Assembly: GCF_009363155.1 (NCBI RefSeq)
Contig: NZ_CP045302.1
Coordinates: forward strand, 2,525,001 to 2,589,000
Direction: 5' to 3'
Length of the DNA: 64,000 bases
Source: Azotobacter salinestris
GTDB taxonomy: Bacteria; Pseudomonadota; Gammaproteobacteria; Pseudomonadales; Pseudomonadaceae
Shown: in pieces, positions 1 to 64,000 of the stretch
Numbering within the stretch: position 1 is the stretch's first letter
Layout: every line of letters begins with the position of its first letter
The notes under the pieces: generated by a model
What the model was told of the DNA's origin: nothing
The model's input: only the letters and a program-made list of their open reading frames with translations
Database searches by the model: none
Made by a program: the position numbers and the translations under genes

Positions 1-1165
1 CAGTGAGCACTTGTTCTGTGTGTTCTCCGAGCAACGGAGGAGCCTGTCGATATGAGACCGGTGTACCGGATAACCGGATTGGACTGGCCACCTGCGGCAC
101 CATACCAGCCAAGGGATGCGGCAGTTCCATTTGGAGCCTGCGAGCCACGATTTGTGGGTCGGCGAACACTTGAGCCAAGTCATTGATCGGCCCACAGGGA
201 ACGCCAACTGTCTCCAGCGCAGCCAGCCAATCGGCGGTGGTACGGAACACCGTGGTCTGTCGGATCAACGGAATCAGCTTGTCGCGATGAGCAACGCGTG
301 CCTGATTGCTCGCAAAGCGCTCATCCAAGGACCACTCTGGATGCCCGGCCACCTCACAGAAACTATGAAACTGCTCGTCGTTACCCACGGTAAGAATGAA
401 GCTTCCATCCGCCGTAGGGAAATCCTGATACGGCACTATGTTCGGATGGGCGTTGCCGAGCCGGCGCGGCGGCTGACCCGTAGTCAGATAGTTCAGCGTC
501 TGATTGGCCAGACAGGCCACCTGCACGTCCATGAGAGCCAGGTCGATGTACTGACCGATGCCACTCTGCTTGCAGTGATACAGGGCTGCCAGCACAGCAA
601 CGGCGGCATAAAGCCCGGTAAGAACGTCGGTCACTGCCACTCCGACCTTGAGCGGGCCAGCCCCCACCTCGCCGTCCGCACGCCCGGTCAGGCTCATCAG
701 CCCCCCCATGGCCTGGATCATGAAGTCGTAACCAGGACGTTCGGCATAGGGTCCGGTCTGGCCAAAACCGGTGATGGAGCAGTAGACCAATCGCGGATTG
801 ATGGACCTGAGCGACGCATAGTCAAGACCATAGGCAGCCAATCCGCCTACCTTGAAGTTCTCCAGCAGCACATCGGAGCGGCAGGCCAAATCGCGGATCA
901 GCCGCTGGCCTTCGGGCCGCCTCAGATCAACAGTGATGGAGCGCTTGTTGCGGTTGGCCGAGAGGAAGTAGGCCGCCTCGGAGGTCTCCTTGCCTTGGGC
1001 ATCTTTGAGAAAGGGCGGCCCCCAGTGGCGGGTATCGTCCCCCACTCCGGGGCGCTCGACCTTTATGACCTCAGCGCCAAGGTCGGCCAGAATCTGTCCA
1101 GCCCAAGGCCCGGCAAGCACCCTAGAAAGCTCAAGCACACGGATCGAGGAGAGCGCGCCGGACAT
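1..1165 (-). CDS. CaiB/BaiF-family CoA-transferase (3' end outside window)
   Basis: Class III CoA-transferase, which would move CoA from an acyl-CoA to another carboxylic acid in the cytoplasm. The reading frame begins at ATG 1165 with MSGALSSIRVLELSRVLAGP, then LADLGAEVIKVERPGVGDDT, the typical N-terminal start of the family. Near the left edge it reads GVPCGPINDLAQVFADPQI, the conserved C-terminal segment. About 388 codons are open with no stop, so only the last 10-20 residues are missing. Substrate unknown; it stands alone, divergent from pntAA. Family assignment is firm, specificity is not. Confidence 0.85.
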   Translation of the reverse strand, partial: MSGALSSIRVLELSRVLAGPWAGQILADLGAEVIKVERPGVGDDTRHWGPPFLKDAQGKETSEAAYFLSANRNKRSITVDLRRPEGQRLIRDLACRSDVLLENFKVGGLAAYGLDYASLRSINPRLVYCSITGFGQTGPYAERPGYDFMIQAMGGLMSLTGRADGEVGAGPLKVGVAVTDVLTGLYAAVAVLAALYHCKQSGIGQYIDLALMDVQVACLANQTLNYLTTGQPPRRLGNAHPNIVPYQDFPTADGSFILTVGNDEQFHSFCEVAGHPEWSLDERFASNQARVAHRDKLIPLIRQTTVFRTTADWLAALETVGVPCGPINDLAQVFADPQIVARRLQMELPHPLAGMVPQVASPIRLSGTPVSYRQAPPLLGEHTEQVLT

Positions 1166-1502
1166 GGGAACTCATCAACAAGTAACGCAGATAGCCAAAG
1201 CCTAGCCCAGCGGATCGCTGCTCGCCGCAAGAGGAAGCATGCAACCTTTTTGCTTCCATCCACTCTGATAGCGCGGGTATTTTAGACTAAAGTAGGGAGT
1301 GGTAATTTCATTACGCGGAATGAGGCAGCCCCCTCAAATTCATCCGCTAGCCCAAGCGACAGCGACAGGCCGGCCCCGTCGACCCGGATTGGCACCGACA
1401 GCCCGCCTCTGGTCTAGGCCACCAATGTTTCGCTGTGGCCGAACAAGACTTCTTCGAGTTTTGGCCCAGGGAAGAGTTACGAAATCAAACAAGGAGAAAA
1501 AC
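1166..1502. other. Intergenic region between the CoA-transferase and pntAA
   Basis: A 337-base divergent spacer. A plus frame continues upstream of pntAA through it, but its translation is unlike the family, so it is treated as non-coding. It must hold promoters for both flanking genes. I see an AT-rich stretch around 1270-1310 but no confident -35/-10 pair. A ribosome binding site (AAGGAG) lies at about 1491-1496. Confidence 0.5.
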
Positions 1503-2675
1503 GTGCATATTGGCGTTCCACTAGAAACCCATATCGGGGAGACAAGGGTTGCCGCTACGCCGGAAACGGTAAAGAAGCTGGTCAATCAAGGTCACACTGT
1601 CACCGTGCAAAGCGGGGCCGGCCTCAATGCCAGCCTTCCGGATGGTGCATTCGAAACAGCTGGTGCGAAGGTTGGCGATGCAGCAGCGGCCCTCGGTGCC
1701 GACATCGTGCTCAAGGTCGTGGCCCCCAGCTCGGCCGAATTGGCCCAGATGAAGACCGGCGCAGTGCTGATCGGCATGCTCAACCCATTCGACGATGACA
1801 ACATCGCACGCATGGCCGAATGCGGCATCACCGCCTTCGCCCTGGAGGCAGCGCCGCGCACCTCACGGGCGCAAAGCCTCGACGTGTTGTCCTCGCAGGC
1901 CAACATTGCCGGCTACAAGGCGGTCATCCTCGCAGCCAACCACTACCCGCGCTTCATGCCGATGCTGATGACTGCCGCCGGCACCGTGAAAGCGGCCCGC
2001 GTGTTGATCCTTGGTGCCGGCGTCGCCGGTCTGCAGGCGATCGCCACAGCCAAGCGTCTGGGTGCGGTGATCGAGGCCTCCGACGTGCGTCCGGCGGTGA
2101 AGGAGCAGATCGAATCCCTCGGTGCCAAGTTCGTCGATGTCGCTTTCGAAACCGAGGAAGAGCGCCAATGCGCCGAGGGTGTGGGCGGCTATGCCCGGCC
2201 GATGCCGGCATCCTGGATGGAGCGCCAGGCCAAGGCTGTGCATGAGCGCGCCAAGCAGGCCGATATCGTCATTACCACGGCGCTGATTCCCGGGCGCAAG
2301 GCGCCGACCCTGCTGCACGAAGCCACCGTACAGGAAATGAAGCCGGGCTCGGTGGTCGTCGATCTCGCCGCCGCACAGGGCGGCAACTGTCCGCTGACGG
2401 TGCCCGACGAGGTGGTGGTCCGTCACGGCGTAACCATCGTCGGCCACAGCAACCTGCCGGCCCTGGTGCCGGCCGACGCCTCCGCGCTTTACGCGCGCAA
2501 CCTGCTGGACTTCCTCAAGCTGGTGATCGACAAGGACGGCCACTTCCACCTCGACCTGGAAGACGACATCGTCAAGGCCTGCCTGATGTGTGAAGGCGGT
2601 CGGGTCGCGCGGATCAACGGCGGAACCTCCAGCCCGTCGGCCTCCGCAGCGCAGGCAACGAAAGAAAAGGCATAA
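1503..2675 (+). CDS. pntAA: NAD(P) transhydrogenase subunit alpha part 1
   Basis: NAD(H)-binding domain I of the proton-translocating transhydrogenase, which makes NADPH from NADH using the proton gradient. 390 aa. GTG start at 1503, preceded by AAGGAG; translation MHIGVPLETHIGETRVAATP matches the family start. An upstream frame opening at 1299 is rejected because its extra 68 residues look non-coding. The nucleotide-binding loop VLILGAGVAGLQAIATAKRL is visible near residue 170. First of a three-gene operon with 10 bases to pntAB. The split alpha subunit is usual in Pseudomonas and Azotobacter. Confidence 0.95.
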   Translation: MHIGVPLETHIGETRVAATPETVKKLVNQGHTVTVQSGAGLNASLPDGAFETAGAKVGDAAAALGADIVLKVVAPSSAELAQMKTGAVLIGMLNPFDDDNIARMAECGITAFALEAAPRTSRAQSLDVLSSQANIAGYKAVILAANHYPRFMPMLMTAAGTVKAARVLILGAGVAGLQAIATAKRLGAVIEASDVRPAVKEQIESLGAKFVDVAFETEEERQCAEGVGGYARPMPASWMERQAKAVHERAKQADIVITTALIPGRKAPTLLHEATVQEMKPGSVVVDLAAAQGGNCPLTVPDEVVVRHGVTIVGHSNLPALVPADASALYARNLLDFLKLVIDKDGHFHLDLEDDIVKACLMCEGGRVARINGGTSSPSASAAQATKEKA

Positions 2676-2685
2676 GGATAAGAAC

Positions 2686-2994
2686 ATGGACCTGATTTCC
2701 GACGGGCTTTACAACCTGATCATTTTTGTACTGGCGATCTACGTCGGCTACCACGTGGTGTGGAACGTCACACCCGCCCTGCACACTCCGCTGATGGCGG
2801 TAACCAACGCCATATCCGCGATCGTCATCGTCGGCGCCATGCTCGCTGCCGCACTCACCGAAACCGGCCTGGGCAAGCTGATGGGCACCCTCGCCGTGGC
2901 CCTGGCCGCCGTCAACGTGTTCGGCGGCTTCCTAGTCACCCGGCGCATGCTGGAAATGTTCAAGAAAAAAGCGGCGAAGGCGGAGGCCAAATAA
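2686..2994 (+). CDS. pntAB: NAD(P) transhydrogenase subunit alpha part 2
   Basis: 102-aa membrane part of the alpha subunit. Three hydrophobic helices are visible (LIIFVLAIYVGYHVVW; AISAIVIVGAMLAAAL; LAVALAAVNVFGGFLVT), followed by a lysine-rich cytoplasmic tail. It forms part of the proton channel with PntB. The ATG lies 10 bases after the pntAA stop; pntB begins directly at the next base after this stop, so the three genes are translated together. Confidence 0.95.
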   Translation: MDLISDGLYNLIIFVLAIYVGYHVVWNVTPALHTPLMAVTNAISAIVIVGAMLAAALTETGLGKLMGTLAVALAAVNVFGGFLVTRRMLEMFKKKAAKAEAK

Positions 2995-4428
2995 ATGAGC
3001 ATGAACCAGATCACCCTCCTTTACCTGATTGCCTCGGTGTGCTTCATCCAGGCGCTGAAGGGGCTCTCGCATCCGACCAGCTCGCAGCGCGGCAACCTGT
3101 TCGGCATGGTCGGCATGGCCATTGCCGTGCTCACCACGCTGGCCCTGGTGTTCAAGCTGAATGCCGAAGTCGCGGGCAGCGGCATTGCCTTCATCATCCT
3201 CGGCCTGTTGCTCGGTGGTGGCGTTGGCACCCTGATGGCCAAGCGCGTCGAGATGACCAAGATGCCCGAGCTGGTCGCCTTCATGCACAGCATGATCGGT
3301 CTGGCCGCAGTATTTATCGCCATTGCCGCCGTAGTGGAGCCGCAGTCGCTGGGTATCGTGCAGACCATGGATGCGCCGATCCCGGCTGGCAACCGCCTGG
3401 AGCTGTTCCTCGGCGCGGCGATCGGTGCCATTACCTTCTCCGGCTCGGTGATCGCCTTCGGCAAGCTGTCGGGCAAGTACAAGTTCCGTCTGTTCCAGGG
3501 CGCACCGGTGCGCTTCCAGGGCCAGCACCTGATCAACCTGCTGGTTGGTCTGCTCATTCTCGCCCTCGGCCTGGCCTTCACCTTCAATGGCAGTACCAGC
3601 GCCTTCACCCTGCTGTTGCTGCTGTCCTTCGCCATCGGCGTGCTGCTGATCATTCCCATCGGCGGCGCCGACATGCCGGTCGTGGTGTCGATGCTCAACA
3701 GCTACTCGGGCTGGGCCGCGGCCGGCATCGGCTTCTCGCTGAACAACTCGATGCTGATCGTCGCAGGTTCGCTGGTCGGCTCGAGTGGCGCGATCCTCTC
3801 CTACATCATGTGCAAGGCCATGAACCGGTCGTTCGTCAACGTGCTGCTCGGCGGCTTCGGTGCCGATGCCAGCGCCGGCGGCGAAACCGTCCAGGAGCAG
3901 CGCAGCGTCAAGTCCGGCTCGGCGGACGATGCGACCTTCCTGCTGTCCAATGCCGATAGTGTGATCATCGTCCCCGGCTATGGCCTGGCGGTGGCCCGCG
4001 CCCAGCATGCGCTGAAGGAGCTGGCGGAAAAGCTCACCGAGCACGGCGTCGACGTGAAGTTCGCCATCCACCCGGTCGCCGGTCGCATGCCCGGGCACAT
4101 GAACGTGCTGCTGGCCGAGGCCGAGCTGCCCTACGAGCAGGTCTACGAGATGGAGGACATCAACTCCGAATTCGGCCAGACCGACGTGGTGCTGGTGCTG
4201 GGCGCCAACGACGTGGTCAACCCGGCGGCGAAGAACGATCCCAAGTCGCCGATCGCCGGCATGCCGATCCTGGAGGCCTTCAAGGCCAAGACCATCATCG
4301 TCAACAAGCGCTCCATGGCCAGCGGCTATGCGGGGCTCGACAACGAGCTGTTCTACCTGGACAAGACCATGATGGTCTTCGGCGACGCCAAGAAGGTGCT
4401 CGAGGACATGGTCAAGGCCGTGGCCTGA
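2995..4428 (+). CDS. pntB: NAD(P) transhydrogenase subunit beta
   Basis: 477 aa. The N-terminal two thirds contain about nine membrane helices of the proton channel. The C-terminal third (from about residue 300) is the NADP(H)-binding domain III with VIIVPGYGLAVARAQHAL and VVLVLGANDVVNPAA, both family signatures. Length is normal. Last gene of the operon; a strong terminator follows at 4472. In a diazotroph the enzyme may help balance NADPH, but nothing here links it to nif control. Confidence 0.96.
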   Translation: MSMNQITLLYLIASVCFIQALKGLSHPTSSQRGNLFGMVGMAIAVLTTLALVFKLNAEVAGSGIAFIILGLLLGGGVGTLMAKRVEMTKMPELVAFMHSMIGLAAVFIAIAAVVEPQSLGIVQTMDAPIPAGNRLELFLGAAIGAITFSGSVIAFGKLSGKYKFRLFQGAPVRFQGQHLINLLVGLLILALGLAFTFNGSTSAFTLLLLLSFAIGVLLIIPIGGADMPVVVSMLNSYSGWAAAGIGFSLNNSMLIVAGSLVGSSGAILSYIMCKAMNRSFVNVLLGGFGADASAGGETVQEQRSVKSGSADDATFLLSNADSVIIVPGYGLAVARAQHALKELAEKLTEHGVDVKFAIHPVAGRMPGHMNVLLAEAELPYEQVYEMEDINSEFGQTDVVLVLGANDVVNPAAKNDPKSPIAGMPILEAFKAKTIIVNKRSMASGYAGLDNELFYLDKTMMVFGDAKKVLEDMVKAVA

Positions 4429-4471
4429 AGCATCCACACCTTCCCCTCCGACCGGTCCGCAAGCGCGGACC

Positions 4472-4507
4472 GGCAAACGCCCCGGCCTGTTCGGGGCGTT
4501 TGCCTTT
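4472..4507 (+). terminator. Rho-independent terminator after pntB
   Basis: A perfect 13-bp inverted repeat (arms 4472-4484 and 4492-4504, GGCAAACGCCCCG with a 7-base loop) followed by TTT. It closes the pnt operon. Confidence 0.9.
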
Positions 4508-4663
4508 AACGATGCATGAAAACTCGAACGGTTCCGGACGGACGGCGCTGCCGGCCTGGCCGGCACCGCAGGGCTTGAACTAAACTGCGCCGACCAGCGA
4601 AGGAGCTCTCACGATCCGAGCTCTGCATGCCCCCATCACCTGCCAGGTTGGAAGGAGTTGCCC

Positions 4664-4972
4664 ATGTCTCGTTTGCACCTGTTCGGCGCAGCCGTACTGC
4701 TGCTCGCAGCCACCAGCGCCCCAGCCACCAGCTTTGTGGTCACCACCGACACCACTGTCGACGCCCTGGATGCCACTACCGACGTCACGTCCTCGCCCTT
4801 CAGGGACGACAAGATCGTCCGTGCCGCCCATGCCGATGCCGCCAGCTTCGTAGCCAGCGACGGCGCCATTCGTGGTGCGCGCCTGGAAGCAGCACTCGCG
4901 CATATCCGTAGCCAGCTGCCGCAGCTGAACGCCAGCGACATGCAACTGGCGCAGGCCATCCTCGCCCTCTGA
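4664..4972 (+). CDS. DUF2388 secreted protein, copy 1
   Basis: 102 aa, starting at ATG 4664 with GGAAGGAG at 4650-4656. N-terminal signal peptide (LFGAAVLLLAATSAPATS). The mature part shows the DUF2388 pattern, ending DGAIRGARLEAALAHIRSQL. Members are small periplasmic proteins of Pseudomonas with unknown function; database names calling them Holliday junction subunits are not supported by the signal peptide. A paralogue follows at 5220, and the two are probably a tandem duplication. Confidence 0.85.
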   Translation: MSRLHLFGAAVLLLAATSAPATSFVVTTDTTVDALDATTDVTSSPFRDDKIVRAAHADAASFVASDGAIRGARLEAALAHIRSQLPQLNASDMQLAQAILAL

Positions 4973-5219
4973 GCCGGCGCCCGAAGCCTCCCGCCGCTGC
5001 CTGTGCAGGATGGCGGCACGCTCCAGCCTGCGCCCGAGTCTGCCTGCAGAGGTCGCACTCGTCTCTCCACCTGTCCCAAGATACTGGTCCGGCCGGATCG
5101 ATTCCGTTACTTTCTCGCTCCCGACTACCGGCTGTCGCCCAGGCATGTACCCGGCCGCTGACATCGCCCTGAACGTCCAGCCCGTCGAAACGCTTCCAGC
5201 CGTAACCGAGATATCCGTC

Positions 5220-5534
5220 ATGCGTCATTCCCTGCTCGCCATCACCCTGCTGCTGCTCAGCGCCGCCACTCAGGCCCAGACCCTGAAGGCCACCAGCAAC
5301 ATCGTCGTGCGCGCCCTCGATCGCTCCATCGATTTCACTTCCGACACCACCACCTCGATCCGTGACATGAAGGTGGTGCTCGATGCTCGCGACGATGCCG
5401 CCAGTTTTGTCGCCAGCGCCGGCGCGATCCGCGGCGCGCAACTGGAAGCCGCTCTCGGCGCGATTCGCGAGCGCCTGCCGGAAGCCCGCGAAGTCAGCGA
5501 CCAGGCCCTGGCCGAAGCCATCCTCGCCCGGTGA
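5220..5534 (+). CDS. DUF2388 secreted protein, copy 2
   Basis: 104 aa. Signal peptide MRHSLLAITLLLLSAATQAQ, then a mature domain clearly like copy 1 (DDAASFVASAGAIRGAQLEA against ADAASFVASDGAIRGARLEA). The stop overlaps the GTG start of the next gene (GTGA at 5531-5534), so it is translationally coupled to the DUF4105 protein. Function unknown. Confidence 0.87.
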   Translation: MRHSLLAITLLLLSAATQAQTLKATSNIVVRALDRSIDFTSDTTTSIRDMKVVLDARDDAASFVASAGAIRGAQLEAALGAIRERLPEAREVSDQALAEAILAR

Positions 5535-7525
5535 CCAGACACGGCGCCGGGCTGCTCGCTGCAGCCCTGCTGCTGGCCAGCACCAGCCTGCATGCCGAGC
5601 TGCGCCTCGCCCTGCATACCGACGGCCTGAGCGCGGCCCAACGCCAGGCCAGCCAGACCCTGCTCGACGAAGCCCGGGCCCTCCTGCCGCCCCGCCTGCG
5701 CAGCCAGCTGGATCGCACCGTGGAGGTGCGCTGGAGCCGGCACCTGCCGGAAAACGGCTACGGCCGGGCCAGCCGTCCCGATCGCCTCGAACTCAACGCC
5801 CGCCTGCTGCCGGGACTGGCCGACGGCACGGCGGCCAGCGCCAGGACCGGTCGCCCCCATGGCACGGTGCGCCGCGAACTGCTGGCCACCGTGCTGCATG
5901 AGCTGACCCACCTCTACGACCGCAGCCGCGCCTGGCCGGCGGAACATCGGGTGCTGCTGCAGCGCTGTCGCCAGCAGGCCGGCAGCCTCGGCCCGGTCGG
6001 TCTCGCTGAGCGCTGTCGCGGCCAGACCGAGCGCCGCTTCACCCTCTCCGACGACCCGCGCCTGCTGGATCTGGCCGGCTGGCAACAGGCCGTCGGCCGC
6101 CGCGGCGAGCGCGAGCGCGACAACGGCCAGGTGGCGCGCAGCCCGGACCTCTACGAATTGAGCAACCCGCGCGAATTCGTCGCGGTGAATCTCGAATACT
6201 TCCTGCTCGATCCCGCCTACGCCTGTCGGCGCCCGTCGCTGTACCGCTACTTCAGGGAGCACTTCGGCTGGGCACCTGCAGAGCCCGCCGAGTGCCCGTC
6301 GACCTACCCCTACCTCAACGCCGGCCGCGACTTCGCCCGCCAGCCCCTCGGCCAGCTCGATCCCGAGCGGGTCTACGAAGTCGACTACCTGTTCGCCGAG
6401 GCCAACGACAACTGGGTCAGCCGCTGGGGCCACAGCATGCTGCGCCTGGTGATCTGCGCCCCCGGCCGGCCGCGCGGACCGGCCTGCCGACTGGATCTCG
6501 ACCAGCATCTGGTGCTTTCCTACCGGGCCTTCGTCGGCGATGTGCAGCTCTCCAGCTGGGACGGCCTGACCGGCAACTACCCTTCGCGGCTGTTCGTCCT
6601 GCCACTCAATCAGGTGATCGACGAGTACACCAAGGTCGAGCTGCGCAGTTTGGCCTCGGTGCCGCTCAGACTCAGCGACGAGGAGCGCCGCAGCCTGTTC
6701 GAGCGCGCCGCCGAGCAGCACTGGAGCTATGACGGCGACTACTGGTTCCTGTCCAACAACTGCGCGGTGGAGACCCTCAAGCTGCTGCGCGCCGGCACGG
6801 CCCGCGCAGAGCTGGAGAGTCTCGACAGCATCATGCCCAACGGCCTGCTCGACCTGCTGGTCGGCCGCGGCCTGGCCGATCGCAGCCGGTTGGACGATCC
6901 GCAGGAGGCGCTGCGCCTGGGCTACCGCTTCGACTCCTTCCGCGAACGTTACCAGGCGATGTTCGCGATCCTGCGCCAGCGCCTGAGCGTGCCCCAGGAA
7001 AGCGTCGAGGACTGGCTCGCGCTGCCCGCCGACGAGCGCCGGCCCTGGCTTGCCCGTGCCGATCTGCGCGCCAGTGCTGCTCTGCTGCTGCTCGAACAGG
7101 CAGCCATGCGACGTCAGCTGCTGCTCGCCCAGGAAGAGCTCAAGCAGCGTTATCTGAGCGGCCGCGAGGAGGATCGCCGCACCCCCGAGTTGGCCCGGGC
7201 CGGCGCCACCCTGGACAAGATTCTCGCCAACAGCGGCTTCCTGAGCCGCCCGGCGGAGTTGCTCGACGGTGGCTACGGCCTGCCGCAGGCCGGCGAGTGG
7301 CCACGCCTCGAACAGCAGAGTGCCGCTCGCCAGCAGGGCCTGCGCCAGCTCAACGACGACCTCGACCGGGAGTTGCGCGCCCTGCTGCTGCCGCGGCGCC
7401 TGGCCGAGCTGCAGGCCGTCGAGACCAACCTCCGCCAGCTCGGCGAGCACCTGCGCATGCTGCACAGGGCTGCCGAGGGCCTGCAACTGCCCGGCGCCGA
7501 ACTTGTCCGTCCCGCACCGCTCTGA
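5531..7525 (+). CDS. DUF4105-domain exported protein with an HExxH site
   Basis: 664 aa. A signal peptide is present (LLAAALLLASTSLHA). The first half contains TVLHELTHLYD, a zinc-metallopeptidase-like HExxH, near residue 120. The DUF4105 part (about residues 290-450) contains NWVSRWGHSMLRL and a later SNNCAVETL; in this family His and Cys/Asn in these places resemble an NlpC/papain-type site. The C-terminal third is Gln/Arg/Leu-rich and probably helical. GTG start, coupled to the upstream DUF2388 gene. Likely a cell-envelope protein; substrate unknown. Confidence 0.8.
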   Translation: MTRHGAGLLAAALLLASTSLHAELRLALHTDGLSAAQRQASQTLLDEARALLPPRLRSQLDRTVEVRWSRHLPENGYGRASRPDRLELNARLLPGLADGTAASARTGRPHGTVRRELLATVLHELTHLYDRSRAWPAEHRVLLQRCRQQAGSLGPVGLAERCRGQTERRFTLSDDPRLLDLAGWQQAVGRRGERERDNGQVARSPDLYELSNPREFVAVNLEYFLLDPAYACRRPSLYRYFREHFGWAPAEPAECPSTYPYLNAGRDFARQPLGQLDPERVYEVDYLFAEANDNWVSRWGHSMLRLVICAPGRPRGPACRLDLDQHLVLSYRAFVGDVQLSSWDGLTGNYPSRLFVLPLNQVIDEYTKVELRSLASVPLRLSDEERRSLFERAAEQHWSYDGDYWFLSNNCAVETLKLLRAGTARAELESLDSIMPNGLLDLLVGRGLADRSRLDDPQEALRLGYRFDSFRERYQAMFAILRQRLSVPQESVEDWLALPADERRPWLARADLRASAALLLLEQAAMRRQLLLAQEELKQRYLSGREEDRRTPELARAGATLDKILANSGFLSRPAELLDGGYGLPQAGEWPRLEQQSAARQQGLRQLNDDLDRELRALLLPRRLAELQAVETNLRQLGEHLRMLHRAAEGLQLPGAELVRPAPL

Positions 7526-7556
7526 TGAGAACACCCCACTCGACGGAGGACACCTC

Positions 7557-7982
7557 ATGAAAAGGACAGGATCGGCCGTCTGGCAAGGCAACCTGAAGGA
7601 AGGCAAAGGCAGCGTCAGCACCCAGAGCGGCGCGCTCAAGGAGCAACCCTATGGTTTCAACACCCGCTTCGAGGACCAACCCGGTACCAACCCCGAGGAG
7701 CTGATCGGCGCAGCCCACGCCGGCTGTTTCTCCATGGCGCTGTCCAAGATGCTGGGCGATGCGGGCCTGACCCCGGAGCGCTTGGAGACCCGGGCCGACG
7801 TCACCCTGGAAAAGCAGGGCGAGGGCTTCGCAATCACGGTCATCGACCTGACCCTCAAGGCCCGGGTGCCAGGGGCCACGCCCGAGCAGTTCGATGAGCT
7901 CGCCAACAAGGCGAAGGAGGGCTGTCCGGTCTCCAAGCTGCTGAATGCGCAGATCAACCTGAAGGCCACGCTGGAAGGCTGA
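7557..7982 (+). CDS. osmC: OsmC-family peroxiredoxin
   Basis: 141 aa, starting MKRTGSAVWQGNLKEGKG after GGAGG. OsmC proteins are cytoplasmic dimers that reduce organic hydroperoxides with two cysteines; these are visible in AAHAGCFSMALS (about residue 60) and EGCPVSKLL (about residue 125). Length and motif spacing match the OsmC subclass rather than Ohr. Monocistronic by appearance. Confidence 0.92.
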   Translation: MKRTGSAVWQGNLKEGKGSVSTQSGALKEQPYGFNTRFEDQPGTNPEELIGAAHAGCFSMALSKMLGDAGLTPERLETRADVTLEKQGEGFAITVIDLTLKARVPGATPEQFDELANKAKEGCPVSKLLNAQINLKATLEG

Positions 7983-8152
7983 AGCCGCAGGCGGCCTTGA
8001 GCACAGCGCATCTCCGTCTTGGATGACGTGTGGGCAAGGCCGCGCTTTCTCGTATCTCCAGCATTCCCCAGCAGGGCTTCGCCTGTACCTATCAAGCGCT
8101 TGCCTCACAGGGCGGCCCCTGTCCAAGATGACCGGTCTCGGGAAGTCTGGGG

Positions 8153-9061
8153 ATGCTCATGCCCGCCCTGCTGTTGGCCCTCTGGCCGCTGTTCGCGCTG
8201 ATCGTCGGCGGCTACCTGCTGCGCCGCCGGAACTTCCTCGGTGAAGGCTTCTGGCCCGGTGCCGAGCGGCTGAACTACTTCGTCCTGTTCCCCGCCCTGC
8301 TGTTTCACAGCCTCGCCAAGGCACCGCTGGACAACCCGGCCCTGCCGCGCCTGGCAGCAGCCGTGCTTCTGGGACTCGCGCTGGCCTGGAGCACCCTGCT
8401 GCTGGGACGGCTACTGTACGGCTGGCCTGCTGCGCGCTTCGGCGCCCTCGTCCAGGGCCTGCTGCGCTTCAATACCTACCTCGGCCTGGCCGCGATCGGC
8501 AGTCTGTTCGGCCCGCCGGGTCTGGCCCTCGCTGCGCTGATGCTGGCGCTGCTGGTACCGGCGGTGAACCTGCTGTCGGTCTGGGCGCTGACCGCCGAGC
8601 GCGGACTCAATATCGGCCTGCTCCTGCCCATCGTGAAGAACCCGCTGATCCTCGCCTGCCTGGCCGGGGCACTGATCAATCTGACGGGATTGCCCCTGCC
8701 CGCCGGCAGCGAACGCCTGCTGTCCCTGCTCGCGGCGGCCAGCCTGCCGCTCGGCCTGCTTTGCGTCGGCGCTGCCCTGCAGCCGCGAGAGCTCGCCGGC
8801 GAGCTGCCGGCCCTCGCCTGGAACTGTGCCCTGCGGCTGCTCGCCATGCCGCTGCTGGCCTGGACCGTGGCCCGCCTGCTCGCCCTGCCGGCCCTGGAAA
8901 GCACCGTGCTGGTGCTGTTCTTCGCCCTGCCCACCGCCCCCACCGCCTACGTGCTGACCCGCCAACTGGGCGGCGACGGCCACCTGATGGCCGGTCTCAT
9001 CACCCTGCAGACCCTGCTGGCAGCCGCCAGCCTGCCGCTGGTGCTGACACTGCTACCCTGA
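8153..9061 (+). CDS. AEC-family transporter (auxin efflux carrier-like)
   Basis: 302 aa, hydrophobic throughout with about ten membrane helices. The N terminus (LWPLFALIVGGYLLRRRNFL) and the following LNYFVLFPALLFHSL are characteristic of bacterial AEC/malonate-type carriers. Start at 8153 is chosen; ATG 8159 is equally possible. Substrate cannot be predicted. The 170 bases upstream carry nothing recognisable. Confidence 0.82.
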   Translation: MLMPALLLALWPLFALIVGGYLLRRRNFLGEGFWPGAERLNYFVLFPALLFHSLAKAPLDNPALPRLAAAVLLGLALAWSTLLLGRLLYGWPAARFGALVQGLLRFNTYLGLAAIGSLFGPPGLALAALMLALLVPAVNLLSVWALTAERGLNIGLLLPIVKNPLILACLAGALINLTGLPLPAGSERLLSLLAAASLPLGLLCVGAALQPRELAGELPALAWNCALRLLAMPLLAWTVARLLALPALESTVLVLFFALPTAPTAYVLTRQLGGDGHLMAGLITLQTLLAAASLPLVLTLLP

Positions 9062-9238
9062 TCCGGACGGGCGCCAAGCGTGGCCCCGTCGCCGGCAGCG
9101 CCCCCCCCTTTTAGGCGAAGTGGAGCTCTTTTGTGACAGAAATATGATATGAATCAAAAAAGCGCTCCGGGCATGATCACCGCGACGGTGAACACGCCGG
9201 CGCTCCCCATTGTCCCAACTGCTCAGGGGGGCCTCAGC

Positions 9239-10954
9239 ATGCTAACGCTGCTTCACCTGCTGTCTGCCATCGCCCTGCTCGTGTGGGGCACACATATCGT
9301 CCGTACCGGCATCCTGCGCGTCTACGGCATGCAACTGCGCCAGCTGCTCAGCCACAGCATGCGGCGGACGCCCCTGGCCTTTCTCACCGGCATCGGCGTC
9401 ACCGCTCTGGTGCAAAGCAGCAACGCCACGGCCATGCTGGCCAGCGCCTTCGTCGCCGAGGGGCTGATGGCTCTGGCCCCGGCGCTGGCGGCCATGCTCG
9501 GCGCGGACGTCGGCACGGCCGTGATGGCGCGGGTGCTGACCCTGAATCTGTCCTGGCTGTCGCCGCTGCTGCTGCTGTGCGGCGTCAGCCTGTTCCTGTC
9601 GCAGAAGCGGAACCGCGCCGGCCAGCTCGGCCGGGTGGCGATCGGCCTCGGCCTGATCATGCTCGCCCTCGAACTGATCGTCGCGGCCAGCGAGCCCATC
9701 ACCCATGCCCAGGGACTGGGCCTGCTGTTCGCCTCGCTGACCGGCGACCCGCTGCTCGCTGCAGTGATCGGTGCCCTGTTCGCCATGCTCACCTATTCCA
9801 GCCTGGCCACGGTGCTGCTCACCGCCACCCTGGCCGGTGCCGGGCTGATCGATCTGCCGCTGGCCATCGGCCTGGTGATCGGCGCCAACATCGGCAGCGG
9901 CATGCTCGCCTATCTCAACAGCAGCCTGCTGGCCGCCGCCGGACGCCGGGTCGCCCTCGGCAACCTGCTGTACAAGCTGCTCGGACTGCTGGTGCTGCCG
10001 CTGCTCGATCCGCTGGCGACCTGGATGCGGACGCTGCCGCTCAGCCTGCAGGACCAGGTGATCGGTTTCCATCTGGCCTACAACAGCCTGCGCTGCCTGC
10101 TGCTGCTGCCCAGCGTCACGCCGATGGCGCACCTGTGCACCCGCCTGCTGCCGGAGCGGGTGACGGAAAGGAATAGCACGGCCCAGCCGCGCTATCTCGA
10201 CCCCGATGCCCTGCCCACACCGACCCTGGCGCTTGCCAACGCGGTGCGCGAGACCCTGCGCATCGGCGATCTGGTCGAGCAGATGCTCGGCCATCTGCAG
10301 GACGTGCTGCTGGAGCACCGGGCCGAGGCGGGCCATGAGCTCCGCCGGCTCGAGGACGAGCTGGACAAGCTCTACGGAGCGGTGAAGCTGTATCTGGCCA
10401 AGCTGCCGCGGCAGGCGCTGGACGAGGCGGAAGACCGCCGTTGGGCGGAAATCATCGAACTGGCGGTCAACCTGCGGCAGGCCGGCTACATCCTCGCCAA
10501 GATGCAGCGCAGGGCCGAGCGGCGCAGCATCACTCGCCCCGATCTCGAGGAGCTGGCGGAGCTGCATGCCGAACTGCTGGCCAACCTGCGCCTGGGACTG
10601 AGCGTGTTCCTTTCCGGCGACCCGCGCAGCGCACGCCAGCTGCTGCGCCAGAAGCGCCGCTTCCGCGCCCTCGAGCGGCGCCTGGCGCACGCTCATGTCG
10701 ACCGCCTGCATCGCCAGATCCTGCACAGCCCCGAAGTCGGCTCGGCCCATCTGGAGCTGCTGGAGGACATGAAGCGCCTCAACTCGCTGTTCTGCTGCAG
10801 CGCCTATGTGGTGCTGGAGGCCGAGGCCCAGAATGCCGACCGGCCGAACGAGAAGTCCGAACACGACCGGCAGGATGGCGAGCTGCATTGCCTGCTGGCC
10901 GATGACGCGGCGAACAGGCCGCCCGGCCGGACAGCGGGAGGCTCAGCCGGCTGA
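9239..10954 (+). CDS. Na/Pi cotransporter family protein with PhoU-like tail
   Basis: 571 aa from ATG 9239 (MLTLLHLLSAIALLVWGTHI), which matches the family start; an in-frame ATG at 9149 would add 30 non-hydrophobic residues and is less likely. The first 330 residues hold two inverted repeats of membrane helices with QSSNATAML, the Na/Pi QSS motif. The rest is a soluble helical PhoU-like domain (from about residue 350) rich in Arg, Leu and Glu. Likely sodium-dependent phosphate transport at the inner membrane. Confidence 0.86.
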   Translation: MLTLLHLLSAIALLVWGTHIVRTGILRVYGMQLRQLLSHSMRRTPLAFLTGIGVTALVQSSNATAMLASAFVAEGLMALAPALAAMLGADVGTAVMARVLTLNLSWLSPLLLLCGVSLFLSQKRNRAGQLGRVAIGLGLIMLALELIVAASEPITHAQGLGLLFASLTGDPLLAAVIGALFAMLTYSSLATVLLTATLAGAGLIDLPLAIGLVIGANIGSGMLAYLNSSLLAAAGRRVALGNLLYKLLGLLVLPLLDPLATWMRTLPLSLQDQVIGFHLAYNSLRCLLLLPSVTPMAHLCTRLLPERVTERNSTAQPRYLDPDALPTPTLALANAVRETLRIGDLVEQMLGHLQDVLLEHRAEAGHELRRLEDELDKLYGAVKLYLAKLPRQALDEAEDRRWAEIIELAVNLRQAGYILAKMQRRAERRSITRPDLEELAELHAELLANLRLGLSVFLSGDPRSARQLLRQKRRFRALERRLAHAHVDRLHRQILHSPEVGSAHLELLEDMKRLNSLFCCSAYVVLEAEAQNADRPNEKSEHDRQDGELHCLLADDAANRPPGRTAGGSAG

Positions 10955-11050
10955 ACGCGGAGCGGGCCGGCCCCCGGCAGGTGCGGCAAAGCCCGTGCGC
11001 ATGCGTGCCTTGCCGCTAGAATCCGCCTTCCGCGTTCCGATGATGTCGTC

Positions 11051-12064
11051 ATGCAGTCCTGGCAAAACCGCCTCCAGCAATTGATCGCCCTGACCAGCCG
11101 CCATCCCCGCCTGCTCGCCCTGTTCGGCTTCGTGTCCGGCCTCGCCAGCTTCCTCCTGGTCGAGCGCAAGGAAAATCTGGCCAGCCTCATCGCCGTGGTG
11201 ATGCTGGTGAGCTGGGCCTGGCTGCTGCTGGAAAACCTGCTGAACCGCCGCCTGAGTCGCTGGTTCGGGCTGAAGCTGCCTCCGCCGCTGCTGCGCTACG
11301 CGACGCAGATGGTCCATCAGGAAAGCCTGTTCTTCGTCCTGCCCTTCTTCTTCACCACCACCACCTGGAACAGCGGCCAGGCAGCCTTCACCGGCCTGCT
11401 CGGCCTGGCCGCACTGGTATCGATCATCGACCCGCTGTACTACCGCTGGCTGGCGCCGAAGCGCTGGGCATTCATGGCCTTCCACTGCCTGACCCTGTTC
11501 GCTGTGCTGCTCACCACCCTGCCGCTGATCTACCAGCTGGCGACGCCGCAGAGCTACCGGCTGGCCCTGGCCAGCGCGGTGCTGCTGGCTTTCCCCAGCC
11601 TGCTCGGAGCCTTGAACGGGCAGAGCTGGCGGCGCCGGCTGCTCCTGATCGGCCTGCTCACCGCCCTCGGCGGTGCCGGCTGGTGGGCCCGCACTTGGGT
11701 ACCGCCGGCCACCCTGTGGCTGAACGCGGTGGCGGTGACCCAAGAAATCGACGGACGCAACCGCAAGCCCGGCACCAGCCTCAAGCGCATCGAACTCGCG
11801 CGGCTGCAGGCCCAAGGTCTCTATGCCTACACTGCGATCCACGCCCCGCGCGGCCTGAACGAGCGCATCTATCACGTCTGGCGGCGTGCCGGCCGGGAGG
11901 TGGACCGCATCCCCCTGGAGATCCGCGGCGGCCGCCAGGAAGGCTACCGTGCCTGGAGTCACAAGCGGCGCTTCCCCGCAGATGCCCTCGGCCGCTGGGA
12001 AGTCCGCGTGCAGACAGAAGCCGGCCAGTTGATCGGCGTGCTGCGCTTTCGGGTCGTCGAATAG
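11051..12064 (+). CDS. DUF5924 / DUF2914 membrane protein
   Basis: 337 aa. The N-terminal 210 residues hold six or seven membrane helices (for example LALFGFVSGLASFLLV and FMAFHCLTLFAVLLTTLPLI). The C-terminal 100 residues, from about AVTQEIDGRNRKPGTSLKR, form a soluble DUF2914-like domain ending RWEVRVQTEAGQLIGVLRF. Conserved in Pseudomonas, no known function. Monocistronic. Confidence 0.78.
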   Translation: MQSWQNRLQQLIALTSRHPRLLALFGFVSGLASFLLVERKENLASLIAVVMLVSWAWLLLENLLNRRLSRWFGLKLPPPLLRYATQMVHQESLFFVLPFFFTTTTWNSGQAAFTGLLGLAALVSIIDPLYYRWLAPKRWAFMAFHCLTLFAVLLTTLPLIYQLATPQSYRLALASAVLLAFPSLLGALNGQSWRRRLLLIGLLTALGGAGWWARTWVPPATLWLNAVAVTQEIDGRNRKPGTSLKRIELARLQAQGLYAYTAIHAPRGLNERIYHVWRRAGREVDRIPLEIRGGRQEGYRAWSHKRRFPADALGRWEVRVQTEAGQLIGVLRFRVVE

Positions 12065-12211
12065 ATTGATGGCTATCTGGAGCACTCGTCCCAGACGGTC
12101 TGGCAGTATATTTTACCGGTGCATGGCAATTAGCTGCAGGCAAATCCGCTCAATTCGGTTATCGTTGCGGCATTACGTCTCACCCAACATTAGGCTACTA
12201 GGAGGCCACTG

Positions 12212-12697
12212 ATGGAATATGGTAATGCCCAGCTGACCATGACCGTGCTGATGACGCCGGACATGGCCAACTTTTCCGGCAACGTACATGGCGGCACGCT
12301 GCTCAAACTGCTCGACGAAGTCGCCTACGCCTGTGCCAGCCGCTATGCCGGCTGCTATGCAGTGACCCTCTCGGTGGACCAGGTGACCTTCCGCCAGCCG
12401 GTCCACGTCGGCGAGCTGGTGACCTTCCTCGCCTCGGTCAACTATACTGGCAGTACATCCATGGAGATCGGCATTCGGGTCGTCACCGAGAACATCCGCG
12501 AGCGCACCGTACGCCACACCAACAGCTGCTTCTTCACCATGGTGGCCCTCGACGAGAATCGCAAGCCCACCCAGGTACCGCCGCTGCAGCCCACCACGGA
12601 ACAGGAAATTCGCCGCTACGAACAGGCCAAGCGGCGCCGCGAACTGCGCCAGGAACTGGAAACACGCTACAGGCAGATCAAGAACAAGGCCTCCTGA
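12212..12697 (+). CDS. Acyl-CoA thioesterase (hotdog fold, YciA/ACOT type)
   Basis: 161 aa. A hotdog-fold thioesterase that cleaves acyl-CoA to free acid and CoA. The active-site stretch NVHGGTLLKLLDEVAYACAS lies near residue 30, followed by SVDQVTFRQPVHVGELV, both typical. A basic C-terminal helix (EQAKRRRELRQELETRY) is seen in the Pseudomonas members. ATG at 12212 follows AGGAGG. Substrate range unknown. Confidence 0.9.
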   Translation: MEYGNAQLTMTVLMTPDMANFSGNVHGGTLLKLLDEVAYACASRYAGCYAVTLSVDQVTFRQPVHVGELVTFLASVNYTGSTSMEIGIRVVTENIRERTVRHTNSCFFTMVALDENRKPTQVPPLQPTTEQEIRRYEQAKRRRELRQELETRYRQIKNKAS

Positions 12698-12776
12698 TCC
12701 AGACGACGAATGCACAGGCGTCGACCGACGGATCAACTAAGCTGGGCTCGACGTCACAGGTAGAACAACAACAATC

Positions 12777-13184
12777 ATGCTGACTCTCGCCAACCTGTCC
12801 ATTCTGTTGCTGCTGGCCGGCATTGGTGCCTGGCTGTGGCATACCCATGGTCTGCGTGAGCGGGCCCTGGCCGCAGTCAGGCAGCACTGCGCGAAGACGG
12901 GCGTCGAACTGCTCGACGACAACGTCGCCCTACGCAGTTTCGGCCCGCACCCTGATGCCCGTGGTCGCCAGCGCATGGCCCGCATCTACGATTTCGAATT
13001 CACCGTCACCGGCGAACAACGCTATAACGGCAGCATCGTCATGTTCGGCCGGCATGTCGCCCGCATCGAATTGGGCGCCCATCCCTTTCCCGCACCGCCA
13101 CATTCCTCTCGCCAGTCCGCCGAGGTGATCCAGTTCGATCAGTGGCGCCGCAAGCACCCCCCGCACAAGCAACACCATCACTGA
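12777..13184 (+). CDS. DUF3301 domain protein
   Basis: 135 aa. One N-terminal membrane helix (LANLSILLLLAGIGAWLW), then a cytoplasmic DUF3301 domain (HCAKTGVELLDDNVALRSFG, IYDFEFTVTGEQRYNGSIVM) and a histidine-rich end (HPPHKQHHH). Conserved next to the thioesterase gene in pseudomonads; function unknown. Confidence 0.85.
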   Translation: MLTLANLSILLLLAGIGAWLWHTHGLRERALAAVRQHCAKTGVELLDDNVALRSFGPHPDARGRQRMARIYDFEFTVTGEQRYNGSIVMFGRHVARIELGAHPFPAPPHSSRQSAEVIQFDQWRRKHPPHKQHHH

Positions 13185-13227
13185 ACGCCTGCACGACACC
13201 CGAACGCCAAGCCGCGGCTCTCGCCTC

Positions 13228-14109
13228 TCACCCCCGCCGTAGCAGAAATCCGGCTACCCGCTCGGCACTCTCCTCGGGCCGCTCCTGCATGAAACAGTGC
13301 CCGCCAGGCAGCGTATGGACCGTAATCCGGGAATTCATGGCGCACCAGCGTGCCGCCGAGCGGGCGACGAAGGAAAAACTGTGCCGGCCGTTGAGCAGCA
13401 GGGTCGGCGTGCGCACTCCGGCCAGCGCCGACCAGAGCCGGCGGGGGCAGGAGTTGAAGATCTCGACCTCCCGGCTGGGCCGACATTTCAGCTCGATGCC
13501 GCCATCTGCCGCCGCCTTCAGAGCGTGCTGCACATAGGCATGCAGCGCCGCATCGCTCCAGCCCCTGAATACGCCGCGCCCATGCAGGCAGGCATAGGCG
13601 GTGGCGCGATCCGGCCAGTGCCGGCGGCGCCCGGCCGCCTGGCGCGCCAAGGTATTGAAACGCTGTAGCCCGAAGAATTCGGAAATCCCCAGCACACCGA
13701 TCATCGCCCGCCCGAACAGCACCGGGTCGAGCAGCACCGCGCGCTGGAACAGGGTCGGCTCGCCAGCCAGAATCAGGCAGCTCAGAACCCCGCCGAAGCT
13801 GTGCCCGCAGGCGTGGCGTGGCACGCCACCGAAGCGCCCGCGGCCGGCCTGGAATGCTTCCAGGGCCAGCTCGGCGGTACGGTTCCAGCCCAGGAAAAGG
13901 CCACCGTGATCGCTGTCGCCATGCCCCTGGACATCGCAGAGCCAGAGGTCGAAGTCCGCGGCCAGCAGGCGCAGCAGCGGCTCGTAGGCCCTGCCGCAGA
14001 AACCGTTGCCATGCAGGAAGTGCAGCAGCGGCCTGCCAGTCGGCGCACTGTGCCAGCCACGCAGGGTAAAGCCGGCCGAGGTGGTGTGGGACCAGGGATA
14101 CAGGATCAT
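13228..14109 (-). CDS. Alpha/beta hydrolase
   Basis: 293 aa, starting at ATG 14109 (MILYPWSHTTSAGF). The fold's landmarks are all visible: oxyanion HGNGFCG near residue 33, nucleophile elbow GHSFGGV near 100, the acid segment TPTLLLNGRHSF, and the catalytic His in GGHCFMQERPEE near the C terminus. Substrate cannot be named. The frame runs on upstream through the CobW gene as a shadow, so the start is set by family length and by the hydrolase-like beginning. Confidence 0.86.
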   Translation of the reverse strand: MILYPWSHTTSAGFTLRGWHSAPTGRPLLHFLHGNGFCGRAYEPLLRLLAADFDLWLCDVQGHGDSDHGGLFLGWNRTAELALEAFQAGRGRFGGVPRHACGHSFGGVLSCLILAGEPTLFQRAVLLDPVLFGRAMIGVLGISEFFGLQRFNTLARQAAGRRRHWPDRATAYACLHGRGVFRGWSDAALHAYVQHALKAAADGGIELKCRPSREVEIFNSCPRRLWSALAGVRTPTLLLNGRHSFSFVARSAARWCAMNSRITVHTLPGGHCFMQERPEESAERVAGFLLRRG

Positions 14110-14180
14110 GCGCACCCTCCATGGATGACCAGCGTAATCATCTGTCTCGAGGCGCGGCCGCGCGCCATTGGCCGGACAGC

Positions 14181-15155
14181 TCAGCCGGGCAAACGACAGG
14201 CCTCCATCCCGGCCTTGAGCGCGACCTCGTCCTGAACCTCGGCAAAAATCAGCTCGAGCCGCGAATCCCGACGCCACTCGCTGGGCTGCCAGCGGATCGG
14301 CTCGCTGCCCAGCGCATTGCCGGACCACCAGCCCGTCTCGGCGTGCAGAATCAGCTTGGCGCGCCGCCAGGGCAGGCCGGACAGCCAGCACTGGATGCGC
14401 GACAGTTCGAAACGTTGACTGGCATGCCAGCGCCAGCCGATGCTCCAGCCTTCGGCCCGGGCCTGACTGGCGCAGACCGGGCGCTCCGGATCCAGCCAGA
14501 CCTCTCCCGGTGCCGGTGCCGCAGCCGGCAATTCGGTGCCCGACGATCCGTCGCCCGGCCTGGCGTGCGCGCCCACCCCCGGCAACAGCGCCAGCGGCAG
14601 AGCCCCCTGGCAGGTCCAGTACAGCGGACGCGGCGGCAGTCGCTCCGCCAATTGCACACGGGCCGATCCGCCCAGCGATTCCGCCTTGTTCATGACCAGC
14701 AGCCCGGCCATGGCCAGCGCCTCCGCCTGACTCGGCGGCAGCGCCTGGCCACCAGCCAGGGCGGCAGCGTCCAACACCAGCACGACCGGCTGCAGCGCCA
14801 GCACGCCAGCCCAGGGCGGAGCGCCGAGCTGGCGCCACAGCTCGGCCGGATGACCGAGCCCGGAGGGCTCGATCAGCAGACGGTCGGGCCGGGCCTTGCG
14901 CAGCAGGCGTGCCAGACCGACCTGGAAGGGCGCACCGTTGACGCAACAAAGGCAGCCGCCGGCGACTTCGGCGAAAGCGATGCCGTCCGCGCCGGTATCC
15001 AGCAGAGCGGTATCCAGGCCGATCCGACCGAATTCGTTGATCAGCACTGCCCAGCGCTCGGCAACCGGCTTCTGTGCCAGCAGCTGGCGGATCAGGCTGG
15101 TCTTGCCTGCGCCGAGGGGGCCGGCAATCAGGTGGGTGGGAATATTCTTCAGCAT
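14181..15155 (-). CDS. CobW/COG0523-family GTP-binding metallochaperone
   Basis: 324 aa. P-loop GPLGAGKTSLIRQLL near residue 12, the CxCC metal motif in GGCLCCVNGAPF near residue 68, and the guanine-specificity segment VMNKAE. These are the features of COG0523 GTPases, which insert or traffic Zn, Co or similar metals. It lies just upstream of the hydrolase on the same strand, with a 71-base gap, so the two may be cotranscribed. No Zur box was recognised in the short divergent spacer 15156-15264. Confidence 0.88.
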   Translation of the reverse strand: MLKNIPTHLIAGPLGAGKTSLIRQLLAQKPVAERWAVLINEFGRIGLDTALLDTGADGIAFAEVAGGCLCCVNGAPFQVGLARLLRKARPDRLLIEPSGLGHPAELWRQLGAPPWAGVLALQPVVLVLDAAALAGGQALPPSQAEALAMAGLLVMNKAESLGGSARVQLAERLPPRPLYWTCQGALPLALLPGVGAHARPGDGSSGTELPAAAPAPGEVWLDPERPVCASQARAEGWSIGWRWHASQRFELSRIQCWLSGLPWRRAKLILHAETGWWSGNALGSEPIRWQPSEWRRDSRLELIFAEVQDEVALKAGMEACRLPG

Positions 15156-15264
15156 TCGTGCATGGTGGAGCTTTTTGCACGGTGCGGGAAGCCCGTCGCG
15201 GCAGTGCGGCCCGATGGCAACTGCGGCGTGCTAGAGTCGCGCGCTCATTCCGGAGGAATTCTCC

Positions 15265-15618
15265 ATGCGCCTACTCCTGCTGTTCCTGTCGCTCACCCTG
15301 TCCGGCCAGGCCCTGGCCGATGCCTGCATGGTGCATAGCCGCAGCGAGCGGGTCGAAGTGCGGATCTGCCAGGAGAACCGCAGCATTCCGGCCAAGCTGT
15401 TCCGCGAAGGCTTCTGCCAGCCGCAACTGGCCGGTCAGCAGGTCGAGGTGTGCTTCGTCGAGCATTGCCCCGAGGGCAGCTTCGGCATCTGCCGCGAAGC
15501 CAAGGTCGAAGGCACTCCTTACCGGCAGGATATCCACTACTACGGGGTGGCCGGCGATGCCCGTTATCTCAAGCCCTCCTGCGAAACTCGCAGCGACGGT
15601 CGCTGGATCGCGCCCTGA
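15265..15618 (+). CDS. Small exported cysteine-rich protein
   Basis: 117 aa with a clear signal peptide (MRLLLLFLSLTLSGQALA). The mature protein has eight cysteines (ADACMVHS, VRICQEN, GFCQPQ, EVCFVEHCPEG, FGICREA, PSCETR), suggesting disulfides in the periplasm. GGAGG lies 9 bases before the ATG. I do not recognise a named family; similar Pseudomonas proteins are annotated as hypothetical. Confidence 0.75.
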   Translation: MRLLLLFLSLTLSGQALADACMVHSRSERVEVRICQENRSIPAKLFREGFCQPQLAGQQVEVCFVEHCPEGSFGICREAKVEGTPYRQDIHYYGVAGDARYLKPSCETRSDGRWIAP

Positions 15619-15636
15619 GCGCACCCTCTCCAGAGC

Positions 15637-15682
15637 CAAATGGTTGATTTTGCATGGCCGGCCGTCTGGCATGTTTCGTGGA
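15637..15682 (+). promoter_or_regulatory. Relic promoter module: IHF consensus and sigma-54-like element
   Basis: Fits IHF consensus on the minus strand (CAANNNNTTGATT at 15637-15649). The element TGGCATGTTTCGTGGA follows at 15667-15682, 17 bases after TTGATT. Spacing and sequence match the modules at 16346 and 17238, before the intact gene copies. No TGT-N10-ACA site remains upstream; that region is now the end of the preceding gene. Confidence 0.45.
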
Positions 15683-15726
15683 GCAAGCTGGATGAAGCCC
15701 ACCGAAACGTCTCCGCAGGAACCGCC

Positions 15727-16040
15727 ACGAAAAAACTCGACATCCCGGCCCTGACCCTCGGCCTGCTCGGCGCAGGCGGCATCAACGCTGCCGAGATGTT
15801 CGAGGAACCCCAGGAGCGGACTTCCGGCAAGGCAGTGGGCGGCATGGGCATCGGCACCGCAGCCGGCGCCAGCTATCCTGCCGATCAGGCGCGGACCGGG
15901 CAGCGGCAAGGTGAAGACTGTGCGCCCCCCCCAACCGCCGCTTCGCCATCGGGGGCCAGGTCGAGATCCGCGGCAACCGCCCGCACCCCAAGGTTCTTGA
16001 CGCCGCCCTGGCCGATGCCAACAACGGATGCCCGCATCCT
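15727..16040 (+). pseudogene. Decayed first copy of the glycine-zipper protein gene
   Basis: Aligned with the intact genes at 16437 and 17330. The start is ACG (15727-15729) where the others have ATG; the surrounding CCGCC-CGAAAAA is otherwise conserved. The signal peptide region is readable (LTLGLLGAGGINAAEMFEEP, then RTSGKAVGGM). About 80 bases of the glycine zipper are missing. The C-terminal homology (FAIGGQVEIRGNR) lies in another frame after a run of eight C near 15925. Start loss, deletion and frameshift together make it non-functional. Confidence 0.8.
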
Positions 16041-16298
16041 GCGCCGAGGACTGTTCCGGCCCGGAGCCTCCGACCGGGCCGTCATCTCCCCTTCGTCTTG
16101 AACGCCAGCCGCCCCTTCCCGAGCCCCCCCCGCCAGGCTCTCCGGATCAGCTCCTGACTCTCGCAAAGGCGCCCCACGGACAATGAGCACAGCTCGGCCC
16201 GATATCCAACGCCTGGCTGCAGACGCACGAATCAGGCGCGGCCGACCTGAGCTGGACCAGAAAATGCGCCTCTTCTGGCGGGATCCCGACAAAGCTCC

Positions 16299-16391
16299 AG
16301 TCGCCATCGCAACACTTTGTCGGCTGCCCGAGCAACCATATTCGCCAAGTACTTGATTTTTGGAACATCACCGACTGGCATGCTTCGTGGA
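16299..16391 (+). promoter_or_regulatory. Candidate NifA/IHF/sigma-54-like promoter of glycine-zipper gene 1
   Basis: Contains AGT-N10-ACA (16299-16314, one base from the NifA site TGT-N10-ACA), an exact IHF consensus on the minus strand (16346-16358) and TGGCATGCTTCGTGGA (16376-16391). The last matches TGGCAYG-N4-TTGCA at -24 but has GTGGA at -12. The gene starts 46 bases later. Layout is as in real nif promoters of this window; activity is inferred. Confidence 0.5.
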
Positions 16392-16436
16392 TGGACATGG
16401 GCAGAGAATTCGATACGCCCCCATGGAGGAAGCCGC

Positions 16437-16826
16437 ATGAAAAGATTCGCCACCCTCACCCTAACCCTCGCCTTGCTGGCCACTGGCAGCGTACAGGCCG
16501 CCGAGGTTCTCGAGGAAGCCAAGGACCAGACTGCCGGCAAGTCGGTCGGCGGCATGAGCGGCATGATGATCGGCGCCATCGGCGGCCCGATCGGTGCCTT
16601 GGTTGGCGCCGGGATCGGCGCGCTGTTCGGCGGTGAGGCTCAGGATACCGCCGGCCTCAGCGAGCGGGCCTACAAGGTCCGCACTGCCGGCGGCAAGGAA
16701 AAGGTGCTGCGCTCCCCGGACAACGAACTGGCGATCGGCGAGAAAGTCGAGACTCGCGGCAACCGTGCCTATCCCGAGAACACCACCCTGGCCGACGCCC
16801 GCGAAACCCTGCGCACCGTCCACTGA
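16437..16826 (+). CDS. Exported glycine-zipper protein 1
   Basis: 129 aa. Signal peptide MKRFATLTLTLALLATGSVQA with AGGA before the ATG. The mature part begins EVLEEAKDQTAGKSVGGMSG, then a glycine-zipper membrane hairpin (GAIGGPIGALVGAGIGALFGG, about residues 43-63), then a soluble tail with KVLRSPDNELAIGEKVETRG. Glycine-zipper proteins of this build often sit in the outer membrane or periplasm. About 80 percent identical to the copy at 17330 by eye. Function unknown; the promoter context suggests expression during nitrogen fixation. Confidence 0.8.
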   Translation: MKRFATLTLTLALLATGSVQAAEVLEEAKDQTAGKSVGGMSGMMIGAIGGPIGALVGAGIGALFGGEAQDTAGLSERAYKVRTAGGKEKVLRSPDNELAIGEKVETRGNRAYPENTTLADARETLRTVH

Positions 16827-17167
16827 AATACGATCCCCTCCCTCCCTGGCGGGCCCTCTGCAGGGCCCCAGCCACTTCCGGGCACCTTTCAGCAAACCAG
16901 GGAGCCGGCGCCAGCTGCGCTTTCCAGCCCTCCTTCTGGCGACGATCAGACACCCAGGCGATCGACTGACAGACCGCTGCGGCAATACCGGCCCGCATCC
17001 GCTGCTCGACCAAGCGCGCGGAGTGCCCCCGGAGCGCAAGGGACAAGTCGCCCCCCACCTGCATCCTCTCTCGAGGGGATACGACGCTAGCTATTGGCCA
17101 CCCACAACAGCCGAAGCATAAAATCACGAAAGCTTTCTTGATCCTGATCAACTAAAGCGCATGTTTT
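16827..17167. other. Spacer between the glycine-zipper genes
   Basis: About 340 bases with no convincing gene; the frames across it lack codon character. The last 160 bases before the next gene hold the UAS, IHF and sigma-54-like sites listed separately. I see no terminator with a T-run after 16826. Confidence 0.5.
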
Positions 17168-17283
17168 TGTACGAAAGCAGACAATGCCTTGTCGGCATCG
17201 CCACACTTTGTCGCTTAACAGGTTCTCCATTGAAATATAAGCAATTGATTCTTAAGGAATATTCATCTGGCACGCTTCGTGGA
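17168..17283 (+). promoter_or_regulatory. Candidate NifA-dependent promoter of glycine-zipper gene 2
   Basis: Two exact NifA upstream sites, TGT-N10-ACA at 17168-17183 and 17190-17205, then an exact IHF consensus on the minus strand (17238-17250), then TGGCACGCTTCGTGGA at 17268-17283. The -24 half is perfect; the -12 half is GTGGA rather than TTGCA. The site order and the distance of about 65-85 bases from the nearer UAS to -24 are those of authentic nif promoters. The ATG follows 46 bases on, at 17330. Confidence 0.6.
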
Positions 17284-17329
17284 TAGCTAAAGAGCAAAGA
17301 CTGCTGAACGCTTCCTCGGAGGACCCGCC

Positions 17330-17710
17330 ATGAAAAAGCTCGGCACCCTGGCCCTGACCCTCACCCTGCTGGCCGCCGGCGGTGCACATGCCGCCGAAGT
17401 CCTCGAGGAAACCAAGGACCAGACCTCCGGCAAGTCGGTCGGCGGCATGAGCGGCATGATGGTCGGCGCCATCGGCGGACCGATCGGCATGCTGGTCGGT
17501 GCCGGCATCGGCGCGCTGTTCGGCGGCGAAGCCCAGGATGCCGCCGGCCTCAGCGAACGGGCCTACAAGGTCCGTACCGCCGACGGCGAGGAGAGGGTGC
17601 TGCGCTCCCCGGACAACGAACTGGCCATCGGCGAGAAGGTCGAAACCCGTGGCAACCGCGTGTATCGCGAGGCCACCACCCTGGCCGATGCCGGCGTCAG
17701 CTACCGCTGA
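17330..17710 (+). CDS. Exported glycine-zipper protein 2
   Basis: 126 aa. Signal peptide MKKLGTLALTLTLLAAGGAHA after GGAGGA. Then VLEETKDQTSGKSVGGMSGM, a glycine-zipper hairpin (GAIGGPIGMLVGAGIGALFGG) and a tail with VLRSPDNELAIGEKVETRGN. Paralogue of the gene at 16437 and of the pseudogene at 15727. It is the copy with the strongest NifA-type promoter and lies about 350 bases beyond the end of nifF, tail to tail with it. Role unknown; an envelope function in diazotrophic cells is an inference. Confidence 0.82.
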   Translation: MKKLGTLALTLTLLAAGGAHAAEVLEETKDQTSGKSVGGMSGMMVGAIGGPIGMLVGAGIGALFGGEAQDAAGLSERAYKVRTADGEERVLRSPDNELAIGEKVETRGNRVYREATTLADAGVSYR

Positions 17711-18027
17711 GTTCGCCTTCGCAACCCTTTAAGTCGTCGGGTCTGTCCGTCCTCCCATCCGGGCAGACCTGACGCATTTCCACCCCCAGGCCTCGTTCGC
17801 CATCGGCAGCGAGGCCTCCTGACAGACAAGCGGATCTGTCCGGCAGGCATGCCGATACGGGACACCATATGGTGCCGAAGCCCTGATCGAACAAGAGACG
17901 GTAGACCAGATGCGGGAGCAGAATCCGGCCGAAAGAGCCGGCAGCCCTGCAGTGCGGCAGCATGCGCCGGACGGCGCACGGACAGGAAAGCGAGGGAAAG
18001 GCGAAGGATGACGATGCCGATCAATCA
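17711..18027. other. Intergenic region between glycine-zipper gene 2 and nifF
   Basis: A 317-base convergent spacer. Frames on both strands are open but show no start with a ribosome site and no family resemblance, so I call no gene. It ends with the inverted repeat at 18028. Confidence 0.5.
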
Positions 18028-18056
18028 CCGGTCATGCAGCGAAGCTGCATGACCGG
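18028..18056 (-). terminator. Inverted repeat after nifF, probable terminator
   Basis: Perfect 13-bp stem (CCGGTCATGCAGC, arms 18028-18040 and 18044-18056) with a 3-base loop, immediately after the nifF stop. There is no clear T-run on either strand, so it may instead protect the 3' end of the transcript. Confidence 0.6.
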
Positions 18057-18064
18057 ATCGACCC

Positions 18065-18610
<546 letters not shown>

Positions 18611-18691
18611 TTAACCTCTGGCTGCGTGCATGAGATTCGTGGTCGGGGCGCCAGGCTCCGGGCTTGCACACCTGGCTGACCGGTGAGTAGT

Positions 18692-18835
18692 AGCAAGAAG
18701 CAGACCACTCGCCAAACCCCGAACGCATTTACCAACTTATTGATTTAAAAGCTTTTTTTCTGACAACAAAAAGTCCTGTCGCAAATGCGACGATATGGGT
18801 GCGGCAGGCAAGCAGGCCTTGTCGTTTTTACAACA
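18692..18835 (-). promoter_or_regulatory. nifF promoter: sigma-54 element, IHF site, NifA UAS
   Basis: On the minus strand TGGTCTGCTTCTTGCT (18707-18692) is a sigma-54 -24/-12 element. An exact IHF consensus (AATCAATAAGTTG, 18745-18733) and an exact NifA site TGT-N10-ACA (18835-18820) lie upstream. The UAS touches the end of clpX. Thus nifF can be induced on its own apart from the nifM-clpX transcript. Confidence 0.85.
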
Positions 18836-18837
18836 CC

Positions 18838-20160
18838 TCAAAGATCGGCCGACAGTGCGGATTTTTCCTCCACGATGGGGGACGAACCGGGCTGGATCCG
18901 CTCGCTGCCGTCCTCGGCCATCCGGCTCAAGACCTCCAGCGAACGGCCGCCATCCCCGCGCTCGACCAGGTCCAGCGTGCAACCGCGCAGCTGCGGCTGC
19001 GAGGGCATGTTGAACATGGTCTGCTGCAGGGCCGCCTCCAGTACCGCGCGCAGGCCACGGGCCCCGGTCTTGCGGGCCAGCGCCTGGTCGGCGATGTAAC
19101 TGAGGGCCGCATCGGTGATCACCAGCTCGATGCCCTGATAGGCGAACAGCTGCTTGTACTGCTTGACCAGCGCATTGCGCGGCTCGGTGAGAATGCGCAG
19201 CAGGGTGGCGTGGTCGAGCTCCTGCAGGAAGGTGATGATCGGGAAACGGCCGATGAATTCGGGAATCAGGCCGAACTCGTGCAGGTCGTCCGGCAGCAGC
19301 GAGGCCATCAGCTCGTTGATCGACGGCGTCTCCCGGCGCGGCTGGGCATGGAAACCGATGCCGGTATTCTTCGGCTGGATGCGGCTGGAGACCATCGCCT
19401 CCAGGCCCGGGAAAGCGCCGCCGGCGATGAACAGGATGTTGCGGGTGTCGACCACCTGCTCTTCGCTGTGCTCGTTGCGCCGCCCGGACTTGCTGATGCG
19501 CACCTCGGTGCCCTCGACCATCTTCAGCAGGGCCTGCTGCACGCCTTCGCCGGAGATGTCGCGCACCGCAGTACCGCCACCGCTGCGCTTGGCCAGCTTG
19601 TCCACCTCGTCGATGTAGACGATGCCCCACTGCGCCAGCTGCACGTCGCCGCCGGCCGCATCGAGCAGACGGGTGATGATGCTGTCGACGTCGTCACCGA
19701 CATAGCCGGCCTGGGTCAGGGTGGTGGCGTCGGCCATGGCGAAGGGCACCCCGAGGATGCGCGCCAGGGTGCGCACCAACAGGGTCTTGCCGGTGCCCGA
19801 GGGACCGGCCATGAGGATGTTGGACTTCTCCAGCTCGACCTGCTCGCCGAGCTGGCAGACCGGTTCGCGGTCGCAGTTGAGCAGCCGCAGGTAATGGTTG
19901 TAGACCGCGACCGCCAGGGTCTCCTTGGCCGCCTCCTGGCCGATCACCGACTCGTCCAGGTGCTTCTTGTATTCCGCAGGGGTACGCAGCTGCGGGGCCA
20001 TCTGCTGGTTCTTGCGCCGCTGCCCCCAGCTGCTGACCACCTGATGGGCCAGCTTGACGCAGGCCTCGCAGATCCGCCCGTCGTTGCCGGCGATCAGCGG
20101 GACGCTGGGACTCTTCTCCGCACCGCAGAACGAGCAGCAGGGTTTGTCCGTTTTATCCAT
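18838..20160 (-). CDS. clpX2: Nif-cluster ClpX paralogue (AAA+ unfoldase)
   Basis: 440 aa. ATPase subunit that unfolds substrates for ClpP. N-terminal zinc finger Cys9, Cys12, Cys31, Cys34; Walker A GPSGTGKT (119-126); pore loop GYVGDD (152-157); Walker B IVYIDEVDK (180-188). A GIGF stretch in the IGF-loop region suggests it can still dock ClpP. In A. vinelandii a second clpX sits at this place in the nif cluster. It overlaps nifM by 8 bases, so it is translated with it. Likely targets are nif maturation proteins. Confidence 0.95.
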   Translation of the reverse strand: MDKTDKPCCSFCGAEKSPSVPLIAGNDGRICEACVKLAHQVVSSWGQRRKNQQMAPQLRTPAEYKKHLDESVIGQEAAKETLAVAVYNHYLRLLNCDREPVCQLGEQVELEKSNILMAGPSGTGKTLLVRTLARILGVPFAMADATTLTQAGYVGDDVDSIITRLLDAAGGDVQLAQWGIVYIDEVDKLAKRSGGGTAVRDISGEGVQQALLKMVEGTEVRISKSGRRNEHSEEQVVDTRNILFIAGGAFPGLEAMVSSRIQPKNTGIGFHAQPRRETPSINELMASLLPDDLHEFGLIPEFIGRFPIITFLQELDHATLLRILTEPRNALVKQYKQLFAYQGIELVITDAALSYIADQALARKTGARGLRAVLEAALQQTMFNMPSQPQLRGCTLDLVERGDGGRSLEVLSRMAEDGSERIQPGSSPIVEEKSALSADL

Positions 20161-21034
20161 GGGCGAGGTTCTCCAAAGTGGCGTTTTGTTGGAGCAGGCT
20201 TTCCAGCCATTTGCGCTGATACGCCTTGCGCTGCCGGAGCTGCAGCCTGTCGCGCAGACGCGGCAGGATCTCCTCGTGGGTGAGCTGCCGGGCGGGGCTC
20301 ACGCTTTCGCAGTACAGCACGTGAAAACCGATCGGCGACTCCAGCACCGGGCTCAGTTCTCCCCGCGCCATCTGGAACAGGCAGGCGTCCAGCTCGGGAT
20401 ACAGAGTCCCCGGGACCACCTCGCCGAGCAGCCCGCCCTGCATCGCGGTGGGGCATTCGGAGTGCTTCATCGCCTGCTCGGCGAAGCGCTCCGGCTTGCC
20501 GCGCAGCCGCTTGAGGATGCCCTCGATGCGCGTCCGGGCAGCGTCGCGGGTATTCTCCGGAAAGTCCTCGTTGATGGTGATCAGGATGTGCCGGGCCTTG
20601 TGCCGGGCGGGCACCTTGAACTGCTCGGCATGGTTGAAGTAGTAGAGGCTCACGTCGGTGTCGCTGATCTCCGGCAGACCGGCGCAGACGCAGTCGAGCA
20701 CGGCCTGGACCTTGAGCTCCCGGGCCAGCATGGTGCGCATGCCGACGGCATCCAGGCCCTGGGCATCGAGGCCCTGCTGCAGGGCCTCAGGACTCTCGTA
20801 GCGGTTGGCGATGTGCGTCCAGGCCTCCTCGACCTGAGACGGCGGGATCACCACACCGGCCGCGTCGGGGCTGCGCAGCACCGCATCCTCGATGTGCCGC
20901 TGCCGGCCGATGATGCGCTCGGCCTGCTGGAGCTGTTCCTCGCTGAGCTCGCCGGGCGCGCAGCCGAACTGCTCGTGGGCGATCTTCAACAGGTAGTAAC
21001 GGCTGTCGCCATCGGCAGGACGCTCAAAGCTCAT
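20153..21034 (-). CDS. nifM: NifM peptidyl-prolyl isomerase
   Basis: 293 aa. Needed to make active Fe protein (NifH). The C-terminal half is a parvulin-type rotamase: KARHILITINEDFPENTRDA, HSECPTAMQGGLLGEVVPGTL, and ELSPVLESPIGFHVLYCESV. The N-terminal half is helical and NifM-specific. Overlaps nifZ by 11 bases and clpX by 8, which indicates tight coupling in the nifWZM-clpX segment. Confidence 0.96.
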   Translation of the reverse strand: MSFERPADGDSRYYLLKIAHEQFGCAPGELSEEQLQQAERIIGRQRHIEDAVLRSPDAAGVVIPPSQVEEAWTHIANRYESPEALQQGLDAQGLDAVGMRTMLARELKVQAVLDCVCAGLPEISDTDVSLYYFNHAEQFKVPARHKARHILITINEDFPENTRDAARTRIEGILKRLRGKPERFAEQAMKHSECPTAMQGGLLGEVVPGTLYPELDACLFQMARGELSPVLESPIGFHVLYCESVSPARQLTHEEILPRLRDRLQLRQRKAYQRKWLESLLQQNATLENLAHG

Positions 21035-21500
21035 CGAGCACCTCCATCGCCGCCTCGGTCTCGGCCATCACCAGACTCTGCTCGGGCACCTGCAGCACCA
21101 GGCCGTCGCCGAAATGCACGTGGTACTGGATACCGAGTTCGGACTCATCGCGCAGCACCTTCATGATACTGCCGAGCTGGCCACGCTTAACCAGCACCTG
21201 ACCGCGCACGGCGAGGCTGCGGGTAGCGATCACGTTGTCACGGAACTCGAACAGGTTGGGAATCCACGGGGCCGAGGCGAGGATCAACTCCTCCTCGCGG
21301 CAACCGACGGTGCGCCCCTCGTTGAGGAAATGCACGCGATAGATCAGCTGGTCCTGCAGGTAGGTGCCGACGTCGTACACGCAGCCCACCGCACCGCGGC
21401 GAATGAGCAGAGCGCCGGTATCCATGCCCGGATAGGTGCCGTCGTTACGCACGTTGCGGATCAGGCGTACCTCATCACCATATTCAAACTGCGGCAGCAT
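21024..21500 (-). CDS. nifZ: NifZ
   Basis: 158 aa, close to the A. vinelandii length. Takes part in P-cluster maturation of the MoFe protein. The start MLPQFEYGDEVRLIRNVRND and the repeated GxV...GTYLQDQLIYRVHFLNEGR and VLVKRGQLGSIMKVLRDES modules are family hallmarks of two SH3-like folds. 19 bases after nifW. Confidence 0.96.
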   Translation of the reverse strand: MLPQFEYGDEVRLIRNVRNDGTYPGMDTGALLIRRGAVGCVYDVGTYLQDQLIYRVHFLNEGRTVGCREEELILASAPWIPNLFEFRDNVIATRSLAVRGQVLVKRGQLGSIMKVLRDESELGIQYHVHFGDGLVLQVPEQSLVMAETEAAMEVLDEL

Positions 21501-21519
21501 GGCGCCTCCCCTTCTGTGC

Positions 21520-21867
21520 TCAGCTCAACAGCTGGTCGATGGAAACGAAGGTCTTCTGCGGTTCGTGCATGCGGAAGACCTTGAACACCTTCTCGGTCAG
21601 GGCGTCGGACTCGACGAAGTCCAGGTAGGCGCGCGCCAGCAGCTGCTGGAACACCGCATAGCGGGCCTGATCGTCATGCTCGTCCAGATCGCCGGCCTTG
21701 GTCAGGTAGTCGTGGTAGCGCTGCATGATGTGCAGGCGGTTGACGTGCACGACCGTCTGATCGAAGGGCACGCCGAAAAACTCCAGGAAGTCTTCGGCCG
21801 AGACCAGCTCGTCCATGGCCTCGTCCAGGGTCAGGTCGGAATCCGGGGAAAAGGGTTGCACGGTCAT
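21520..21867 (-). CDS. nifW: NifW
   Basis: 115 aa. Stabilising/protective factor for the MoFe protein. The sequence DEAMDELVSAEDFLEFFGVP with VVHVNRLHIMQRYHDYL is the NifW signature. ATG overlaps the stop of the upstream TPR-like gene (ATGA at 21864-21867). Confidence 0.96.
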   Translation of the reverse strand: MTVQPFSPDSDLTLDEAMDELVSAEDFLEFFGVPFDQTVVHVNRLHIMQRYHDYLTKAGDLDEHDDQARYAVFQQLLARAYLDFVESDALTEKVFKVFRMHEPQKTFVSIDQLLS

Positions 21868-22403
21868 GGTCGTATCTCCGCGTTGGCCGCAGTGGGGAAA
21901 ATCAGGATTTCAGCGCTGTGCTCGGCCAGCACGTCCAACAGCAGCCTGGCTCCCAGGCGGTTTTCCGTGTCCAGCTCGACGACCTTGGCGAGCATGGCCT
22001 TGCCCTGCTCGAACCGGCCCAGACGCAGGCTCAGATAGCCGGCGCCCTTGAGCGCCAGCAGGTAGAAACGCAGGAGCGCGATGCCCCGCTCGACCGCCAC
22101 CACGAGGTGGTCGGCATTGATCGTGCGCCAGTCCGCGGGCAGCAGCAGCCGGGGACCGACCACCTCCAGCGCCCGCCAGGCGACCTGCAGGGCGTCCTGG
22201 TAGCGATGCTGGTAGTAGTAGAAGCGGTAGAGGCCGACCAGCACCGTCAGATCGTCCGGCGCAAGCGCCTGCGCCTCGAGGAGCGGCTGCTCGGCAGTGC
22301 CCTCGGCGTACTGCTCGGCGGCCGCGACCAGGCGGGCCGCCACCTCCGGGGCGAGCGGCTCGTCGTAGTACAGGTTGTCGCTGTCGAAGTCCTGCAGATC
22401 CAT
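21864..22403 (-). CDS. TPR-like protein of the nifV-W interval
   Basis: 179 aa from ATG 22403, preceded by GGGGAG; an alternative TTG two codons upstream is rejected. All-helical with tetratricopeptide character (LVGLYRFYYYQHRYQDALQV, LGRFEQGKAMLAKVVELD). It is clearly related to the protein at 31445-31945. Both share GLYxFYxxxxRYxxA and a later R-x-x-x-A-x-x-x-L-x-K-x-x-E-L-D. No function is known. Coupled to nifW by ATGA. Confidence 0.82.
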   Translation of the reverse strand: MDLQDFDSDNLYYDEPLAPEVAARLVAAAEQYAEGTAEQPLLEAQALAPDDLTVLVGLYRFYYYQHRYQDALQVAWRALEVVGPRLLLPADWRTINADHLVVAVERGIALLRFYLLALKGAGYLSLRLGRFEQGKAMLAKVVELDTENRLGARLLLDVLAEHSAEILIFPTAANAEIRP

Positions 22404-22431
22404 GGTCAATCGCTCCCCGTAAACCTGCCGC

Positions 22432-23229
22432 TCATTCGGTCACCGGCGTAGGCGCGGCCCGCCGGCGTCCGCTCGGCTGCTGGGCCAGTGCGTTGGCGCC
22501 GCCGGAGCAATCGCTCTCGCAGATACTGTTGTCGGGAGCACAGCCCTGATAGAACTGCTGCTGGTTGCCGGCGGCGACCAGCCCGCCCGCCTCGACCTTC
22601 TTCTCCAGCACGTCGATGCGCTCCAGCAGGCAGGCGATGGCCTTGCCCACCGGGTCGGGAATCAGGTGATGGTCGAGGTCGATGCCGTAGGGATTCGGAC
22701 GGCCGGCTTCGCGCACCTTGACCACCTTGCCGGGAATGCCGACCACCGTGCAGCCCTCGGGCACATCCTGGACCACCACCGAGTTGGCGCCGACCCGGGC
22801 ATTGGCGCCCACGGTGATGGGACCGAGGATCTTGGCCCCGGCCCCCACCAGCACGCCGTCGCTCAGCGTCGGATGGCGCTTGCCCTTGTTCCAGCTGGTG
22901 CCGCCGAGAGTCACGCCATGGTAGAGGGTCACGTCGTTGCCGATCTCGGCGGTCTCGCCGATCACCACACAGGCGCCATGGTCGATGAAGAAACGCTCGC
23001 CGATGGTGGCTCCCGGGTGGATGTCCACGTTGCTCAGCATGCGGGCGACGAACGACAGCAGGCGTGCCGGGTAGCGCCAGCCAGCCCGCCACAGGCGATT
23101 GGCCAGCCGGTAGCTCATGATCGCGTGCACGCCCGGATAGGTGGTGAGCACCTCGAAGGTAGTGCGTGCCGCCGGATCGCGCTCGAATACGCAGCGGATG
23201 TCTTCACGCCATTGCGCAAGCAGACTCAT
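22432..23229 (-). CDS. cysE1: Nif-linked serine O-acetyltransferase
   Basis: 265 aa. Makes O-acetylserine for cysteine, supplying sulfur to NifS. The left-handed beta-helix is evident ([60 protein letters not shown]), including the catalytic His pair. A C-terminal extension after about residue 210 carries cysteines ([19 protein letters not shown]) not usual in CysE. Start overlaps nifV stop by 4 bases. Confidence 0.94.
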
Positions 23230-24380
23230 GCCATTCCTCCTGCAGCCAGTTCGGGGGTGCCCTGCTCGCACAGCTGACGATAGAAATCCTGCAGCTCGGC
23301 GGACTGCGGGCTGCGCTTGGTGCAGGTGGAGAAGGCACGGATGCGGCCGAGCAGCGCCTGGCTCTGCCAGTCCGCCAGCTCGATGCCCAGCTCGCGGTAA
23401 GTGTTGCGCACCATGTGCGCGCCGGAATGCTTGCCCAGCACCAGGCTGTGGCTGCGGCCAAGCTCGTCGGGATTGAGCCCTTCGTAGTTGCGCCGGTGCT
23501 TGAGCAGTCCGTCGACGTGAATGCCGGCCTCGTGGGTGAACACCCCGGCGCCGACCACGCTCTTCTGCCAGGCCACCTGACGCCCGGAAGCCCGCTCGAC
23601 CAGCGCCGAGATGGCCGGGATGCCACGGGTGTCGATACCGGTGTCGATGCCGTGGAGGTTCTTGAGCGCCAGCACGCACTCCTCCAGCGCAGCGTTGCCG
23701 GCACGCTCGCCGAGCCCGTTGACCGTGGTGTTGATGTGGGTCGCCCCGCCCATCACCGCGGCCAGGGTGTTGGCGGTGGCCAGGCCGAAGTCGTCGTGGG
23801 CGTGCACCTCCAGCTCCATGTCCAGGCGCTGGCGGAGGAAGCGGAAGCGGTCGAGCATGCCGAACGGCTCCATCACCCCGACGGTATCGGCGAAGCGCAG
23901 GCGGCGGGCACCGGCGGCCTGCGCCACTACCCCCACCCGCACGATGAACTCCAGATCCGCCCGCGAGGCGTCCTCGCAGCCCAGGCACACCTCGAGCCCG
24001 GCCATGCGCGCCTCGCCGACCAGGCGGGACACCTCGCGCAAGGCCCAGTCGCGGTCGCGGTTGAGCTTGTGGCGCAGCATCAGGTCGGACACCGGCAGCG
24101 AGAGGTCGACCATGCTCACCCCCGTGGAGCGCGCCGCCGCGAGATCGACGTCGCACAGCCGGCACCAGGCCAGCAGGCGCGACGGCAGACCGAGACCGGC
24201 GATGGCCCGCATCACCTCACGCTCCTCCTCGCCCATGCTGGGAATGCCGATCTCCAGCTCCGGCACGCCCAGCTCGGCGAGCGCCCACGCGATGGCGATC
24301 TTCTCGTCGGCATTGAAGGCGACCCCGGCACTCTGTTCACCGTCACGCAGGGTGGTGTCGTCGATGATCACGCTAGCCAT
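23226..24380 (-). CDS. nifV: Homocitrate synthase NifV
   Basis: 384 aa from ATG 24380, with GGAGA 8 bases before; a TTG five codons upstream is less likely. Condenses acetyl-CoA and 2-oxoglutarate to homocitrate, the organic acid of FeMo-co. [13 protein letters not shown] near the N terminus, [18 protein letters not shown] (metal HxH) near 200, and [20 protein letters not shown] near 287 are the family motifs. Confidence 0.97.
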
Positions 24381-24418
24381 GGCTTTCTCCAACAACTCGG
24401 GCGGGATGGGGGCGATTG

Positions 24419-24441
24419 CCTGCGGGATGCGCTCCCGCAGG
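24419..24441 (-). repeat. Stem-loop between nifS and nifV
   Basis: Perfect 9-bp stem (CCTGCGGGA, arms 24419-24427 and 24433-24441, 5-base loop) in the 69-base nifS-nifV gap. No T-run follows. It may attenuate or stabilise the upstream part of the message. Confidence 0.55.
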
Positions 24442-24449
24442 ACGGCGGC

Positions 24450-25658
24450 TCAGCCGTAGACCGGCGCGAAGGCCTTGCCCGGATCGTCCACCGGACCGTT
24501 GCCGCTCCAGTAGGGCGACAACTTGCGCAGCTGGGCCACGATCGGCGGTACCTCGCGGATCACCCGGTCGATCTCCTCCTCGGTGGTGTAGCGCGACAGG
24601 GAGAAGCGCACGGTGCCGTGGGCGGCGGTGTAGGGAATATCCATGGCGCGCATCACGTGGGAGGGCTCCAGGGAGCCGGAGGTGCAGGCCGAGCCGCTGG
24701 AGGCGGCGATGCCGACCTTGTTCAACAGCAGCAGGATGGCCTCGCCCTCGATGTACTCGAACGCGATGTTGGCGGTGTTGGGCAGGCGGTTGTCCGGGTC
24801 GCCGGTGACGAAGGCATGCGGCACGGCGGCGAGGATGCCGGCCTCCAGCTTATCGCGCAGGCGCTTGACCTCGGTGTTCTCGTGCTCCAGGAACTCGAGC
24901 GCGCGCTCGGCGGCGACGCCCATGGCGATGATGGAGGCGGCATTCTCGGTGCCGGCCCGGCGGCCGCGCTCCTGGTGGCCACCGCGCAGCAGCGGGCGGA
25001 AGCGGGTGCCGCGGCGCAGGTAGAGCACGCCGACGCCCTTGGGCGCGTGCAGCTTGTGACCCGACAGCGAGAGCATGTGGATCGCCGAGCTCTTCAGGTC
25101 GATCGGCACCTTGCCGACGGCCTGCACGGCATCGGTGTGGAACATGATGCCGGCGTCGTCGGCCATGCGCGCCATTTCCTCGACCGGGAACAGGGTGCCG
25201 GTCTCGTTGTTGGCCCACATCACCGACACCACGGCGACGTCGTCGCTCAGCAGGCTGGCATAGTGGTCCAGATCCAGGCGGCCCTTCTTGTCCACCGGCA
25301 GCTTGTGCACGGTGTAGCCCTCGCTGGCGAGGTAGTCGCACAGGCTCAGCACCGCCGGGTGCTCGACCACGGTGGTGATCACGGTCTTGCGCTCGGGCTG
25401 GGCCTTGAGCGCCGAGAGGATCGCAGTGGAGTCCGACTCGGTGCCACAGGAGGTGAAGATGATTTCCGAGTCGTGCTCGGCGCCGAGCAGCTTCTGCACG
25501 CTCTGACGGGCCTTCTTCAGCGCCAGGCCGACCTGGTTGCCGAAGCTGTGCAGCGACGAGGGGTTGCCGAACTGCTCGGTGAAGAACGGCAGCATGGCCT
25601 GGACGACTTCGTCGTCCACGCGGGTGGTGGCGTTGTTGTCGAGATAGATGTCGGCCAT
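24450..25658 (-). CDS. nifS: Cysteine desulfurase NifS
   Basis: 402 aa. PLP enzyme giving sulfur for Fe-S clusters on NifU. PLP lysine Lys202 in LSLSGHKLHAPKGVG; active-site cysteine Cys325 in AASSGSACTSGSLEPS; N terminus MADIYLDNNATTRVD. All as in A. vinelandii. One base separates it from nifU. Confidence 0.98.
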   Translation of the reverse strand: MADIYLDNNATTRVDDEVVQAMLPFFTEQFGNPSSLHSFGNQVGLALKKARQSVQKLLGAEHDSEIIFTSCGTESDSTAILSALKAQPERKTVITTVVEHPAVLSLCDYLASEGYTVHKLPVDKKGRLDLDHYASLLSDDVAVVSVMWANNETGTLFPVEEMARMADDAGIMFHTDAVQAVGKVPIDLKSSAIHMLSLSGHKLHAPKGVGVLYLRRGTRFRPLLRGGHQERGRRAGTENAASIIAMGVAAERALEFLEHENTEVKRLRDKLEAGILAAVPHAFVTGDPDNRLPNTANIAFEYIEGEAILLLLNKVGIAASSGSACTSGSLEPSHVMRAMDIPYTAAHGTVRFSLSRYTTEEEIDRVIREVPPIVAQLRKLSPYWSGNGPVDDPGKAFAPVYG

Positions 25659-25659
25659 G

Positions 25660-26601
25660 TCACACCTCCATCTGGGCGTGAGCCGTGGCGCTGACCGGGA
25701 TCACCTTGACGAACTCGCCGAGCTCCTCGATCAGGCGCTGCTGAATGCCGCCGAGAGTCATGGAGGCCATCTGGCAGCCGGTGCAGGCGCCGGTGAGCTT
25801 GACGTAGATGTTCTTGCCGTCGACATCGATCAGCTCGACGTCGCCCTTGTCGCGCTGCAGGGTCGGACGGATCGCTGCCAGCACGGTCTCGATGCGGCGG
25901 ATGCGCTGCAGGTTGCTCAGCTTCGGCGGAGCTGCCGGAGTCTCCTCGGCCACCGGAGCGGGAGCCGGCTCGGGAGCGAGAACCTTGACCTTCTTCTTCG
26001 CCTTGGTCGGCGCGGCGACGAAGACTTCACCACGAGCGGCCAGCTCTTCGGTCAGCACGCGCTCGATGCCCTCGTGGCAAGCCGAGCAGCCGCCGCCGGC
26101 CTTGGTGTAGTTGGTCACGTCCTCAACGGTGGACAGCTTGTTGGCACGGATGGTGTCGCGGACCATCACCTCGTCGATGGCGAAGCACTTGCAGATCAGC
26201 GCGCCCTCTTCGTGGTCGTCCTCGAGCACTTCGCCGCGGTAGTTGGCCACGGCGGCCTGCAGAGCTTCGCGGCCCATCACCGAGCAATGCATCTTTTCCG
26301 GCGGCAGGCCGTCGAGGTAGTCGGCGATGTCCTGGTTGCTGATCTTCAGCGCATCGTCCAGGGTCAGCCCCTTGACCATCTCGGTCAGCGCCGAGGAGGA
26401 GGCGATGGCGGAGCCACAGCCGAAGGTCTGGAAGCCGGCATCCAGGATCACGTCGGTTTCCGGATCCACCTTCAGGGTCAGACGCAGCGCGTCACCGCAG
26501 CTCAGCGATCCGACGTCGCCGATGGCGTTGGCGCCTTCCACGGCTCCGGCATTCTTGGGGTTGTAGAAATGCTCTTTGACTTTTTCCGAATAATCCCACA
26601 T
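25660..26601 (-). CDS. nifU: Fe-S cluster scaffold NifU
   Basis: 313 aa in three domains. The IscU-like scaffold has Cys35, Cys62 and Cys106. The central [2Fe-2S] domain has Cys137, Cys139, Cys172 and Cys175. The C-terminal Nfu domain has CTGC at 273-276. The linker around residues 205-228 is Ala/Pro/Glu-rich. Together with NifS it assembles clusters for nitrogenase. Follows iscA in the operon with a 64-base gap. Confidence 0.98.
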
Positions 26602-26665
26602 GTCGGCTTCATCTCCCGGTGAGTCTTTGGGGGCCGGCCCAGCCGGCGACCTCAGGGTTGCCTAA

Positions 26666-26989
26666 TCAGCAAGCAAAAGACTTGCCACAACCACAGCTGT
26701 TGCTGGCATTCGGATTGACGAAGGTGAAACCGCTACCTTCCATGCTTTCCACAAAGTCCATGGTCACGCCGTTGAGCAGAGGAGCGCTGGCATCGTCGAC
26801 CAGCAGGGTGATGCCGTCGCAGTCGATCAGCTGATCGCCTTCCGCACCTGCCTCCTCTAGCTTCAGGCTGTATTTCAGACCGGAGCAGCCGCCACCCTCG
26901 ACCCGGATGCGCAAACCGGCGACCGGCTTGCCAGTGCTGCTGATGAAGCGGGTAACCGCGCTCTTGGCGCTCTCTGTCAGGGTAATCAT
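26666..26989 (-). CDS. iscA: IscA-type A-type carrier of the nif cluster
   Basis: 107 aa. A-type Fe-S carrier. Three conserved cysteines are visible: Cys35 in EGGGCSGLKYSL, and Cys99/Cys101 in SNSCGCGKSF; the protein also ends in Cys. Known as iscA-nif in A. vinelandii. First gene of the iscA-nifUSV-cysE operon, with a full NifA/sigma-54 promoter upstream. Confidence 0.96.
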   Translation of the reverse strand: MITLTESAKSAVTRFISSTGKPVAGLRIRVEGGGCSGLKYSLKLEEAGAEGDQLIDCDGITLLVDDASAPLLNGVTMDFVESMEGSGFTFVNPNASNSCGCGKSFAC

Positions 26990-27045
26990 CGGCTTGTCTC
27001 CTCAAAACTTGGCGGTTGCATGCTCAACCTGTCACAACTCATTGC

Positions 27046-27170
27046 TGCAACCGGCATGCCACGCCGAACTCACAAAAATTAATCTTTAAAATCAATATGT
27101 TATCTTTTAGAGGGCCAGCCTTTGGGTGTAGCGAACAATACCTGTGGCAATGAATGTCTGATTTCCGACA
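27046..27170 (-). promoter_or_regulatory. iscA-nifUSV promoter: sigma-54 element, IHF site, NifA UAS
   Basis: On minus, TGGCATGCCGGTTGCA (27061-27046) is a near-perfect -24/-12. An IHF consensus is exact on plus (AATCAATATGTTA, 27090-27102). TGT-N10-ACA lies at 27155-27170. The transcript start would be near 27034, about 45 bases before the iscA ATG. Confidence 0.9.
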
Positions 27171-27230
27171 AGGCTTGTCGACCTAATGCGCAACGGCATG
27201 CCCGACAGCCCGCGCCGCGCGCCGCAACGC

Positions 27231-27992
27231 TCAGTCGCCGGCCAGGGCCGCTTCGCTGAAATAGGGGGTGCGGTGCAGCTGCGCCGCACCATAACGGACC
27301 ACCAGGCAGCTGTTGCGCTCCACCCGCTCGGCCGCCCCGAGCAGCCCCTGCTGACGAATCAGCACGTCACCCTTGCGCAGCGCCAGCAGGCGCATGGCCT
27401 GCCCGGCCGACGACTCCTGGGCGCGCGTCCGCTGCAGGCGCACCTCGAGCTGGCGCCACTGCTCCAGACTCGCACCCTCCTCGTGCATCCGCTGCAGCTG
27501 GGCGGCCAGTGCCGGATTGCCGGCCAGCAGTCGCCGCAGGGAGCGACGGCTGTCCAGATGACTGCCCGGCTGAACCTTGAGTCCGGCCTCGAGAGGAACC
27601 GAGCGCAGGGCGATCAGGACGCTCAGGTGCGGCGCATCGCCCGTGCAGGCACCGCAGGCGAGCGATACCGGCGCGCTTTCGAAGGCATCGATGCCGAGCA
27701 GATAGCTTCTCTCGCCGGCCAGCATGTTCAGCGGCGCGAGCAGTCGCTCGTGCAGCACCAGACCGAGGATGCCGGCCGCCTGCAGGCGGAAGGCGCTGCG
27801 CTGGCGCAACGCCTGCGGATGGGCCTGGGGCTGCCTGCCGGACGGCTTGCAGCGCAGACGGTAGGCCGCCACCGCGGCGGCATGCCGGTCGACCAGGCTT
27901 TCGGGAAGGCAGTCGCGCAGCAGGATGAAGCCGTCGCGAGCGAACGCGAAGCTGTCGGGCAGCAGTGCGGTTGCGCGGCTTGCTTCCAGCAT
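27231..27992 (-). CDS. PhyH-like protein lacking metal ligands
   Basis: 253 aa from ATG 27992, preceded by AGGAGG; a longer frame to 28058 is less likely. The beginning FARDGFILLRDCLPESLVDR and the middle SVLIALRSVPLEAGLKVQPGSH look like phytanoyl-CoA dioxygenase family proteins. The HxD pair expected before that strand reads GDAPH, and the distal His (LLHGSGPN-like) reads LLGAAERV, so iron binding is doubtful. Preceded by its own NifA-type promoter. Probably the nif-region hypothetical of A. vinelandii; function unknown. Confidence 0.65.
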   Translation of the reverse strand: MLEASRATALLPDSFAFARDGFILLRDCLPESLVDRHAAAVAAYRLRCKPSGRQPQAHPQALRQRSAFRLQAAGILGLVLHERLLAPLNMLAGERSYLLGIDAFESAPVSLACGACTGDAPHLSVLIALRSVPLEAGLKVQPGSHLDSRRSLRRLLAGNPALAAQLQRMHEEGASLEQWRQLEVRLQRTRAQESSAGQAMRLLALRKGDVLIRQQGLLGAAERVERNSCLVVRYGAAQLHRTPYFSEAALAGD

Positions 27993-28102
27993 GGTCCAGG
28001 ACCTCCTGCAGTGACGGCATGACGGACCGACAGCGGGCAGCCCCGTGCTGACAGACATGCGTTATATAAAGACAGACACCAATAATTGCTGACTGTGTGT
28101 GG

Positions 28103-28219
28103 TGCAATGAATCTGCCAATGCGTTAAATTTAGGCAAAACATGGGGTTGCGCCGCATTCCGGCTTGTCTACTTATACACAAAGCTACATATATAAATCGA
28201 CCTTGTCCCCTAGCCGACA
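28103..28219 (-). promoter_or_regulatory. Promoter of the PhyH-like gene: sigma-54 element and two NifA UAS
   Basis: On minus, TGGCAGATTCATTGCA (28118-28103) fits sigma-54. Two exact TGT-N10-ACA sites lie upstream at 28165-28180 and 28204-28219. No exact IHF consensus is seen, but the spacer is AT-rich. The second UAS could also serve the plus-strand modC-like gene, which has no evident sigma-54 element. The rest of the 27993-28365 spacer shows nothing else firm; a GTTATATAA stretch at 28062-28070 weakly recalls a ModE half-site. Confidence 0.8.
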
Positions 28220-28365
28220 AGCCCTCCGGGGAGCCCCCCCCCGCAAGCCGGAGCGCGAGATGCGGGCAGGCGGCATGCCCGGATCATTCCGGCGCGACAG
28301 CAGGGCACTCGCGCCCTGCCCACCGTCCTTTACCTTTTCCGGCCTCCGGGCACGGGAGACTTCAG

Positions 28366-29442
28366 ATGCCAGAACAAGGGATAGAGGTGCAGCTGCGCCT
28401 GGAGCGAGGGGCCTTCCGGCTCGATGCCCGCCTGCAACTGCCGGGCAACGGTATCAGCGTGCTGCTCGGCCGCTCCGGCAGCGGCAAGACTACGCTGTTG
28501 CGCGCCATCGCCGGACTGGAGCGGGCCGAAGGCTTTCTCCAGGTCCGCGGGCAGCTCTGGCAGGACGCCATCCGCTTCCGTCCCAGCCACCAGCGTGCGC
28601 TGGGCTATGTCGGCCAGACCAGCGAGCTGCTCCCGCACCTGAGCGTGCGGGCCAACCTTGAATTCGGCTACCGGCGTACACCCTGCGCCCGACGGCGCCT
28701 CGGCCTCGACGAGGCGATCGGCCGGTTCGGCCTTGAGGATCTGCTCGACCAGCGGGCCGGGCGGCTTCCCAACGGCCCACGCCAGCGCGTGGCGATCGCC
28801 TGCGCCCTGCTGACCAGCCCCGACCTGCTGTTGCTGGATGCTCCGCTGGCCTGTCTGGACCGTCATAGCCGGGCGGAGATCCTCCCCGTTCTCGAGCAGC
28901 TGCGCGCGCGGCTGCAGCTTCCTCTGCTTTACGTCACCCACAGCCAGGACGAAGTTACCCGACTGGCCGATCATCTGGTTCTGCTGGACAAGGGCAAGAC
29001 ACTCGCCAGCGGCTCGCCGGAATTGTTGCTGAGCGATCCGCGCCTGCCGCTCGGCCATCCGGACGAAGCCGCAGTGGTGCTCATCGGCCAAGTGGAGCGC
29101 CACGATCTGCATTACCGGCTGAGCACCGTCCGGGTGCCCGGCGGCATCCTCAGCGTCGCCCTCAGCCGCCTGCCGCCGGGGGCGGAGACGCGGGTGCGCA
29201 TCTTCGCCCGGGACGTGAGCCTTTCCCTCGATCTGCCCCACAACAGCAGCATTCTCAACATCCTCCAGGCCCGCATCGTCGACCTGTTCCACGAGCACGA
29301 CTCGGCACGGGTCATGGTGCGCCTGGACCTGAACAGCGCCTGCATCCTGGCGCGGATCACCCGCCTGTCGGCCGACCGGCTGGGGCTGATGCCGGGCCGG
29401 CGGGTGTATGCGCAGATCAAGTCGGTGGCGGTGATGGAGTGA
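28366..29442 (+). CDS. ModC-like ABC ATPase with degenerate catalytic motifs
   Basis: 358 aa. N-terminal ABC domain plus C-terminal TOBE/Mop domain (SILNILQARIVDLFHEHDS onward), the layout of molybdate transporter ATPases. Walker A GRSGSGKT (35-42), Q-loop Gln84 and H-loop His192 are intact. The signature LSGGQ is LPNGP (134-138), and the catalytic Glu after Walker B Asp158 is Ala159. No modA or modB is adjacent. ATG 28366 is chosen because family homology begins there; upstream sequence is non-coding. It may bind nucleotide and molybdate without normal turnover. Confidence 0.85.
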   Translation: MPEQGIEVQLRLERGAFRLDARLQLPGNGISVLLGRSGSGKTTLLRAIAGLERAEGFLQVRGQLWQDAIRFRPSHQRALGYVGQTSELLPHLSVRANLEFGYRRTPCARRRLGLDEAIGRFGLEDLLDQRAGRLPNGPRQRVAIACALLTSPDLLLLDAPLACLDRHSRAEILPVLEQLRARLQLPLLYVTHSQDEVTRLADHLVLLDKGKTLASGSPELLLSDPRLPLGHPDEAAVVLIGQVERHDLHYRLSTVRVPGGILSVALSRLPPGAETRVRIFARDVSLSLDLPHNSSILNILQARIVDLFHEHDSARVMVRLDLNSACILARITRLSADRLGLMPGRRVYAQIKSVAVME

Positions 29443-29483
29443 GTCGAACCGCTGTCGCGATTGCGCCAAGGCACCTTGGCGAT

Positions 29484-29559
29484 TGTCGTCAATGCAACAA
29501 TCATAAAAAGCTAATTCATTGATTTAAATAGGAAAATTCACACAGGCACTCTGGTTGCA
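29484..29559 (+). promoter_or_regulatory. nif11 promoter: NifA UAS, IHF site, sigma-54 element
   Basis: TGT-N10-ACA at 29484-29499, an exact IHF consensus on minus (29512-29524), and AGGCACTCTGGTTGCA at 29544-29559 (GGCAC and TTGCA with correct spacing). The gene begins 62 bases later. Confidence 0.85.
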
Positions 29560-29620
29560 TAAGGCCTGCACCCGCGGATTCGACGATCCGGGGTTGTGCA
29601 ACCAACAAAGAGAGAAGTGC

Positions 29621-29839
29621 ATGTCAATCAAGGAAATCCAAGCCTTCGCCGAGAAGGCCAAGGCCGACCCGGCCCTTGCCGAGAAGCTGAAAGCCTGCGA
29701 AAAGGTCCGCGACATCCTCGCCCTGATCAAGGAATCCGGCTTCAACGTCATCGAGGATGCGCTGTATCCGCCAAACGAACCGCAGTTCAGCAAGGACCAG
29801 CTGTCGCCGAAGATGGCCAAGGCCCTGCTGCCTGCCTGA
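29621..29839 (+). CDS. nif11: Nif11-domain small protein
   Basis: 72 aa: MSIKEIQAFAEKAKADPALA, then a helical stretch and FNVIEDALYPPNEPQFSKDQ. The N-terminal Nif11 domain is also used as the leader of some ribosomally made peptides. Here there is no double-glycine cleavage site or core peptide, so it is a free-standing Nif11. ATG 29621 after AGAGAG. It lies on the opposite strand from the nif operons around it, with its own NifA-type promoter. Function unknown. Confidence 0.9.
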   Translation: MSIKEIQAFAEKAKADPALAEKLKACEKVRDILALIKESGFNVIEDALYPPNEPQFSKDQLSPKMAKALLPA

Positions 29840-29847
29840 GCCCGTCC

Positions 29848-29868
29848 GCCGGGGCGCCACGCCCCGGC
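29848..29868. terminator. Bidirectional hairpin between nif11 and the nifE-operon tail
   Basis: Perfect 9-bp G+C stem (GCCGGGGCG, arms 29848-29856 and 29860-29868, 3-base loop) in a 48-base convergent gap. No long T-run, but the position suggests it ends both transcripts. Confidence 0.6.
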
Positions 29869-29887
29869 ACCCGTTTCGGCCCGGCGA

Positions 29888-30319
29888 TCAGCCGAAGCCG
29901 ATCAGCGACTCGTAGACGCGCCGCAGCAGTTCGCGGTCGAGCCAGGGCATGCCGATGCTCTGCGTCAGCTCGATCCAGCGGGTGCCTTCCGGCGGCGAAG
30001 GAAGTTCGTGCCCGGACACGGCGGCCAGATAGACCGGCATAATCTGCCCCGGCACCTCCATGTTCAGATGGAACTCGCCGATCAGCTCCAGTTGCCAGTC
30101 GAGCACCATCGTCTCCTGCAGGCTGCGCAGCGCACTGGCCGGATGGCACTGCACGGGCGCCTCCTGATCCTCGGCGATCACCGCCAGCCTGGGCAGGGCC
30201 TGCGGCAGCACCACGCCACCCTCGGTCGGGATCAGAAAGCGCAGGCGCGCGCTCACCGGATGCTTGTGACAGAGCAGGATCCGCCATGCCAAATCTTCAC
30301 TGGTTTGTCGTTCGTTCAT
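29888..30319 (-). CDS. Unknown protein at the end of the nifE operon
   Basis: 143 aa. Soluble, acidic-to-neutral: MNERQTSEDLAWRILLCHKH, then CHPASALRSLQETMVLDWQL and GTRWIELTQSIGMPWLDREL. No family recognised. Its ATG overlaps the stop of the DUF364 gene (ATGA at 30316-30319). It belongs to a run of coupled accessory genes downstream of the 2Fe-2S ferredoxin, all on minus. Confidence 0.8.
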   Translation of the reverse strand: MNERQTSEDLAWRILLCHKHPVSARLRFLIPTEGGVVLPQALPRLAVIAEDQEAPVQCHPASALRSLQETMVLDWQLELIGEFHLNMEVPGQIMPVYLAAVSGHELPSPPEGTRWIELTQSIGMPWLDRELLRRVYESLIGFG

Positions 30320-31074
30320 GAGTCCAGACCCAACAGGGCATATTCCACCGGCCCGGCGAACAGCCGGGTACCGCCTCCTTCGGCGACCACCTGGCGCACG
30401 GCGCGGGCATCGCGCACCTGCACGCCCGCCAGGTAGTTCACCCCGAATCGTCGCCAGTCGTAGATCCACGGCAGACTCGGCCCCATCAGCACCACCTGGG
30501 CGTGCGACGACAGCTCCAGCAGGCGCGGCAGGGTCTTGTTGGCCAGGCTGCTGGCGGTGATGAATACCCATTCGGCCTCGGGCAGCAGGTGCTCGACGGC
30601 CGTGTCGGGCAAATCGCCCTCCCGCGGCTCGCGCTCGAAGCAGCGGTACGGCAGGTCCCTCCACAGCTGCGCGAGCCCCGGATAGTGGCCGATCACCGCG
30701 ACCTTCTGCCCTTCCAGGCGCGGCCGGAAATGCTCGAACACGCTCAGGTTGCCGGGCGCCTCGCCACGCAGCGGCTGGGCCTGGCGCAGACAGGGCGAGG
30801 CGCGGTTGATCACCGCATTGACCACCGCCAGCCCCACGGCCGACTCGGCAGCGTTCCAGGACAGCAGCCAGGGGTAGAGGCGCTCCGCCGCCTGGCCGCC
30901 CAGGGTGCCGGCCCAGCTCAGGGTGCGCGGCACCTGGCGCGGGCCGAAGGCGAAGCCGAGCCCGTCGCCGACCTCCGCCAAGGTCCAGCTGAGGCCGAGA
31001 CAGACCCGCTCGACGGGCTCGTCGCGGGTGACGCCGGCGGCATGCTCCAGCAGCCAGTCGTACAGGCCGTTCAT
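30316..31074 (-). CDS. DUF4213/DUF364 Rossmann-like protein
   Basis: 252 aa from ATG 31074. N-terminal DUF4213-like part (LYDWLLEHAAGVTRDEPVER, NAAESAVGLAVVNAVINRAS), then a DUF364 Rossmann-like part with LEGQKVAVIGHYPGLAQLWR, WVFITASSLANKTLPRLLEL and AQVVLMGPSLPW. Relatives are proposed to chelate metals or sense metal ligands; this is family knowledge, not visible here. Four-base overlaps with both neighbours indicate translational coupling. A role in metal supply for nitrogenase is an inference. Confidence 0.8.
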   Translation of the reverse strand: MNGLYDWLLEHAAGVTRDEPVERVCLGLSWTLAEVGDGLGFAFGPRQVPRTLSWAGTLGGQAAERLYPWLLSWNAAESAVGLAVVNAVINRASPCLRQAQPLRGEAPGNLSVFEHFRPRLEGQKVAVIGHYPGLAQLWRDLPYRCFEREPREGDLPDTAVEHLLPEAEWVFITASSLANKTLPRLLELSSHAQVVLMGPSLPWIYDWRRFGVNYLAGVQVRDARAVRQVVAEGGGTRLFAGPVEYALLGLDS

Positions 31075-31448
31075 GAGTCGAGCGCCGGCAGCAGGCGGAG
31101 TTCGCTCTTCAGCGCACCCCGATAGCCCCAGGCGGTAGCCGCCTCGATCACCCACTTCGGTTTGCCTGGGTGCGGCAGCAGCACGTCGAACTCGGCGAAG
31201 GCCTGGCCATCGCCATGGATCAGCACGCTGCCCAGATAGCCGCCGCCCGGCGTGCGCCATTCGGCATACAGGGACTGGCTGCGATCGTAGGAGTCCTCGC
31301 GCAGCTCGACGCGCGCAGGCGACGTGCCGGACACCGCCAGGCCCTGGTCGAGTCCGGCCTCGCACAGGCTGTCGGCCAGCCTCTGCCAGATTTCCGCGAA
31401 CAGCGGCCGGGCATCTTCCAGACGCTTCTCAAGCATCGCATTGGTCAA
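31071..31448 (-). CDS. Unknown nif-operon protein
   Basis: 125 aa: MTNAMLEKRLEDARPLFAEI start; middle VELREDSYDRSQSLYAEWRT; end KWVIEAATAWGYRGALKSEL. No cysteines beyond one, no membrane segment, no recognised family. Coupled by ATGA overlaps to the TPR-like gene before it and the DUF364 gene after it. Confidence 0.8.
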   Translation of the reverse strand: MTNAMLEKRLEDARPLFAEIWQRLADSLCEAGLDQGLAVSGTSPARVELREDSYDRSQSLYAEWRTPGGGYLGSVLIHGDGQAFAEFDVLLPHPGKPKWVIEAATAWGYRGALKSELRLLPALDS

Positions 31449-31945
31449 GCGGCATCCTCCTCGAAGGAACGGGCGATGTGCAGGAAGGCACCGCCGCCGA
31501 TCTCGTCGCCGGGGTCGAGCTCCAGCAGCTTTTCCAGCACCTGCCGGGCCATCGCCACCTTGGCGCGGCGCAGGCGGATCACCCCCAGCGCCTTGAGGCT
31601 GAACAGGTACAGCCGCTCGGCGCCCTGGCGCCGACTCCAGTCGGCACTGCCCGGGTGCAGGCGACGGTAGTTGCGGTCGAAGCCGGCCACCCCGGCGGCT
31701 GCACGCAGCGCCGCCCAGACGGCTGCCTCGGCCTCTTCGTAGCGCTTGCTGACGAAGTAGAATTTGTACAGGCCGATGTGCGCGTCCGGCTCCTCCGGCC
31801 AGCGCCGCCGCGCCTCCAGCAACAGCGCCTCGACGGCATCGGGAGTCCCGGCGCAGAGGGCGTTGTTGAGCAGATAGCGCAGCGGCTGGGGCGTGTTGTC
31901 GGAGAAGAACGCCCGCTCGCCGGCGAACAGCAGCACATCGGCCAT
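31445..31945 (-). CDS. TPR-like protein of the nifE operon
   Basis: 166 aa from ATG 31945. Helical repeat protein: AHIGLYKFYFVSKRYEEAEA and LRRAKVAMARQVLEKLLELD. Paralogue of the protein at 21864-22403 in the nifV-W interval. Six bases after the 2Fe-2S ferredoxin and coupled to the gene below. Likely a protein-binding helper; partner unknown. Confidence 0.82.
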   Translation of the reverse strand: MADVLLFAGERAFFSDNTPQPLRYLLNNALCAGTPDAVEALLLEARRRWPEEPDAHIGLYKFYFVSKRYEEAEAAVWAALRAAAGVAGFDRNYRRLHPGSADWSRRQGAERLYLFSLKALGVIRLRRAKVAMARQVLEKLLELDPGDEIGGGAFLHIARSFEEDAA

Positions 31946-31950
31946 GTCGG

Positions 31951-32274
31951 TTACCAGATCTCGGCAGGGGTGAGCTTGTCCGCGTAGGGCTCGCCGCCCA
32001 GCAGATGCTGCTCGACGATGGTCGCGGCGTCGGCGGGCTCCACCCAGCTGTACATGACCGCCCCGGGGTAGATCAGCACGTTGGCGCCGGCCTGGCACGG
32101 GCCGAGGCAGCCGGTGGTGGTCAGGGCGATGCGATTGGTCAGGTTCTTCTGGATCAGCACCTGGGCGAAGGCGTTGTAGACGCCTTCGGCACCCTTGGCG
32201 CCGCAGCTGCCGCGCGGATGGCCGGCGGGACGGTTCTGACCGCAGATGAAGATGTGGAACTCAGGCTTGGCCAT
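31951..32274 (-). CDS. Thioredoxin-like [2Fe-2S] ferredoxin
   Basis: 107 aa. Four ligand cysteines as in the A. vinelandii thioredoxin-fold ferredoxin: Cys11 ([10 protein letters not shown]), Cys24 (GSCGAKG), Cys56 and Cys60 ([10 protein letters not shown]). Electron carrier of uncertain partner within nitrogen fixation. Twelve bases after the [4Fe-4S] ferredoxin gene. Confidence 0.94.
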
Positions 32275-32286
32275 GATGCTGTCTCC

Positions 32287-32577
32287 TCAAGCCGCCGCGG
32301 CTTCGTGGGTGTGGCACTGCTTGGGGCAGACCTTGGCGCACGAGGTGCAGCCGATGCAGTCCTGGCCATCCTTGACGGCCATGACCATCATTTCATCGTC
32401 GTCGTCATGGTCGTCGTCGGCTTCCATGACGTCGGCGCGGTCGACCAGTTCGAACACGTCGCGCGGACAGACCTTGTAGCAGCGGCCGCAGCCGATGCAG
32501 GTCTGCGGATTCACTGCGCTAATAAACTGCGGAACCCACTCGGCGCCGCCACGGGTACGCCCGGTAATCATAGCCAT
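32287..32577 (-). CDS. fdxB: Nif-specific ferredoxin III (2[4Fe-4S])
   Basis: 96 aa. Two CxxCxxCxxxCP motifs, Cys27-30-33-37 and Cys74-77-80-84, each in the form CIGC..C..VCP. The linker between them holds a strongly acidic run with one His (DDDHDDDDE, about 54-62). Family name is ferredoxin III, nif-specific. A proposed electron donor in cofactor synthesis. Confidence 0.92.
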   Translation of the reverse strand: MAMITGRTRGGAEWVPQFISAVNPQTCIGCGRCYKVCPRDVFELVDRADVMEADDDHDDDDEMMVMAVKDGQDCIGCTSCAKVCPKQCHTHEAAAA

Positions 32578-32863
32578 CTACTTTCTCCTGCCCGCCCCTT
32601 CACGGTGGCGGAGGCCAAACGGTTGTCGAAATCGATAAACGATAAAGGCGGTTCGAAGCCCGCTCTCAGGTTGTGTTCGTTGCTGCCCGACTGGATCGGA
32701 CACCGCCCGGCTTCGTGGGCATGGGCGGCAGCTGCCCGCCGCCAGGGACGGGCTGCAGGGGTTCGGGCCGACAAGGCCCTGGTGTAGAGGAGCCGGGCCT
32801 CGTGAGCCCGGGTCCGGGCACGCCGCGCGGACGTGCCGTTCTGCGGCGAAAGCCGCCGCCCGG

Positions 32864-33073
32864 CTAGGCGGCGCCGGTCGCGTCGAGACGCGCCTTGGCT
32901 TCGGCCCACTCGACACAGGCCTGGTGCGCCTGGCGGGCCAGCTCCGGCAGCGAGTCGTAATCATTGAACAGGCGATCCTCGACCAGGTCGTGGATCTGCG
33001 AAGCCCACTCGGTCGCGATGCGCTTCTTCTGGCTGACCTCTTTCTTCAAGGCCTTGATGTCTTCTTCGGTCAT
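32864..33073 (-). CDS. CCE_0567-type metalloprotein (DUF683)
   Basis: 69 aa helical hairpin: MTEEDIKALKKEVSQKKRIA, then IHDLVEDRLFNDYDSLPELA. A member of the small nif-associated family whose cyanobacterial member binds metal through histidines; only His28 and His49 are candidates here. Fifteen bases after the DUF269 gene. The 286-base gap to the ferredoxin gene (32578-32863) shows no convincing gene or promoter. Confidence 0.9.
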   Translation of the reverse strand: MTEEDIKALKKEVSQKKRIATEWASQIHDLVEDRLFNDYDSLPELARQAHQACVEWAEAKARLDATGAA

Positions 33074-33088
33074 CGGTGTCCTCTCGAA

Positions 33089-33571
33089 TCAAAGCTCGGC
33101 GACGGTACGGTGCTCGTTGACCAGCGCGGTCGCCTTGCCCAGCTGCTTGTTGGCCTCGATGACCAGCGCCTCGAGGGAGTCGAACCCGAAGCGGTGAACG
33201 TCACGCAGAACCTTGTCCAGGGCAACCAGCTTGCCGACCAGGATCAGGGCGCGGCCGAAACCTTCGTGGGTGATGTTGATCACCGGCACGGCGAGCAGCC
33301 CGGTCTCGCGCTCGATCATCTGGGCAAGGGCGTTGTAGTAGGCCTTGACCCGGGAAATGGTGGTCTCGTCCGGATCGCCGACCACCGGGATGGCCTTGCG
33401 GCGCGCCTTGGTCAGCACCAGCGGATCGAGCACGCGGGCATCGCTCCAGGTGTCGTAGGTGCCATAGCTGTCCATGGAGCGCAGCTGGATCACCATCTGG
33501 CGGATAAGAGGATCTTGCAGGAACTTGTCGTCTTCCTGCACCACGGGTTCTTGTTGGTCTTCGTAGTACAT
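33089..33571 (-). CDS. NifX-associated protein (DUF269)
   Basis: 160 aa: PLIRQMVIQLRSMDSYGTYD, WSDARVLDPLVLTKARRKAI and VKAYYNALAQMIERETGLLA are the DUF269 signatures. Always found after nifX in proteobacteria; probably acts in FeMo-co handling. ATG 33571, 31 bases after nifX. Confidence 0.95.
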   Translation of the reverse strand: MYYEDQQEPVVQEDDKFLQDPLIRQMVIQLRSMDSYGTYDTWSDARVLDPLVLTKARRKAIPVVGDPDETTISRVKAYYNALAQMIERETGLLAVPVINITHEGFGRALILVGKLVALDKVLRDVHRFGFDSLEALVIEANKQLGKATALVNEHRTVAEL

Positions 33572-33602
33572 GTACGCTTCCTCGCTGAAAAAATGATCGG
33601 AC

Positions 33603-34079
33603 CTACTCGTCCCAGCCTTCGGCGGCCATGGCGTCGAAGCGGTTCATATCGGAGCCACGGGTGCGCTGGATGGCCTTGGCCAGCCAGACCGACGGGCCTT
33701 CGCGCAGCTCGGCCTGGAGAGCCTCGACGAGTTCGGCGATGCGTGCGCCTTCGCTCACCTTGACCGGCTGCACGCCAATCGACATCAGCTGGCGCACCGC
33801 CGAGGCGCCGCAGGCACAGCAGTACACGGCGACGCAGCCGTCGAGCAGCTCGATCTTGCGGACCAGCTTGTCCTCGTTGCCGTCCTGCTCCAGCTCGCCG
33901 AACTCGACGACCGAGAGCAGTTGGGAGCGCTCGGGATTGACCCCGTAGATGGCGAAGGAACGTGAAGAGCCGAAATGCTGGTCGATCAGCTCGCGATCGG
34001 ACGAGGCGAAGGCGACCTTCAGCAGAGTGCCGTCGTCCTCGCTATCCAGTACCTGCAATTGTCGGGTCGGGCTGGACAT
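33603..34079 (-). CDS. nifX: FeMo-cofactor precursor carrier NifX
   Basis: 158 aa. Binds NifB-co and the VK-cluster on their way to and from NifEN. Domain of the NifX/NifY/NafY type, with LKVAFASSDRELIDQHFGSS at residues 17-36 and YCCACGASAVRQLMSIGVQP in the second half. Three bases after nifN. Confidence 0.97.
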   Translation of the reverse strand: MSSPTRQLQVLDSEDDGTLLKVAFASSDRELIDQHFGSSRSFAIYGVNPERSQLLSVVEFGELEQDGNEDKLVRKIELLDGCVAVYCCACGASAVRQLMSIGVQPVKVSEGARIAELVEALQAELREGPSVWLAKAIQRTRGSDMNRFDAMAAEGWDE

Positions 34080-34082
34080 TGC

Positions 34083-35459
34083 TCAGTGTCTCCATTGAGG
34101 CTGTTCGTTTGCGGGTTTCTGCGCATAGATCGAGTGATGGGGCTGAATACCCTGATGGTGCTCGACCAGCAGGTTGGCCATGTCGAACAGGGCCTGGGTG
34201 GTGCCGCGATAGCCGCACCAGCAACGCTGGAAACCGCCGATCAGGTCGTACTGCGGGAAGCCGACGCGCAGCAGCGGCACGCCCAGACGCTTGGCCGGCT
34301 GCAGCGCATGGCTGTTGCCCAGCACCAGCTCGGCACCCTCGGCGCGTGCGCTGTTTTCCAGGTCTTCCAGATCACCGATCTGGATGGTGGCCAGCGGCGA
34401 GTCTTCCAGCGCCGGGGCACGAGCCGGCACCACCGCAGTCACGGTGCGCGAGCCGACGCTGCGCAGCAGGCGGTCGTAGGCCAGCAGCAGGTCGGGGTCT
34501 GCGGCGATGGCCACCCGGCTGTCACCCAGCATGAAATGGGTATCCAGCATGGCGTCCTGCAGCTGCTGACGCTGGCGCTGCAGACGCGGCGGCACCGGGT
34601 TGCCGCTCAGGTCCGACAGAGTGATCAGCCACTGGTCCACGGCTTCCAGACCCATCAGCAGGCCGAAGCGGTGATCCGGCACCCCGGTGCGCTCCTTCAG
34701 CAGGTCGGCGGCCGGGAACAGGCTCTCGCCCACCACCAGGGTGGCGATACTCTGGTTGCAGCTCTTCAGCTCGTCCACGGTCAGGCCGCCAGTGGTCAGC
34801 GAGTTGAGGCGCGACTCTTCCAGGTGGCCGTCCAGCGAGCCGGACAGGTCCGGGATCAACACCGGACGCAGGCCGAAGCCCTCGATGCTCTCGCTGATGA
34901 ACTCCAGGTCGCCGGGAGTCAGGCTGGAGGAGCACAGCACGTTGACCTGGCGCTGACGCTGGCCGACCTTGCTGCGGTCTTCCGGCACCAGGGTGTCGAT
35001 GATCGCCGTCACCGTGAGGGCATAGCCACTCTCGAAGCTGCCGGAGAAGTCCGGGGTGTTGACGGTCACCACCGGCACGTTGTCGAACTGCGGGAACTTG
35101 CTGCGGAACTCGTGCAGCGCCGAGTGCAGGTCACAGCCCTGGGTTTCCGACAGGCCGGTGGTGACCAGGCCGATCAGGCCGGGCTTGTTCTTTTCGCTGA
35201 TGACCTTCAGCGCTTCGACGATGTTGTCGTCGGCGCCCATGATCGAGGTCACCTGATCCATCGCGGTGGTCTGCAGCGGGATCGGCTCACGGAAGTGACG
35301 GACGAAGAACACCTTGGCAAAGGCGGTGCAGCCCTGGGAACCATGCATGACAGGCATGCTGCGTGCCATGCCGAGGATGGCAAGCACGCCACCCATGGTC
35401 TGGCTGGCCTTCAGCGGACTGACGGCCAGCGCCTTCTTGCGATTGATGATCTCGGCCAT
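34083..35459 (-). CDS. nifN: FeMo-co assembly scaffold beta subunit NifN
   Basis: 458 aa. Pairs with NifE; homologous to NifK. Cys44 in [13 protein letters not shown], as in A. vinelandii. [20 protein letters not shown] and [20 protein letters not shown] follow. Length as expected. Ten bases after nifE. Confidence 0.98.
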
Positions 35460-35469
35460 GTCTCTCTCC

Positions 35470-36882
<1,413 letters not shown>

Positions 36883-36923
36883 TTACCCCTCTGGTCGTTG
36901 ATGCAGCGTGTGCAATGGATCAC

Positions 36924-37018
36924 TGCAATGCCTGTACCACAACGCAATGCATTGATTTTAAAGGGCTTGCTATGAAAAACCTTTGTCACAAACGCGCCTT
37001 CCTGTCGGGTTTGCAACA
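36924..37018 (-). promoter_or_regulatory. nifE promoter: sigma-54 element, IHF site, NifA UAS
   Basis: On minus, TGGTACAGGCATTGCA (36939-36924). An exact IHF consensus (AATCAATGCATTG, 36957-36945) sits only 5 bases upstream of it. TGT-N10-ACA at 37003-37018. The remaining 125 bases to the end of lrv are GC-rich, with a 7-bp stem at 37093-37114 that may end the nifHDK-lrv transcript. Confidence 0.9.
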
Positions 37019-37143
37019 AGCGGAGGGCGCGCAACGGGCATTCCCGCCAACGCCGGGCGGAAGACGACAAGAAGGGAGGGCGAGCCGGCACGGGGGCGGC
37101 CGGCGAACCGCCCCGCCCGCCAGGGACGGGGCGACAGCGGGGA

Positions 37144-37878
37144 TCAGGCGGTGCCGAGCCGCTCGGTGATCGCCAGGCGAACTTCCGGATCGGCCTCTTC
37201 GAGCTTGTGCAGCGCCTCCAGCGGCGCGTGCTCCACGGCGGCCAGGCGCACCGTCCAGTCCGGGTCGTGGAGCAGCTCGAGCAGGTCGTCGCCGCGCAGG
37301 CGCGAGGCGATGATGCGCCGGACCTCGGGCTCCGGGTCCTGACTCATGAGCCCCAGACTTTCCTCGGGCAGACGCTTGGCCACCAGCTTGCGCACCTGGC
37401 GGTCCTCGTCGCGCATGAAGCGGAACAGGCGGCCCTGGGGGATGCGCTGAACCACGTAGGCACGCACCAGGTAGTCCTTGTCGGCGGCCATCCGCTCCAG
37501 CTGCTCCAGCGGCAGGCGGTCGGCCACGGTGATGCGCACTTCGCGGTCCTCGTCGTGCATCAGCGCCCCCAACTGCTCGCGGGGCAGGCGGTAGGCGACG
37601 GCACGGCGAACCACCTCGTCGCTGTCGCGGATCAGCGGGGTCAGTGCCTCCACCGGCGAATAGCGTACGGCGATGGCGCGACGCTCCCAGAAGGAGTCGG
37701 CCAGATACTGCACGGCCAGATGCGGATTGTTGCGGAAGAAGCGGTCGATCTGCCGCCCGCTGTCCACCGCCACGCAGGCATCACCCGGCGTGCAGCGGCC
37801 GGTCAGCAGCAGATTCATGCGAAAACTGCAGGCCCGGCAGTCGCCGATGGGGGTGATGTCGCCTTGATCGTCAGCCAT
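37144..37878 (-). CDS. lrv: Leucine-rich repeat variant (LRV) Fe-S protein
   Basis: 244 aa. N-terminal cysteine cluster Cys14, Cys17, Cys29, Cys35, which in the A. vinelandii LRV protein binds a [4Fe-4S] cluster. The rest is a run of about eight LRV repeats of 24 residues (RDSDEVVRRAVAYRLPREQL, HDEDREVRITVADRLPLEQL). Function unknown. Last gene of the nifHDK operon. Confidence 0.95.
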   Translation of the reverse strand: MADDQGDITPIGDCRACSFRMNLLLTGRCTPGDACVAVDSGRQIDRFFRNNPHLAVQYLADSFWERRAIAVRYSPVEALTPLIRDSDEVVRRAVAYRLPREQLGALMHDEDREVRITVADRLPLEQLERMAADKDYLVRAYVVQRIPQGRLFRFMRDEDRQVRKLVAKRLPEESLGLMSQDPEPEVRRIIASRLRGDDLLELLHDPDWTVRLAAVEHAPLEALHKLEEADPEVRLAITERLGTA

Positions 37879-37886
37879 GCCTCACC

Positions 37887-38156
37887 TCAATCCTCGATGA
37901 TTTCCGCCAGGACGATGCCGGAGGCGGAGTCCAGATCGTTGCTCAGCACCGAGCAGTGGTCGCTGGAGTTGACCAGGTAGACGTTGAAACCCGGGCGCTC
38001 GGCGACCGGCTTGGCGTTGACCACGATGTCGTCGTCCATGCAGCAGGTGAAGTGCACACCCGGATGGGCAGCGCGCAAGCTGGCGAGCAGGCTTTCGCCC
38101 AGCCCCCCCTGTTCGGCCTGGCGGATGACATCGTCGAGAAGTGTTTGGCTGATCAT
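37887..38156 (-). CDS. DUF6129 small nif protein
   Basis: 89 aa: MISQTLLDDVIRQAEQGGLG start; HFTCCMDDDIVVNAKPVAER in the middle. A conserved companion between nifY and lrv; unknown role. The Cys-Cys pair (residues 38-39) could bind metal, but this is a guess. Confidence 0.88.
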   Translation of the reverse strand: MISQTLLDDVIRQAEQGGLGESLLASLRAAHPGVHFTCCMDDDIVVNAKPVAERPGFNVYLVNSSDHCSVLSNDLDSASGIVLAEIIED

Positions 38157-38179
38157 GGCTATGTCCTCATCCGGAGCAG

Positions 38180-38908
38180 TTACTGGGTGAAACGTACGCG
38201 CTGGTCGGGCCCGGCGCCCATGGCCTTGGCCAGCCAGGGAGGCGGCGCGGTGGCCAGCACCCGCTGCAGCTCCTCGACGATCTCGCGGGCCGGCCGGGCA
38301 CGGGCCAGACGCACCGGATGGATGCCGGCACGCACCACCTTGGCCGCCGCCGGACCGCCGATGCTCAGGGTGTAGAGCAGCTGGCAGTCGGCGAGCAATT
38401 CTGCCCGGCGCGCATGACGGTCTTCATCGTCGCGGCCGGGACCGGGCTCGCGCAGATCGACCAGGCGAGTCTCGCGGGGCGAAATCTGGTAGATGAGAAA
38501 GCGCGCGCAGTTGCTGAAGATGCCGTCCAGGCGCTCGCCGCTGTCGGAGGCGCAGGCGATACGCACCGAGTAGGGGAATTCGCCCTCGCGATAGGGCTCG
38601 GGGATCGGCAGGGGATCTTCCGGCATGCGTACGCCGCGGCCCTTGAGCAGGCCGAGCGCGCTGTGCAGCTGACGATCGGTCAGCGTCAGCGGCGCCCCGC
38701 TCCCGCACGCCTCGAGCAGACGGGCACGCAGGCGGGAAGCACGCAGTTTGCGCAGACGCGCTTCCGTGATGGGTTCGCCAACGGCGGCAATCAGGGCGCG
38801 CAGCAGGTGGGCGGTGTCCACCCCCTTGAGCGAGCGTGCCGCCAGGGCAATGCGCAGGGCCAGATGGGCCGGCAGGGGGGCCTGGCCGTACGGCGGTTGC
38901 GCACTCAT
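38180..38908 (-). CDS. nifY: NifY
   Basis: 242 aa from ATG 38908, four bases after nifT; the frame upstream of it is a shadow of nifT. NifY binds apo-MoFe protein before cofactor insertion. N-terminal helical NafY-like domain (ALIAAVGEPITEARLRKLRA), then the cofactor-binding domain (VRIACASDSGERLDGIFSNC, LLADCQLLYTLSIGGPAAAK). Confidence 0.95.
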   Translation of the reverse strand: MSAQPPYGQAPLPAHLALRIALAARSLKGVDTAHLLRALIAAVGEPITEARLRKLRASRLRARLLEACGSGAPLTLTDRQLHSALGLLKGRGVRMPEDPLPIPEPYREGEFPYSVRIACASDSGERLDGIFSNCARFLIYQISPRETRLVDLREPGPGRDDEDRHARRAELLADCQLLYTLSIGGPAAAKVVRAGIHPVRLARARPAREIVEELQRVLATAPPPWLAKAMGAGPDQRVRFTQ

Positions 38909-38912
38909 GGAA

Positions 38913-39131
38913 TCAGGCCTCGCCGGCTCGCTTGGCGCGCACGGTGATCGGCAGCTTGGGTTGCGGGATCGGCTCGATGTAGTAGCTCGAACCGTCGCCA
39001 AGCGTGACTTCGCCGCCCCATTGCTCGGGACTGTCATGCTCCAGGGACACCACGATTTCTTCCTGGTCTTTCTTGGCGATATAGAAGGTCAGTTGACCTG
39101 CGTCGTTGCGGCGGATCATGACACTGGGCAT
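38913..39131 (-). CDS. nifT: NifT
   Basis: 72 aa: MPSVMIRRNDAGQLTFYIAK start, same length as A. vinelandii NifT. Small beta protein of unknown role, dispensable in known hosts. ATG at 39131 is preceded by GGAGC; an upstream extension is non-coding. Confidence 0.95.
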   Translation of the reverse strand: MPSVMIRRNDAGQLTFYIAKKDQEEIVVSLEHDSPEQWGGEVTLGDGSSYYIEPIPQPKLPITVRAKRAGEA

Positions 39132-39216
39132 GGGCTTGCTCCTTAGACAGATTTGGCGGTTGCCGCAGGCCGAGGATACTGAAGACCCACCACCTGCAGC
39201 CGCCGCCAAGGAAGTA

Positions 39217-39240
39217 CCGGAGCGGCGCATGCCGCTCCGG
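39217..39240 (-). repeat. Stem-loop between nifK and nifT
   Basis: Perfect 10-bp stem (CCGGAGCGGC, arms 39217-39226 and 39231-39240, loop GCAT) 22 bases after the nifK stop. No T-run. It could protect the nifHDK message and reduce read-through into nifTY. Confidence 0.65.
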
Positions 39241-39261
39241 CCAGGACCACTGAACTACGAC

Positions 39262-40833
39262 TTAGCGAACCAGGTCGTGGTTGTAGTCGGTGGCCTGCAT
39301 ACCGCGGGTTTCCTCGTCCAGACGATCCAGGATCGAGTTCACCAGGGTGGTCAGGATCTGCATGGCGCCTTCGTAGCCCATGGTGGTCTGACGGTGCAGG
39401 TGGTGACGGTCGAAGATCGGGAAGCCGATACGGATCAGCGGAACTTCGAACTCTTTGCCCTTGTGCAGGGTGTCGCGCTGGATGAACTTGCCGTAGCTGT
39501 TGCCGATCATGAAGTCAGGCTTGTCGGTGAAGACCAGCGAGCGCAGGTGCCACAGGTCCTTTCCGACGTAGACGGTGGCGTTCTTGCCGTAGGGCGAAGC
39601 TTCGAGGATGGCGTCGACCGCCTTCTTCCAGCGCTTGCTGCCGTTGTTGCACAGGATGTGCACCGGCTCGCAGCCCAGTTCCAGCAGGAACTTGACCATG
39701 CCCATGACGAAGTCCGGGTCACCCCACAGGGCGAAACGCTTGCCGTGCAGCCAGGTGTGGGAGTCGGTCATCATGTCGACCAGACGGCCACGCTCCTTGG
39801 TCAGGCTTGCCGGAATCGGCTGGCCGCTGATTTCGCTGACTTTCATCAGGAATTCGTCGGTCCAGTCCAGACCCATCGGGATGTTCAGCTTCGGAACTTC
39901 GTGCTTCCAGGTGCCTTCGACCAGTTTCTTGGTCTTCTCCAACTGCCAGGGTTGCAGCAGAACGGTGCTGAGAGCGTTCGGCGCGTCCTTCATCTCTTCC
40001 TGGGTGGTGCCGCCCGCGTACATGCGGAACTGACCGTCAGCCGGGGTATCCAGCACTTCTTCCGGATCGGAGAGCAGGCTGTAGCCCACGCCCATTTCCG
40101 AGAGCATGCGCTTGATCACGCGGAAGTTGCCCAGGTAGGTTTCGAAGCCGGGGACGATGTTGAGCTTGCCGTTGCTGCCAACCACCTTGTCGTCCATGGA
40201 CTTCACGGTGAAGTAGCGAGCAATGCCTTCGAACATGTTGTCCCAGCCGGTCACGTGGCTGCCCACGAAGCTCGGGGTGTGAGCGAACGGCACCGGGTAC
40301 TCGTCAGGAATGAAACCTTCCTTCTTCGAGTTGTTGATGAAGGCGTTGAGGTCGTCACCGATGACCTCGGCCATGCAGGTGGTGGACACTGCGATCATGT
40401 CGGGCTTGTAGGTAGCCTTACAGTTCTGCAGACCGTCCTTCATGTTCTGCTGGCCGCCGAACACCGCCGCGTCTTCGGTCATGGAGTCGGAAACGCAGGA
40501 AACCGGCTCGCGGAAGTGACGGTTGAAGTAGGAGCGGAAATAGGCCACGCAACCCTGGGAACCGTGCACGTAGGGCATGGTCTTCTCGAAGCCCAGTGCG
40601 CACAGGACAGCGCCCAGCGGCTGGCAAGCCTTGGCCGGGTTGATGGTCAGCGCTTCACGCTGGAAGTTCAGTTCCTTGTATTCTTCAGTGGTGGTCCACT
40701 GGAATACTTCGTCGATCTTCTCTTGCGGATGCTTTTCCTCGAAGCCGTCGCGCTTCTTGGCAAGCATGTCCTTGTAATCTTCGTCGAGGAACAGCGGGTA
40801 GCTGGCTTTGATGTTATCGACTTGCTGGCTCAT
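39262..40833 (-). CDS. nifK: Nitrogenase MoFe protein beta subunit
   Basis: 523 aa. P-cluster ligands Cys70, Cys95, Cys153 and Ser188 all found at the A. vinelandii positions. Start MSQQVDNIKASYPLFLDEDY; C terminus GMQATDYNHDLVR. Forms the alpha2beta2 dinitrogenase with NifD. 101 bases after nifD. Confidence 0.99.
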   Translation of the reverse strand: MSQQVDNIKASYPLFLDEDYKDMLAKKRDGFEEKHPQEKIDEVFQWTTTEEYKELNFQREALTINPAKACQPLGAVLCALGFEKTMPYVHGSQGCVAYFRSYFNRHFREPVSCVSDSMTEDAAVFGGQQNMKDGLQNCKATYKPDMIAVSTTCMAEVIGDDLNAFINNSKKEGFIPDEYPVPFAHTPSFVGSHVTGWDNMFEGIARYFTVKSMDDKVVGSNGKLNIVPGFETYLGNFRVIKRMLSEMGVGYSLLSDPEEVLDTPADGQFRMYAGGTTQEEMKDAPNALSTVLLQPWQLEKTKKLVEGTWKHEVPKLNIPMGLDWTDEFLMKVSEISGQPIPASLTKERGRLVDMMTDSHTWLHGKRFALWGDPDFVMGMVKFLLELGCEPVHILCNNGSKRWKKAVDAILEASPYGKNATVYVGKDLWHLRSLVFTDKPDFMIGNSYGKFIQRDTLHKGKEFEVPLIRIGFPIFDRHHLHRQTTMGYEGAMQILTTLVNSILDRLDEETRGMQATDYNHDLVR

Positions 40834-40934
40834 GACTCTCTCCTACGCCCCACTCATCTGTGGACGGCGATAGCGGATGTCGGCTGCGGGCGGGCGGCCC
40901 TCCCACAGCGGACGTTGCGTACGATTGCGGACTA

Positions 40935-42413
40935 TCAGGCGCTGGCGGCGACTTTCTCGGCAGCTTCGGAAGCTTCCCAAGGAGCCTGCAGCTTCTTCCA
41001 GCACGGATTGTTCAGGGTCATGTCCATGTCACGGGCGAAGATGGCGAAGCCGTCGAAGCCGTGGTACGGGCCGGAATAATCCCAGGAGTGCATCTGACGG
41101 AAGGGGATGCCCATCTTCTGGAAGATGAACTTTTCCTTGATGCCGGAGCCAATCAGATCGGGCTTGATCTTCTTGACGAATTCTTCGAATTCATAGCCGG
41201 TCACGTCATCGTACAGCAGGGTGGAGTCACCCATTTCCTTGATGGTACGGTCGTAGTCGTCGTTGTGAGCGAACTCGTAGCCGGTACCCACCACTTCCAT
41301 GCCCAGATCTTCGTAGGCGCCGATCACGTGACGCGGACGCAGGCCACCGATGTAGAGCATGACGCGCTTGCCTTCCAGGCGCGGACGGTACTTGGCGACC
41401 ACCGCTTCCCACTCAGGCTTGTACTTGGCGATGACTTCTTCGCACTTCTTCTGGATGCTCTCGTCGAACTTGGCGGCGATGGCACGCAGCGACTCGATGG
41501 TCTTGGTCGGGCCGAAGAAGTTGTACTCCATCCATGGGATACCGTACTTCTCTTCCATGTGACGGGAGATGTAGTTCATCGAGCGGTAGCAGTGAACCAG
41601 GTTCAGCTTGACCTTCGGGGTCAGCTCGATTTCGGCGATGGAGCCGTCGCCGGACCACTGGGCGACGCAACGCAGGCCCATTTCTTCCAGCAGGATGCGC
41701 GAGGACCAGGCGTCACCACCGATGTTGTAGTCACCGATGATGGCTACGTCGTACGGAGTGGTTTCGAAGCTGTTGTCGTCGTCGCGGTTGCCCAGGACCC
41801 AGTCACGGACTGCGTCGTTGGCGATGTGGTGACCCAGGGACTGGGAAACGCCGCGGAAGCCTTCGCAACGCACCGGAACCACGGTGGTGTTGTGCTCGGC
41901 GCCCTTCACCTTGGACACGGATTCGATGTCGTCGCCGATCAGGCCGATCGGGCACTCGGACTGAATGGAGATGCCCTTGTTCAGCGGGAACAGGGTTTCC
42001 ACTTCGTCGATCAGCTTGGCGAGCTTCTTGTCGCCGCCGAACACGATGTCCTTCTCCTGGAAGTCCGAGGTGAAGTTCATGGTGACGAAAGCGTTCACAC
42101 CGGTGGTGCCGATGTAGTAGTTACGACGGCCGGCACGCGAATACTGGCCGCAACCCACCGGGCCGTGGGAAATGTGGATCATGTCCTTGATCGGACCCCA
42201 GACCACGCCCTTGGAGCCGGCGTAGGCACAGCCACGGATGGTCATCAGACCGGGCTGGGACTTCTTGTTGGAAGTGATGCACTTCTTCGACTGGGTCACC
42301 GACTGGTCGTTGACGGCCAGGTGCTTGGCGCGGTCTTTACGGGCTTTCTCGGGGTAAACTTCCAGGACTTCCTGGATGAGGGATTCGACCTCTTCGCGCG
42401 ACATACCGGTCAT
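40935..42413 (-). CDS. nifD: Nitrogenase MoFe protein alpha subunit
   Basis: 492 aa. P-cluster Cys62, Cys88 and Cys154; FeMo-co ligands Cys275 (NLVHCYRSM) and His442 ([11 protein letters not shown]); Val70 and the HGPVGCGQ loop intact, so the Mo form. Start [20 protein letters not shown]. Active site of N2 reduction with NifK. Confidence 0.99.
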
Positions 42414-42462
42414 GGGTATGACTCCTCATTGCTTTGCGTTCATTTGCGGGTAACGGATGGGC

Positions 42463-42521
42463 CGCACTGCGCACTGCGCAGTGCGCAGTGCGACGCTCCG
42501 GCAGGGCCCATCTGCCCTGCC
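42463..42521 (-). repeat. Two stem-loops between nifH and nifD
   Basis: A perfect 15-bp palindrome (arms 42463-42477 and 42478-42492, built from the repeat GCACTGC) and a second 8-bp stem, GGCAGGGC (42500-42507 with 42514-42521). On the transcript the 8-bp stem comes first after nifH. Such structures in Azotobacter stabilise the nifH part of the message and raise NifH above NifDK. Confidence 0.85.
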
Positions 42522-42543
42522 CCGTCCTACTGAAGCGGAGCTA

Positions 42544-43828
<1,285 letters not shown>

Positions 43829-43870
43829 AAGGCTTATCGATTCTTGCCCTTCCCTCAGCAGGAGAGTCCA

Positions 43871-44734
43871 GTGACCGACAGCTTATTAAAGGAAATCTTC
43901 GCCCAGCTCGGCTCGGGCGACATCGTTCCCTACCTGGGCCCGGGCGTCCTGCGTGGAGTCGTTGATTGCAACACGGGCAAGCCGATTCCCGCCGACAGCG
44001 ACAGCCTGATCCTCGCTATGACCGGCGGTCAGCCGATGTCGCCACGTCTCATGTATGAGTTTCCCCGGGCCGCCATGCACCTGGAGAACAAGAAGGGCCG
44101 CAGCTTCATCGAGCGCTTTCTGACCCAGGTCTACGGCGGCAACAACTGGACCCCGTCCCCGGTCCACCAGTGGCTGGCCAGCCTCGATCTGCCCTATATC
44201 ATCGACTGCAACCGCGACACCCAGCTGCAGCGCTGCTATATCGATGCCGGGCGCAAACATACCCTGGTAGTCGGCGCCGCGCGCATCGCCGCGACGCCCT
44301 ACCGCTTCGACCTGTACCAGTTCGAGGACGGCAAGTACCGCAAGGTCGCGCTGGAAGAGGTCGACACCGCCCTGCCGGTGCTGTTCAAGCCGCTCGGCAC
44401 GCCGCTGCCCAAGCCGGGCTACGTGGCCTCGGATGCCGACTTCGTCGACTACATCACCGAGCTGATGGGCGGCTTCGCCATTCCCGACTGGGTCAAGCTG
44501 TGCCGCAAGAACAAGCGCTACCTGTTCCTTGGCCAGCACTTCAACCGTGACACCGAGCGCATGGTGATGAGCGATCTGATCTACGATGCCGCCGAGCCGG
44601 CCGGCTGGGTCCTGATCGATCAGCCAAGCGACAAAGAACGCAAGGTCTGCGAGCGCAAGAACCTGCAACTGATCGAGGCCGACTGGAGCAGTCTCCTCGC
44701 CCTCGCCAACCCCAGTGCCACGGAAGTGGCCTGA
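43871..44734 (+). CDS. SIR2-like domain protein, nif-linked
   Basis: 287 aa from GTG 43871 with CAGGAGAG just before. SIR2_2-like: N-terminal GSGDIVPYLGPGVLRGV where sirtuins have their NAD-binding GAG loop, then SPVHQWLASLDLPYIIDCNR, LPVLFKPLGTPLPKP and KNKRYLFLGQHFNRDTERM. This resembles SIR2-like NAD-binding proteins rather than classical deacylases; there is no zinc-ribbon CxxC. Divergent from nifH with its own NifA-type promoter and followed by one partner gene. Function unknown. Confidence 0.8.
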   Translation: MTDSLLKEIFAQLGSGDIVPYLGPGVLRGVVDCNTGKPIPADSDSLILAMTGGQPMSPRLMYEFPRAAMHLENKKGRSFIERFLTQVYGGNNWTPSPVHQWLASLDLPYIIDCNRDTQLQRCYIDAGRKHTLVVGAARIAATPYRFDLYQFEDGKYRKVALEEVDTALPVLFKPLGTPLPKPGYVASDADFVDYITELMGGFAIPDWVKLCRKNKRYLFLGQHFNRDTERMVMSDLIYDAAEPAGWVLIDQPSDKERKVCERKNLQLIEADWSSLLALANPSATEVA

Positions 44735-44767
44735 CCTCTCTTCCTTCATCTAGACGAGAAGCCAACC

Positions 44768-45331
44768 ATGCTGTTGAAAAGCTACGAAGACCAATCCCTG
44801 CTGTGCAACCTCAGCGTCAAGGGCGCAACCACCGAAGCCGGCGTCGAAGCCTTCCGTGGCGACCTGGTCGTGATCGAAGGCGAAATCGCCGACGACGCCG
44901 GCCGCCGCCTGCCGCCGAAAGCCGTGCTGAAGCAAGCCGGCCTGCTGTTCAAGAACGACAAGCTGAGCATGGTTTCCGGTGGCCTGGATCAACTGGCCCA
45001 CATCCAGCCCTTCTTCGACCGCTACAAGGGCGACCTGGCTGCCGACGTACAAGTGATCTTCTACGTGGGCAACCTGAGCAAGCCGGTTTACACCGAGCTC
45101 GACGGCGTCAAGATGATTCTTCAGCCGCACGAAGAAGGCGCCATCTGGAACACCATGATGGACGACCTGCGCCTGGACAAAGAAGACTTCAAAGGCCAGA
45201 GCGCCGAAGACAAGGTCATCACCATGGCCCAGGGCCTGGCCGACTACAAGCCGAAGTACGAGACCGCCGCCTTCGCCGACGCCCTCGGCTTCGTCTCCAC
45301 CGTCGTGCGTGAGCACCGCGGTCCGGTTTAA
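44768..45331 (+). CDS. Unknown partner of the SIR2-like protein
   Basis: 187 aa: MLLKSYEDQSLLCNLSVKGA start, then RRLPPKAVLKQAGLLFKNDK and VQVIFYVGNLSKPVYTELDG. Soluble, one cysteine, no recognised family. 33 bases after the SIR2-like gene and before a terminator, so the two form an operon. Codon use is like that of the highly expressed nif genes (few rare codons), suggesting strong expression. Confidence 0.82.
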   Translation: MLLKSYEDQSLLCNLSVKGATTEAGVEAFRGDLVVIEGEIADDAGRRLPPKAVLKQAGLLFKNDKLSMVSGGLDQLAHIQPFFDRYKGDLAADVQVIFYVGNLSKPVYTELDGVKMILQPHEEGAIWNTMMDDLRLDKEDFKGQSAEDKVITMAQGLADYKPKYETAAFADALGFVSTVVREHRGPV

Positions 45332-45389
45332 TCGACTGCTCGATCTTCCCCTTTCTTTGGCAAGGATGCTCCACTAGGCCTTGTTCGCC

Positions 45390-45421
45390 ACTCCCCCTTC
45401 CCGCAGGGGGAGTTTTCTTTT
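45390..45421 (+). terminator. Rho-independent terminator of the SIR2-like operon
   Basis: 9-bp stem ACTCCCCCT (45390-45398) with AGGGGGAGT (45405-45413), 6-base loop, followed by TTTCTTTT. Confidence 0.9.
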
Positions 45422-45479
45422 CGGGCCCCGCCTTTTCCCGCCGGCCGCTTCGGCAACGGGACGATCGCCCGCCCTCCCC

Positions 45480-46217
45480 TCAAGCCATGCGCCGCAGCCG
45501 GGTGAAGGCTCCCAGCTCCCACTCGCGCAGCGCCAGCAGCATTCCCGTGCCATGCCGCTTCGCCAGGGGCGCGACCAGACTCTCCTCGTGCAGTTCGGCA
45601 AAGCGCCGGCGCAGCGTGCGGATCTCCGCCTGCAGCTTGGCCAGCGCCGACTCGGTGAGCATGCCGTGGGAAAAGGCCATGACCTCGTCCGTGCCGGCGA
45701 AATCGCCATGCAGGAAATCCCCCAACCCCTGGCGGCGGAAGAAGCTGCGGATCGGCCCGCCGGGCAGCCAGTCGAAATCCCGCGCGATGTTGAGGCGGAC
45801 GCGATTGCCCGGCAGCAGATCGAGCAGGCGCAGACGGTCCAGCCGCGCCAGGCGCCGGATGCACTCCGCCTCGCTGAGCCGGTAGACCTCGAGGATCTCG
45901 CCGACCGTCCATTGGTTCAGCACGCAGACGGCCACCAGCAGCAGCTTCTCGTCGGAGACCAGCTCGCGCTCCTGGCTTTCGCTCAGGGTGTGCAGGCGCA
46001 TTCCGCTCAGCGCCGCCTCCTGGGCCAGCTCGGCGAGACTGAAGCCGAGCAGATGGCTGATCTCGAGCAACCGGTCGAGACTGAAACGTCGGGTTGCGAA
46101 CATGCGCTTGACGCTCGCCTCGGACAGGCCGAGGCGCGTGCCCAGCTCGCGATAGGTGATGCCCTGGGCTTTCAGGCGCTGCTTGAGGGTGCCAATCAGG
46201 CGGTCGAGTTCACTCAT
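45480..46217 (-). CDS. XRE-type helix-turn-helix regulator
   Basis: 245 aa. N-terminal HTH (residues 5-60): LKAQGITYRELGTRLGLSEA, SVKRMFATRRFSLDRLLEIS. The rest (about 80-245) is an effector-type helical region without a recognised ligand fold. Divergent from the acyltransferase operon with a 119-base gap, which it may regulate. Confidence 0.82.
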   Translation of the reverse strand: MSELDRLIGTLKQRLKAQGITYRELGTRLGLSEASVKRMFATRRFSLDRLLEISHLLGFSLAELAQEAALSGMRLHTLSESQERELVSDEKLLLVAVCVLNQWTVGEILEVYRLSEAECIRRLARLDRLRLLDLLPGNRVRLNIARDFDWLPGGPIRSFFRRQGLGDFLHGDFAGTDEVMAFSHGMLTESALAKLQAEIRTLRRRFAELHEESLVAPLAKRHGTGMLLALREWELGAFTRLRRMA

Positions 46218-46336
46218 CGGACAAAGGTATCGTTTTTCGCTACTTACCCGCTAATTGTGCACGACTTTTTCCGACAAGGTTTCGCTTCAATCCACGAGTC
46301 GCCATGCTGGCGACTCCCCCATGCCAGAGATCGATC

Positions 46337-48469
46337 ATGCTCAAGTCCTTTCTGCGCCTGCTCCTCAAGACCCTGTTCCGGGTCGAACTCCAGGGCGACC
46401 GCAACGTCTTCGGCGATCCGCGCACGCTGATCGTCGCCAACCACGAATCCTTCCTCGACGGCCTGCTGCTCGGCGTGTTCCTGCCAGTGGACGCGGTGTT
46501 CGCAGTGCACACGCAGATCGCCGGCCATCCGCTGCTCCGTGTCCTGCTGCGCTTCGTGCCGCACCTCACGATCGACTCGAGCAGCCCGCTGGCGGTCAAA
46601 CAGATCGTCAGGCTGGTGGAAAGCGGACAGCCGGTGGTGGTCTTCCCAGAAGGCCGGATCACCCGCACCGGTTCGCTGATGAAGATCTACGACGGCGCGG
46701 CCCTCGTCGCCGCCAAGACCGGCGCCACCGTCGTGCCGGTGCGCATCGAAGGCGCCGCACAAAGCTATTTCGGCCGCCTGGCCGGAGTCTTCCCGCGCAA
46801 GGCGTTTCCCAGGGTGCGCATCTCGATTCGCCCGCCACAGCGCATTCCCATGCCCGACCTGCCCTCGGCACGACTGCGCCGCCGCCGTGCCGGCGAGCTG
46901 CTGCGCCACATCCTGCTCGACATGCTGGTCGCCACCCGCCCGCAGCGCACCCTGTACGAGGCCTTCCTCGACGCCAAGGCAACCTTCGGCACCCACTACC
47001 ACCTGGTCGAAGACATCCGCCTGCAGGAGGAATCCTACGGTTCGCTGCTGAAGATGGCGCTGGCCCTCGCCCGCCTGACCTCGCGCCTGAGCGCGCCGGG
47101 CGAGACGGTCGGGGTGCTCGCCCCCAACGCCGCACCGACCCTCGGCCTGCTGCTCGGCCTGTCGCTCGGCCGGCGCATCCCCGCCCTGCTCAACTACACG
47201 GCCGGCCCCGAAGGGCTGCGCGCCGCCTGCATTGCCGCCGACATCAAGACCCTCTTCGCCTCGCGCACCTTCGTCGAGAAGGCGCATCTCGGCCCGCTGC
47301 TCGCCGCCGTGCCGGAGCTCCGCGTGCACTACCTGGAGGATCTGAAGGCCGATTTCGGCCTCACCGACCGGCTGTGGGTCCTCTGGCACCTGGCCTTTCC
47401 GCGTAGCGCCGCGCTGCCGCAGGCACCCGAGGATGCCGCCGTGGTGCTGTTCACCTCGGGCTCGGAAGGCAAGCCCAAGGGCGTGGTCCACTCCCACGCC
47501 GCATTGCTGGCCAATATCGCGCAGATCCGCGCGGTGGCCGACTTCACCCCGCAGGACAAGCTCATGATGGCCCTGCCGATGTTCCACGCCTTCGGCCTGA
47601 CCTGCGGCGCGCTACTGCCGCTGGTCTCCGGCTGCCAAGTGTTCCTCTATCCCAACCCGCTGCACTACCGGGTCATCCCCGAGCTGGTCTACGACCGCAA
47701 CTGCACCGTGCTGTTCGGCACCTCGACCTTTCTCGGCAACTACGCCAAGTTCGCCCATCCCTACGACTTCGGTCGGCTACGCTACGTGGTCGCCGGCGCC
47801 GAGCGGCTGGCCGAGAGCGTGCGCGAGCAGTGGCTCGACAAGTTCGGCATCCGCATCCTCGAGGGCTACGGCGTCACCGAGTGCGCCCCGGTGGTAGCGG
47901 TCAACGTGCCAATGGCCTGCCGAAACGGCAGCGTCGGCCAGCTGCTGCCCGGCATCGACTACGAACTGGAGCCGGTGCCCGGCATCGCCGAGGGTGGTGC
48001 CCTGCATCTGACAGGGCCGAACCTGCTCAAGGGCTACCTGCTGTTCGACCGGCCCGGGGTCATCCAGCCGCCGCCGGCGATCCGCCCCGGCTGGTATGCC
48101 ACCGGCGACATCGCCAGCGTCGATGCCGACGGCTTCCTCTACATCCGCGGCCGCCTCAAGCGCTTCGCCAAGATCGCCGGCGAGATGATCTCGCTGGAGG
48201 CGGTGGAAAGCCTCGCTGCACACGCCGCCCCGGACTTCGCCCACGCCGCCGCGACCCGCAGCGACACCAGCCGCGGCGAAGCGCTGGTACTCTTCACCAC
48301 CGCCCCGGAACTCGGCCGCGAACGTCTGCTCGCCGCCGCCCGGGCGCTCGGCCTGCCGGAGCTGGCAGTGCCGCGGGTGATCCGCCGGGTCGATGCGCTG
48401 CCCCTGCTCGGCACCGGCAAGACCGACTACCAGAGCCTCAAGCGCATGGCCGAGGAGATTCCCGCATGA
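46337..48469 (+). CDS. Bifunctional acyltransferase / acyl-ACP synthetase (Aas-like)
   Basis: 710 aa. N-terminal PlsC domain with NHESFLDG (HX4D, about 36-43) and FPEGRITRTG (about 102-111). C-terminal AMP-forming ligase with FTSGSEGKPKG near 375, EGYGVTECAP near 514 and YATGDIASVDADG near 588. Reacylates lysophospholipids in the inner membrane. Chosen start ATG 46337 fits the PlsC beginning. Overlaps lplT by ATGA. Whole E. coli Aas arrangement (aas-lplT) is kept. Confidence 0.9.
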   Translation: MLKSFLRLLLKTLFRVELQGDRNVFGDPRTLIVANHESFLDGLLLGVFLPVDAVFAVHTQIAGHPLLRVLLRFVPHLTIDSSSPLAVKQIVRLVESGQPVVVFPEGRITRTGSLMKIYDGAALVAAKTGATVVPVRIEGAAQSYFGRLAGVFPRKAFPRVRISIRPPQRIPMPDLPSARLRRRRAGELLRHILLDMLVATRPQRTLYEAFLDAKATFGTHYHLVEDIRLQEESYGSLLKMALALARLTSRLSAPGETVGVLAPNAAPTLGLLLGLSLGRRIPALLNYTAGPEGLRAACIAADIKTLFASRTFVEKAHLGPLLAAVPELRVHYLEDLKADFGLTDRLWVLWHLAFPRSAALPQAPEDAAVVLFTSGSEGKPKGVVHSHAALLANIAQIRAVADFTPQDKLMMALPMFHAFGLTCGALLPLVSGCQVFLYPNPLHYRVIPELVYDRNCTVLFGTSTFLGNYAKFAHPYDFGRLRYVVAGAERLAESVREQWLDKFGIRILEGYGVTECAPVVAVNVPMACRNGSVGQLLPGIDYELEPVPGIAEGGALHLTGPNLLKGYLLFDRPGVIQPPPAIRPGWYATGDIASVDADGFLYIRGRLKRFAKIAGEMISLEAVESLAAHAAPDFAHAAATRSDTSRGEALVLFTTAPELGRERLLAAARALGLPELAVPRVIRRVDALPLLGTGKTDYQSLKRMAEEIPA

Positions 48470-49839
48470 GTTCGCCCTTCGCCCTGCTCGGCGCCCGCCG
48501 CTTCGGACCGCTGTTCGTCACCCAGTTCCTCGGCGCCTTCAACGACAACCTGTTCAAGAACGCCCTGGTCGTGCTGCTGACCTTCCAGACCGCACAGTGG
48601 ACCAGCCTGTCCCCCGGCCTGCTGGCCAACCTGGCGGCGGGCCTGTTCATCCTGCCGTTCTTCCTGTTCTCGGCGAGCGCCGGTCAACTGGCCGACAAAT
48701 ACGACAAGGCCCTGCTGGCGCGCCGGGTCAAGCTGCTGGAGATCGTCATCGTGCTGCTCGCCGGCGCCGGCTTCTGGCTGCACAGCCTGGAAATCCTGCT
48801 GGCCAGCCTGTTCCTCCTCGGCCTGCAGTCGACCCTGTTCGGCCCGGTGAAATACGCCATCCTGCCGCAGCACCTGGGCGAGGCCGAGCTGGTCGCCGGC
48901 AACGCCCTGATCGAGGCCGGCACCTTCGTCGCCATCCTGATCGGCACCCTGTCCGGCGGCCTGCTCGCCGGCATCCAGGGTGGCACCCTGTGGATCACCG
49001 CCGGCTGCCTGCTCGTCGCCGTGCTCGGCTACCTCGGCAGCCGGCGCATCCCGGTGGCGGCCCCGCCGGAGCCCGGCCTGTGCCTCAACCCCAATCCGCT
49101 CGAGGAAACCCGGCGCAGCCTCGGCTTCGCCCGCGAAGACCGCAGTGTGTTTCTGGCGATCCTCGGCATCTCCTGGTTCTGGCTGTACGGCGCGCTGCTG
49201 CTCGCCCAGTTCCCGGCCTACACCAAGGACGTGCTCGGTGCCGGGGAAAGCGGCGTGACCCTGCTGCTCACCGTCTTCACCCTGGGGATCGGCAGCGGCT
49301 CGCTGCTCTGCGAGCGCCTCTCGAAGCGGCCTGGGGAGATCGGCCTGGTACAGCTGGGCGCCCTCGGCCTCAGCCTGTTCGGCCTCGACCTGGCCCTCGC
49401 CTCCCCGGCCGCGGTGCCGGACCTCGCGCGGGACCTCGCCACGCTGCTGGCGGCACCGGGCACCCTGCGCGTGCTCGCCGACCTGTTCGCCCTCGGCCTG
49501 TCCGGCGGCCTCTTCATCGTCCCGCTGTACACCCTGATGCAGCTGCGCTCGGCTGCTGCGCACCGGGCGCGGATCGTCGCCGCCAACAACATCCTCAACG
49601 CCCTGTTCATGGTGGCAGGCGCCCTCGCGGCAGCGGTTCTGCTGGCGGCGGGACTGTCCATCCCCGCGCTGTTCGGCGTTGCCGCGCTGGCCAACGCCGG
49701 CGTGGCGCTCTGCCTCATGCGCCTGCAACCAGAACGCCTGCGACGCCTCGCCACCCGACTGCCGCTCCTGGGCGGCCTGCTGCGGCGCGGTACGCCAGGC
49801 TCGACGACGACATCGGAAAAATCGGAGGAACATCCATGA
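48466..49839 (+). CDS. lplT: Lysophospholipid transporter (MFS, LplT-like)
   Basis: 457 aa, about 12 helices. Start SSPFALLGARRFGPLFVTQF, then LGAFNDNLFKNALVVLLTF, the FNDN signature of LplT. Flips lysophospholipids to the cytosolic acyltransferase. Four-base overlaps with aas-like and cupin genes. Confidence 0.9.
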   Translation: MSSPFALLGARRFGPLFVTQFLGAFNDNLFKNALVVLLTFQTAQWTSLSPGLLANLAAGLFILPFFLFSASAGQLADKYDKALLARRVKLLEIVIVLLAGAGFWLHSLEILLASLFLLGLQSTLFGPVKYAILPQHLGEAELVAGNALIEAGTFVAILIGTLSGGLLAGIQGGTLWITAGCLLVAVLGYLGSRRIPVAAPPEPGLCLNPNPLEETRRSLGFAREDRSVFLAILGISWFWLYGALLLAQFPAYTKDVLGAGESGVTLLLTVFTLGIGSGSLLCERLSKRPGEIGLVQLGALGLSLFGLDLALASPAAVPDLARDLATLLAAPGTLRVLADLFALGLSGGLFIVPLYTLMQLRSAAAHRARIVAANNILNALFMVAGALAAAVLLAAGLSIPALFGVAALANAGVALCLMRLQPERLRRLATRLPLLGGLLRRGTPGSTTTSEKSEEHP

Positions 49840-50204
49840 AACCGACCATCCTGCGCCCCGATCCCGCTGCGGCCTTTCCGACCGCGGAGCGCTGCCGCAT
49901 CCTCGAACTGTGCAACAGCGCCGACGATCCGGCGCTGTCCATCGCACTGGCCACGGTGGCGCCGGGCGAGACCACCCAGCTACACCGCCTGCATGGGGTG
50001 GACGAGCGCTATCTGATCCTCCACGGCCAGGGCCTCGTCACCCTCGGCGCCGAGCCGCCCGCGCCGGTCGGCCCCGGCGATCTGGTCGTCATCCCGGCGG
50101 GCGTGACGCAGAAGATCGCCAACACCGGCGATAGCGAACTGGCCTTCTACTGCCTCTGCACGCCATGCTTCACGCCTGAGTGTTATGAGACGTTGGGGGA
50201 TTGA
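49836..50204 (+). CDS. Cupin-domain protein
   Basis: 122 aa single cupin: TTQLHRLHGVDERYLILHGQ and GPGDLVVIPAGVTQKIANTG; metal-type ligands His-x-x-x-x-x-E are partly present. GGAGGA precedes the ATG, which overlaps the lplT stop. Substrate unknown. Confidence 0.87.
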   Translation: MKPTILRPDPAAAFPTAERCRILELCNSADDPALSIALATVAPGETTQLHRLHGVDERYLILHGQGLVTLGAEPPAPVGPGDLVVIPAGVTQKIANTGDSELAFYCLCTPCFTPECYETLGD

Positions 50205-50696
50205 GCCTTAGTCCCTCTAACAGTGAGCCTTCGCAAGAAGCTCCGCCCACGCCCATACGTCTTTCCCTGGAACGTGCGTGCCCCCCATGGGTTCTTCCTC
50301 GGATTACCCGTTTCACGTGGAACAACCATGTCGCAGGGTTGCTCCGGCCGATAATGCAGGGATATTTCCTGGCCACGTTCTGGCGGGCAATGGGATGGGG
50401 AACAGGAAACCAGGGGCTGACAACCGCCGCCGACGGTCGGTCTACGATCCCGTCCTCATTGAGGATCGATCCGGCAACCCGCGAGGACGACTGGGCGAAC
50501 ACACCGGCATCCCACCGCTATCGGTCCGGCCGGCTCACTCATCCTCCGATATAGCCAGGTGGCACAGGCCGGTTTCGTCTTGCGTCAAGACGCCAGGCAT
50601 CCGTGCATCGCCCATGGGGCCTTGGCAGTGCCAGGGCTCATAGCCCGTGTGATCGAGCCCCCCAAAAAGCAAGCCCCTCTGGGAAAGGAGGGCACC
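50205..50696. other. 492-base intergenic region after the cupin gene
   Basis: No convincing gene; open frames on both strands lack family resemblance. It holds a parS-like 16-mer at 50309-50324 (listed separately) and a weak hairpin with T-run near 50664-50693 on minus that may end the hemerythrin gene. Confidence 0.45.
50309..50324. other. parS-like 16-bp near-palindrome
   Basis: CGTTTCACGTGGAACA differs at two of 16 positions from the general ParB site TGTTTCACGTGAAACA. Pseudomonas chromosomes carry several parS sites near the origin, some degenerate. Single site, so support is limited. Confidence 0.4.
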
Positions 50697-51101
50697 TCAA
50701 CTCTGCTGACGGAGGTGGGCCACCAGGGCGCTGTCCATGGTCTTGGCGTGCAGGTCGAACCAGGCCGGCAGGCTGTCGTTCAGCCAGGCACGGGCCATCT
50801 GTGCGCGGCCGGCGGCGGCGCGCTGGCAGAGGCGGTCCATGTCGCCGAGGATGCGCTGGTGGTTGGCGCGGTGCTCGCCGAAGGCGGGGTAGCCGGAGGC
50901 CTGCATCTTCGCCTCCTCGTCGGCGAAGTGGCGGCTGGTGTGCTCGAACAGCGCCTTGAAGGCGTCGGCGAACTCCGGCCCCCTGGCGTTCGCGGCGGCC
51001 AGGCAGAGTTCGAGGAATTCGCGGTGGGTATGGTCGATCGCCTCGTCGCCCAGGGCGTAGCTGTCCTGGAAGCGCTCCAGCATTTCTTGGGGGGTGGGCA
51101 T
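50697..51101 (-). CDS. Bacteriohemerythrin
   Basis: 134 aa. Diiron O2-binding protein. Ligands expected by the family are visible: His24 or His26 in AIDHTHREF, His54 and His58 in EHTSRHFADEE with Glu62, His77 and His81 in EHRANHQR, then His118 and Asp123 in DLHAKTMDSA. Start ATG 51101. In an aerobic nitrogen fixer it may buffer O2; that is inference. Confidence 0.9.
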   Translation of the reverse strand: MPTPQEMLERFQDSYALGDEAIDHTHREFLELCLAAANARGPEFADAFKALFEHTSRHFADEEAKMQASGYPAFGEHRANHQRILGDMDRLCQRAAAGRAQMARAWLNDSLPAWFDLHAKTMDSALVAHLRQQS

Positions 51102-51391
51102 GGCGGATGGTCCTTCTGTGGCAGGGCGCACGAAGGATACGGCAAGCCTGCGATCGGCGGTACGACTTACCCGTTATCAAAAAGCCAGCGCCGACGGCCG
51201 CAGGCCATGCCTTGGCCGCCCCGACTCCCTCGGGAGGACAACCCGTTTTTCCGGCCTGCACCACAGCCAGCCCCTGTTGCACCCTTGTGCGCCCAAGGAA
51301 AACACATCGAAACAGAACCGGCCTTCGGCCACGGGAAAGACGGCCATCACCGAATACCATGGAGCATCGCCAGCAACCAGCCGCCATCCGT

Positions 51392-51532
51392 TGTAGCGTT
51401 GTATACAAAACAACATATCGTAACGACAGACCGAAGCATAGACGACAAGCCAACAGGCTGGGCCATCTATGAATAACTCATTGTTATTATTAATATTTAT
51501 TTATAAGATCGGATACAGGCACATGCATTGCA
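51392..51532 (+). promoter_or_regulatory. Candidate NifA/sigma-54 promoter upstream of the OprD porin
   Basis: Two overlapping exact TGT-N10-ACA sites (51392-51407 and 51400-51415) and AGGCACATGCATTGCA at 51517-51532, which has GGCAC and TTGCA with exact spacing. The AT-rich stretch between (51465-51510) would suit IHF bending though no exact consensus is found. Transcription would begin near 51544, giving a 340-base leader before the porin. Confidence 0.7.
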
Positions 51533-51691
51533 AAAGCGCCGAACAGCAATGCGCAGAAGAATATAGAAAAGGGGATTCCGGCCCCGGCGGCCACTTCAGA
51601 AGACTTCATCCGCTTGCTGCATGGACTGTTTCAGATCGAGCGACCGGGCAACCAATTCCGAGTGCAGCGCTCGGGATGCATTTAGCTTGCC

Positions 51692-51715
51692 GCTAAGGCT
51701 GCATGCCGCCTTAGC
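51692..51715. repeat. Inverted repeat in the porin leader
   Basis: GCTAAGGC (51692-51699) and GCCTTAGC (51708-51715) with an 8-base loop, in the 5' leader of the porin. No T-run; might be regulatory or simply a palindrome. I see no gene in the rest of 51102-51881; an in-frame extension upstream of the porin ATG is not signal-peptide-like. Confidence 0.45.
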
Positions 51716-51881
51716 ACAAGTGACTCAGATCAAGGGAAGACATCATTTCGGGCGGAAGGCGCCGATCTCAATTTTCAAATCGACACACAAATGTCATGTT
51801 CCGCCGCCCGGCACGCCGCAGCCCCCCGGACCGGACCGGCTCATGGACAACATGCACTACACACCTGGAGAAAAGGAACTG

Positions 51882-53228
51882 ATGAACAAGTCCACTCTGA
51901 CTCTGGCCGTGACGGCAGCCATTCTGGGTCAGACCCTGTCGCAACAGGCGAGCGCTGCGGGCTTCTTCGAAGACAGCAAGGCTACGCTCAGCATGCGTAA
52001 CTTTTATTACAACCAGGACATCCGCAACGAGGATCGCGCCGGTTCCGAGGAGTGGGGCCAGGGCTTCGTGCTCGACTATCAGTCCGGCTTCACCGAAGGC
52101 CCCGTCGGCTTCGGCCTCGATCTGCTGGGCTCCTACGGCTTGCGCCTGGATGCCGGCGGCGATGCCGACAAGTCGCTCACCGAGGTCGATCGCGTTCCGG
52201 GACAGGTCTTCCCGCTGGAGAGCAACGGCAAGGCCAAACGCGACTTCGGCCGGCTCGGCGTGACCGGCAAGATGCGCTTCTCCCAGACCCTGGTGCAGTA
52301 CGGCACCCTGCGCCCGCGCCTGCCGGTGGTGATCGCCAACGACGGCCGCCTGCTGCCGCAGACCTACGAGGGCGGGCAGGTCACCGTCAACGAGCTGAAG
52401 GACTTCACCTTCATCGCCGGCAAGCTGGAGCACTCCACCGAGCGTAACTCCAGCAACAGCGACAGCCTGTCCATCGAGGGCTCGAACAACGCCAAGACCG
52501 GCCAGTTCAGCAACGAGTTCTACTACGGCGGCGTCGACTACAAGGTCAACAAGGACCTGTTGCTGCAGTACTACTACGGCAACCTGCGCGACTTCTACAA
52601 GCAGCACTTCCTCGGTCTGACCCACAACTGGGCGCTGCCGGTCGGCGCGCTGAAGACCGACCTGCGCTACTTCGACAGCGACTCCGACGGCGAGAACGCC
52701 AGCGCCTCCGGCCGTGCCGAGGGCTATCGCGCCAACGGCTACTGGGGCGCCGGAAGCTCCAATCGCTTTGAGGTGGACAACCGTGTTTGGAGCGCCATGT
52801 TCACCTACAGCCTGAGCGGCCACTCGCTGGGCGCCGGCTACCAGAAGATCACCGGCAACAGCGACTTCCCGCACCTCAACCAGGGCGCGGGCCGGGTGCT
52901 CTACCTGATCACCGATGCCCAGGTGCACAAGTTCCACAACGCCGGCGAGAACACCTGGGTGGTCAAGTACGCCTACGATTTCGCCAAGGTTGGCGTGCCG
53001 GGCCTGAAGGCCGGCCTGAACTACTTCAGCGGCGACGACATCGATGCCGACGGCAGCGACCGTCGCGAGTGGGAACGCGACTTCCGCCTCGACTACACCG
53101 TACAGGACGGCATGTTCAAAGGCCTCGGCCTCACCTGGATGAGCGCCATGTGGCGCGGCAACGACGTCAACCAGCGGGACGTGGACGAGAACCGCCTGAT
53201 CGTCAACTACAGCATTCCGCTGCTCTGA
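51882..53228 (+). CDS. OprD-family outer membrane porin
   Basis: 448 aa. Signal peptide MNKSTLTLAVTAAILGQTLS ending ASA, then FFEDSKATLSMRNFYYNQDI and QGFVLDYQSGFTEGPVGFGL, clear OprD-family beta-strands; ends in an outer membrane-type strand (IVNYSIPLL). Family members take up amino acids, aromatic acids or other small anions; substrate not evident. AAGGAAC before the ATG. The upstream NifA-type promoter suggests induction during nitrogen fixation. Confidence 0.92.
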   Translation: MNKSTLTLAVTAAILGQTLSQQASAAGFFEDSKATLSMRNFYYNQDIRNEDRAGSEEWGQGFVLDYQSGFTEGPVGFGLDLLGSYGLRLDAGGDADKSLTEVDRVPGQVFPLESNGKAKRDFGRLGVTGKMRFSQTLVQYGTLRPRLPVVIANDGRLLPQTYEGGQVTVNELKDFTFIAGKLEHSTERNSSNSDSLSIEGSNNAKTGQFSNEFYYGGVDYKVNKDLLLQYYYGNLRDFYKQHFLGLTHNWALPVGALKTDLRYFDSDSDGENASASGRAEGYRANGYWGAGSSNRFEVDNRVWSAMFTYSLSGHSLGAGYQKITGNSDFPHLNQGAGRVLYLITDAQVHKFHNAGENTWVVKYAYDFAKVGVPGLKAGLNYFSGDDIDADGSDRREWERDFRLDYTVQDGMFKGLGLTWMSAMWRGNDVNQRDVDENRLIVNYSIPLL

Positions 53229-53242
53229 GCCCTCCGCCGCTG

Positions 53243-53264
53243 AAATCGCAGGGACGCGATTTCG
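53243..53264. terminator. Hairpin after the porin gene
   Basis: 8-bp stem GAAATCGC (53243-53250) with GCGATTTC (53257-53264), 6-base loop, 15 bases after the stop. No T-run, so weak. Confidence 0.45.
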
Positions 53265-53316
53265 CCCGGACAGCCATCGGCGTAATGCCGCCCTCCGCCA
53301 GGACGCTCCGCCGTCC

Positions 53317-53856
53317 CTACAGCGCCTCCTCCTCGACCGGCTCGACCTTGCTCGCCTCGATGGCATAGGCGGCATCCGCCAGCTCGTTGCTGACCTTCTC
53401 GACCCGCAGCGTGCCGTCCACCCACAGCGGGATGGAGATGTCCTCCACGCGAAAGCCCTTCGGATAGCGGACCAGGACGATCTGGTTGGGCGGCGGCGGC
53501 GGCAGATGGATGCAGGCGCCCGGATAGGGCACCAGGAAGAAGGTGGTGCTGTATCCCTTGCCGTCGCTCTCCAGCGGCACCGGATAGCCTCCCAGGCGAA
53601 TCTCCCGGCCGTTCAGCGCCGGGACCGTCTTCGCCGAGTACATCACGGCCGGCAGGTTCCGGGACTTCTGCTTGAGGCCGCCCTTGGCACTGAAGTCGCC
53701 ATCGGCTTCCGGCGTGTCGTGGGTGATGTCCGGCATCTCTTCCAGTGCCTGGCGATCGTCTTCGGGCATCAGTTCCAGCCAGTCCAGTTCCGGCGGTTCG
53801 GCATGCGACAGGGAACTGGCGAGAAGCAGGGTGAGGAGGAACGATGATCGGCGCAT
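53317..53856 (-). CDS. DUF3299 exported protein
   Basis: 179 aa. Signal peptide MRRSSFLLTLLLASSLSHA. Mature domain with LNGREIRLGGYPVPLESDGK and FFLVPYPGACIHLPPPPPNQ, the DUF3299 signature including the CIHxPPPPPN segment. Relatives are linked to ABC-type lipoprotein export clusters. Function unknown. Confidence 0.9.
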   Translation of the reverse strand: MRRSSFLLTLLLASSLSHAEPPELDWLELMPEDDRQALEEMPDITHDTPEADGDFSAKGGLKQKSRNLPAVMYSAKTVPALNGREIRLGGYPVPLESDGKGYSTTFFLVPYPGACIHLPPPPPNQIVLVRYPKGFRVEDISIPLWVDGTLRVEKVSNELADAAYAIEASKVEPVEEEAL

Positions 53857-54069
53857 GGAATCGAATCGGCGGTTGAGGAAGAGATAAGGAACGCGAGCGG
53901 CATGATGTCATCGACCGAAGCGCCGATAAAGAGCAGCATAGTGGGGCCTGACGGCCAGCCATGGGCTTTCCTGCCTGGCAGCATTGAAAAGCGCCGGCAA
54001 TTGGCTATACCGCATAAAATGGCTTGTTAGCAGCACCAGCCTCCACGCAATCCACGGCGAGTCATGCGC

Positions 54070-55026
54070 ATGAAAACCCGTTCCCCTTTCCTAGCCCTCC
54101 TGCTGGCCTGCGCATGTGTCGTCGCCATGCCCGGCGTGCAGGCCGTCGACAAGACTCCGCCGCCCCGCACGCCACCGTCTCTGGAGCTGGCTTCGGCCAG
54201 TGCCCTGGTGGTCGACCTGAACAGCGGCAAGGAGCTGTTCACCAGCCACCCGGACGTGGTCGTGCCGATCGCCTCGATCAGCAAGCTGATGACCGCCGTG
54301 GTGGCCCTGGACGCCCATCAACCGCTCGACGAGGTGATCCCGGTGCTGATCCACGACACCCGCGAGCTGCGCGGCGTCTACTCGCGGGTGCGGGTCAACA
54401 GCCGCATCAGCCGCAGGGAGATGCTGCGCCTGGCGCTGATGTCCTCGGAGAACCGCGCGGCGGCGAGCCTGGCGCACAACTACCCGGGCGGCCACGCGCG
54501 CTTCGTCGCGGCGATGAATGCCAAGGCGCGCGCGCTGGGCATGCACAGCACCCGCTTCGTCGAGCCGACCGGCCTGTCGGAGAAGAACGTCTCCACTGCC
54601 CGCGATCTGGTGAAGCTGCTCAGGGCCGCCCGGCAGTACCCGCTGATCCGCGAGCTGAGCACCACGCCGAGCCGCAGTGCGCACTTCCAGAAGCCGAGCT
54701 ACGTGCAGAACTTCAACAACACCAACCCGCTGGTGCGCAATGCCGCCTGGCGCATCGAGGTCACCAAGACCGGCTTCATCAACGAGGCAGGCCACTGCCT
54801 GGCCATGCTCGCGATGGTGCAGAACCGCCCGGTGGCCATGGTGCTGCTGAACACCCTCGGCAAGCACACCCATGTCGGCGACGCCACCCGCGTGCGGCGC
54901 TGGCTGGAAACCGGCAAGAGTTCTCCGATCCCGCTGGTGGCCCAGCGTCACAAGCAGCAGAAGCACCTGGAATGGCGGAAGACCCAGGCCACCGCCACGG
55001 CTACCGCTCAGGATTTGCGCAGATAG
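54070..55026 (+). CDS. pbpG: D-alanyl-D-alanine endopeptidase (PBP7)
   Basis: 318 aa from ATG 54070 (better ribosome spacing than ATG 54064). Signal peptide ends VQA. Active-site SxxK is Ser69-Ile-Ser-Lys72 in PIASISKLMTAV; SxN motif SSEN at 125-128; KTG in VTKTGFINEAG. Cleaves peptidoglycan cross-links in the periplasm. Its 3' end overlaps the next gene, on the other strand, by 19 bases. Confidence 0.94.
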   Translation: MKTRSPFLALLLACACVVAMPGVQAVDKTPPPRTPPSLELASASALVVDLNSGKELFTSHPDVVVPIASISKLMTAVVALDAHQPLDEVIPVLIHDTRELRGVYSRVRVNSRISRREMLRLALMSSENRAAASLAHNYPGGHARFVAAMNAKARALGMHSTRFVEPTGLSEKNVSTARDLVKLLRAARQYPLIRELSTTPSRSAHFQKPSYVQNFNNTNPLVRNAAWRIEVTKTGFINEAGHCLAMLAMVQNRPVAMVLLNTLGKHTHVGDATRVRRWLETGKSSPIPLVAQRHKQQKHLEWRKTQATATATAQDLRR

Positions 55027-55253
55027 CCGTAGATCACCAGCAGGAGAATGGCGCCGATCACCGCGCCGATGAAGCCGGCGGCTTCGCCGGCGCGGTAGAT
55101 GCCCAGCGCCTGGCCGCCGTAGGTGGCCAGGAGCGAGCCGCCGATGCCGAGCAGGATGGTTATGATCCAGCCCATGGACTGCCTGCCGGGTATGAGGAAA
55201 CGCGCGACCACGCCGATCAGCAGGCCGATGAGGATGGTGCCGAGGATGCCCAT
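55008..55253 (-). CDS. GlsB/YeaQ/YmgE-family membrane protein
   Basis: 81 aa with three helices: GILGTILIGLLIGVVARFLI, GWIITILLGIGGSLLATYGG, GFIGAVIGAILLLVIYGYL. Stress-linked small membrane protein of the transglycosylase-associated family. Convergent overlap with pbpG. Confidence 0.92.
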   Translation of the reverse strand: MGILGTILIGLLIGVVARFLIPGRQSMGWIITILLGIGGSLLATYGGQALGIYRAGEAAGFIGAVIGAILLLVIYGYLRKS

Positions 55254-55341
55254 CGCAGAGCCCTCCCAGAAGTCCTTGACCCCCTCAGCCTAGTCGTGCC
55301 CCGGCATGCCCGCCATCCGGGCAGCGGGCTAGGGGCCTCGC

Positions 55342-56427
55342 TCAGCCCCTGGCAATCAGCGCCTCGACCTCTTTGACCCGTGCCTCGAGGGTCGGCAGGT
55401 CCCTGCTGCGCAGGGTGGCATGGCCGACCTTGCGCCCGGCCTTGAAGGCCTTGCCGTAGTGATGCAGGTGGCAGTCGGCGATGGCCGCCACCCTGTCCAC
55501 CGGCGGCACCTCGCCGATGAAGTTGAGCATGGCGCTCTCGCCGACCTTGGCGGTCGAGCCCAGCGGCAGGCCGGCCACCGCGCGCAGGTGGTTCTCGAAC
55601 TGGCTGCACTCGGCGCCCTCGATGGTCCAGTGCCCGGAGTTGTGCACCCTGGGGGCGATCTCGTTGGCCTTGAGGCCGCCGTCCACCTCGAAGAACTCGA
55701 AGGCCAGCACGCCGACGTAGTCCAGCTTCTCCAGCACGCGGCCGACATAGTCCTCGGCCAGCGCCTGCAGCGGATGTCCGCTGCTGGCCACCGACAGGCG
55801 CAGGATGCCGCTCTCGTGGGTATTGTGCACCAAGGGGTAGAAGCGCGCCTCGCCGTCGCGGCTGCGCACGGCGATCAGCGACACCTCGCCGGTGAAGGGC
55901 ACGAAGCCCTCGAGGATGCAGGGCACGCTGCCCAGTTCGGCGAAGGCGCCGACGACGTCTTCGGGCTTGCGCAAAACCTTCTGGCCCTTGCCGTCGTAGC
56001 CCAGGGTGCGGGTCTTGAGCACCGCCGGCAGGCCGATCTCGGCCACGGCGGCGTCCAGGTCGACCTGCGAGTGGATGTTGGCGAACTCCGGCGTGGGGAT
56101 GCCCAGGCTTCTGAACAGGCTCTTCTCGAACCAGCGGTCGCGGGCGATGCGCAGGGCCTCGGCGGAGGGGTAGACGGGGACGAACTGGGAGAGGAAGGCC
56201 ACGGTTTCGGCCGGCACGCTCTCGAACTCGAAGGTGACCAGATCGACCTCGTCGGCCAGTTGGCGCAGGTGATCCTGATCGCCGTAGTCGGCGCGGATGT
56301 GCTCGCCGAGGGCGGCTGCGCAGGCATCCGGTGCCGGGTCGAGGAAGGCGAAGTTCATGCCCAGCGGAGTGCCCGCCAGAGCCAGCATGCGGCCCAGCTG
56401 GCCGCCACCGATCACGCCGATCTTCAT
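55342..56427 (-). CDS. purK: N5-carboxyaminoimidazole ribonucleotide synthase
   Basis: 361 aa ATP-grasp enzyme of purine synthesis. KIGVIGGGQLGRMLALAGTP at the start, ATP-grasp KTRTLGYDGKGQKVL near 140, and EIAPRVHNSGHWTIEGAECS near 265. 16 bases after purE in the same operon. Confidence 0.97.
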   Translation of the reverse strand: MKIGVIGGGQLGRMLALAGTPLGMNFAFLDPAPDACAAALGEHIRADYGDQDHLRQLADEVDLVTFEFESVPAETVAFLSQFVPVYPSAEALRIARDRWFEKSLFRSLGIPTPEFANIHSQVDLDAAVAEIGLPAVLKTRTLGYDGKGQKVLRKPEDVVGAFAELGSVPCILEGFVPFTGEVSLIAVRSRDGEARFYPLVHNTHESGILRLSVASSGHPLQALAEDYVGRVLEKLDYVGVLAFEFFEVDGGLKANEIAPRVHNSGHWTIEGAECSQFENHLRAVAGLPLGSTAKVGESAMLNFIGEVPPVDRVAAIADCHLHHYGKAFKAGRKVGHATLRSRDLPTLEARVKEVEALIARG

Positions 56428-56443
56428 CTTGAGGCCTCCTTTC

Positions 56444-56935
56444 TCACGCGTCGCGCGGGTCCGGATTGTCGAGCACGGTACGGGTCTGCTCGTCGCGAAA
56501 ACGCTTGAGCGCCTCGTGGAACTGCGGGTGCTGGCCGCCGAGGATGCCGGCGGCGAGCAGCGCGGCGTTGATCGCGCCGGCCCGGCCGATGGCCAGGGTG
56601 GCGACCGGCACGCCGGCCGGCATCTGCACGATGGAGAGCAGCGAATCGACCCCGGAGAGCATCGACGACTGCACCGGCACGCCGAGCACCGGCAGGTGGG
56701 TCTTGGCCGCGCACATGCCCGGCAGGTGGGCGGCGCCGCCGGCCCCGGCGATGATCACCTGGATGCCGCGGGACTCCGCCTGCTCGGCGTACTGGAAGAG
56801 CAGATCCGGAGTGCGGTGGGCGGAAACCACCTTGACTTCGTTGGGGATGCCCAGCTTGTCCAGCATCTCCACGGTGTGACAGAGGGTGCTCCAGTCCGAC
56901 TTGGAACCCATGATCACGCCTACCAGTGCGCTCAT
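56444..56935 (-). CDS. purE: N5-carboxyaminoimidazole ribonucleotide mutase
   Basis: 163 aa. [20 protein letters not shown] and [18 protein letters not shown] give the active-site SDW and HRTP motifs; [20 protein letters not shown] follows. Acts with PurK. A hairpin with T-run lies in its leader. Confidence 0.97.
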
Positions 56936-56973
56936 CGTCGTGCCTCTTCGTTGGCGCCCGCAGGCGCGTCAAA

Positions 56974-57006
56974 AAACAACAAGCCACGCTGGCAGGGCGT
57001 GGCTTG
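56974..57006 (-). terminator. Terminator-type hairpin in the purE leader
   Basis: 10-bp stem CAAGCCACGC (56980-56989) with GCGTGGCTTG (56997-57006), 7-base loop; on minus the stem is followed by TTGTTTTTTG. It lies 45 bases before purE, and no minus-strand gene lies upstream to be terminated, so it may be an attenuator. A -10-like TATACT occurs on minus at 57066-57061. Confidence 0.7.
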
Positions 57007-57152
57007 GCAGGAAGTGCGCACCTTCCCGGATTGCGAGAGGGTCGCATTATCAAGCGGCCGAGTATAACCCAAAGCCGAACGCGGAAGTGCAGACGCGTGC
57101 ACCTCCCGTCCGGGTTACCATGAATGCTTCACCCCTCCTCCGAGATCAGGCC

Positions 57153-58145
57153 ATGTCCGCGATCAACCACCTCATGGTCCTCTACAGCGGCGGTACCATC
57201 GGCATGCAGGCCAGCCCCCGCGGTTTGGTGCCGGCCGCCGGTTTCGATGCCCGCCTCAACGAACGGCTGGCCGCCGAGCCGCCGCGCCGCATGCCCCCCT
57301 GGCGGTACCGCGAGCTGACCCCGCCGATCGACAGCGCCAACATGCACCAGGGCCACTGGCTGGCCCTGCGCGACGCCATCGTCGCCGCGGTCGAGGAGGA
57401 CGGCTGCGACGCCGTGCTGCTGCTGCACGGTACCGACACCCTGGCCTACAGCGCCGCAGCGCTGAGCTTCCTGCTGCTCGGCCTGGGCGTGCCGGTCGTG
57501 CTGACCGGCGCCATGCTGCCGGCGGGCGTCCCGGGCAGCGACGCCTGGGACAATCTGTTCGGCGCCGTGGACGCGCTCGACCAGGGCCTGGCCCCCGGCG
57601 TGCATCTCTACTTCGCCGGCTGCCTGCTGCACGGCGCGCGGGCCAGCAAGCTGGGCAGCGCGACCTTCGGGGCCTTCGCCGAGCTGCCGCGCCAGCGCCA
57701 CGGCAGGCGCGCCGCCGCCCTGCCCGCCGAACTCGACTACCGCCGCCTTCGCCAGCCGGTGAACCTCGCCGTGCTGCCGCTGTTCCCCGGCCTGCAGGCG
57801 GCGCAGCTGCGCGCCCTGCTCGAGAGCGGCGTGCAGGGCCTGGTGCTGGAGTGCTACGGCAGCGGCACCGGCCCCTCGGGCGACGCCGCGCTACTCGAAA
57901 CGCTGCGCGAGGCCCGCCGGCGCGGCGTGGTGCTGCTCGGTATCAGCCAGTGCCCGCACGGCCATGTGGCATTCGACACCTATGCCGCCGGCAGTGCCCT
58001 GCGCGAGGCCGGGCTGGTCAGCGGCGACGGCATGACCCGCGAGGCGGCGCTCGGCAAGCTGTTCGCCCTGCTCGGCGCCGGCCTGGCGGCGGACGAGACG
58101 GAATACTGGCTGGCGCAGGACCTGTGCGGCGAGTGCGCCGACTAG
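57153..58145 (+). CDS. ansA: L-asparaginase, type I-like
   Basis: 330 aa. YSGGTIGMQ holds the first catalytic Thr; HGTDTLAYSAAAL the second Thr-Asp pair. No signal peptide from ATG 57153, so cytoplasmic; an ATG 11 codons upstream is possible. GSGTGPSGDAALLETLREA near 245. Hydrolyses asparagine to aspartate and ammonia. Confidence 0.9.
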   Translation: MSAINHLMVLYSGGTIGMQASPRGLVPAAGFDARLNERLAAEPPRRMPPWRYRELTPPIDSANMHQGHWLALRDAIVAAVEEDGCDAVLLLHGTDTLAYSAAALSFLLLGLGVPVVLTGAMLPAGVPGSDAWDNLFGAVDALDQGLAPGVHLYFAGCLLHGARASKLGSATFGAFAELPRQRHGRRAAALPAELDYRRLRQPVNLAVLPLFPGLQAAQLRALLESGVQGLVLECYGSGTGPSGDAALLETLREARRRGVVLLGISQCPHGHVAFDTYAAGSALREAGLVSGDGMTREAALGKLFALLGAGLAADETEYWLAQDLCGECAD

Positions 58146-58227
58146 GCTCCTTCCACGCGGTACTACCCGATCCCGGCCCTGCCCCGCGCAACGGGATCGG
58201 CGCGGGCAGCCCGCGAGCCTCCGGGAT

Positions 58228-58644
58228 CTAGAACTGCCCACACCCCAACACCTCGGCCTCGGCCAGCTCCCGTCCGGCGCTGTCGTAGAGCACGGCGTAG
58301 ACCTGGGTGGCCATGGCCCAGGCCTCCAGCCGGTAGCGCTGCCCGGCGGCGAAGTCCGGATAGCGCAGGCGCAGCCAGCAGCTGGTGGGCAGCGGGTTGC
58401 GGCCCATCGGGTTGCCCTGATAGTAGTAGCGGAACGTCGCCTCCAGCTCATGGGCGCCGGGGGTGACCTGGAAATAGCGGCCATCGCGCAGCCGCTTGCC
58501 ATCCTGCCAGTCCGCCATCAGCAGGCTGGTCACCTCGCGGGCCTCCAGTTCGACCCAGGCCATCCGCGGGTCCGGCTCGGGCAACGGACTGGCGCAGCCG
58601 GCCAGCAGCAGGGGAAGGATCAGCCAGGGAAATCGTCCATGCAT
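58228..58644 (-). CDS. Small lipoprotein, paralogue A
   Basis: 138 aa. Lipobox LLAGC (Cys17). Mature domain with AWVELEAREVTSLLMADWQD, GRYFQVTPGAHELEATFRY and FAAGQRYRLEAWAMATQVYA. Paired with the next gene upstream: both share RxFQVxPGAHEL and FAxGQRYxLE. Probably a beta-sandwich lipoprotein; function unknown. Confidence 0.85.
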   Translation of the reverse strand: MHGRFPWLILPLLLAGCASPLPEPDPRMAWVELEAREVTSLLMADWQDGKRLRDGRYFQVTPGAHELEATFRYYYQGNPMGRNPLPTSCWLRLRYPDFAAGQRYRLEAWAMATQVYAVLYDSAGRELAEAEVLGCGQF

Positions 58645-58676
58645 GGGCGGCCTCGCACAAGAAAACGGGCGAGGCG

Positions 58677-59096
58677 TCAGACGCCGCTGCTGCAGCCGCT
58701 CTCCCGTCCGCTCGCCACCATGCGGCGCTGGTCGTCATAGAGCCTGGCCCAGGCACGGAAACCGACCTCGCCGACCTCCAGACTATACCGCTGACCGGGT
58801 GCGAACTCCTCGTAGTTCAGGCGGATCAGGCAATTGCGCTCGTGGGGCTCGCTGTTCGGGCCGATGTTGCTGGCCGCCACCTCGAAGCGGTAACGCATAC
58901 CCAGCTCGTGGGCACCGGGACTGACCTGGAAGAAGCGGTGGTCGTCCAGCGCCTTGCGGTCCACCTCGGCGGCGCGCAGCGAATGGGGCACCCGGGGATT
59001 CAGCTCGATCCAGGCATGACCGGGATCGTGTCGCGGCAGCAGCAGGTTGCAGCCGCCAAGGGCCAGCAGACAGGGAAGCAGAATAAGGACTCGCAT
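58677..59096 (-). CDS. Small lipoprotein, paralogue B
   Basis: 139 aa from ATG 59096. Lipobox LALGGC (Cys16). HRFFQVSPGAHELGMRYRFE and FAPGQRYSLEVGEVGFRAWA align with paralogue A. 32 bases separate the two genes; likely tandem duplication and one operon. Function unknown. Confidence 0.85.
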   Translation of the reverse strand: MRVLILLPCLLALGGCNLLLPRHDPGHAWIELNPRVPHSLRAAEVDRKALDDHRFFQVSPGAHELGMRYRFEVAASNIGPNSEPHERNCLIRLNYEEFAPGQRYSLEVGEVGFRAWARLYDDQRRMVASGRESGCSSGV

Positions 59097-59273
59097 GAGA
59101 AGCTCCGGAGTGTCGTGGTCATGGAACCGGTGGCGCTGGAAAAACCGGGCCGGCTTCCACCACATCGAAGCGCGCGATTGTCCGTCCGCTGCCTGTACAC
59201 TCCGTGATGCACGGGCGAGCGAACCGCCCGCCTTCCCTTCCTTGAACGCCTGCAAGGCCACCGGGTTCACCGG

Positions 59274-60374
59274 ATGAAAGTTTTCAGCTCACTCGACAAC
59301 CTTACCGTGCGAGGGGTTCCCTTGTTGCTAGCCGTCTGTCTGAACGGCTGTACCACGCTCGACTATTACGCGCACCTGGCCGGCGGCCAGCTCGAGCTCT
59401 TGCGCCGGCGCGAACCGGTCGCCACGGTGATCGCCGATCCGGTCCGCGACCCCGCGCTGCGCCAGCGTCTCGCCCAGGCCCAGGCGGTCCGCCGCTTCGC
59501 CAGCGCCCGGCTCGGCCTGCCGGACAACGCCAGCTACCGTCTCTACGCCGACCTGGGACGGCCCTACGTGGTGTGGAATCTCTTCGCCACCGAAGAATTC
59601 TCGGTGGCGCCGGTCACCCACTGCTTCCCGATCGCCGGCTGCGTCGCCTATCGCGGCTTCTACGAACTCGGCCGGGCGCGCGGCGCGGCGGCGCTGCTGA
59701 ACCGCCAGGGTCTGGACACCTTCGTCGGCGGCGTGGAGGCCTATTCCACCCTCGGCTGGTTCGCCGACCCGATCCTCGCCGGCATGCTGCGCCACGGCGA
59801 CGACGCCCTGGCCGCGCTGATCTTCCACGAGCTGGCGCACCAAAGGCTCTACGTGCCGAACGACACCGCCTTCAACGAATCCTTCGCCAGCTTCGTCGAG
59901 CGCGAGGGCCTGCGCCAGTGGCGCGCCAGCCGCGGCCTGCCGCCGCCCGACGAGCGCCGTGCGCACCGGAGCGAGCAGTTCGCCCGCCTGGTGCTGGAGA
60001 CCCGCGAACAGCTGCGCCAGCTCTATGCCAGCGGCCTGCCGGCGGACGAGCTGCGCCGGCGCAAGGCGGCCGAATTCGAACGCCTGCGTCAGCGCTACCG
60101 GGCGCTGCGCGACGTCGAGTGGCAGGGCGACCGGCGCTACGACGCCTGGGTCGAGGGGCCGCTGAACAACGCCAAGCTGCTGCCGTTCGGCCTGTATGAT
60201 GGCTGGGTGCCGGCCTTTGCGGAAATATTCCGCCGCGCCGGCCGGGATTGGCCACGCTTCTACGAACAAGCCGAGCGCCTGACACGGCTGCCGGCCGCCG
60301 CGCGCGAACGGCGCCTGGCGGAGCTGCAGGCAGGCGCGCCACCCACCCTCGCCACCCAGGAGGACACCCCATGA
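59274..60374 (+). CDS. Zinc aminopeptidase-like lipoprotein
   Basis: 366 aa. Lipobox-like LNGC (Cys26) after a hydrophobic segment. Zinc site HELAH at 185-189 followed by NESFAS, giving a third ligand Glu. Belongs to the COG4324 predicted aminopeptidases. Overlaps the DUF1161 gene by 4 bases. Confidence 0.85.
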   Translation: MKVFSSLDNLTVRGVPLLLAVCLNGCTTLDYYAHLAGGQLELLRRREPVATVIADPVRDPALRQRLAQAQAVRRFASARLGLPDNASYRLYADLGRPYVVWNLFATEEFSVAPVTHCFPIAGCVAYRGFYELGRARGAAALLNRQGLDTFVGGVEAYSTLGWFADPILAGMLRHGDDALAALIFHELAHQRLYVPNDTAFNESFASFVEREGLRQWRASRGLPPPDERRAHRSEQFARLVLETREQLRQLYASGLPADELRRRKAAEFERLRQRYRALRDVEWQGDRRYDAWVEGPLNNAKLLPFGLYDGWVPAFAEIFRRAGRDWPRFYEQAERLTRLPAAARERRLAELQAGAPPTLATQEDTP

Positions 60375-60679
60375 ACCGAAGCTGTCTTGCCCTCTCGCTG
60401 TGCCTGCTGAGCGCCCCGCTGCTGGCGGCGGTCAAGCCCTGCGAGGAACTCAGGGAGGAGATCGAGGTGAAGATCCAGGCCGCCGGCGTGACTTCCTACA
60501 CCCTGGAGATCGTGCCCAACGCGGACGTCACCGACCCCGGCATGGTGGTCGGCAGCTGCGACGGCGGCCGCAGGAAGATCCTCTATCAGCGCAACGACGG
60601 CAGCGGCCGGCGCAGCGAGGCGCCGACATCCAGCCCTGCGCCCGCCCCCGCGCCCGCCGAAGCCCCGTTCGCGGACTGA
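60371..60679 (+). CDS. DUF1161 exported protein
   Basis: 102 aa. Signal peptide MNRSCLALSLCLLSAPLLA. Mature domain KPCEELREEIEVKIQAAGVT and VVGSCDGGRRKILYQRNDG, with the two conserved cysteines; Ala/Pro tail. ATG coupled to the peptidase stop; GGAGGA just before. Unknown role. Confidence 0.92.
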   Translation: MNRSCLALSLCLLSAPLLAAVKPCEELREEIEVKIQAAGVTSYTLEIVPNADVTDPGMVVGSCDGGRRKILYQRNDGSGRRSEAPTSSPAPAPAPAEAPFAD

Positions 60680-60905
60680 GCCGCATCTTCGGCCATTCCG
60701 GATTGGCGCACGATGCGCCGTGGGGAAGACGCAGCCAGGGAGCCGCCCAGGAACCCTTCGATTGCCTGGCCAATCCGGAGAACCGACGAGCGGCGGACGC
60801 CGAGCACCTGCCGAGGTGTGCCACCCGGGTAGGCGGAGTCTTGCACCGAGCGCGGCGCCTGCCGCCTTGCATGCGGCCGCTGGTCGTCGAACGGAACGCA
60901 AATAA
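60680..60905. other. Intergenic region after the DUF1161 gene
   Basis: Part of a 459-base gap. Frames here show no family resemblance or good start; I call no gene. The terminator and a tiny open frame follow. Confidence 0.45.
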
Positions 60906-60936
60906 AAAACGGCGAGAGGATCGCTCTCGCCGTTTT
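60906..60936. terminator. Bidirectional rho-independent terminator
   Basis: 13-bp stem AAAACGGCGAGAG (60906-60918) with CTCTCGCCGTTTT (60924-60936), 5-base loop, A- and T-runs on both sides. Placed to end the DUF1161 operon and the minus-strand carbonic anhydrase transcript. Confidence 0.88.
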
Positions 60937-61138
60937 CGGAATAGCTACTTCTTCCGTTGAGTCATCATCCTGATGAAATCGCTCTCCTGCGAAGTCCTTG
61001 GCCGCCATCCTGGTCAGCCGGTGCCGATCCGTCGGCACAGGGGCAATAGTAGGGAGGGGGCCTGCGGCCGGTAAGTGGACAAGCACCTGAATCCATGTAA
61101 GCGATAACCTACACGGCACGCCGGCCTGCCGAAGGGCT

Positions 61139-61717
61139 TCAGTCCTCGTGGTCGGCGAGCAGGTGCGGCTCCTTCAGCGGCAGGTAGCCCTCGGCCAGGT
61201 GCTGATCCTTCAGGCGCACGTAGTTGTCGGCGCTGTAGCGGAAGAAGTTGCGCTCCTTGTCGTTCAGCGGGCGCACCTGCTTCACCGGGCTGCCGACGTA
61301 CAGGAAGCCGCTCTCCAGCGTCTTGCCGGGCGGCACCAGGCTGCCGGCGCCGATGATCACCTCGTCCTCGACCAGCGCACCGTCCAGCACGATGGCGCCC
61401 ATGCCGACCAGCACGCGATTGCCGATGCGGCAGCCGTGCAGGGTCACCTGGTGGCCGACGGTCACGTCGTCGCCGATCTCCAGCGGGTAGCCGTCCGGGT
61501 TGAACGGCCCGGCGTGGGTGACGTGCAGCACGCTGCAATCCTGGATGCTGGTGCGCGCGCCGATGCGGATGCGGTGCACGTCGCCGCGGATCGCCACCTG
61601 CGGCCAGATCGAGCTGTCGTCGCCGACCGCCACGTCGCCGAGGACCACGGCGGTGGGGTCGACGAAGACCCGCTCGCCCAGTGTCGGGGTGATGCCCTGG
61701 AAGGTTCTGATGCTCAT
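61139..61717 (-). CDS. Gamma-carbonic anhydrase family protein
   Basis: 192 aa from ATG 61717. Left-handed beta-helix: VFVDPTAVVLGDVAVGDDSS, IWPQVAIRGDVHRIRIGART, SIQDCSVLHVTHAGPFNPDG, TVGHQVTLHGCRIGNRVLVG. Zinc histidines His77-, His102- and His107-like positions are visible in LHVTHA and GHQVTLHG. Activity not certain, as many such proteins are inactive. Confidence 0.93.
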   Translation of the reverse strand: MSIRTFQGITPTLGERVFVDPTAVVLGDVAVGDDSSIWPQVAIRGDVHRIRIGARTSIQDCSVLHVTHAGPFNPDGYPLEIGDDVTVGHQVTLHGCRIGNRVLVGMGAIVLDGALVEDEVIIGAGSLVPPGKTLESGFLYVGSPVKQVRPLNDKERNFFRYSADNYVRLKDQHLAEGYLPLKEPHLLADHED

Positions 61718-61788
61718 GCTGAAGACTCCATGTGGGGTTCCGTATCGTCCCGAACTGGCCCGGCGGGCGCAATAGCGCGGGCCGCCGC

Positions 61789-64000
61789 TCAGAAGTCCAC
61801 GGTCGCCGACAGTGTGGCGGTGCGCGCCGCGCCCCAGGACACCCGGTTGCTGGTGCCGCCGCTGGAGATGAAGTATTCCTTGTCGGTCAGGTTGTCGACG
61901 TTCAGCTGCAGCTCGGTCTTCTTGCCGATCAGGTTCGGCAGCGTCCAGGTGACGAAGGCGTCGTAGGTGGTATAGCCGGACAGCTCGAAGCTGTTCGCCG
62001 TGTCGCCCTCGCGCGAGCCGACATGGCGGGCGCCGCCGCCGAGTCGGAGGGTGCCGGGCAGGACGCTCTGCGGCAGGTCGTAGGAAAGGAACAGGCCGGC
62101 GACGTTGTGGGCGACGTTGAGCAGTTCGTTGCCCTCGTTGGCCGGCGTGTCCTCGAGCACCTCGGTATCGGTGTAGGCGTAGTTGGCGATGAGGTTCCAG
62201 CGCTCGCCCAGCTGGCCGTTGAGGCTGGCCTCCAGGCCCCGCGAGCGCGCCTCGCCCACCGCGCGGGTGACCTGCTCGCCGTTGATGGTCTCGGTGGTCT
62301 GGATGTTCTCCTTGCGGATGTCGAACAGCGCGACCAGCCCCGACAGCCAGCCGTTGTCGTAGCGCAGGCCGATCTCGTACTGGCGGCCCTCCTCCGGGTC
62401 GCTGCCGCTTTCCACCAGCGTGCCGGAGGCGATGACGTTCGGCTTGTAGGATTCGCTGTAGTTGGCGTACAGCGAGAACTCGTCGTCCAGCTTGTAGACC
62501 AGGCCGACGAAGGGCAGGTTCTTGCTCTTGTTCAGGTTGGTGCCGATCTGGCTGGGGATGCCCGCCCAGTCCCGCTGGCGGAAGCGCTGGTGGCGCAGGC
62601 CCAGGGACAGGATCCAGTGCTCGCCGACATGGATGTTGTCCTTGACGTAGGCGGACAGCATGCGCACCCGCGAGCGCTGCTGGCTGTTGCCGGGGTTGAC
62701 CACCTCGACCTGTTTCAGATCGCCATAATGGGGCGACTCCGGATCGAAGCCCCACACATTGGGCCCCTGGTGGAAGAAGCCGTTCGACTCATCGTGGCGC
62801 TCGTGGTCGGCGCCGAGGGTCAGTTCGTGGCGCATGCCGCCCAGCTCCAGGTCGTTGAGCCAGTCGAGGGACGCATAGTTGCGGGTCCGCTCGACGTCCG
62901 GGTTGCTGCGAAAACGCCGGCGCAGCTCTCCGGTCGCCGGATCGTAGGCGTTCGGGTCGGCCTGGTAGTCGCTGTAGGCATTCTCGTTCCAGCCATAGTT
63001 GAAGCGCAGCCGCGAGCTGTCGGAGAAGCGGTACTCCATGGCCAGGCTGGCGTACTGGCGCTGGCCGTCGATCCGCGTCCAGTGCTCGTCGAGCCGGTGG
63101 TCGCGGTCGCCGACCGCATGGCCGTTGTAGAAGAAGGCGCCGCGGTCGAGGACCGAGGTGTAGTCGGAATACTCGTAGGACAGGGTGGCCGAGAACGCCT
63201 CGCTCTCGAAGGCCAGCGACGGCGCAACCAGCTTGTCGCGGTTGACGCCGTAGTTGCGCCAGTAGTCCTCGTCCTTGTGCTGGCCGATCAGGCGGAACGC
63301 GAAGCCGCTCTCGCCCAGGGGGCCGGACACATCGAAATAGCCGCTGCCGCCGCCTTCGCTGGACAGCTGTCCGCCCAGAGTGCTGCGCCACTGGTAGGTG
63401 GGCTTCTTGCTGATGACGTTGATCACCCCGCCCGGCTCCTGCATGCCGTAGAGCAGCGAGGCCGGGCCCTTGAGCACCTCGACCCGCTCGGTGGTGACGC
63501 TGTTGTAGTTGCGCCCCTCGCTGGTGCGGATGCCGTCGCGCAGGACCCCGCCGTCGCTGCCGTTGCCGAAGCCGCGCTTGACCAGGGAGTCCTGGGTGCC
63601 GCCGAAGCTGTTGCCGATGGTGATGCCGGGGACGAACTTGATGGTTTCCTCCAGATCGCTCACCGCGAAGTCGTCCAGCACCTGCCGGTTGACGCTGTAG
63701 GCAGTCTGCGACTGCTCGAGGAAGAGCGTCTCGAACTTGTCGCCGATGGCGCTCTCCGCGCCCCGGTAGGTCCGCTCGTCCGTCATGGCGCTGACCGTGA
63801 CCGCATCCAGCTCCAGCGCACTCCCGTCATCCGGCAGGGCCTGCACCTCATAGCCACCGGAACGGGTCGGCACCGCCTGCAGGCCACTGCCGCCGAGCAG
63901 GATGCGCAGCGCTTCCCCGACCTCGTAGCGGCCCTTGAGCGGCTGGCTCCGCTTGCCGGCGGTGAGGGCGGCATCGCCGGCCAGGTAGATGCCGGCCTGG
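61789..64000 (-). CDS. TonB-dependent siderophore receptor (5' end outside window)
   Basis: At least 737 aa, open to the right edge. N-terminal STN domain (RYEVGEALRILLGGSGLQAV), then plug (ESAIGDKFETLFLEQSQTAY, RVEVLKGPASLLYGMQEPGG, VINVISKKP) and a 22-strand barrel ending TLSATVDF. STN domains go with sigma/anti-sigma signalling of ferric-siderophore uptake. Ligand unknown. 71 bases before the carbonic anhydrase gene. Confidence 0.93.
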   Translation of the reverse strand, partial: QAGIYLAGDAALTAGKRSQPLKGRYEVGEALRILLGGSGLQAVPTRSGGYEVQALPDDGSALELDAVTVSAMTDERTYRGAESAIGDKFETLFLEQSQTAYSVNRQVLDDFAVSDLEETIKFVPGITIGNSFGGTQDSLVKRGFGNGSDGGVLRDGIRTSEGRNYNSVTTERVEVLKGPASLLYGMQEPGGVINVISKKPTYQWRSTLGGQLSSEGGGSGYFDVSGPLGESGFAFRLIGQHKDEDYWRNYGVNRDKLVAPSLAFESEAFSATLSYEYSDYTSVLDRGAFFYNGHAVGDRDHRLDEHWTRIDGQRQYASLAMEYRFSDSSRLRFNYGWNENAYSDYQADPNAYDPATGELRRRFRSNPDVERTRNYASLDWLNDLELGGMRHELTLGADHERHDESNGFFHQGPNVWGFDPESPHYGDLKQVEVVNPGNSQQRSRVRMLSAYVKDNIHVGEHWILSLGLRHQRFRQRDWAGIPSQIGTNLNKSKNLPFVGLVYKLDDEFSLYANYSESYKPNVIASGTLVESGSDPEEGRQYEIGLRYDNGWLSGLVALFDIRKENIQTTETINGEQVTRAVGEARSRGLEASLNGQLGERWNLIANYAYTDTEVLEDTPANEGNELLNVAHNVAGLFLSYDLPQSVLPGTLRLGGGARHVGSREGDTANSFELSGYTTYDAFVTWTLPNLIGKKTELQLNVDNLTDKEYFISSGGTSNRVSWGAARTATLSATVDF

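Follow-up and report, generated by a model that had tools for sequence, protein, structure and literature searches.

The window analysed here, a 64,000-nucleotide stretch of the Azotobacter salinestris genome, carries on its forward strand a gene for an OprE-like porin of the OprD family (51882..53228, +; 448 amino acids). The PF03573 (OprD) match spans residues 26-446, that is, the mature protein (E = 1.3e-131), which bears out the initial annotation of an OprD outer membrane porin. The nearest solved relative is 4FRX (OprE; E = 3e-164, residues 25-448), which we take to be the Pseudomonas aeruginosa protein. OprE of P. aeruginosa is linked to RpoN and induced anaerobically. We took ATG 51882 as the start and regarded a longer ORF from 51621 as mechanical; a probable ribosome-binding site, GGAGAAAAGG (51867..51876, +), precedes this ATG, and its GGAG is conserved in Azotobacter. 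The source genome is rich in porin paralogues: the search matched 28 stretches, although some of these belong to a single gene. The porin lies about 8 kb from nifH (ORF 42544-43746) in the window, and its copy in A. vinelandii lies about 11 kb from the nifH of that species, so that its earlier placement outside the nif cluster holds only loosely.

Two overlapping NifA-type upstream activator sites (UAS), both exact TGT-N10-ACA matches, were found before the porin: UAS 1, TGTAGCGTTGTATACA (51392..51407, +), and UAS 2, TGTATACAAAACAACA (51400..51415, +). They are followed by a sigma-54 -24/-12 element with one mismatch, AGGCACATGCATTGCA (51517..51532, +), and the gaps from the site ends to this element are 109 and 101 bases, in agreement with the initial annotation. 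The promoter thus has the arrangement typical of the NifA regulon, a -24/-12 element preceded at a distance of about 100 bases or more by TGT-N10-ACA. The ATG sits about 350 bases past the -12, close to the 340-base leader first described. The window held 17 exact TGT-N10-ACA sites versus a mean of 5.69 and a largest value of 13 in 100 shuffles, and eight -24/-12 matches with one mismatch versus 2.89 expected. Eight -24/-12 elements, that of the porin included, had a UAS starting 60-190 bases upstream, whereas 60 dinucleotide shuffles averaged 0.42 such elements and never exceeded 2; one of the eight, at the window edge, is doubtful, so the count of seven other complete promoters given at first was about right. 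Between the UASs and the promoter lies an A+T-rich stretch (51470..51512, +), a partly conserved block in the alignment of four Azotobacter upstream regions, which may be the site of an IHF bend. The leader contains a motif that is presumably of the Anr/Fnr type, GTGACTCAGATCAA (51720..51733, +), with TGAY-N4-RTCAA conserved in the four Azotobacter leaders; it could be a second, oxygen-linked input to the porin. An Rfam scan of 51000-53600 returned no Moco riboswitch or other family at the gathering threshold.

The initial annotation had proposed a comparison with related Azotobacter genomes, and we examined the source genome together with three other members of the genus. A syntenic porin copy, with DUF3299 and D-Ala-D-Ala carboxypeptidase genes behind it, was present in all four. 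Upstream of it, all four carry TGT[AC]GCG[CT]TGTATACAAANNNACA, with a -24/-12 element 113-117 bases past the second TGT, and both the UAS and its partner element therefore stand before the syntenic porin in 4/4 genomes. The DNA between the elements is poorly conserved, save for the A+T-rich block and the leader motif. Among 39 other porin loci, a single TGT-N10-ACA was found in three and an overlapping pair in none. Two other OprD-family loci of the source genome (L005 and L016) have sigma-54-like motifs, TGGTCCGGTCGTTGCA and TGGCACCGACCTTGCT, about 320-335 bases before the matched start, without a UAS.

The UASs are interleaved with a ModE box, CGTTGTAT-ACAAAACA-ACATATCG (51397..51420, +), so that 51392-51420 forms one composite block. 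We scored ModE operators with the core CGNTATAT-N8-ATATANCG, taken from the published E. coli consensus, ATCGNTATATA-N6-TATATANCGAT, as quoted from PMC545781. The box matched 12 of the 14 core positions, and nowhere else in the window did the score reach 11. The version found in several relatives, CGCTATAT-N8-ACATAGCG, is palindromic almost throughout, and the ordinary modG-modE spacers of relatives contain the same box as the porin. UAS 2 is made largely of ModE half-sites; it is kept in all four Azotobacter genomes and missing where the element centre reads TATATACA, and the TGT and ACA of UAS 1 are kept in all 13 element places tabulated below. The interleaved operator, the origin of UAS 2 in ModE half-sites and the company of Mo-uptake genes described below had all escaped the initial annotation.

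The 24-mer of the composite element was searched with up to two mismatches in 398 Pseudomonadaceae genomes. It was found in 13 genomes (2 for the reversed control), all of them among the 23 that carry nifD (hypergeometric 1e-18, kinship ignored), and was absent from the 375 nifD-negative genomes at this threshold. At the 13 tabulated places, the -24/-12 begins 121-144 bases after the element start, so site and spacing are conserved in promoters beyond the four Azotobacter copies; an extra two-mismatch place in G002 (L071) was left out of the table; its -24/-12 is weak, and no ORF was identified behind it. In seven genomes (G050, G079, G084, G092, G142, G171 and G224), the element precedes the modE-modABC genes of the nif island, which are divergent from iscA-nifUSV. 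In G013 it stands before modE, followed by Nif11 and no modABC, and in G012 before modA, followed by another OprD porin. A nif-linked modE behind the element was thus seen in eight cases outside Azotobacter, 7/8 with modABC. Ten nifD-positive genomes lacked the 24-mer. In four of these, a nif-linked modE is accompanied by a variant TGT-N10-ACA, with a good -24/-12 in G029, G051 and G242 and none in the G044 slice; G010 has a nif-linked modE and no UAS in the slice examined; and G027, G040, G060, G076 and G200 were covered around their nif structural genes only.

A wider exact scan covered a genome collection described as comprising 84,980 species, from which the source genome was possibly left out. 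It gave 21 places, 15 of which had a -24/-12 score of 10 or more at 121-144 bases and preceded Mo-transport genes, the Azotobacter porin or, once, a TonB-type system. We took 12 of the 15 to be genomes already covered by the Pseudomonadaceae search (A. beijerinckii, A. chroococcum, A. vinelandii, P. oryzagri, Azomonas macrocytogenes, four S. stutzeri strains, S. azotifigens, P. linyingensis and P. sagittaria). The three new places, all in nifD-positive genomes, were in P. benzenivorans, where the element precedes modE-modABC; in Ectothiorhodospira marina, where it stands before a binding protein matching TupA (E = 1.7e-35, below the curated cut-off), with modE further along the locus; and in Allochromatium warmingii. 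A NifA gene scored over the cut-off in 16/16 element genomes tested. The other six places (Porphyromonadaceae, Clostridiaceae, Anoxychlamydiales, Oscillospiraceae and two Pelagibacteraceae) were discarded as chance, being in genomes without nifD and having no good -24/-12 (best score 8.7); the Clostridiaceae locus has an ABC ATPase 34% like ModC. In Allochromatium warmingii, the genes behind the composite element encode ExbB, ExbD, TonB, a periplasmic binding protein and a TonB-dependent receptor (L160, 1891-7120), a candidate Mo or metallophore uptake system.

On the strength of these comparisons, we consider with high confidence that NifA activates the porin and Mo-loaded ModE represses it. 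The sigma-54 promoter of this OprE-like porin would then work as an AND-NOT switch: NifA, active in nitrogen-fixing conditions, would bind the TGT-N10-ACA site or sites and act on sigma-54 polymerase about 120 bases downstream, and when molybdate is ample, Mo-loaded ModE on the palindrome in the same DNA would block NifA. In Azotobacter, where the TGTAT form of the left half-site provides the second UAS, competition between the two proteins would extend over almost the entire block. Porin synthesis would thus take place in nitrogen-fixing cells that are short of Mo. Known systems offer partial parallels. In P. stutzeri A1501, NifA and RpoN consensus sequences were flagged for 11 operons, among them PST1348 (in the modE position)-modABC, whose expression reportedly all but disappears in nifA and rpoN mutants, with the data "not shown", although the mod genes rise only 1.6-4.1 fold (section 7 of PMC2820453, which does not discuss ModE control). 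We liken this operon to the element-bearing S. stutzeri loci by its gene order, not by its DNA, and it drives an inner-membrane transporter without a porin. R. capsulatus morAB, which is ModAB-like, provides a precedent for the NifA/Mo logic, being NifA-dependent and Mo-repressed via the ModE-like MopA/MopB, but it is alphaproteobacterial and comprises binding-protein and permease genes rather than a porin (PMC6925177, in the portion cited here, which does not mention interleaved sites). The NifA-type promoter put forward in the initial annotation is thus well supported by the layout in all four Azotobacter, by the confinement of the element to nifD-positive genomes and by the reported NifA/RpoN dependence of the A1501 operon.

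The gene neighbourhood bears on what the porin might carry. In A. vinelandii, modA-modB-modC lies directly upstream of the porin on the same strand, with the element between modC and the porin; the order in P. oryzagri is element-modA-porin; and a porin adjoins modG-modE-modABC in G029 and lies within 1.5 kb of modG-modE-modABC in G013. Because the same element also drives nif-linked modABC or modA, a molybdate role is suggested, and it is reasonably probable that, on top of the dual control, the porin raises molybdate entry across the outer membrane in Mo-poor nitrogen fixation. It would do so by making the membrane more permeable to molybdate, or to a small Mo complex, and thereby feed periplasmic ModA. 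Weighing against this reading, a hemerythrin gene, and not mod genes, adjoins the porin in the source genome, A. beijerinckii and A. chroococcum. The nutrient import first guessed at (a metal-ligand or anion) is thereby narrowed to candidate molybdate by the ModE box and the Mo-uptake gene company, and the alternative role in ammonium-limited growth found no specific support.

The history of the barrel also has to be considered. In the porin tree, the window porin groups with that of A. beijerinckii, the two mod-linked porins (G013 and G029) and another A. vinelandii paralogue (support 95/93). The syntenic A. chroococcum and A. vinelandii porins are placed among other paralogues, and the P. 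oryzagri porin belongs to yet another clade. In the first 50-column block, the A. chroococcum and A. vinelandii copies are 88% and 92% identical to the window porin, respectively, whereas their remaining blocks are only 59-81% identical to it and reach 89-96% and 84-100%, respectively, with other Azotobacter porins. The hosts thus do not all have the same orthologous barrel downstream of the promoter. The pattern (window 51882-53228 versus L030 and L031) looks like gene conversion, in which promoter and signal peptide stayed and the barrel was overwritten by paralogues; the promoter is the conserved part, and general OprE-type properties may suffice for the pore. Totals of K+R and of D+E failed to separate element-bearing porins from paralogues.

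The overwritten barrels in two species thus appear to speak against a finely dedicated pore. They favour an explanation in which the dual NifA/ModE control is real and a general OprE-type pore serves mainly not molybdate but vanadate, an iron or metal chelate, or a carbon or nitrogen solute; some other uptake role under Mo shortage, for example for vanadate, may be considered alongside. The missing mod neighbour in three of four Azotobacter genomes points the same way, as does the coincidence of ModE relief with the use of V and Fe-only nitrogenases, reported in the portion of PMC9542535 used here. Set against this are the nif-linked modABC and modA genes driven by the same element in relatives and the four instances of porins beside mod genes, and we regard the general pore as unlikely.

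A less probable explanation reads the block as a ModE operator only, with the TGT-N10-ACA sites as by-products and the sigma-54 promoter served by CbrB, NtrC or a VnfA-type protein. We searched the 23 nifD-positive genomes with the ModE pattern alone and obtained 17 places. The results showed that a TGT 5 bases ahead of the left half-site and an ACA immediately behind it were present in 8/8 porin or nif-linked modE promoters, versus 0/9 other places (six ordinary modE operators and three elsewhere; Fisher 4e-5, kinship ignored), indicating that the NifA triplets come on top of the ModE box. All six ordinary modE operators have a sigma-54-like motif 96-106 bases past the box (five good, one weak) and, unlike the porin promoter, no TGT-N10-ACA at the box, so that NifA control cannot be read from a ModE box and a sigma-54 motif alone. 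This lends the ModE-only explanation some weight, as do two published systems. In the part of PMC6296734 cited here, CbrB binds the P. putida oprD promoter, and its regulon has TGTTAC/GTAACA subsites with 20-25 bp centre spacing before sigma-54 promoters. In A. vinelandii, according to the portion of PMC9542535 used here, ModE1 and ModE2 are redundant at vnfA1, modEA1B1C1 is under ModE repression, and modA2B2C2 has a VnfA1-dependent sigma-54 promoter and is "not apparently regulated by ModE". Both of these operons are Mo-uptake genes, like the company of the porin element, and the modABC beside the A. vinelandii porin is, judging from its place, probably modA2B2C2. The A. vinelandii porin itself is probably Avin_01270, judging from its position relative to Avin_01300. 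In the open-access literature searched, Avin_01300 is mentioned and the locus tags Avin_01260 to Avin_01290 are not. With the NifA spacing in 8/8 composites, element genomes that all carry nifD and the NifA dependence reported for the A1501 operon (PMC2820453, section 7), we judge ModE control without NifA to be improbable, and CbrB is not favoured as the activator. The TGGCA sigma-54-like motif lies 104-106 bases past the ModE box toward modE at L139, L140, L146, L147 and L148, and sigma-54 may likewise drive the general modEABC operon, with a different activator.

Two further explanations are very improbable. Near-palindromes such as GTTGTATACAAA, the block centre in the window, A. beijerinckii and A. 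chroococcum, are common as GntR operators, but an operator for a local GntR-type regulator (TTGTATACAA palindrome) answering to the porin substrate is not favoured because relatives have the centre CTATATACAAA, which preserves the ModE and NifA frames but not the palindrome. An ordinary RpoN-dependent OprE-type porin with chance UAS matches would suit the RpoN link and anaerobic induction of P. aeruginosa OprE, the motifs without UAS at L005 and L016 and the Anr-like leader motif, but hardly a composite conserved in all four Azotobacter and restricted to nifD-positive genomes, or eight UAS-linked promoters versus a shuffle mean of 0.42.

In Gram-negative nitrogen fixers, the passage of molybdate through the outer membrane is generally ascribed to porins that are not further specified, and we know of no named outer-membrane molybdate channel or family. 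Titles and abstracts in the open-access literature searched yielded no molybdate or NifA-controlled OprD porin. A porin under the joint control of nitrogen fixation and molybdenum would make the outer-membrane molybdate step testable. More tentatively, gammaproteobacterial diazotrophs might share a compact NifA/ModE switch over several layers of Mo uptake, with an OprE-type porin recruited in Azotobacter as a dedicated molybdate channel. The interleaved NifA/ModE site would be a simple natural AND-NOT gate that one short pattern suffices to recognise, and this composite pattern points to more candidate Mo-uptake genes in diazotrophs, such as those of the TupA-like protein and the TonB-type system.

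A possibly related motif was seen elsewhere in the window. Pfam searches of the ORFs 27186-28022 (+) and 27231-28058 (-) gave no match. At 28165-28199, TGT-N6-TATACACAAA-CTACA-ATAAA is kept in all four Azotobacter (L181, L182 and L183 outside the window; T at the fourth A in one) and precedes a ModC-like ABC/TOBE gene (28381-29439) inside the nif cluster; it is possibly a degenerate relative of the composite element.
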